A DNA stretch of 26,598 nucleotides from a virus: the IMG/VR virus record IMGVR_UViG_3300025102_000238, positions 1-26,598 of that record; one strand, 5' to 3'. Each line of letters starts with the position of its first letter. The stretch's first letter is position 1. This document shows, in pieces, positions 1 through 26,598 of the stretch. Under the pieces are notes generated by a model. That model did not search any database. It saw only the letters and a program-made list of their open reading frames with translations, and was not told the DNA's origin. A program made the position numbers and the translations under genes.

Positions 1-2
1 TT

Positions 3-1820
3 TCAGGTGAAACTTTACCTGGAGCAGCAAGAGCACAACACACTTGGACATCATTAGCTGGTGAAAGGTATGCAGCTATTGGAACATCACAAGGTTTATT
101 TTTATATTATGGAGAACAATTTTTTGACATTAGTCCACTAGATACAGCAATTACAGGATGTACAATTTCAACTGTAAATGGGTCATCAACAGTTACTATT
201 CATAAAGGATCTCATGGTTTATTAGCCGGTAGATACATAACGTTATCTGGAGTAACAGTCACGGGTGCTTCTGATTATACACCAACAGAATTACAAGTAG
301 CTTACGAAATTTTAACAGCAGCAACAGATAGTTTTACTATTCAAGCTTCACGTAATGAAGGAGGATCTGGAATGACTGCAGCCGGAGCTGCAACTGTCAA
401 TCCATATGTTGTAGTTGGTCCAACAACTCAGACAGTTGGTTATGGTTGGGGTACATCTACTTGGAACGTTGAAACATGGGGCACGGAAAGAACAACAAGT
501 TCTGTAGTGCTAGATCCAGGAAGCTGGAGTCTTGATAATTTTGGACAAGTTCTTGTTGCAACTATTACAAATGGAAAAACTTTTACTTGGGATGCAGGAG
601 CAACAAGCGCTAGAACAATCAGAGCTTCTACATCGACATCTGGTTTTTCTACGTCAAATAATCCAACAGCATCAAGATTAACTCAAGTATCGGATAGGGA
701 TAGACACTTATTTCATTTTGGAACTGAAACAACTATTGGTGATACAAGCACACAAGATCCAATGTTTATAAGATTTTCAAACCAAGAAGATTTAAATACA
801 TACACTCCAACATCTACAAATACAGCAGGTACATTTAGATTAGATAAAGGAAACAGGATAGTTGGTGCAGTATCTGGTAAAGATTATACTTTAGTTTTAA
901 CTGATAGTTCTGCTTATGTTATTCAATTTGTAGGCCCACCTTTTACATTTAGTGTTAGACAGGTTGGTACTAACTGTGGATTAATAGGACAACACGCATT
1001 AACTTATTCTGATGGTAAAGTATTTTGGATGTCAGGAGAAGGTGGATTTTTTGTATTTGATGGTACAGTAAAATCATTACCATGTCTTGTCGAAGATTTT
1101 GTTTTTACAGATACAGGAGATAATCTAGGAATAAATTATGATGCATCGGATGTAATTTATGCAGAACATAATACACTCTATGGTGAAGTAAATTGGTTTT
1201 ATCCAAAATCTGGAGCAACACAAATTGAAAGATGTGTAACATATAATTATGGAGAAAACCTTTGGACTACTTCATCACTTGCAAGAACTACTTATGTAGA
1301 TACAGGAGTCTTTGATGTGCCTTATGCAACTGAATATAATATCACTGCTATACCTATATTTCCTGACATATTAGGACTTACAAATACTTATGGATCTTCA
1401 ACGTATTATGCTCATGAAGTTGGAACAGATCAAGTCAATAGCTCTGGCACAACTTCAATTAATGCTTTTATACAATCTGGAGATTTTGATATTACAGCTC
1501 GTAGAAGCTCGTTAGGTCAACAAACAGGTATGGTTGATTACAGAGGAGATGGTGAGTTTTTTATGTCTGTTAAAAGATTTATACCAGACTTTAAAGTTCT
1601 TACAGGTAATTCAAAAATTACATTGTTGTTAAATGATTATCCAAACAATACAGCCTCAAGCTCACCGCTTGGTCCCTTTACAATTACATCAACCACTGAT
1701 AAAGTAGACACTAGAGCAAGAGGAAGACTAGTATCAATTAAAATAGAAAATGATAGTACAGGTGAAACTTGGAGATATGGAACTCTAAGACTTGATGCAC
1801 AACCGGATGGTAGAAGATAA
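3..1820 (+). CDS. Large beta-rich tail/neck virion protein, 5'-truncated by window edge
   Basis: The frame is open from base 3 with no stop, giving at least 605 residues; the methionine at 372 is internal because homologous-looking sequence continues upstream, so the true start lies outside the window. The protein is rich in Thr, Ser, Gly and aromatic residues, with repeated W/G/F turns (AGERYAAIGTSQGLFLY near the visible N-terminus, then later GQVLVATITNGKTFTWD), the pattern of beta-propeller or beta-sandwich virion proteins. The AIGTS-GLFLY segment resembles neck or nozzle proteins such as P22 gp10 and T7 gp12, but this is by eye only. No enzyme motif or membrane segment is seen. Its stop overlaps the next start (TAATG), which places it in the late operon. 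A neck/tail role is inference; a tail fibre is an alternative. Confidence 0.72.
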   Translation, partial: SGETLPGAARAQHTWTSLAGERYAAIGTSQGLFLYYGEQFFDISPLDTAITGCTISTVNGSSTVTIHKGSHGLLAGRYITLSGVTVTGASDYTPTELQVAYEILTAATDSFTIQASRNEGGSGMTAAGAATVNPYVVVGPTTQTVGYGWGTSTWNVETWGTERTTSSVVLDPGSWSLDNFGQVLVATITNGKTFTWDAGATSARTIRASTSTSGFSTSNNPTASRLTQVSDRDRHLFHFGTETTIGDTSTQDPMFIRFSNQEDLNTYTPTSTNTAGTFRLDKGNRIVGAVSGKDYTLVLTDSSAYVIQFVGPPFTFSVRQVGTNCGLIGQHALTYSDGKVFWMSGEGGFFVFDGTVKSLPCLVEDFVFTDTGDNLGINYDASDVIYAEHNTLYGEVNWFYPKSGATQIERCVTYNYGENLWTTSSLARTTYVDTGVFDVPYATEYNITAIPIFPDILGLTNTYGSSTYYAHEVGTDQVNSSGTTSINAFIQSGDFDITARRSSLGQQTGMVDYRGDGEFFMSVKRFIPDFKVLTGNSKITLLLNDYPNNTASSSPLGPFTITSTTDKVDTRARGRLVSIKIENDSTGETWRYGTLRLDAQPDGRR

Positions 1821-1984
1821 TGGCAAAAGTAGTAGTTAGTATACCAGAACCACAACAAGAATATGATGTATCTAATCAAAGACAAATTTTAGAAGCTCTT
1901 GACACCTTAAAAAATCAACTTAATTTTTCTTTTCAACAAGATTTAAAAAACGAACAAGAAGCATTTAATTATTTTTTATCATGA
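1820..1984 (+). CDS. Small 54-aa protein, late operon
   Basis: A 54-codon ORF reads from the ATG of the TAATG overlap at 1820 to a TGA at 1982-1984, filling the gap between the upstream virion gene and the gene at 1981 exactly, with ATGA coupling downstream. The protein begins MAKVVVSIPEPQQEYDVSNQ and continues as a Gln/Leu/Phe-rich amphipathic helix ending in YFLS. No domain is recognised. The precise start/stop coupling on both sides and the lack of any other frame in this stretch make it a probable real gene. It may be a small structural or assembly helper, but this rests on position alone. Confidence 0.65.
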   Translation: MAKVVVSIPEPQQEYDVSNQRQILEALDTLKNQLNFSFQQDLKNEQEAFNYFLS

Positions 1985-2331
1985 CAATAAGATATAAGAA
2001 TCAAGGTTTTAAACAAACTGGCACAGGAAAAACTACAGTATTTACATGTCCTAGTGATGGGACAGTAATAGTTAAAAGTATGTATGTTGCAAATAACGAT
2101 GCGTCATCAGCTATTATAGTAAACATGAATTTTGTTGATTCATCTGATTCTAGCACTGAGTATGAATTTTTTAGAGATGATGTAGCGGCTAAATCGCAAG
2201 TAAATGCCACACCTGAAGGCTTGAATTTAGAAGCAGGTGATGCTATAACTGTTCAAGCAGCTACAGGCAGTAGTAAAATACAAGGTCTGATAAGTTATGC
2301 TTTAATAGATAGATCGCAAGAAAATGGATAA
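1981..2331 (+). CDS. Small beta-rich virion-type protein (116 aa), possible decoration or head-fibre protein
   Basis: A 116-residue soluble protein with alternating hydrophobic/polar strands and no signal or membrane helix. Segments such as TVFTCPSDGTVIVKSMYVAN and LEAGDAITVQAATGSSKIQG look like beta-sandwich strands of the kind seen in small phage decoration, head-fibre or tail-tip proteins. The start overlaps the upstream stop as ATGA, and the gene directly precedes a short ORF and the two glycosyltransferase genes. A structural role is inferred from composition and context; no specific family was identified. If the adjacent glycosyltransferases act on the virion, this surface-type protein would be a candidate acceptor, which is speculation. 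Confidence 0.62.
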   Translation: MTIRYKNQGFKQTGTGKTTVFTCPSDGTVIVKSMYVANNDASSAIIVNMNFVDSSDSSTEYEFFRDDVAAKSQVNATPEGLNLEAGDAITVQAATGSSKIQGLISYALIDRSQENG

Positions 2332-2515
2332 AGATATACCAAAAATAGATTGTGTAACCACAACAACATACAGAAATACTAAAACAGGAGAAGTGTTTAA
2401 AGAGAAAGTAGAAGGACCTAATATTGTACAAGATGTTACAGTTCAAGTTACTAACAAAGGTCTTGAAGTATTTCAGAAAGTAATGAATCAAAAAAATGAA
2501 AAACCAAAACCCTAG
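2324..2515 (+). CDS. Conserved-type small hypothetical protein (63 aa)
   Basis: A 63-residue protein starting in an ATGGATAA overlap with the preceding gene and ending inside the next gene (20-base overlap). It contains two beta-like segments (CVTTTTYRNTKTGEVFKEK and IVQDVTVQVTNKGLEVF) and a basic, Lys-rich tail. No catalytic motif, signal or membrane helix is visible, and the function is unknown. The gene is retained because it fills the space between coupled genes in the same direction and its frame looks protein-like. Confidence 0.55.
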   Translation: MDKDIPKIDCVTTTTYRNTKTGEVFKEKVEGPNIVQDVTVQVTNKGLEVFQKVMNQKNEKPKP

Positions 2516-3434
2516 AGGCGGAACAGAATTACAATTTGAATATTTAAGAAAGCATGTTGAAACTAGCTTACTTAATCAAGTAGAAATTTGTACATCAATT
2601 CCTGGTAAAGTACCTTTACATTCAACTAAGTTAAATATTCTTTGGCAAAAAAATTCTTGGGATCAACCTAATTTACATCCGTGGTTTAAAGATAAATCTA
2701 ATCATAATAAATATGATTGGTATGTTTTTAATTCTAATTGGAATTTTGAACAGTTTACAAAAAGATTTGATTTACCTAGAGATAAATGTGTAGTTATTAA
2801 AAATGGTATTGAAGAAGTACAACCAGTTATAACACAATATAAAAAAGGTGATCCTATAAAAATAGTACATCACTGTACACCTTGGAGAGGATTAAGTGTA
2901 TTACTAGGTGCTATGCAATTAGTTAACAATCCATTAATTAGTTTAGATGTTTATTCTTCTTGTGAAGTATATGGAAAAGATTTTGCAGAAGCTAATGACG
3001 AATCGTATAAAGCTTTGTATGAACAAGCAAGACAACTTCCTAATGTAAATTACATTGGTTATAAACCAAATGAATATATCAAAGAAAATTTAAAAGATTA
3101 TAGAATGTTTGTATACCCAAGTATTTGGGAAGAAACGTCTTGTATATCATTATTAGAATCTATGTCAGCAGGTCTATATTGTATTACCACTAACTTTGGT
3201 GCCATATATGAAACAGGTGCTGAGTTTCCAATGTATGTACCTTATTCAAATAACTATAAAAGTTTAGCTAGAAAATTTGCTGGAGCTATAGAAACTGCTG
3301 CAAGCACGCTTCATGATTCAGGCATCCAGGATCATTTAAAGATGCAACAAAATTATGTAAATAGATTCTATGATTGGAAATCAAAAGGACAAGCATGGAC
3401 AAGATTTTTAAGAGGAGCACTAAATGCAAAATAA
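2496..3434 (+). CDS. GT4-like glycosyltransferase (GT-B fold)
   Basis: 312 residues, the size of a short group 1 glycosyltransferase. An N-terminal RGGTELQFEYL (residues 7-17) occupies the place of the Gly-rich acceptor loop. Residues 120-190 hold the second Rossmann-like domain (DPIKIVHHCTPWRGLSVLLG), and the donor-binding EX7E motif is clear at E213 and E221 within YPSIWEETSCISLLESMSAG. Enzymes of this family transfer a sugar from an activated donor with retention of configuration. The next gene, a GT-A type enzyme, overlaps by 11 bases, so the two are probably made together. There is no evident Shine-Dalgarno, and translation is likely coupled to the overlapping upstream ORF. Donor and acceptor are unknown: virion protein, host envelope glycan or DNA are all possible. 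Confidence 0.85.
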   Translation: MKNQNPRGGTELQFEYLRKHVETSLLNQVEICTSIPGKVPLHSTKLNILWQKNSWDQPNLHPWFKDKSNHNKYDWYVFNSNWNFEQFTKRFDLPRDKCVVIKNGIEEVQPVITQYKKGDPIKIVHHCTPWRGLSVLLGAMQLVNNPLISLDVYSSCEVYGKDFAEANDESYKALYEQARQLPNVNYIGYKPNEYIKENLKDYRMFVYPSIWEETSCISLLESMSAGLYCITTNFGAIYETGAEFPMYVPYSNNYKSLARKFAGAIETAASTLHDSGIQDHLKMQQNYVNRFYDWKSKGQAWTRFLRGALNAK

Positions 3435-4335
3435 TGAACCTATATGGTTTTCTGAAAAAAAGAAAACAACTGCTAATGAAGATACTTACCAAACAGAAAA
3501 AATAGAACAGGTAGACTCAAATGTTAGAACTGTTAACCTGGGTAATATTTTAGATAAACCAAAAGCAAAGATAATGGTTTGTACACCTTGTCATAGTGAA
3601 GTGTCTATGCACTATGCTCAAGCTGTATTAAAGTTTCAATTAGATTGTATGCAACAAGGTATACTAGTTAGTTTTACATTACTTAAATCATCTTTAGTTA
3701 CACAAGGTAGAAATTTATGTGTAGCAGAATTTTTAAATCATAAAGATCATTATGATTATTTATTGTTTATAGACTCAGACATAGATTTTAATTCTAAAAC
3801 TATATACAAAATGATTGGAGCAGATAAAGATATTATCTCGTGTCCTTATCCAATGAAAACATTTGATACAGATAAAATGTGGAGAAAAATGAAAGAAACT
3901 AATTTAGTTAAAACTCCTGACGATGTATTAAAAGCAGCTCATGTATTTCCAATTAAAATGGATAATGCAAATGAGATGACTATGGAAAATGGAGTCATAA
4001 AAGTAACTCATGCTCCTACAGGATGTATGTTAATTAAAAGACAAGTTATTGAAAAGATGATTAAACATCATCCAGAATTAGAGATATATCAACCAACAGT
4101 TATTAATGGTAAAGAAGTTAAAAAAGAAAACTTTTACAATTTGTTTGATACATTACATGATGTAAAAACTAAGAGATATTTTGGTGAAGATTTTGGTTTC
4201 TGTCAAAGATGGACAGATATGGGAGGAGAGATATACATCTATGCTATGGATAATATAACTCATGTTGGAGATCATCAATACTGTGGTCGATTTTTTGATC
4301 TATTAGAAAGTGCAAAATCTGTTGACGATAGTTGA
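3424..4335 (+). CDS. GT-A/GT2-like glycosyltransferase
   Basis: 303 residues with a polar N-terminal extension of about 45 residues, then a Rossmann-like core starting AKIMVCTPCHSEVSMHYA. The DXD-type metal/nucleotide motif is DSD at 117-119 in DYLLFIDSDIDF, preceded by GRNLCVAEF as in many phage GT-A enzymes. A late segment, ITHVGDHQYCGRFFD, could supply the metal-binding His found at the C-terminus of GT-A folds. An SD-like AGAGGAG lies about 8 bases before the ATG inside the upstream GT4 gene, which it overlaps by 11 bases. Probable role is transfer of a sugar or elongation of a short glycan made by the GT4 enzyme; donor and acceptor are unknown. Confidence 0.82.
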   Translation: MQNNEPIWFSEKKKTTANEDTYQTEKIEQVDSNVRTVNLGNILDKPKAKIMVCTPCHSEVSMHYAQAVLKFQLDCMQQGILVSFTLLKSSLVTQGRNLCVAEFLNHKDHYDYLLFIDSDIDFNSKTIYKMIGADKDIISCPYPMKTFDTDKMWRKMKETNLVKTPDDVLKAAHVFPIKMDNANEMTMENGVIKVTHAPTGCMLIKRQVIEKMIKHHPELEIYQPTVINGKEVKKENFYNLFDTLHDVKTKRYFGEDFGFCQRWTDMGGEIYIYAMDNITHVGDHQYCGRFFDLLESAKSVDDS

Positions 4336-4356
4336 AAAATCAAATAAAGTATTATA

Positions 4357-4402
4357 TTTACAGGTTTCTACGCCTGCTCAACGATATAATTATATATAAA
4401 AT
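4357..4402 (+). promoter_or_regulatory. Candidate promoter and small hairpin before the 292-aa virion gene
   Basis: This is one of the few gaps in the late cluster. It holds a perfect -10-like TATAAT at 4385-4390 inside a 12-base palindrome (ATATAATTATAT, 4384-4395), 13 bases before the ATG. No good -35 lies at standard spacing; TTTACA at 4357-4362 is 22 bases away. A weak 5-bp hairpin (CAGGT at 4361-4365 with GCCTG at 4372-4376) precedes it. It may be a promoter or a regulator-dependent late element; AT-richness alone could also produce the TATAAT. Confidence 0.35.
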
Positions 4403-5281
4403 ATGGCAATAAATAGATCATTAATGGAACGTCAATTACGTATGGGTGGAGGTATCATGAATGCCATGCCTAGACAACAATACGGTTTAGGTAGCTTAGT
4501 TAAAAAAGTTACCAAAGGCATTACAGGTGCTGTTAAAGGTGTAGCTAAAACTGTTAAGAAAAATCCAATGTTAGCTTTAGCAGCATTAAACTTTGCACCT
4601 ATGTTAGCTGGTGGTAAACCTTTTCTTGGTTTAGGTGGTTTACAAGGTAGTGTTAAAACATTTTTTGATGGTGCTAGTTTAATGCCTGGTTTTTTAAAAA
4701 ACGAAGGAACAAAAAAAATTGGTGAATCACTTCTCTCTAAAGGTAACTTAGGAATGATAGGTGTAAGTTTATTAGGTGGTGTTTTAGGTAGTTTGTCTCC
4801 AGAAGAAGAACAAGATATTACAGCAAACAGAAACGTTGGAGCGTTAGAAACAAAATTAAGACAAGCATATGAAAACCAAAGATTGTTTGAAAACGATCCA
4901 GAAGGATTAGAAAAACAAATAGCATCTGATTTATCTGAATATAATAGAGATATGACTAGAGGACAGATGGCTCATGGTGGTAGAGTTAACTATGCCATGG
5001 GTAGTCCAGAAGAAAATGCTATACAAGCAGCAGGTATCATGGATCTACCACTAAATGAAAACCCTGCGGGAGTTACAGAATTAGACCTTAGAGAAACAGG
5101 TGGATTTATTCCTCCAGTTGGTGTAAAAGAAAAGGCTGATGACATTCCTGCAATGTTATCAAACAATGAATTTGTATTTACGGCTGATGCTGTAAAAGAA
5201 TTTGGAGATGGCGACGTCAATAAAGGTGCACAACGTATGTACGCTATGATGAAACGATTAGAAAATGGAGGAAGAGCATAA
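4403..5281 (+). CDS. Virion-associated/ejection-type protein with GGGIM motif (292 aa)
   Basis: No enzyme domain is recognised. The N-terminus carries MGGGIMNAMPRQQYGLGS, followed by a basic, Ala/Gly/Val-rich amphipathic stretch (residues 30-60) and hydrophobic Gly/Leu segments (65-140) that could interact with membrane. A second motif block (HGGRVNYAMGS then AAGIMDLP) occurs near residues 190-215. The C-terminus GGFIPPVG...ADDIPAMLSNNEFVFTADAV is a segment I recognise from marine phage structural regions. The gene opens a series of large unknown proteins ending with a 1363-aa protein, consistent with internal or ejected virion proteins. No SD is seen before the ATG, and the preceding gap holds the candidate promoter. 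Confidence 0.65.
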   Translation: MAINRSLMERQLRMGGGIMNAMPRQQYGLGSLVKKVTKGITGAVKGVAKTVKKNPMLALAALNFAPMLAGGKPFLGLGGLQGSVKTFFDGASLMPGFLKNEGTKKIGESLLSKGNLGMIGVSLLGGVLGSLSPEEEQDITANRNVGALETKLRQAYENQRLFENDPEGLEKQIASDLSEYNRDMTRGQMAHGGRVNYAMGSPEENAIQAAGIMDLPLNENPAGVTELDLRETGGFIPPVGVKEKADDIPAMLSNNEFVFTADAVKEFGDGDVNKGAQRMYAMMKRLENGGRA

Positions 5282-6117
5282 TGGCTGAAACAATAACACA
5301 AATAAATCAACCACCTGAATTTATAGAGGCAGCTGCCAAACCTTATTTAGCACAATTACAATCAGCAGTTGGTGATTTTTCACAACAAGATTTATCTCAA
5401 ATTATGGGGCCACAGTTTGTTGCTGGTCAAGATCCATTACAACAACAAGCACAACAAACAGCACTAGCAGGTATTGGAGCCTATAGACCTTTTCTACAAT
5501 CAGCTGCAGCTTCTGCAGGGCCAACAGCTTATCAACAATTTATGTCTCCATATCAACAAGATGTAATTGATACAACATTACGAGAATTTGATACGCAAGC
5601 TGCAAAAGGTTTACCACAATTAGCAGCACAAGCAATTGGAGCGGGTGCATTTGGTGGAGGACGTGAAGGTGTTCAAAGAGCAGAATATCAACAAGCATCA
5701 GATAGAAATAGAGCTGCATTACTTGCACAATTACAACAATCAGGATTTTCACAAGCACAAAATTTAGCTCAACAAAATATTGCTAATCAATTACAATTAG
5801 GTGGAGCACAACAACAATTATTGGGTCAAGATGTTGGAGTTTTATCTACATTAGGTGGTATTAACCAAGCTCAAGAGCAAGCTCGATTAACTGCACAACA
5901 ACAGTTAGGACAAGCACAATCTCAACAAGGAATTCAAGCAGCACAGACTCTGGGTTCAGGCATCACGAGTTTAATTTCAGGATACCCTGGAGGAACACAA
6001 CAAACAGTTCAACCTACACCAGGTGCATTACAAACTGGATTAAGTGCAGCATCAACACTTGCTGGAATATACAGAGGATTTAATCCACCAGTTCAAGAAT
6101 ATAGACGAGTAGAATAA
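5281..6117 (+). CDS. Gln/Ala-rich virion-type protein (278 aa)
   Basis: A Gln- and Ala-dominated protein, largely alpha-helical by composition, with a central conserved-looking block (QQFMSPYQQDVIDTTLREFD followed by IGAGAFGGGREGVQRAEYQQ) that I recognise from tail/ejection clusters of marine and cyanobacterial phages. Residues 150-230 are low-complexity Gln repeats, probably coiled-coil or elongated helix. There is no signal or catalytic motif. TAATG overlap at the start, with GGAGGA about 8 bases upstream, supports the chosen start. A structural role as an internal/ejected or tail-associated protein is inferred from context. Confidence 0.65.
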   Translation: MAETITQINQPPEFIEAAAKPYLAQLQSAVGDFSQQDLSQIMGPQFVAGQDPLQQQAQQTALAGIGAYRPFLQSAAASAGPTAYQQFMSPYQQDVIDTTLREFDTQAAKGLPQLAAQAIGAGAFGGGREGVQRAEYQQASDRNRAALLAQLQQSGFSQAQNLAQQNIANQLQLGGAQQQLLGQDVGVLSTLGGINQAQEQARLTAQQQLGQAQSQQGIQAAQTLGSGITSLISGYPGGTQQTVQPTPGALQTGLSAASTLAGIYRGFNPPVQEYRRVE

Positions 6118-6968
6118 TGAGCAGAGTATTCAGAAGACCTATGTTTAGAAAAGGCGGTGAAGTCGGTGGTGGTATTATGACTGGTGTCATGAGAGAAAAC
6201 TATGAAACAGGAACAAAACCTTCTGAAAGAATAAACGAGGCAATGAAAGATTTTCAACAACCTGCATTTGATCCATTAGCACAATTATTAATTCAAGGTG
6301 GTCTAAGAGGTTTATCAGAAACAGGTGGCGGTAGTACGCTAGGTAATTTAGCAAAAGCTTTTCAAGATCCTGCAACGCAGTATTTTAAAGATGCTCAAAA
6401 AAGAAAAGATGTTGAAAGAGAAATAACCCTTGCAGGTGTTGAAGCAGACATTGGTGCAGATTTAGAGCAACAAAAAATAAATGCTCAAGCAGATCTTGCT
6501 AAATTAAATAGAGATTTTGAAGCTGCACAAGGTGATGCAGATAGACAAAATAAAATTGCAGTTAAGATTCAAGATGGTAAAAACAAAATAGCTGAACTAC
6601 AATTTAAAATAGATAACCCTGATGCAGATCCTGCTAAGAAAGGTGTTATTCCTTCTCCAGAAGCAAGAGTATTAGATTTAACTAAAACATTTTCAGAGAG
6701 TGATAACTTAGCCGTAGCACAAAATCCTAATTTAACAGCTAACAAACTTGTTAGATTTCAAGTAAACGCATCTCCAGAAATACAATCTAAATTTAAAGGT
6801 TTTGTAAACTATGGATATGATTCAAGTGGAAAGATTTCAAGAGTCGAACCTAAAGGACAAGCAGGAGATATATTCTATGATCCACAAACTGCAGATTTTT
6901 TAATACTTGATAATCAAGGTAATACATACAGACTAGATCCGTTAACATACGAAGCAGAAGAGAGGTAG
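6117..6968 (+). CDS. Virion-associated/ejection-type protein with GGGIM motif and coiled coil (283 aa)
   Basis: The start is a TAATG overlap. The first 40 residues contain FRRPMFRKGG, then VGGGIMTGVMRENYETGT, the same motif as in the 292-aa protein two genes upstream. Residues 95-170 are highly charged and Gln/Ala-rich (AGVEADIGADLEQQKINAQA), a likely coiled coil. The C-terminal 80 residues look globular and beta-rich (FKGFVNYGYDSSGKISRVEP). No enzyme motif is seen. Sharing a motif with a neighbour in the same cluster suggests a common partner or location in the particle, which is inference. Function unknown. Confidence 0.63.
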   Translation: MSRVFRRPMFRKGGEVGGGIMTGVMRENYETGTKPSERINEAMKDFQQPAFDPLAQLLIQGGLRGLSETGGGSTLGNLAKAFQDPATQYFKDAQKRKDVEREITLAGVEADIGADLEQQKINAQADLAKLNRDFEAAQGDADRQNKIAVKIQDGKNKIAELQFKIDNPDADPAKKGVIPSPEARVLDLTKTFSESDNLAVAQNPNLTANKLVRFQVNASPEIQSKFKGFVNYGYDSSGKISRVEPKGQAGDIFYDPQTADFLILDNQGNTYRLDPLTYEAEER

Positions 6969-6971
6969 TAT

Positions 6972-9900
6972 ATGGCTAAGATTAGCCTAGACGATCCTAG
7001 ATTCCAACCTCTTAAAGTGGAGGAAGAAGATAAAGATAAAGAGAAAGAATCTAATAAATTAGATATAGATAATTCTTTATATAATAAAGAAGATAAAAAA
7101 TCAAAAGCAGAAGATAATAATGAAATATCTGGATTAACTGCTGTTACTGCAGGAATTTTATCTGCAGCTATAAAAATACCAGAAGGATTTGCATCTGTTA
7201 CTGCAGAGTTATTTGATTTAGGTGGTGGTAAACTATTAGGTATACCGGACGTTTCAGAAAAAAATATTAGTTACGCAGCAGAGGTAGAACAATTTTTTGA
7301 TAAATTAAATCCTTTTGAAGAACTAGCAGAACAAAGAGCAGTGGGTAAAATATCTGAGGCAATAGGACAGATAGGAACATTTGGTACACTAGGTGCAAAA
7401 GCTACCTTAGGTATTGCTAACAAGATAGCTAAAAAATTAATTAATGCAAAGAAAGCAAATAGATTAGTAAATCCAAAAAATAAAAATCTTAAAAAAGCTA
7501 TGGACAAAGCTGATGAATATAATGGAATTACTGGAGCAAAAAGATATGGTGTTATAGCAACAGGTGGTGCTGCAGGTGAAACATTAGTTGTTGACAATGA
7601 AAAGATAGGAACGTTTGGTGATGTATTTGAAGCAGGTCCTACTGAATTAGATAGAGATGTTGAAGTAAATCCATCGGATGATGCGGGAAGAAAATTATTA
7701 AATAGATTAAAGTTTGGGACTGAGTCTGCATTGCTTGCACCTTTTGTATATGGAGGAGGTCAAGCTATTAAAGCATTAGCTACAAGAGGAAAAGAATTAG
7801 CTTATAGTAATTCTATGATAGCAAGAGGATTAGATAGACTTGCATCAACGTTTAGATTTAGAGGAACTAAACCAGAAGAAATAGCAAAAGCAAAACAACT
7901 TCAAACCGGAAGAAGTATGAGAGATACAAACTTTTCTGAAGAGATGGTTTCAAGAATAGATACAGAAGTTGATAAAGTATTTCCAGAATTTAGAAAATTT
8001 TTTAATGCGTCTAGTGTTGAAGAAAGAAAACAATTTTTAAAACTATTAGATGATACTTTATTTGAAGGAGATTTAACTAAACCTTTAGATAAAAATTTAA
8101 AAAAACAAGTTATTCAAACAGTAACAAAAAGATTAGGAACAGATCAAGGTGCTGTTTCTTCAAATAAAATCTTAGATATATTAGATAAAACAAGAAAAGA
8201 ATTTAACGATCTTTTAGAAATAACTGCAGCAGGTCCTGGAGGTAAGGTAGATTTACCAACAGGAGTTACTAAAGATTTAAGAAAGATTATGGGTAATAGA
8301 GTTAAAAACTATATTGGTAATACATTTGAAATATTTCAAAACTCAGAAGCAGGTTTCTTTCAAAAATACAAACCAACTAGAGATTCCGTAGATCGTACAA
8401 AAGCATTATTTATGAGATATGCAGCTAAAAATAACAATCCAATTACTGAATTAGAAGCAGAAGGTATGGTTAATGATATTATTAAAGAAGTTAGAAAAAT
8501 GGACCCATCTAAAGATACTTTGCCTACATTTCAATTTACTGATTTATCTAAATCAGCAAAAGATCCTATGAGATTTAAAACGTTTGCACAAACATTAGAA
8601 AAAAATTTACCTGGTGGTAAAAAAGATTTAAGAGTTATAGGTAAAGGTTCTAAAATATTTAGAGAATTGTTTGGTGAGATTGAAGATGCACGACACTCTA
8701 TATTTGAAGGGATGAATAGACTATCTGTTATTGCAAGAAAAAATCAATTGTTTGATGAAATATTAGATGCAGATGATATTGCAAAAGCAAATGTAAAAAC
8801 AGATACACCATTTGGACAAAGAGGATTTTTTCACGACAGTCCATTATCAGCTAAAAGAGCATTTGGTCCTAATGCAGATGTTGTACCAATGGATGAATAT
8901 GTAAAAGAATATTTTAAAGAAGGCGTGTTGGTAAATAGATTATCAGGTACTTTTACAACAAGAGAAATTGCTGAAAGTTTTACAAACACATCTAAAATAC
9001 AAAATTTTTTAAGAGGAGATACTGGTGGACCATTGGGTAAAACTTTTTCTGCTGCATATAGAAATTTAATTTTAACACCAAAAGCGGGTGCACAATATGC
9101 AAAAACAATTTTATCTATACCTACACACATAAGAAACTTTTTAAGTTCTGCAGGTTTTTCTATAGGTAATGGAGTAATATTAAATGATCCAAGAGTATTT
9201 GCAAAAGCAATGAAAAATGCTTTTGGTACAGTTCAAGTTGGTGGACCTAGAACACCTTTAGCACAAGAAAAATATAGAGAATATTTAGAGCTTGGTATTG
9301 TAAACACAAATGTAAGATTAGGTGATCTACGTAATCTAATGAAAGACGTTAGATTTGGTGAAGGTAATCTTGCAACAGATACTATTTTAAAACCTATGTT
9401 AAATACTTTAGGTAAAAAAACATCTAGAGGTGTTAAAAAAGCAGGTAAGTTTATGCAAGACTTATATGTTGCAGAAGACGATATTTGGAAAATTATAAAT
9501 TATGAAACACAGTTAATTACTAGAGGTGAAAAATATGCCAAAGCAGGTATTAAAAAATCTTCACAGGAATTAAAAGAAGAAGTAGCACAAATAGTACAAG
9601 ATACTGTACCAAACTATGCAAAGGTTGGTGAGTTTGTAAGAGTGATGCGTGCATCTCCTTTAGGAAACTTTATGTCTTGGCCCTCTGAAGTATTTAGAAC
9701 TGGAGGGGGAATCTTTAGACAAATTATGAAAGATCTTAAAGATCCTATTACAGGTAAAATAAATCCAATTACTAGTACCAATCCTATGAAAGGTGAAGGT
9801 ATGAAAAGATTAATTGGTATTACTGCAGCAACTGCAGCTATACCGTATGGAATTATTAAAGGTTCACAAGCAATCTTTGGTGTAAGCGATGAAGAAGCAG

Positions 9901-11063
9901 ATGCAGCTAGAGATTTTGTGGCTCCTTGGTCTAAAAATTCACAATTAATATTTACAAGAGATCCAGATACAGGACAATTGTATTACACAGATTGGTCTAA
10001 AAACAATGTGTATGACACTTTAACTAGACCTTTTCAGAGTGTTCTAACTAATATTCAACAAGGTATTGAAGACGAAGAAGTATTATTAAAAGGATTTATA
10101 GAAGGTATAGGAAAAGCAGCAGGTGAAACTGCTTCACCGTTTATTTCTGAATCTATTTTTACAGAAGCATTTGCAGATATATTTTTAAGAAATGGTAGAA
10201 CTAGAGAAGGTCAAGAATTATATAATGAAAATACACCTGAAGGAGAGAAAATTAGAATTACTCTTGAACATATAATTAAAACATTAAAACCAACTGTAGC
10301 CCCTTTTGAAAGAACGGTAAAAGCAATAAAAGGTGAACCAGGAAAAGGACCAACAATATATGAAGTACCATATGAACTTGCAGGTATTTTTGGTTTTAGA
10401 TTAGAAAAAGTTGATCCTAAAAAAGCATTGGGTTTTTATCTATATGATTTAAGAACGGGTGAATCAGATGCTACTAAATTATTTACAGGTGGTAAGTATG
10501 GTGTGTTATCAGGAGAACCAAAGACTCCTAAAGATGTTATTGAAAGATATTTTGTTGCTAACAAAACATTATTTGATGTTAGAAAACAGATGTTAACACA
10601 CATAAGAAATGCAATGAAGCTTGGTGTTAATCCTAAACAATTAGAAGAAATATTTGAAAAAAGAGGTATACCAAAATCTAAACTTGATGAACTACTATCA
10701 GGTCAATTTAAACCTTTCTATCCTTCAGAAAAAATTGAAGAAAGATTTCAAGATATATCAATTCAAGGTGGACAACCTAATCCATATTTTGGAGCAATGG
10801 GATCTATGAAAGCTATTGAAGGAGCATTAAAAGGACAAAATTTATATGGTGATTTCCAACTTCAATTAGAAAACTTTATACCTGACACTGATCCACAGGG
10901 TCAATCAGCGTTGCCACCACAAGTAATGCCTAGTCAAGAAGTGATAAAAACAGCAGCGGTTCAGGCACCAGGGGCCATGAATCAGGGATTGACTGCAACA
11001 GAAAATGCCTTATTATCTGAAGAAGAAAAACAAATTAGATTAAGATCTAGAGGATTAGCATAA
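6972..11063 (+). CDS. Giant putative internal virion/DNA-ejection protein (1363 aa)
   Basis: This is the largest gene in the window; its size is close to that of T7 gp16 (1318 aa), the giant ejected core protein. The N-terminal 50 residues are low-complexity and charged, followed by a hydrophobic Gly/Ala stretch (about 52-80). Long helical charged regions fill the middle; a second hydrophobic segment (GITAATAAIPYGIIKGSQAI) lies around residues 949-968. Motif-like blocks such as LSIPTHIRNFLSSAGFSIGN are known to me only from marine phage unknowns. I see no lysozyme, transglycosylase or protease signature. GAGAGG lies about 7 bases before the ATG, 3 bases after the previous stop. The ejection role is inferred from size, hydrophobic segments and position. 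Confidence 0.7.
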   Translation: MAKISLDDPRFQPLKVEEEDKDKEKESNKLDIDNSLYNKEDKKSKAEDNNEISGLTAVTAGILSAAIKIPEGFASVTAELFDLGGGKLLGIPDVSEKNISYAAEVEQFFDKLNPFEELAEQRAVGKISEAIGQIGTFGTLGAKATLGIANKIAKKLINAKKANRLVNPKNKNLKKAMDKADEYNGITGAKRYGVIATGGAAGETLVVDNEKIGTFGDVFEAGPTELDRDVEVNPSDDAGRKLLNRLKFGTESALLAPFVYGGGQAIKALATRGKELAYSNSMIARGLDRLASTFRFRGTKPEEIAKAKQLQTGRSMRDTNFSEEMVSRIDTEVDKVFPEFRKFFNASSVEERKQFLKLLDDTLFEGDLTKPLDKNLKKQVIQTVTKRLGTDQGAVSSNKILDILDKTRKEFNDLLEITAAGPGGKVDLPTGVTKDLRKIMGNRVKNYIGNTFEIFQNSEAGFFQKYKPTRDSVDRTKALFMRYAAKNNNPITELEAEGMVNDIIKEVRKMDPSKDTLPTFQFTDLSKSAKDPMRFKTFAQTLEKNLPGGKKDLRVIGKGSKIFRELFGEIEDARHSIFEGMNRLSVIARKNQLFDEILDADDIAKANVKTDTPFGQRGFFHDSPLSAKRAFGPNADVVPMDEYVKEYFKEGVLVNRLSGTFTTREIAESFTNTSKIQNFLRGDTGGPLGKTFSAAYRNLILTPKAGAQYAKTILSIPTHIRNFLSSAGFSIGNGVILNDPRVFAKAMKNAFGTVQVGGPRTPLAQEKYREYLELGIVNTNVRLGDLRNLMKDVRFGEGNLATDTILKPMLNTLGKKTSRGVKKAGKFMQDLYVAEDDIWKIINYETQLITRGEKYAKAGIKKSSQELKEEVAQIVQDTVPNYAKVGEFVRVMRASPLGNFMSWPSEVFRTGGGIFRQIMKDLKDPITGKINPITSTNPMKGEGMKRLIGITAATAAIPYGIIKGSQAIFGVSDEEADAARDFVAPWSKNSQLIFTRDPDTGQLYYTDWSKNNVYDTLTRPFQSVLTNIQQGIEDEEVLLKGFIEGIGKAAGETASPFISESIFTEAFADIFLRNGRTREGQELYNENTPEGEKIRITLEHIIKTLKPTVAPFERTVKAIKGEPGKGPTIYEVPYELAGIFGFRLEKVDPKKALGFYLYDLRTGESDATKLFTGGKYGVLSGEPKTPKDVIERYFVANKTLFDVRKQMLTHIRNAMKLGVNPKQLEEIFEKRGIPKSKLDELLSGQFKPFYPSEKIEERFQDISIQGGQPNPYFGAMGSMKAIEGALKGQNLYGDFQLQLENFIPDTDPQGQSALPPQVMPSQEVIKTAAVQAPGAMNQGLTATENALLSEEEKQIRLRSRGLA

Positions 11064-11965
11064 TGTCATTATATAAAATGGGTATTTCTGATAAAACTAC
11101 TAACGCTATGCAAAATAGTGATCCAGAAATTCAACAAATGATGTTAGAAAATGCAATAAAAAATAATGAAACACAGCCATCTAACGGAATAATGGATGTG
11201 ATAAAAGAGTTGTTTGGTTTTGGAGATGCAGGAGCATCTGACTTAGGTGCAATAGCTGACCTACGTTTTTCTTCTGTGCCTCCTAACATGGGAGCAAATT
11301 TAAGATATGTAAATGATCCTAGTACTGAAAGTGGACGAAGACTTGTTAGCAACGATAGACTATCTCGAGGTGATCTGATAAATTTTCCTCCAGACCTAGA
11401 TGTAAATTTAGATCCTGAAGTAAACATGGGAGCTACAGGAACTGTTCCAGGAGGCGGTGTATACGTTCCTCGTGGTGATGGTATTATGGGTTTAGATTTA
11501 GAACAACAAGCTATAGATCCGTTTGCAGAAGGTACATTAAAACAACCCACAGGAATTAAAGATATTTTTGAAAAAATACGTAGTTTTACACCTGTAGGTA
11601 TGTTGCAAAATTTATTTAATACTAGTGGACCAAACTATCAACTACACAGTCCAGGCACACGTATTAGAAATGGTATAGTAAGTATTGATGGTGTTAATAC
11701 ACCTTACAATGCATTTGGTGGAGACTTCTTTGATCCTGCTACTGGTTTAAATAGATTTGATAGAGCAGCTCTTAGAGGTGATATATTTGGTTCAAGTAGA
11801 ACTTTAAAAGAATATTTAGATAAAAAAAGACAAATAAGTGATGCACGAAAAATAGCTAACACACCTGGTGATAACAACCCCGATGGAAGTGGTGGATACA
11901 CTGGAGGATTTGATTCTTCAACCAATAACTACAATGATCCTTATAGTCCAGGAGATACAGAATAA
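11063..11965 (+). CDS. Unknown late protein, Gly/Pro/Asp-rich (300 aa), with GIM motifs
   Basis: No known domain is recognised. It is a soluble protein rich in Gly, Asp, Asn and Pro, with a disordered-looking C-terminal 40 residues (GDNNPDGSGGYTGGFDSSTN). It contains SNGIMDVIKELFGFG near residue 41 and GDGIMGLDLE near 139, echoing the GIM motif in the two upstream virion-type proteins. TAATG coupling to the giant gene, with AGAGGA just upstream, places it at the end of the late cluster. Possible roles include a core or tail-tip component, but this is positional inference only. Confidence 0.6.
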   Translation: MSLYKMGISDKTTNAMQNSDPEIQQMMLENAIKNNETQPSNGIMDVIKELFGFGDAGASDLGAIADLRFSSVPPNMGANLRYVNDPSTESGRRLVSNDRLSRGDLINFPPDLDVNLDPEVNMGATGTVPGGGVYVPRGDGIMGLDLEQQAIDPFAEGTLKQPTGIKDIFEKIRSFTPVGMLQNLFNTSGPNYQLHSPGTRIRNGIVSIDGVNTPYNAFGGDFFDPATGLNRFDRAALRGDIFGSSRTLKEYLDKKRQISDARKIANTPGDNNPDGSGGYTGGFDSSTNNYNDPYSPGDTE

Positions 11966-12162
11966 TGCCTAAAAAAGATCTAGCACTAGATAGAATAGAA
12001 TCACACGAAAAACTTTGTCGTATTATGCAAAAACAAACTCATCAAAAAATTTCAGGAATAGAAAACGATATTAAAGAAATTAAAAATCATATGCGTTATG
12101 CAATGACTGCTTTAGTAGCAGGTATGTTTACTATTATAATAATACTATTCGAAAAACTGTAG
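11965..12162 (+). CDS. Small protein with a C-terminal membrane helix; holin candidate (65 aa)
   Basis: The first 45 residues are charged and helical (LDRIESHEKLCRIMQK, ISGIENDIKEIKNHMR), followed by one hydrophobic helix (AMTALVAGMFTIIIILFEKL) at the extreme C-terminus. This N-out coiled-coil plus single C-terminal helix layout resembles XhlA-like lysis-associated proteins and some small phage holins. It is the last plus-strand gene of the late block (TAATG start, GGAG upstream), directly before a G-rich hairpin region. No proof of lysis function is present; a membrane anchor for another process is an alternative. Confidence 0.6.
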   Translation: MPKKDLALDRIESHEKLCRIMQKQTHQKISGIENDIKEIKNHMRYAMTALVAGMFTIIIILFEKL

Positions 12163-12169
12163 TTATTTT

Positions 12170-12220
12170 GGGAGGTTGGGCACTCAGCTGCCGGGATTGA
12201 TTATAGTGGGGACTATAATC
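12170..12220. terminator. G-rich hairpin between convergent genes (putative bidirectional terminator)
   Basis: A perfect 9-bp stem GATTATAGT (12199-12207) / ACTATAATC (12212-12220) with a GGGG loop lies between the plus-strand late operon and the stop of the minus-strand helicase at 12222. A second small stem GGCA/TGCC (12179-12182 with 12189-12192) precedes it. There is no downstream U-tract on either strand, so intrinsic termination would be atypical. The stretch also has four G-runs of three or more (12170, 12178, 12193, 12208), exceptional in this AT-rich DNA. Convergent position supports a termination role. Confidence 0.55.
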
Positions 12221-12221
12221 G

Positions 12222-13658
12222 CTATATCCATTCTTTAAAACCTTCGTCCATAATTGTATTAGCAATATTAACTTTATTACGAAGAGCTTTAACTATTCTT
12301 TCATCGATAGTATCTTGACTCATTATATCAATGTAAGTCATTTTTTTAGTTTGACCTATACGATCAATACGTGCTTCTGATTGTTGACGCTTCTCTAAGT
12401 CATAACCATTAGAGAAATAAATCATATTACTTCCAGCAGTTAATGTAATACCGTAACCACCTGTATGAGTTGTTCCTACAAAGAATCTACACTTATCATC
12501 TGTTTGAAATTTTTTAATATTTTTTGATCTTGAATCAGTATCAGTTGCACCATAGTAATCTACAACAGAATCATCACCATATACTTTTTTTATTTCTTTA
12601 ATTATTCTTCTTACATCGTGTGTATAGTGAGACCAAATAATAGTTTTACCTTCTACATTTTCAAGTATACTCATTAATTCACCTAGCCTGCTACAAGGTA
12701 AATCTTTTATGGTACCATCATCTGCAGTAAAATGTCCACAAGTAATTTGATGTAATCTCATTAATTGTGTCATGACTGTTGCTGAAGATTGCATCTTGCC
12801 ATCCAAAAAAGCTATTGCTTCTTTTTTCATTTGTTGATAAACTTTTTGTTGCTCTTTTGTAAGTTCAACATAATGCTTGACATAACTTTTTTCAGGAAGG
12901 TCTAAACAATCTTCTTTTAATATTCTTTTAGAAAAACTTTTTATCTTTTCTGATAACTCACCAAGATTTCTATAGCCAACAACAATTTCTACTTGACGAC
13001 CATTGACCTGTATCTTTTTACAAATAGAATACCTTGCTTTAAATGTATAATAAGACTGTTGGTCCAACAACCAAGGATCTAAAAATTGACACTGTGAATA
13101 TAAATCTAATGGTGATTTAGTTACAGGAGAACCTGTTAATATTCTTCTATACTTACAATGTTTACTTAAACTTAAAATATTTTTTGTTCTGTTTGATGTA
13201 GGTGTTTTAATCGTGGTTGCTTCATCAATAGCAACCATAGATTTTGGATGAGATGCTAAAAATTTATATGCAAAATCAGATCCATTACCCGAACTAAATG
13301 ACTCTACATTCATTATTAAAATGTTTAAATGTGCACCTGGTTTAAATAAACTATTTAAAAGTAATTGTTGTTTCTTTGATTTATCTGATGTTTTCCAAAG
13401 AACAATATTTGTATCTACATGATCTGGTAAGTGTGTAGGTATTTCAGAGTCGTACCAGTTTTTATAAACACCTTTCGGTGCTATTAAAAGTAATGCATTT
13501 ATCTCACCTTTATCATATAAAATAGCTGCATTATCTAATAATACTTTTGATTTACCTGTACCCATTTCCATAAAGTATGCAAATACTTCTTTATTCCATG
13601 ACGCTTCTAATGCATCTAATTGATGCCCATAAGGCTTAGTTTTAAATTTATAGTTCAT
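12222..13658 (-). CDS. SNF2-family SF2 helicase/translocase
   Basis: 478 residues. The order of motifs is that of SNF2-like SF2 ATPases: a Q-motif-like GHQLDAL (11-17), Walker A MGTGKS (32-37), motif II DEAT (145-148), motif III LTGSP (174-178), and motif VI QSEARIDRIGQ (426-436), with the GYGIT motif V before it. It would translocate on double-stranded DNA using ATP, for example in remodelling protein-DNA complexes, replication or recombination. It lacks any extra nuclease or methylase domain. It is the only gene on this strand, lying between the late and replication blocks and reading toward the late operon; its promoter must lie in the 13659-13711 gap shared with the next plus-strand gene. 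Confidence 0.9.
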   Translation of the reverse strand: MNYKFKTKPYGHQLDALEASWNKEVFAYFMEMGTGKSKVLLDNAAILYDKGEINALLLIAPKGVYKNWYDSEIPTHLPDHVDTNIVLWKTSDKSKKQQLLLNSLFKPGAHLNILIMNVESFSSGNGSDFAYKFLASHPKSMVAIDEATTIKTPTSNRTKNILSLSKHCKYRRILTGSPVTKSPLDLYSQCQFLDPWLLDQQSYYTFKARYSICKKIQVNGRQVEIVVGYRNLGELSEKIKSFSKRILKEDCLDLPEKSYVKHYVELTKEQQKVYQQMKKEAIAFLDGKMQSSATVMTQLMRLHQITCGHFTADDGTIKDLPCSRLGELMSILENVEGKTIIWSHYTHDVRRIIKEIKKVYGDDSVVDYYGATDTDSRSKNIKKFQTDDKCRFFVGTTHTGGYGITLTAGSNMIYFSNGYDLEKRQQSEARIDRIGQTKKMTYIDIMSQDTIDERIVKALRNKVNIANTIMDEGFKEWI

Positions 13659-13711
13659 AATTTGCTTTTTCTTTCTAAAAGTGTATATACTTTATAAAAG
13701 TATAAAAGTCA
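13659..13711. promoter_or_regulatory. Divergent promoter/operator with repeats and palindrome
   Basis: This 53-base gap separates divergently transcribed genes. In the plus direction TTGCTT (13662-13667) and TATACT (13686-13691) are spaced by 18 bases, a plausible host sigma-70 promoter for the replication block. Overlapping the -10 is a 17-base palindrome, ATACTTT-ATA-AAAGTAT (13687-13703), and TATAAAAG occurs twice in tandem (13693-13700, 13701-13708). AAAAGT appears three times in the gap. The palindrome sits where a repressor could control both directions. Only weak SD (AAAAG) precedes the ATG at 13712. Confidence 0.5.
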
Positions 13712-14050
13712 ATGAGCAAAGTTTATTTAGTACAAGACATACCTGTCGACAGAGAAAGTGGTCAACCAAAATATAATGTTATGGGTGCACAAAAATATGG
13801 CGATATTACGGTTATGCTTCCTGCAAAAGCTCAAATGATTTTTTCTCCTGGTCCATTAATATTTCAAATAAGAGACAAGTTAAAAAATTTTACAACTGAC
13901 GATTATTTATTATTGTCAGGTGATCCTGCAATTATTGGCGTGACATGTTCAATAGTTTCTGATATGACTAACGGCAAATATAAGTTGTTAAAATGGGACA
14001 GACAGGAAAAAACATACTACCCTATAGAAATAAATATTTTTCAAAACTAG
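13712..14050 (+). CDS. Conserved marine-phage-type hypothetical protein (112 aa), first gene of replication block
   Basis: A 112-residue soluble protein, predicted mixed alpha/beta, with a segment MIFSPGPLIFQIRDKLKNF followed by DDYLLLSGDPAIIG that I recognise as recurring in early regions of marine phages without assigned function. No catalytic or metal-binding motif is visible. It is the first gene downstream of the divergent promoter/operator and is followed by its own sigma-70-like promoter for the next gene, suggesting early expression. It could be a small regulator or host-takeover protein; this is positional inference. Confidence 0.6.
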   Translation: MSKVYLVQDIPVDRESGQPKYNVMGAQKYGDITVMLPAKAQMIFSPGPLIFQIRDKLKNFTTDDYLLLSGDPAIIGVTCSIVSDMTNGKYKLLKWDRQEKTYYPIEINIFQN

Positions 14051-14078
14051 TTGACAATATAAAACTATCCTATATATA
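14051..14078 (+). promoter_or_regulatory. Sigma-70-like promoter before the 182-aa early gene
   Basis: A perfect -35 hexamer TTGACA (14051-14056) begins right after the stop codon of the upstream gene. TATATA at 14073-14078 stands 16 bases downstream as a -10. This is the best consensus promoter in the window and is placed to drive the replication genes from 14100 onward by the host RNA polymerase. Confidence 0.6.
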
Positions 14079-14093
14079 CCTTTTACGAAAGGT
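14078..14093 (+). promoter_or_regulatory. Small hairpin enclosing the ribosome binding site
   Basis: ACCTTT (14078-14083) and AAAGGT (14088-14093) form a perfect 6-bp stem around a TACG tetraloop. The 3' arm contains the AAGG Shine-Dalgarno-like sequence 6-7 bases before the ATG at 14100. If transcription starts upstream of it, the hairpin would occlude the ribosome site. It is A/U rich and weak, and overlaps the promoter -10, so a transcript starting near 14085 would lack its 5' arm. Confidence 0.35.
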
Positions 14094-14099
14094 AAAACT

Positions 14100-14648
14100 A
14101 TGAATATAAATTTAAGACAGGATGCACCTGATCAAACTGATAAAGTTGATGTCAATGAATTATCAGAGGCAATTGAACAATTTAAATCTGTTGGTGCACA
14201 GATATTAGCAGCAGAAATAAAATTAAAAGAACTTAAAGACCAAGAAAAATATATTGGTGAACATGTTATTCCAGACATAATGGAAAAACAAAATTTAAAA
14301 ACTTTAAAACTAAAAGATGGTTCTGAACTATCAATAGGTAAAAAGTTTTATGCTTCCTTTAAAGCAGAAAAAAAAGAGGAAGGTATACAATGGCTTCGAG
14401 ACAATGGTTTGGGTGATATTGTTGATAATAACATCACAGTAACATTTGGCCAAGGCGAAGATAACAAGGCTGTCGAATACGCTAGCCTTGCGAGGGAGAG
14501 TGGCTATGAACCAACTCAACAAGAGAAGGTTCACCACTCTCGACTCTCTGCAGTGATGCGTGAATGGAAAGAAAAAGGTAATGAAGTTCCCGTTGATCTG
14601 TTTAATACACTAGAGGGAAACCGAACTAGTGTAACAAATAAAAAATAA
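14100..14648 (+). CDS. Conserved phage early protein of unknown function (182 aa)
   Basis: The N-terminal half is helical and charged, probably a coiled coil (NELSEAIEQFKSVGAQILAA then IKLKELKDQEKYIGEHVIPD). The C-terminal region VHHSRLSAVMREWKEKGNEV followed by PVDLFNTLEGNRTSV resembles a tail shared by many podophage early proteins of unknown function, just before an SSB-type gene. No enzyme motif is visible. Transcription is likely from the TTGACA promoter at 14051, with the SD in the hairpin. It could be a replication or recombination accessory protein given its neighbours, but this is inference. Confidence 0.65.
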   Translation: MNINLRQDAPDQTDKVDVNELSEAIEQFKSVGAQILAAEIKLKELKDQEKYIGEHVIPDIMEKQNLKTLKLKDGSELSIGKKFYASFKAEKKEEGIQWLRDNGLGDIVDNNITVTFGQGEDNKAVEYASLARESGYEPTQQEKVHHSRLSAVMREWKEKGNEVPVDLFNTLEGNRTSVTNKK

Positions 14649-14680
14649 ACTAATAAAATACTAAACTAATAAAGGAGTAA
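14646..14680 (+). repeat. 12-bp direct repeat and strong RBS before candidate SSB gene
   Basis: TAAACTAATAAA occurs at 14646-14657 and again at 14662-14673, 16 bases apart, starting in the stop codon of the upstream gene. It is immediately followed by AAAGGAG (14671-14677), the strongest Shine-Dalgarno in the window, 8 bases before the ATG at 14686. This suggests high translation of the next gene. The repeat may be a recent duplication or a regulatory site. Confidence 0.55.
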
Positions 14681-14685
14681 ATAGT

Positions 14686-15465
14686 ATGGACAAACAAGTC
14701 GTAAAAAAGGATAGTGCAGGTGCACTAGCAACTCTAAACCTAAGAGCCGATTCTGGTAAAGGTGCAGAGGAAATAAAATCAGATGACGTATCAACACCGA
14801 TTCTGAAAATATTACACCAACTATCACCAGAGTGTAATTCAAGAAGCCCTAAACATGTAGAAGGTGCTGAACCTGGAATGTTATATTCTGGTAGTTTTGG
14901 TAAACCTATGGATGGGGATAATGGTATTGAAGTTATTGTAGCACATACACAAACTAGATATCCAGAATGGCAAGAGATGGGTGATAGTCCATCAGCACCT
15001 GTTGGAACACATCTAACCCCACCTTCTAATGCAAAAGAAGAAATGCGTGGTATAAAATATAGATTAATAAATGGTAACTATATTGAAAAAACTATGTATT
15101 TTTACATTATTGTAATGATAGATGGTGCGCCAAGAAAAGCGGTTATCACTATGAGATCATCTAATCTTACACCGGCAAGAAAACTAAATGATCTTATTTC
15201 TAATTTAAGAATGACAGATGATAAAGGTTCTTTTCAACCGGCAGCATACTCTGCAGTTTTTAAATTACAAACTGTTGAAAAAAATGCAGGGGATAAAACT
15301 TGGCACGTATATAAGCCATCAATATCTAGGATGTTAAATGTATCCGATGAAAAAGATGCAGCTATATATGTAATGGCTCAAGAGTTTCAAAAACAAGTAT
15401 CAGCGGGTTCTAGTAAACCTAAGTATGAAAAAGTTGGAGAAGCAAAATCTGAAGAGATTATATAG
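14686..15465 (+). CDS. Candidate single-stranded DNA-binding protein (259 aa)
   Basis: A 259-residue protein with the early-phage block STPILKILHQLSPECNSRSP, then GAEPGMLYSGSFGKP, IEVIVAHTQTRYPEWQEMG and a beta-rich core rich in aromatic and basic residues (KTMYFYIIVMIDGAPRKAVI). The C-terminus ends acidic (EAKSEEII), a common SSB feature for binding partner proteins, as in T7 gp2.5. This layout matches phage proteins annotated as SSB in podophages, although sequence similarity to gp2.5 is not obvious by eye. The strong RBS fits the high copy number required of an SSB, and primase, helicase and polymerase follow. Another abundant early protein is possible. Confidence 0.6.
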   Translation: MDKQVVKKDSAGALATLNLRADSGKGAEEIKSDDVSTPILKILHQLSPECNSRSPKHVEGAEPGMLYSGSFGKPMDGDNGIEVIVAHTQTRYPEWQEMGDSPSAPVGTHLTPPSNAKEEMRGIKYRLINGNYIEKTMYFYIIVMIDGAPRKAVITMRSSNLTPARKLNDLISNLRMTDDKGSFQPAAYSAVFKLQTVEKNAGDKTWHVYKPSISRMLNVSDEKDAAIYVMAQEFQKQVSAGSSKPKYEKVGEAKSEEII

Positions 15466-15551
15466 TTTCCCTTTGGGAAGTAGACACGGCCAGTGAACAG
15501 AGGCGATGGAGGGAGACTGAAGTCGCCTCAACAAAATTAACAGGATGACAA
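15466..15551 (+). ncRNA. GC-rich structured intergenic RNA candidate between SSB and primase genes
   Basis: The gap is GC-rich for this genome: I count 29 G/C in the 50 bases 15481-15530. It contains a hairpin TTCCC-TTT-GGGAA (15467-15479) immediately after the stop codon and a 7-bp stem GAGGCGA (15500-15506) with TCGCCTC (15523-15529) enclosing 16 bases. There is no U-tract, so it is not a classical terminator. It could be a leader RNA controlling primase translation, a processing site or a replication origin element. RNA identity is inference from composition and stems only. Confidence 0.4.
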
Positions 15552-17186
15552 ATGAAAGAATATATAGAATATTTTAGCGGACTTACTAGAAGTTATGGTG
15601 TCTGCAAAGTTGATGACGGTTACATAGATCCGGAAACAGGAAAGAAAAAATGGAAACATGAATGGACTAAAGAACCCGTCACTGATCAAGATTACTTAGA
15701 TCATTTAAAAGGAATTAAATCAATTGGAATACAACCATGTACCGATGAAGGTATGGCAAGGTTTGGTGCAATTGATGTGGATAAATATCCAATAGATAAA
15801 AAATTTTATCTTGATGTCATCCAAGATAAAGACCTACCAATAATACCTATATTATCAAAGAGTGGTGGTTTACATTTATATGTATTCACCACTCGGTTGG
15901 TTAGGGCAAAAGAAATAAGAAGTTTTTTAGAAGAGTTGTTAGTTCCATTTAAATTACCACATGCAACAGAAATATTTCCAAAACAAACACAATTGATATC
16001 AACAGATGGAACAGTATCAAACGGTAATTTTATAAACTTACCATACAATGGTAATGATAGAAAAGCATTGGATATAGACGGTAGTCTAATGCCATTTGAA
16101 AAATTTGTACAGACAGTTGGGTTAAATTTAGTTGATCCAAAAAATTTTAAAAAGATAAAAGAAGATATAATTTATTCAGAACTAAAAGGTGGTGGAGAAG
16201 AATTTGTAGATGGACCACCGTGTTTACAAAAATTAACTAAAGAAGTTATGGTATTTACAGACGGTAGAGATAGGTTTTTATATAATTACATGGTGTTTGC
16301 TAAGAAAAAATATCCAGACACTTGGCAAAAAATGATTGTAAAAGCAGGAAGAGATTATTTTAAATTTGATGAAAACTGGACAGATGATCATATTAAATCA
16401 AAAATAAAAAATTGGGAAAAGCAAAAGAAAGGTTTTACTTGCACAGATCCATTACTAGAACCAAACTGTATGAAAGCATTATGTGTAAAAAGAAAGTTTG
16501 GTGTGTTAGCAGGTGAAAAAACAAACTATCCAACATTAAGTAATCTACAAAAAATAAACATTAAACCTAATCCAGAGTGGAGAGTGACTGTAGAAAACTC
16601 TGAAGAGAATGAAACAATACAATTACATTGTAAAAATACATATAAATTAACTCAAGTACATGAATTTAAAACAGTTTTATTTGAACAAGCTTTGATTGTA
16701 GCACCATCAATTAAACAAGATCAGTTTGACGAAATATTAAAATCAATAAGTGGTAAAGAAAAAATAGAAATCATAGAACCTGCAGAAGGTACAAGTCCAA
16801 TTGATATACTTAAAAAATTATTAGAGAAACATATATACGGGGCTCAGGCAACAAACTATATGTCATTTGAAAGTGGTAGACCTTTATTAGAAGGTGAGTT
16901 TGCATGGTTTGTATTTGATAAATTCTTTGACAAATTAAAAAACGAAGAATGGAAATACGATGCACAGAAAACATCTTATATGATTTCACATGAACTATTT
17001 AACAATGAAGACAAAGATCAAAACAAAAGAGCTTTGTTTGGTAAACAAAAAAGATTCCCAGGCCAGGATGATGAAGGTAATTATTTTAAAGCAATAAGAA
17101 CTGCAAGAATACCTCTACATATCTTTGAAAAACCAGAAGAAGTAAAAGAAACTATAGAGATAGAGAGTCAAGATAATATAGTATGA
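15552..17186 (+). CDS. Archaeo-eukaryotic-type primase (TOTE-like AEP), phage primase
   Basis: 544 residues. The N-terminal domain shows AEP motifs: GAIDVD with D75 and D77 (metal-binding), then SKSGGLHLYVF at 102-112 (motif II, nucleotide-binding, S104/H108), EIFPKQ at 140-145, GNFINLPY at 158-165 and LDID at 173-176 (possible third acidic motif). This arrangement is that of the TOTE-conflict-system primase family. The C-terminal part has CMKALCVKRKFG and helical segments; no Walker A motif is present, so no fused helicase. It would synthesise primers for the PolA polymerase. The 3' end overlaps the SF1 helicase start by ATGA, implying coupled expression. A PrimPol-type activity is possible; this assignment comes from motif reading only. 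Confidence 0.75.
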   Translation: MKEYIEYFSGLTRSYGVCKVDDGYIDPETGKKKWKHEWTKEPVTDQDYLDHLKGIKSIGIQPCTDEGMARFGAIDVDKYPIDKKFYLDVIQDKDLPIIPILSKSGGLHLYVFTTRLVRAKEIRSFLEELLVPFKLPHATEIFPKQTQLISTDGTVSNGNFINLPYNGNDRKALDIDGSLMPFEKFVQTVGLNLVDPKNFKKIKEDIIYSELKGGGEEFVDGPPCLQKLTKEVMVFTDGRDRFLYNYMVFAKKKYPDTWQKMIVKAGRDYFKFDENWTDDHIKSKIKNWEKQKKGFTCTDPLLEPNCMKALCVKRKFGVLAGEKTNYPTLSNLQKINIKPNPEWRVTVENSEENETIQLHCKNTYKLTQVHEFKTVLFEQALIVAPSIKQDQFDEILKSISGKEKIEIIEPAEGTSPIDILKKLLEKHIYGAQATNYMSFESGRPLLEGEFAWFVFDKFFDKLKNEEWKYDAQKTSYMISHELFNNEDKDQNKRALFGKQKRFPGQDDEGNYFKAIRTARIPLHIFEKPEEVKETIEIESQDNIV

Positions 17187-18628
17187 TTTATAAGTATTAT
17201 GGTCCTCCAGGTACAGGGAAGACATATAGATTAATTAGTAGAGCTAAGGCTTATGCAAGAAAATACAAGATACCTTTACATCGTATAGGTTATTTTGCTT
17301 TTACTAAAAAGGCTGCAGAAGAAGCAAAAGAAAGAATGCCATTTGAAAACAAAAAACTAAAATATTTTAAAACATTACACGCTCTAGCATTTGAATGCAT
17401 TAAAGTTAACGAGTTAAATATTAGTCAAGAAGATATTATGCAACCATATCACTATGAAGAGTTTGGTAAAAAATTAAATCTACAAGTAAAATTTTATGAC
17501 AGGTATAATAAAGATCAATCTTTTTATCTAGGTTTTGAAAATCCATATTTTCAAATAATAAATAGAGCAGTAAATAAATGTACAAGTATTAGAGAAGAAT
17601 TTGATTTAGAAGAACATGATCCAAAAAATGTAGACTGGACTCCATTGAACCACATCTACAATAATTTATTAGAGTATAAATATAAAAAGAAGTTATTAGA
17701 TTTTAACAACATGATTGAAATTTTAATTAAACAACCAGAAAATATACCTGAGTTTGATGTCGTGTTTATTGATGAAGCTCAAGATTTATCACCATTACAG
17801 TGGAAACTATTTGATATTTTAAAAACAAAAACAAAAGATATTTATTTAGCAGGTGATGACGACCAGGCTATATTTGCATGGGCCGGTGCAGATGTAAAAA
17901 GATTTATTGCAGAACCTGCAAAAGAAAAAACATTAAAATATTCAAAAAGAATATCTAAATCAGTTCAAGAACAATCAATTATACCTATTAACAATATTGT
18001 TGGTGTAAGAAAATTAAAAAAATATTATCCAAGAAACTATCAAGGTAAATGTGAAGAGATATATAACTTAGGTGAAATAGATCTAACAAAAGGTAAATGG
18101 TTAATTATAACTAGAACTGTATCTAAACTTTTAAAAATACAAGATATGTTGATAGAGAAAGGTTTATATTTTGAAAGCAATAGAGGTAAAAGTATTAAAG
18201 TTAGAATGTATAATGCTATGAATAACTACAATGAGTGGCGTAAAGGTAGAGAATTAACAGAAGAAGAAATAAAAAATTTAAAAGATTTTACAGGAGATGT
18301 GAAGTTAAATAAAAACAAAACTTGGTTTGATGCATTTAAATTAGTTAAAGATTTAGATAAAGAGTATCTACTAAACCTTTTAGATAACAAAGAAAATTTA
18401 AAAGAACCTGCAAGAATATGGTTATCTACTATACATGCTATTAAAGGTGGGGAACAGGATAATGTTATTATATGTTTAGACATGGGTGATAGAATTATTA
18501 AAGCAATAAAACAAAGTCAAGATAAAGCAGATGAAGAACACAGAGTTTGGTACGTAGGAACTACAAGAGCACGTAACAATTTATATAAACTAAAACTAAA
18601 CAAATCAAGAAAGGGGTATCAGTTATGA
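17183..18628 (+). CDS. UvrD/Rep-like SF1A DNA helicase
   Basis: 481 residues with complete SF1 motifs: Walker A GPPGTGKT (7-14), motif Ia FTKKAAEEAKERM (40-52), TLHALAF (64-70), motif II IDEAQD (196-201), motif III GDDDQAIFAWAGA (224-236), motif V STIHAIKG (415-422) and motif VI VWYVGTTRAR (455-464). It is shorter than UvrD (about 720 aa), so subdomains 1B/2B are reduced. The ATGA overlap with the primase gene suggests a functional pair that could take the place of a T7 gp4-type primase-helicase. It would unwind DNA with 3' to 5' polarity if it behaves like the family, at the replication fork or in repair. Confidence 0.92.
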   Translation: MIYKYYGPPGTGKTYRLISRAKAYARKYKIPLHRIGYFAFTKKAAEEAKERMPFENKKLKYFKTLHALAFECIKVNELNISQEDIMQPYHYEEFGKKLNLQVKFYDRYNKDQSFYLGFENPYFQIINRAVNKCTSIREEFDLEEHDPKNVDWTPLNHIYNNLLEYKYKKKLLDFNNMIEILIKQPENIPEFDVVFIDEAQDLSPLQWKLFDILKTKTKDIYLAGDDDQAIFAWAGADVKRFIAEPAKEKTLKYSKRISKSVQEQSIIPINNIVGVRKLKKYYPRNYQGKCEEIYNLGEIDLTKGKWLIITRTVSKLLKIQDMLIEKGLYFESNRGKSIKVRMYNAMNNYNEWRKGRELTEEEIKNLKDFTGDVKLNKNKTWFDAFKLVKDLDKEYLLNLLDNKENLKEPARIWLSTIHAIKGGEQDNVIICLDMGDRIIKAIKQSQDKADEEHRVWYVGTTRARNNLYKLKLNKSRKGYQL

Positions 18629-18873
18629 CAAATAAAGATATATTTAATGATGCATTTCCACAAGATAAGCAGATAGGCGGAAGTCATTACAAAGACTTTC
18701 ACATTCAACCTTATGAGTTTATCTCAAAGAATGACCTTTCCTTTTTTCAAGGAAACGTTATAAAGTATGTGTGCCGTTATAAAAATAAAAATGGTATACA
18801 AGACTTAGAAAAAATAATTCATTATTGTGAACTAGAAATTAAAAAGATGAAAGACATGGCTAAAAAGAAGTGA
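18625..18873 (+). CDS. DUF3310 domain protein (related to T7 gp1.7 region)
   Basis: 82 residues with the DUF3310 signature: QIGGSHYKDFHIQPYEFI, then FFQGNVIKYVCRYKNKNG and DLEKIIHYCELEI. The domain occurs in T7 gp1.7, a nucleotide kinase, where it is part of a longer protein; here it stands alone, so kinase activity should not be assumed. The start overlaps the helicase stop (ATGA) and is preceded by AAAGGGG about 9 bases upstream. Position next to the helicase and DNA polymerase suggests a role in nucleotide metabolism or replication. Confidence 0.85.
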   Translation: MTNKDIFNDAFPQDKQIGGSHYKDFHIQPYEFISKNDLSFFQGNVIKYVCRYKNKNGIQDLEKIIHYCELEIKKMKDMAKKK

Positions 18874-18879
18874 ACTTAA

Positions 18880-18931
18880 TTGCAGTGCATGATTTATTTT
18901 TTTATACACTAACGACTATTTATTTTTGGAG
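18880..18931 (+). promoter_or_regulatory. Possible promoter and ribosome binding site before the DNA polymerase gene
   Basis: The 67-base gap holds TTGCAG (18880-18885) and TATACA (18903-18908) at 17-base spacing, a moderate sigma-70-like match, then a GGAG Shine-Dalgarno at 18928-18931, 9 bases before the polymerase ATG. An A/T run between the hexamers has no stable hairpin before it, so I do not call a terminator. Confidence 0.4.
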
Positions 18932-18940
18932 TAAATTAAT

Positions 18941-20878
18941 ATGATAGTAGCACAGACAGAATGGTTAGTACCTACAGAATATCCTGATTTAAGATCAGCA
19001 AATGAAATTGCAATTGACTTAGAAACACGTGATCCAAATCTAAAAGAAACAGGTTCAGGTGCAATCGCCGGTGATGGTGAAGTAGTGGGTATAGCTGTAG
19101 CAGTAAATGGATATAAAGGATACTTTCCAATTGCTCATGGTGAAGGACCAAATTTAGATCGTAAAAAAACTTTAGATTGGTTTAGAGATATCTGTGAATC
19201 ACCTGCTACAAAAATATTTCACAATGCTATGTACGACGTATGTTGGATTAGAAATTTAGGTATAAAAATCAATGGTTTAATAATAGATACCATGATTGCA
19301 GCCAGTCTTATAGATGAAAATAGATTTTCATATACACTAAATACTTTATCCTGGAATCATTTAGGTGAAGGTAAAAGTGAAGTAAGATTAATTGAAGCAG
19401 CTAAATCAAGAGGATTAGATCCTAAGGCAGATATGTGGAGATTACCTGCAATGGAAGTAGGAGCTTATGCAGAAAAAGATGCGGAGATAACTTTAAAACT
19501 TTGGCACAAATTAAAAAAAGTAATTGTTGAAGATAATCTTCAAGATATATTTAATCTTGAAACCGATCTCTTTCCTTGTTTAGTTGATATGCGCCACCTA
19601 GGTGTTCGGGTAGATATCGAGAAAGCCAATCAATTGAAAACAGCACTGGCAGTAAAAGAAGAAAACCTATTACAACAAGTAAAAATAGAAACAGGAGTAG
19701 ATACTCAAATATGGGCTGCAGCAAGTATTGCGAAAGTTTTTGAAAAACTAAACCTACCTTATACCCGAACTGAAAAGACTGACTCTCCTTCATTTACTAA
19801 AAATTTTATAACTAATCATGCTAATCCTGTAGTAAACATGATAGCAGAAGCTAGAAAAATAAACAAGGTCAGAACAACATTTATTGATACAATTTTAAAA
19901 CACGAACACAAAGGCAGAATTCATGCAGATATAAATCAAATTAGATCTGATGATGGAGGAACGGTTACAGGAAGATTTAGTTATTCGAATCCAAACTTAC
20001 AGCAAATACCAGCCAGGGATCCGGAAACAGGGCCTTTGCTTAGATCTTTATTTATACCTGAAGAAGGTTGTAATTGGGGAACCTTTGATTACTCGCAACA
20101 GGAACCAAGACTAGTTGCACACTACGCATTAAAATTTTCTTTACCTTCTGTAAATGCAATTGCAGATTCATATGAAACAGATCCTTCAACAGACTTTCAC
20201 AGAATTGTAGCTGAGATGGCACATATACCAAGATCACAAGCAAAAACAATTAATCTTGGATTATTTTATGGTATGGGTAAAGCAAAACTTCAAGCAGAAC
20301 TAGGTGTCGAGAAAGATCATGCTGAAGAATTATTTTCACAATATCACGCTAAAGCACCTTTTGTAAAACAGTTAATGAATAAAGTTATGACTGCAGCACA
20401 GAGTAAAGGACAGATTAAAACGTTATTGGGTAGACGTTGTAGGTTTCCAAAATACGAACCTGTACTTAGAGGCGCTGATTGGGGAACGTATGTACCACCA
20501 GAAGACCATGAGCGTATGTTAGAATTACAAGAAATGGGTCCACACATAAAAGATTTTGAAGGCAACATTGTAAAAGATAAAAATGGTAAACCAAAAAGAA
20601 ACTATTGGCATCAAAATTCTACACGTAGAGCTTTTACATACAAAGCATTAAATAAATTAATTCAAGGTAGTGCAGCTGATATGACAAAAAAAGCTATGGT
20701 TGATTTATATAAAGAAGGTTTGATAGGCCACATACAAATACATGATGAATTAGATTTTTCTATAGAGTCAGAAGAACAAGCTAAAAAAATAAAAAACATT
20801 ATGGAAAATGCTGTAGATTTAGAAGTACCTAATAAGGTAGACTATGAATTTGGTCCAAATTGGGGAGAAATAAAATAA
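18941..20878 (+). CDS. polA: Family A DNA polymerase with 3'-5' exonuclease (T7/Pol I type)
   Basis: 645 residues. Exonuclease motifs: D26/E28 in AIDLET, N95/D99 in FHNAMYD, and Y176/D180 in YAEKDAEIT; the proofreading site is thus intact. Polymerase: TGRFSYSNPNLQQIP (343-357), motif A DYSQQEPRLVAH (383-394) with catalytic D383, motif B R431...K435...L439...Y443 in RSQAKTINLGLFYG, and motif C HDE (601-603). There is no 5'-3' exonuclease domain, as in T7 gp5. The residue matching E. coli Phe762 is Leu439. Motif A has Gln387 and Pro389 where Pol I has Ile and Leu. It replicates the phage genome with the SSB-like, primase and SF1 helicase proteins encoded just upstream. The start is supported by GGAG 9 bases upstream. 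Confidence 0.95.
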   Translation: MIVAQTEWLVPTEYPDLRSANEIAIDLETRDPNLKETGSGAIAGDGEVVGIAVAVNGYKGYFPIAHGEGPNLDRKKTLDWFRDICESPATKIFHNAMYDVCWIRNLGIKINGLIIDTMIAASLIDENRFSYTLNTLSWNHLGEGKSEVRLIEAAKSRGLDPKADMWRLPAMEVGAYAEKDAEITLKLWHKLKKVIVEDNLQDIFNLETDLFPCLVDMRHLGVRVDIEKANQLKTALAVKEENLLQQVKIETGVDTQIWAAASIAKVFEKLNLPYTRTEKTDSPSFTKNFITNHANPVVNMIAEARKINKVRTTFIDTILKHEHKGRIHADINQIRSDDGGTVTGRFSYSNPNLQQIPARDPETGPLLRSLFIPEEGCNWGTFDYSQQEPRLVAHYALKFSLPSVNAIADSYETDPSTDFHRIVAEMAHIPRSQAKTINLGLFYGMGKAKLQAELGVEKDHAEELFSQYHAKAPFVKQLMNKVMTAAQSKGQIKTLLGRRCRFPKYEPVLRGADWGTYVPPEDHERMLELQEMGPHIKDFEGNIVKDKNGKPKRNYWHQNSTRRAFTYKALNKLIQGSAADMTKKAMVDLYKEGLIGHIQIHDELDFSIESEEQAKKIKNIMENAVDLEVPNKVDYEFGPNWGEIK

Positions 20879-20882
20879 TATT

Positions 20883-21395
20883 ATGATTGAAAGATATGAT
20901 AATTTTTTGGAAAATAAAATACAAACTCAACTTTTTGATATGATTATGGCATCTAATTTTAGAATAGGGTGGAATGATAGTAGTGAAGTTCAGCACAGAA
21001 TGCATCCATGTCTACATAGCCCTTATACTTTTGAAGATGTTAAGAATCTAAAAATATTAGATGTAGTTTTAGATAAATTAAAAGATAAAAATATAACAAT
21101 AAATAATTATGATAGGTGTGTAATTAATCTAACTAAAAATATGGACGTTAATTTTATACATTGTCATCCCGATAAATTTGTATTTCTACATTATTCTAAT
21201 ATGACATGGAATACTGAATGGGGAGGTGAAACTGTTTTTTACAAAAATAATGGTAAAGATATTTTGGAGTCTAGTCCTTACGTACCTAACAGAGCTATTA
21301 TATTTGATGGAGAAATAAAACATACTATAAAAGCTCAAAATATTATGGGACCATCTTACAGATTTACTACATCATTGTTTTTTAATAAAGTGTAA
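20883..21395 (+). CDS. 2-oxoglutarate/Fe(II)-dependent oxygenase (prolyl-4-hydroxylase-like)
   Basis: 170 residues forming a compact double-stranded beta-helix type enzyme. The iron triad is H95-P96-D97 (HxD) and H147 in EIKHTIKA; R160 in SYRFTTS fits the 2-oxoglutarate-binding Arg. MTWNTEWGGETVFY (107-120) is the family's signature GGET block. These enzymes hydroxylate proteins, nucleobases or small molecules; the nearest type by eye is prolyl-4-hydroxylase-like, frequent in marine phages. The substrate is unknown. It begins 4 bases after the polymerase stop with an upstream GGGAG inside the polymerase gene, so expression with the replication genes is likely. Confidence 0.85.
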   Translation: MIERYDNFLENKIQTQLFDMIMASNFRIGWNDSSEVQHRMHPCLHSPYTFEDVKNLKILDVVLDKLKDKNITINNYDRCVINLTKNMDVNFIHCHPDKFVFLHYSNMTWNTEWGGETVFYKNNGKDILESSPYVPNRAIIFDGEIKHTIKAQNIMGPSYRFTTSLFFNKV

Positions 21396-21409
21396 TATAT
21401 TAATGTACT

Positions 21410-22051
21410 ATGTCTTATTTAAATGCTAATATACCGCCGATTTATTGTAAAATAAGGAAGGAATATCTTTATGATCTTAAAAAAAATAAAGGACAGTCTA
21501 GTGACTGTGTTGTCTTTGGTCTTAGCTCTATTTCAGGTCGCGCAATCTTATTTCATTGCATGCTACCAAATGGTGCGGTCTTTTATAGACTACCTATCTC
21601 AGCATTCTTTCAAAAAGAATTTGAACGAGATGAAGTGCCAGATATGCGAGTGGATCAACTCGAACTGTGGAACTGCTTTAGTTATTATCCTAGTGTCCAT
21701 TGTTTTGATTGGTTGGCTGGTATAGACGGAAAATATATTGGTAAAGATAAAAAATTCTACAAAGGCCAATACTTATTTACTGTTGACTGGGCTCATCCAG
21801 AGACTAATATACTAAATACGGAACATTCTGAAATTCCGCAAGAGCACAAGTGTGCACACATAATGGCATTGAAAAATGGTAATTATGCAGCGCAGCCAAA
21901 TAACAGAATCATTTGGCATGTGAATAGTTACACAACAGATAACGATTGGCCAGATTATAGCGTACAAACTACGTACTGGGATGTAGAAGGAGACGATTGG
22001 GTAACAGAGGATTCTGATAAAATGTTTTACGGAATAGAGGAGAAAAAATGA
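21410..22051 (+). CDS. Conserved marine-phage hypothetical protein (213 aa)
   Basis: Begins MSYLNANIPPIYCKIRKEYL, followed by VFGLSSISGRAILFHCMLPN, DQLELWNCFSYYPSV, YLFTVDWAHPETNILNTEHS, EIPQEHKCAHIMALKNGNYA and AAQPNNRIIWH. I recognise this series as a family recurrent in cyanophage and pelagiphage-type genomes, with no assigned function. The protein is rich in aromatic residues and Cys/His but without a clear metal site; no signal or membrane helix. No good SD is visible, with a 14-base gap from the previous stop. Its 3' end overlaps the next small gene through ATGA. Confidence 0.8.
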   Translation: MSYLNANIPPIYCKIRKEYLYDLKKNKGQSSDCVVFGLSSISGRAILFHCMLPNGAVFYRLPISAFFQKEFERDEVPDMRVDQLELWNCFSYYPSVHCFDWLAGIDGKYIGKDKKFYKGQYLFTVDWAHPETNILNTEHSEIPQEHKCAHIMALKNGNYAAQPNNRIIWHVNSYTTDNDWPDYSVQTTYWDVEGDDWVTEDSDKMFYGIEEKK

Positions 22052-22191
22052 TTTGTATTGAATGTGAACATGAATGTCATTGTGGCGACAGCTGTAATGC
22101 ACTTCCTATGGATGGTGGTTGTGGATGTGTAACTTGTATTCACCCTACAATTGTACCTTGGTGGAGAAGAATATTTTTTTGGACGAGATAA
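22048..22191 (+). CDS. Cys-rich mini-protein, probable zinc-binding (47 aa)
   Basis: A 47-codon ORF starts in an ATGA overlap with the preceding gene and ends at TAA 22189-22191. It has eight Cys and three His in its first 32 residues: CIECEHECHCGDSC, then GGCGCVTCIH, followed by a basic/aromatic tail (PWWRRIFFW). The density of CxxC and CxC pairs strongly suggests metal coordination, probably one or two Zn sites. A preceding GGAG (AGAGGAG) stands about 7 bases before the ATG. Function unknown; a regulator or host-protein binder is possible. Confidence 0.65.
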   Translation: MICIECEHECHCGDSCNALPMDGGCGCVTCIHPTIVPWWRRIFFWTR

Positions 22192-22193
22192 TT

Positions 22194-22286
22194 ATGGAGT
22201 GCCAAAGGATGAACTATTACTTTACAGGTTTACTAATAGTAATGTTAGTTACGTTAGCTTTATGTGGGGGACCAAGTGTCCAATAG
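22194..22286 (+). CDS. Tiny putative membrane peptide (30 aa)
   Basis: A 30-codon ORF (ATG 22194, TAG 22284-22286) encodes a single hydrophobic segment, YYFTGLLIVMLVTLALCGG. It could be a membrane peptide or a lipoprotein-like signal; the residue before Cys is Leu, so it does not meet the lipobox rule. It overlaps the start of the next gene and no strong SD precedes it; a second ATG at 22209 is possible. It could equally be a non-coding leader read as an ORF. Placement next to a membrane/coiled-coil gene suggests a lysis cassette, but evidence is thin. Confidence 0.35.
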   Translation: MECQRMNYYFTGLLIVMLVTLALCGGPSVQ

Positions 22287-22656
22287 ACCACTAAAACTAT
22301 CGGAATCGGCCGCAGTGCAGATGCCGATGAAGACGGTAGCTAGCCTGATCGTACTCGTAGGAATGGGCGTCTTCGCTTATACGGAGCTGACCGCGAGGTT
22401 GGTATCGTTGGAGACATCACGTGAGTTGTTTGAAAATGATTTGTTAAAGAAGTCTGAACAAGTGCCCACGGACCAGGAGCAACATTTTTTAATCGAGGAT
22501 CTTTATAAGTCCGTAGAAAAAATGGAAGAAACTCAAGAGATGAACATGACTAACAAAGTTAATATAGAATTTTTAAGAGAACAATTAGATAAAGCTTTGA
22601 CTGATATCGAAGTATTGAAAGATAAGGTTAGACAAAACGGTAACGGAGCCCATTAA
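22264..22656 (+). CDS. Membrane-anchored coiled-coil protein; holin/lysis-associated candidate (130 aa or shorter)
   Basis: GTG start at 22264; a second in-frame GTG at 22276 is preceded by a GGGGGA at 22266-22271 and may be the real start, giving a protein that begins SNRPLKLSES. One transmembrane helix (VASLIVLVGMGVFAYTELTA) is followed by a charged coiled coil (LYKSVEKMEETQEM, LREQLDKALTDIEVLKDKV). This N-terminal anchor plus coiled-coil layout occurs repeatedly in marine phage lysis regions. The first 180 bases are GC-rich (I count 60 G/C in 120 bases 22321-22440), unlike the rest of the genome. A spanin or holin-associated role is plausible; function not established. Confidence 0.6.
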   Translation: MGDQVSNRPLKLSESAAVQMPMKTVASLIVLVGMGVFAYTELTARLVSLETSRELFENDLLKKSEQVPTDQEQHFLIEDLYKSVEKMEETQEMNMTNKVNIEFLREQLDKALTDIEVLKDKVRQNGNGAH

Positions 22657-22868
22657 TGACAGAGTTAGCGATAGCTTTACTTATGATTGTACACGGAGAG
22701 ATTAAGGAGGCACGTTTGCAAAAATCAATGTCTGAATGTCTCAAGGGGGCACGTACAGCTAGACGTGAGGCTAAATCTCACATAAAGTATCAATGTATAA
22801 AGTCGATGGTTGAGTTAGAGTTGAACATAGATGGTAGCAAAAGCATTAAAAAACTCATTCTCGAATAA
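22656..22868 (+). CDS. Conserved small protein with hydrophobic N-terminus (70 aa)
   Basis: Begins TELAIALLMIVHGEIKEARL, a short hydrophobic stretch that could be a signal or membrane segment, then SMSECLKGARTARREAK and YQCIKSMVEL, with two Cys (residues 28 and 47) that might form a disulfide if exported. I recognise this shape from a recurrent marine phage small protein of unknown function. The start is TAATG with GGAG about 7 bases upstream, in the cluster with the membrane coiled-coil protein. A spanin- or envelope-related role is conjecture. Confidence 0.6.
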   Translation: MTELAIALLMIVHGEIKEARLQKSMSECLKGARTARREAKSHIKYQCIKSMVELELNIDGSKSIKKLILE

Positions 22869-22968
22869 AATTGCAAAAATGCTCCGTACATCACGCTTCA
22901 GGCAACTTGTAATTAAAAACAAAAAGAAATATAATAGAAAAAAAGACAAAATAATTAATGAATTATAA
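22831..22968 (+). CDS. Small basic protein (45 aa), overlapping gene
   Basis: A 45-codon ORF from ATG 22831 to TAA 22966-22968 overlaps the end of the upstream gene by 38 bases and the start of the methyltransferase gene (22958) by 11. The protein is highly basic: AKMLRTSRFRQLVIKNKKKY then NRKKDKII. The pattern R-T-x-R-(Y/F)-R-x-x-V-x-K-x-K-K-x-Y is one I associate with small conserved marine phage proteins. It fills the otherwise unexplained 22869-22957 gap. It could be a nucleic acid-binding protein. No domain name can be given. Confidence 0.6.
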   Translation: MVAKALKNSFSNKIAKMLRTSRFRQLVIKNKKKYNRKKDKIINEL

Positions 22969-23533
22969 AGACTTTAATAAGTCAGATGTATCTCCTCTTA
23001 TCTTATCTATTAATATGATGGGAGAAAATCTAGTTGGATTAGAACTAGGAGTTTTTAGAGGTGAAAGTTTTATGACTATTTTACATAACTGTGACAATGT
23101 AAAAAAATTAATAGGTATAGATCATTGGAAACCATACACTGATTTTATAAAAACAAATCCTGATGGTAAACCTGCTATGCATATAGATGCTTTTCAAGCT
23201 GAACTAAATAAAAGTGTAACTTTACTATTATGTAAACACAATACACCAAAAGGTAAACAAGTTTCTATTATTGAAAAAGATTCATTAGAAGCAGTAAAAG
23301 AAATCGAAGATGAGTCATTAGATTTTATTTTTTTTGACGCTATGTTAACAGAACAACAAACATTTAATGAAGCAATGGCTTATTATCCTAAAATTAAAAA
23401 AGGTGGTTATTTTACAGGACACGATAGTCAATGTGTTCAACAAGTTATGGAACCAATATTAAAAGTAAAAAAACATTTTGGTAATACAGAAAAGATTACA
23501 TCCTACGCTGATTGTTTTATTTTTAAAAAATGA
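22958..23533 (+). CDS. Class I SAM-dependent methyltransferase
   Basis: 191 residues with a Rossmann methyltransferase core: motif I GLELGVFRGES (27-37), an acidic residue at the end of beta 2 (D55 in LIGIDHW), SLDFIFFDAML as motif IV-like and IKKGGYFTGHDS as motif VI-like. This resembles the Methyltransf_24 type, which includes sugar and small-molecule O-methyltransferases. No DNA-recognition domain or DPPY/PC-type motif is present, so a DNA methylase is unlikely. It overlaps the sulfotransferase gene by ATGA. Together with sulfotransferase and carbamoyltransferase genes it suggests sugar or surface decoration; the acceptor is unknown. Confidence 0.78.
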   Translation: MNYKDFNKSDVSPLILSINMMGENLVGLELGVFRGESFMTILHNCDNVKKLIGIDHWKPYTDFIKTNPDGKPAMHIDAFQAELNKSVTLLLCKHNTPKGKQVSIIEKDSLEAVKEIEDESLDFIFFDAMLTEQQTFNEAMAYYPKIKKGGYFTGHDSQCVQQVMEPILKVKKHFGNTEKITSYADCFIFKK

Positions 23534-24108
23534 TTATAAACAACCAAACATATTTTATACACATACCTAGAACAGCAGGTAGATTTTTACATGAGTCATT
23601 AGAACTAAGTAATAATAAAGTTCAACTATTTAATTTTAATGTTTTATTCAAAGGAAAAGAAGCTCCTCATTTAACTTATCCTGAGTATTGTCAGTTCACT
23701 CATTATAGATCTTTTAAAAAATTTTGTATTGTAAGAGATCCTGTAGATAGATTTATTTCAATGGCCAAAGGAACTTGGATGTTAGATGAAGAAAAAATAA
23801 ATAAAATGTTTAGTAGTCAAAGTTGTTTTGATGAAGCAGTTAGTAATCTTTGCTTAAATGGTAATACTAATTGGTTTGTACCTCAAATAAATTTTATAGA
23901 TTATGATACTAAAATATGGAGATTTGAAGATAATTTTAATAGTGAATTTATTGACTGGTTATTATATAATTTTGATATTAAAATTACAAATTTAGCTGAC
24001 AAATTAAATTTTGTTAATTCTAATACAAATAATGTTACTTTAAATAATAAACAAATTGGTTATATTAAAAATTATTATTACAAGGATTATAAAATTTTAA
24101 ATTACTAA
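23530..24108 (+). CDS. PAPS-dependent sulfotransferase
   Basis: 192 residues. The 5'-phosphosulfate-binding loop is FIHIPRTAGRFLH (9-21) and the 3'-phosphate-binding site is FCIVRDPVDRFISM (65-78), with R69 and S77 in the expected spacing. This is the sulfotransferase family 2 type that sulfates glycans using PAPS supplied by the host. The gene is extremely AT-rich (20 G/C in 120 bases, 23941-24060). It overlaps the methyltransferase by ATGA and the endolysin gene by TAATG. Host PAPS must be available for function. Probable role: sulfation of a sugar on the virion or host surface. Confidence 0.85.
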   Translation: MIINNQTYFIHIPRTAGRFLHESLELSNNKVQLFNFNVLFKGKEAPHLTYPEYCQFTHYRSFKKFCIVRDPVDRFISMAKGTWMLDEEKINKMFSSQSCFDEAVSNLCLNGNTNWFVPQINFIDYDTKIWRFEDNFNSEFIDWLLYNFDIKITNLADKLNFVNSNTNNVTLNNKQIGYIKNYYYKDYKILNY

Positions 24109-24584
24109 TGAACCTTTCACGAAACTTCACGCTTCAGGAATTAATTAAATCAGACACTGCTGTCAGGTTGGATATCAATAACAATCCAAACTCAGGCCAG
24201 ATAGAAAAATTAAAAGCATTGTGTGAAAATATTTTACAGCCGGTACGTGATCATTTTGGCAGGGTCAAGGTGACTAGCGGGTTCCGTAGTGAGCAGCTGT
24301 GCCTAAAAATAGGTAGTTCGATCAACAGCCAACATGCAAAAGCTGAGGCCGCAGACTTCGAATGTATGGGAACCGACAATGCTGAATTAGCTGATTGGAT
24401 TTATATGAACCTAGAATTTGATCAATTGATCCTCGAGTTCTACACTCCTGGCGAACCCAACTCGGGATGGATACACTGTAGTTATACATCTGACCAACCA
24501 CGAAAACAATTTTTACACGCATACAAATCAGAAGGTAAAACAAAATATAAACCTGTGATTGGAAAGGCAAAAGATTTAACATAA
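24108..24584 (+). CDS. M15-type zinc peptidase endolysin
   Basis: 158 residues, a typical stand-alone Peptidase_M15_3 domain. Zn ligands: H76 and D83 in SQHAKAEAADFE, and H123 in WIHCSY; TSGFRS (56-61) is the family's conserved loop. It would cleave peptidoglycan stem peptides (D-Ala-D-Ala or L-Ala-D-Glu type) in the periplasm at lysis. No signal peptide is seen, so release would require a holin; two candidates are at 11965 and 22264. GC content is unusually high for this genome (62 of 120 bases in 24241-24360). TAATG overlap with the sulfotransferase gene. Confidence 0.9.
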   Translation: MNLSRNFTLQELIKSDTAVRLDINNNPNSGQIEKLKALCENILQPVRDHFGRVKVTSGFRSEQLCLKIGSSINSQHAKAEAADFECMGTDNAELADWIYMNLEFDQLILEFYTPGEPNSGWIHCSYTSDQPRKQFLHAYKSEGKTKYKPVIGKAKDLT

Positions 24585-24593
24585 GAAAGATAT

Positions 24594-25511
24594 ATGAGAA
24601 AGGTATTAGGGGTAAATATTTCACATAATTGTTCGTTTGCTTATTTTGAAGATAAGGTTTTAAAAGAATATTATGAAGAAGATAGATTTAATAAAATTAA
24701 AGCATACATTCCAGATGAAAATGAACCTGAGTATGAGTATGAAGTCTTAAAAAAATTTAAAAATATTACTTTTGATACAGTGGTTTTTTCTACTCATGAC
24801 AGAGGATATATACAGTTAGACCAACCAATTGTAGATAATTGTCTTAATCAATTAAAATACAACGAATATCAATTTAATAATAGAGAGCATCACATTTATC
24901 ACGCTGCCTGTGGTTATTATTTTAGTAAATTTGATGATGCTATTGCAGTTGTTTCAGATGGAGGAGGAGAAACAATTATTTCTAATCAGTTTAAAACATT
25001 ACAAAGTATTTTTACAATAGATAAAAAAGAGGTTTACCCATTATTTAAACATGCATCAAACGGAAGATATGATTATTTTAATAATTTTGTTGATGGATCA
25101 GAGCTACATCAAGTTAATGATATAGATTTTTTAATAACAAATAGAAAAGTAGGTGGTTTAAAATATTTAAATTATTTAAAAGACGCTGGTTTTGAATATG
25201 GAGAAGAAGGACAAATGATGGGCATGGCTGCTTACATAAATGAAATAACTACTTTAGATAAAGAAGTTTTAAAGATTGCAAACAAAGCTCAAAAAGAAAC
25301 ACTGCAAGAAGCAATAGAATTAATTTATAAAGTAAAAGAATACAGTGAATGTAAGAATATTATATTATCAGGTGGATATCATTTGAACTGTTCAAATAAT
25401 TTTAAACTTGTAAAACACTTTCCTGAGTATAATTTTTTTGTAGATCCAATACCTTACGATGGAGGAACAGCAGTAGGAGCTGCTTATCTTTATGAAAATT
25501 ATAAAAAGTAA
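24594..25511 (+). CDS. Carbamoyltransferase, N-terminal (kinase-like) domain, NodU/CmcH family
   Basis: 305 residues match the N-terminal TsaD/ASKHA-like part of NodU/CmcH O-carbamoyltransferases: GVNISHNCSFAYFED (6-20), EEDRFNKIKAY (28-38), HHIYHAACGYYF (99-110) with the metal-type His cluster, SDGGGE (121-126), EYGEEGQMMGMAAY and ILSGGYHLNCS. The family transfers a carbamoyl group from carbamoyl phosphate and ATP to a sugar hydroxyl. Complete enzymes are about 520-570 aa with a C-terminal domain; here that domain is encoded by the next, overlapping ORF in the +1 frame. Ends with TAA at 25509-25511. Confidence 0.83.
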   Translation: MRKVLGVNISHNCSFAYFEDKVLKEYYEEDRFNKIKAYIPDENEPEYEYEVLKKFKNITFDTVVFSTHDRGYIQLDQPIVDNCLNQLKYNEYQFNNREHHIYHAACGYYFSKFDDAIAVVSDGGGETIISNQFKTLQSIFTIDKKEVYPLFKHASNGRYDYFNNFVDGSELHQVNDIDFLITNRKVGGLKYLNYLKDAGFEYGEEGQMMGMAAYINEITTLDKEVLKIANKAQKETLQEAIELIYKVKEYSECKNIILSGGYHLNCSNNFKLVKHFPEYNFFVDPIPYDGGTAVGAAYLYENYKK

Positions 25512-26019
25512 AGAAGAAACAGTAGATATATTATTACAACAGGAATTAGTTGTAATATTTCAAGGACACTCTGAATGGGGTGCAAGAGCATTAGGAAATA
25601 GATCTATGTTATTTGATCCACGAAATAAAGATGCAAAAGAAATAGTAAATAAAATAAAAGGTAGACAATGGTGGAGACCTACTGCAGCTACAATTTTACA
25701 TGAACACAAAGATGATTACTTAGAAATGCATGGATTAGATGAGTCACCTTATATGACTTTTGCAATTGATGCTAAACAAAAAGCAAGAGATGAAGTACCA
25801 GCGTGTGTACATGTAGATCAAACATGTAGATTTCAAACTTTGAAAAGAGAACAAAATCCAAATTATTATGATCTTATAAAATTATTTTATGATAAAACAG
25901 GAGTGCCTATTTTACTTAATACTTCTTTTAATTTAAAAGGTTTTCCAATAGTTGAAACCTTAGAAGACGCCATATTGACTTTGGAAAAGAGTGATATAAA
26001 GTATTTATATAAGCCATGA
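25492..26019 (+). CDS. Carbamoyltransferase, C-terminal domain (split gene, +1 frame)
   Basis: 175 residues corresponding to the C-terminal domain of the NodU/CmcH family: FQGHSEWGARALGNRS (23-38), FDPRNKDAKEIVNKIKGRQW, RPTAATILHE and GVPILLNTSFNLKGFPIVET. It begins at an ATG 20 bases before the upstream stop, with an AGGAG 12 bases further upstream; alternatively a +1 shift near the AAG TAA junction would join the two into one protein of about 475 aa. Two interacting polypeptides can form an active enzyme, so gene fission is plausible, but a sequencing or assembly base error cannot be excluded. A sugar-carbamoylating role is inferred from the family. Confidence 0.83.
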   Translation: MKIIKSKEETVDILLQQELVVIFQGHSEWGARALGNRSMLFDPRNKDAKEIVNKIKGRQWWRPTAATILHEHKDDYLEMHGLDESPYMTFAIDAKQKARDEVPACVHVDQTCRFQTLKREQNPNYYDLIKLFYDKTGVPILLNTSFNLKGFPIVETLEDAILTLEKSDIKYLYKP

Positions 26020-26249
26020 GTATAATAGATAAAAAAGCAATAGAAGCGTTTAAAAATATAGATACTGTTCATGGTCTATGTGAAGAGTGTCAGGAAGAAG
26101 CTATCTTAGTAGCTATAGTTTCAGAATTTTATAGATGCACTAATTGTGGTCATGATACCAAACAACATATTAATGGACGTATTAGATATTTAAGGTTGAA
26201 TGAATCTGATAAAAAATGGATAAAAGAAAATGGCCAAAAAAAGTTTTAA
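26016..26249 (+). CDS. Zinc-ribbon protein (77 aa)
   Basis: Two CxxC knuckles are spaced like a zinc ribbon: C22/C25 in LCEECQ and C41/C44 in RCTNCGHD, followed by KQHINGRIRYLRL. The linker EEAILVAIVSEFY is hydrophobic, forming the ribbon strands. I recognise this as a common small marine phage protein. Role unknown: nucleic acid or protein binding, perhaps transcription control. ATGA-type overlap with the carbamoyltransferase C-terminal gene. Confidence 0.72.
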   Translation: MSIIDKKAIEAFKNIDTVHGLCEECQEEAILVAIVSEFYRCTNCGHDTKQHINGRIRYLRLNESDKKWIKENGQKKF

Positions 26250-26364
26250 ATTTTTTACACCTAGGCCAAAACCTCGTAAGCGTCCTAGACGTCATAAGAA
26301 ATCATTATCAAAATCAGAGAAGAGAGATCATAAAAAATACAATCGTCAAGGAAGAGCACAATGA
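26230..26364 (+). CDS. Small highly basic protein (44 aa)
   Basis: A 44-codon ORF (ATG 26230, TGA 26362-26364) overlapping the zinc-ribbon gene end. Protein begins AKKSFKFFTPRPKPRKRPRR, then HKKSLSKSEKRDHKKYNRQG, nearly half Lys and Arg. The pattern FKFxTPRPKPRxRxRRHxKSxSKSEK...KYNRQG is one I associate with small conserved marine phage proteins. Likely a nucleic acid-binding or packaging-associated peptide, but no function is established. It is coupled to the following gene by ATGA. Confidence 0.65.
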   Translation: MAKKSFKFFTPRPKPRKRPRRHKKSLSKSEKRDHKKYNRQGRAQ

Positions 26365-26598
26365 TAGAGTTTTATCCTTTCAGTAAATTTTATAAATACA
26401 AGTTGAACGTAACCAACGATGAAAAAAATCAAGTTAAGATAATAATGAAAGATAAGTTTACTACATACAATCAACTTAACATATTAAATGTTCCAACCTT
26501 AAAAGATCTAAGAAAACAAATCACGGATATTTTAGATAAACATGGTTTACTTTTAAATAATAATTTTGCACAACGTTACAATAAATCAGATCGCCATG
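26361..26598 (+). CDS. Partial ORF at window end, hypothetical
   Basis: Starts in an ATGA overlap at 26361 and stays open to the last base of the window (79 codons plus one base), so the C-terminus is missing. It reads MIEFYPFSKFYKYKLNVTND, then QVKIIMKDKFTTYNQLNIL, PTLKDLRKQITDILDKHG. The N-terminal part is beta-like and the later part helical. Function is unknown. Confidence 0.6.
   Translation, partial: MIEFYPFSKFYKYKLNVTNDEKNQVKIIMKDKFTTYNQLNILNVPTLKDLRKQITDILDKHGLLLNNNFAQRYNKSDRH

Follow-up and report, generated by a model that had tools for sequence, protein, structure and literature searches.

The two overlapping carbamoyltransferase ORFs of the ocean virus record IMGVR_UViG_3300025102_000238 very probably encode two subunits of one TobZ/GdmN-type O-carbamoyltransferase, carried as two genes, with the second (C) starting at its own ATG within the 3' end of the first (N). 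The window analyzed here is that whole virus record of 26,598 bases; end repeats are absent, so it may be a fragment. The two half-genes share 20 nt, C is read in the +1 frame relative to N, and the junction reads TAT AAA AAG TAA A (Table 1), just as the first-pass annotation had described the split. Many related viruses also carry the halves as separate genes, and in more than one order, which argues for a real two-part enzyme rather than a broken or frame-shifted gene. The YrdC-like C protein would convert carbamoyl phosphate and ATP into carbamoyl-adenylate, and the Kae1-like, metal-binding N protein would take the carbamoyl group and put it on an acceptor hydroxyl. Most likely, ribosomes would terminate N and restart at the C start, a coupling proposed to yield N and C in similar amounts. 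The chemistry, the restart and the contact between the two subunits are inferred.

Table 1. Features of the window at and near the carbamoyltransferase genes
Feature	Position	Strand	Basis
Peptidase M15 endolysin, directly upstream neighbor	24108..24584	+	PF08291, phrog_894; family in 16/63 window-type loci listed
N gene, Kae1-like transferase subunit (probable), 305 aa	24594..25511	+	PF02543, AlphaFold2, Foldseek, motif alignment to TobZ/NovN, ligand conservation
AGGAG, 12 nt 5' of ATG 25492, perhaps a weak ribosome-binding site; belongs to the conserved Val-Gly-Ala codons as well	25475..25479	+	Motif count in representatives
N/C overlap, 20 nt, C in +1 frame; ATG kept, stop position varies in relatives	25492..25511	+	Junction comparison
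C gene, YrdC-like subunit (probable), 175 aa, own ATG	25492..26019	+	PF16861, AlphaFold2, Foldseek, phrog_20469, residue invariance
Next ORF, 77 aa, weak zinc-ribbon-like match; ATG overlaps C stop by 4 nt (ATGA)	26016..26249	+	ORF list, Pfam
2OG-Fe(II) oxygenase-like ORF	20883..21395	+	PF13640 3.8e-4, 21.8 bits, below the cut-off of 27

Domains and conserved residues of the two ORFs

In Pfam, N is a Carbam_trans_N protein (PF02543, 2.4e-11) and C a Carbam_trans_C protein (PF16861, 5.3e-57). The profile phrog_1601 (528 positions) spans both ORFs, with N at positions 2-322 and C at 357-520, and C also matches phrog_20469, a C-only profile of 181 positions. Structurally, the AlphaFold2 model of N (pLDDT 94.4, 36 sequences) shows the protein stopping just past its final helix (residues 289-303), and its top Foldseek matches are TobZ (TM-score 0.66-0.70 by query, rmsd 5-8), NovN, GdmN and VtdB, followed by TsaD/Kae1. 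Residues H11, H99, H103, D122 and D289 align on the TobZ and NovN motifs; H99, H103, D122 and D289 are the putative metal ligands and H11 the putative general base. For GdmN, the sections of PMC9633730 available to us report iron bound by H133, H137, D156 and D333, with H27 as the likely base. The four putative ligands are kept in 28/28 N rows of the window clade (its 29 representatives minus L067, which is too short). Across the wider set, H11 is not always present; loci L084 and L097 have N or K at this position, and the residue varies among fused proteins from cells. As to the split point, N ends 16 residues past D289, and the Kae1-like domain of GdmN ends at L351, 18 residues past D333, according to the same sections of PMC9633730.

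The AlphaFold2 model of C (pLDDT 91.8, 42 sequences) opens with a strand at residues 2-4, and mean pLDDT over residues 1-10 is 97. Foldseek retrieves GdmN and TobZ (TM-score 0.86-0.88 by query), with TsaC next. Residues K56 and S145, invariant in the 42 sequences, correspond to TobZ K443 and S530 (by alignment positions and our own arithmetic), which are the residues altered in solved TobZ variants according to the structure titles. C is a likely producer of carbamoyl-adenylate. Unlike the TsaC of t6A synthesis, C belongs to PF16861; its PF01300 match (E 0.081) reaches 12.8 bits against a cut-off of 25.1, so that C falls outside PF01300, the family expected of the adenylating protein in the t6A TsaC/TsaD system.

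Both signatures of class III O-carbamoyltransferases are present: N supplies a Kae1-like domain with four putative metal ligands (two His, two Asp), and C a PF16861-type YrdC-like domain with conserved Lys and Ser. In the class III enzymes described in the accessible sections of PMC9633730, both domains lie in one chain. Here they do not, and the pair is therefore filed as a split variant rather than an ordinary member of the class.

Gene architectures in viruses and cells

The first-pass annotation had called for a comparison with related phage copies, and this reveals many viruses that are also split, as well as fused ones. A scan of IMG/VR viral contigs with the C half covered 80 of the 125 loci found, with both halves on the contig in 79 (L077, whose contig begins inside C, was left out). 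Among these 79 listed loci, 76 carry N followed by C with a +1 overlap. L062 keeps this order, but its C sits in the third frame and overlaps N by the 4 nt of an ATGA; in L074 and L075 the order is reversed, and none of the 79 is fused. The reversed pair L074 and L075 falls inside the window clade, with two bases between the stop of C and the ATG of N. Viral contigs were also scanned with three other queries (the C of S-RIM44, the C of AG-345-D19 and the N of L074), which brought in fused and other split forms; the whole fused viral relatives measure ~510-640 codons from stop to stop, in line with the earlier expectation of one protein of more than 500 aa.

Half-profiles run on 214 sequences among the matches listed found 143 with separate halves, 63 fused, two fused with another hit (L097 and L149, the extra hit of L149 being weak and on the opposite strand), five with N only and one with C only; all six single-half sequences lie at contig edges. 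Cellular genomes present a uniform picture: the 80 listed bacterial and archaeal loci comprise 77 fused genes, one fused gene with extra hits and two cut at a contig edge, and no split form occurs among the 78 uncut loci in the matches listed. On this set of cellular loci, inheritance of the split form from cells was rejected. Altogether, the 286 both-halves sequences among the matches listed divide into 141 fused, 112 N-C, 24 C-N, seven N-C-N and two fused-plus-N (one of which, L215, is a cellular locus whose second N match is weak), counts that include duplicate contigs, come from scans limited to 80 loci each with queries favoring split forms, and are not frequencies in nature. A literature search within one open library found no published description of split forms; two-gene forms already exist as GenBank annotation (S-RIM44, Sf-FP1).

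The N-C-N trios (L138, L146, L147, L150-L153) hold one C gene between two different, diverged N genes, both of them PF02543 in L150. Toward the first N, the overlap is 29 nt with C in the +1 frame in 6/6 distinct junctions; toward the second N, it is 4 nt in the three loci inspected. The four metal ligands are kept in both N genes, in 4/4 representatives each. Two further loci point to how a fused gene may have become split. L097 (2289-5388) carries ThyX, a fused gene and then a second N gene; L084 (AG-345-D19; 4306-6406), with a similar neighborhood, carries ThyX, a C gene that retains a linker-like start, and an N gene. In the trees, the N of L084 is sister to the second N of L097 (support 100), and the C domains of the two loci are likewise sisters (98). 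On the simplest reading, L084 derives from an arrangement like that of L097 by loss of the first N domain, which would likely represent a step from fused to split.

A looser relation, in which the two proteins are not one enzyme, C makes carbamoyl-adenylate as a free intermediate or for other partners, and N takes it up or acts without a fixed complex, is improbable: N adjoins C in 79/79 listed both-halves loci, and no locus with C alone was seen except at a contig edge, among loci that were fetched by these genes. Speaking for it are the trios, where a single C sits between two N genes that both keep all four ligands, and the stand-alone YrdC and Kae1 proteins, which function in t6A synthesis according to published abstracts. 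Two subunits of one O-carbamoyltransferase is the reading retained below.

Junction and start of the C gene

Two routes to the C protein had been proposed, its own ATG at 25492 or a +1 slip at AAG-T-AAA, and the comparison of junctions supports the first. Among the matches listed, 119 N-C and N-C-N loci yielded 66 distinct junction sequences, and an overlapping ATG is kept in all of them (66/66) while the N stop moves. The overlap spans 4-38 nt, most often 20 nt (22 distinct junctions) or 17 nt (18), followed by 23 nt (8), 14 nt (7), 29 nt (one N-C plus six trio), 38 nt (2), 35 nt (1) and 4 nt (1). The last N codon and stop come in 18 kinds among the 66, and in the 65 +1-frame junctions the N codon starting with the G of the ATG is GAA, GCA, GTT, GAG or GAT. 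The kept feature at the junction is the start, neither the stop nor a slip site.

In the last 14 N codons, 0.59 +1-frame ATGs are expected, and at least one is present in 29/29 window-clade representatives, an excess that does not translate into a probability because the rows are related. The +1-frame ATG of L062 is a leftover at which C no longer starts. There (L062:1260-1330), the C start region seems to be tandemly duplicated, with a third-frame C start at an ATGA and the old +1 ATG a few codons before a stop. Within 22 nt upstream of the C ATG, AGGAG occurs in 17/29 representatives, only GGAG or AGGA in three and none of these in nine; a ribosome-binding site as a general rule for the C start was therefore rejected. 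At the AGGAG site, the Gly codon is GGA in 20/29 representatives versus 220/496 elsewhere in N, again in related rows.

A programmed +1 frameshift near AAG-T-AAA, joining N and C into one protein, is very unlikely. It would suit the A-rich junction and the overlapping +1 frame of C in 76/79 loci among the matches listed, but the variable overlap and the many different codons preceding the stop leave neither the slip site nor the stop context fixed, L062 uses the third frame, and C precedes N in L074/L075 and in the S-RIM44 type. The joined product would also be unlike unsplit relatives. Between the last metal Asp and RALG it would contain 42 residues, 17 contributed by N and 25 by C. Even the shortest linker among the 100 fused relatives measured exceeds this by 20 residues (62-85, median 79, in 29 viral proteins; 77-129, median 82, in 71 cellular ones). 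Moreover, translation would resume at C residue 7, losing residues 1-6 and with them, according to the model, the strand of residues 2-4. The LGPxY linker motif was discarded as a diagnostic, its simple pattern matching only 31/100 fused proteins, and linker length was relied on instead.

That the junction reflects an error in sequencing or assembly, or that the locus is a fused gene recently turned pseudogene, has next to no probability despite the A-rich junction and the existence of fused relatives, since the junction is identical in L001 and L002, 76/79 listed loci share the arrangement, and median dN/dS is 0.17 and 0.11 for the two halves. L001 and L002 are contigs under two different IMG metagenome ids, with N proteins 100% and 98.7% and C proteins 100% and 99.4% identical to those of the window; L001 differs by a silent base near the junction and so is not the same record. 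This recurrence shows that the window junction is not an assembly error, and it disposes of the one-base error in the A-run that would have left a normal single ORF. Purifying selection acts on both halves: computed over 67 distinct sequences per half and only for pairs of 80-98% DNA identity, median pairwise dN/dS is 0.173 for N (76 pairs) and 0.114 for C (1175 pairs). Together with the ligands kept in all window-clade N rows, these values bear out the first-pass argument that both halves keep their motifs and point to function over decay.

Phylogeny of separate and fused forms

The C tree, built from 148 representatives of 282 sequences, contains four changes between fused and separate forms. 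The window clade (support 100) comprises 30 representatives, 29 N-C and one C-N. AU tests on a 70-row C subset, with W for the window type and R for the S-RIM44 type, rejected neither a single clade of all separate forms (p 0.68) nor W+R (0.79) nor W+trio (0.84), and the constrained trees scored above the free tree. In a 55-row N subset, W and R lie on one side of a branch (99), and neither W+R+trio (p 0.27) nor all separate forms together (p 0.11) was rejected. The placement of the S-RIM44 type thus differs, the N tree joining W and R (99) and the free C tree not. Between one and four origins of the split forms are compatible with these trees and tests, one shared origin included.

Comparison with known systems

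The class III enzymes TobZ, GdmN, NovN and VtdB (PF02543 and PF16861) share with the window pair both predicted folds and the metal ligands, as well as the residues likely to act as general base and in adenylation. Unlike these single chains, the window form consists of two genes and lacks the usual inter-domain linker. The phage 5-hydroxymethylcytosine (5hmC) carbamoyltransferase belongs to the same Pfam families as the window pair; in the portions of PMC8670742 available, however, it is one 63-kDa protein, on a contig with a thymidylate synthase homologue, and none was found in the window. Cyanophages S-RIM44 and Sf-FP1 also carry separate genes for the two halves, but their order is ThyX, C, N, with a linker-like tail on N, whereas N precedes C in the window; their proteins are 53-54% (C) and 29-31% (N) identical to those of the window. 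TsaC/YrdC and TsaD/Kae1 of t6A synthesis, the next-best fold matches, likewise divide adenylate formation and transfer between separate proteins.

The cyanophage carbamoyltransferases of 1524-1803 bp given in PMC3037559 have the size of fused genes, the accessible parts of PMC10436341 and PMC9146016 treat the cyanophage gene as one of pyrimidine synthesis, and the word 'carbamoyl' is absent from the main text of PMC9599517, on uncultured pelagiphages.

Genomic context and possible acceptors

Neither the window nor 17 related records, most of which are probably fragments, yielded a thymidylate synthase (PF00303); ThyX was not found in the window or in eight window-type records searched, nor dCMP deaminase in 11 window-type records. 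Other split types differ in their neighbors. ThyX adjoins the pair in S-RIM44, Sf-FP1, AG-345-D19 and L097, and a ThyX match occurs in 1/5 trio records, far from the trio. dCMP deaminase is present in 5/5 trio records searched (of seven trio loci listed), ~1 kb upstream by coordinates, and the L150 copy was confirmed with Pfam. These ThyX and dCMP deaminase neighbors fit a modification of nucleobases or nucleotides, as in the 5hmC carbamoyltransferase of PMC8670742, in the portions available.

2OG-like ORFs lie within 4.5 kb of 57/63 window-type loci among the matches listed, compared with 12/47 fused viral, 1/13 S-RIM44-type, 0/5 trio and 0/74 cellular loci, a count biased by profiles that were built from window-type neighbors. 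A hydroxylation followed by carbamoylation would fit such neighbors, with the same bias in the count and with 2OG-Fe(II) oxygenases being common in pelagiphages according to the available text of PMC9599517.

Downstream of C, the ATGA overlap with the next ORF means that the string of overlapping genes continues; the family of this ORF lies downstream in 14/63 window-type loci among the matches listed. Beside the endolysin, at 22958-24108, the window encodes a Methyltransf_24-type methyltransferase and a weak sulfotransferase-like ORF, whose family is present in 5/63 window-type loci listed. Elsewhere, the segment at 2496-4335, downstream of a virion structural gene, encodes a glycosyltransferase (PF00534) and a phrog_1574 protein; the window also contains an SNF2-type helicase (PF00176; 12222-13658), which is the sole minus-strand ORF above 140 aa, and a primase (15552-17186) matching the AEP-TOTE profile (PF22548) and phrog_21866. 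The window DNA polymerase is 75% identical to its counterpart in Pelagibacter phage HTVC027P. Of the 57,595 bases of that phage, 20,162 were covered; they include the region after the shared M15 peptidase and have no carbamoyltransferase annotation.

Implications

Split genes of this kind form an annotation trap, as they are easily called frameshifted or duplicate carbamoyltransferases. The N-C, C-N, fused-plus-N and N-C-N gene sets raise the tentative idea, somewhat short of even chances, that marine phages have made the carbamoyltransferase modular, with one adenylate-making subunit that several transfer subunits could share, or with which they could be paired anew, to act on different acceptors. 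Of these sets, the searched trios lie with a dCMP deaminase, and the three searched C-N GenBank records have ThyX adjoining the pair. In the sources consulted, the characterized enzymes of the family pass carbamoyl-adenylate between two domains of a single chain. With natural split forms, above all the trios, in which a single activating gene accompanies two transfer genes, passage of this intermediate between proteins becomes testable, as does the sharing of the activating part.
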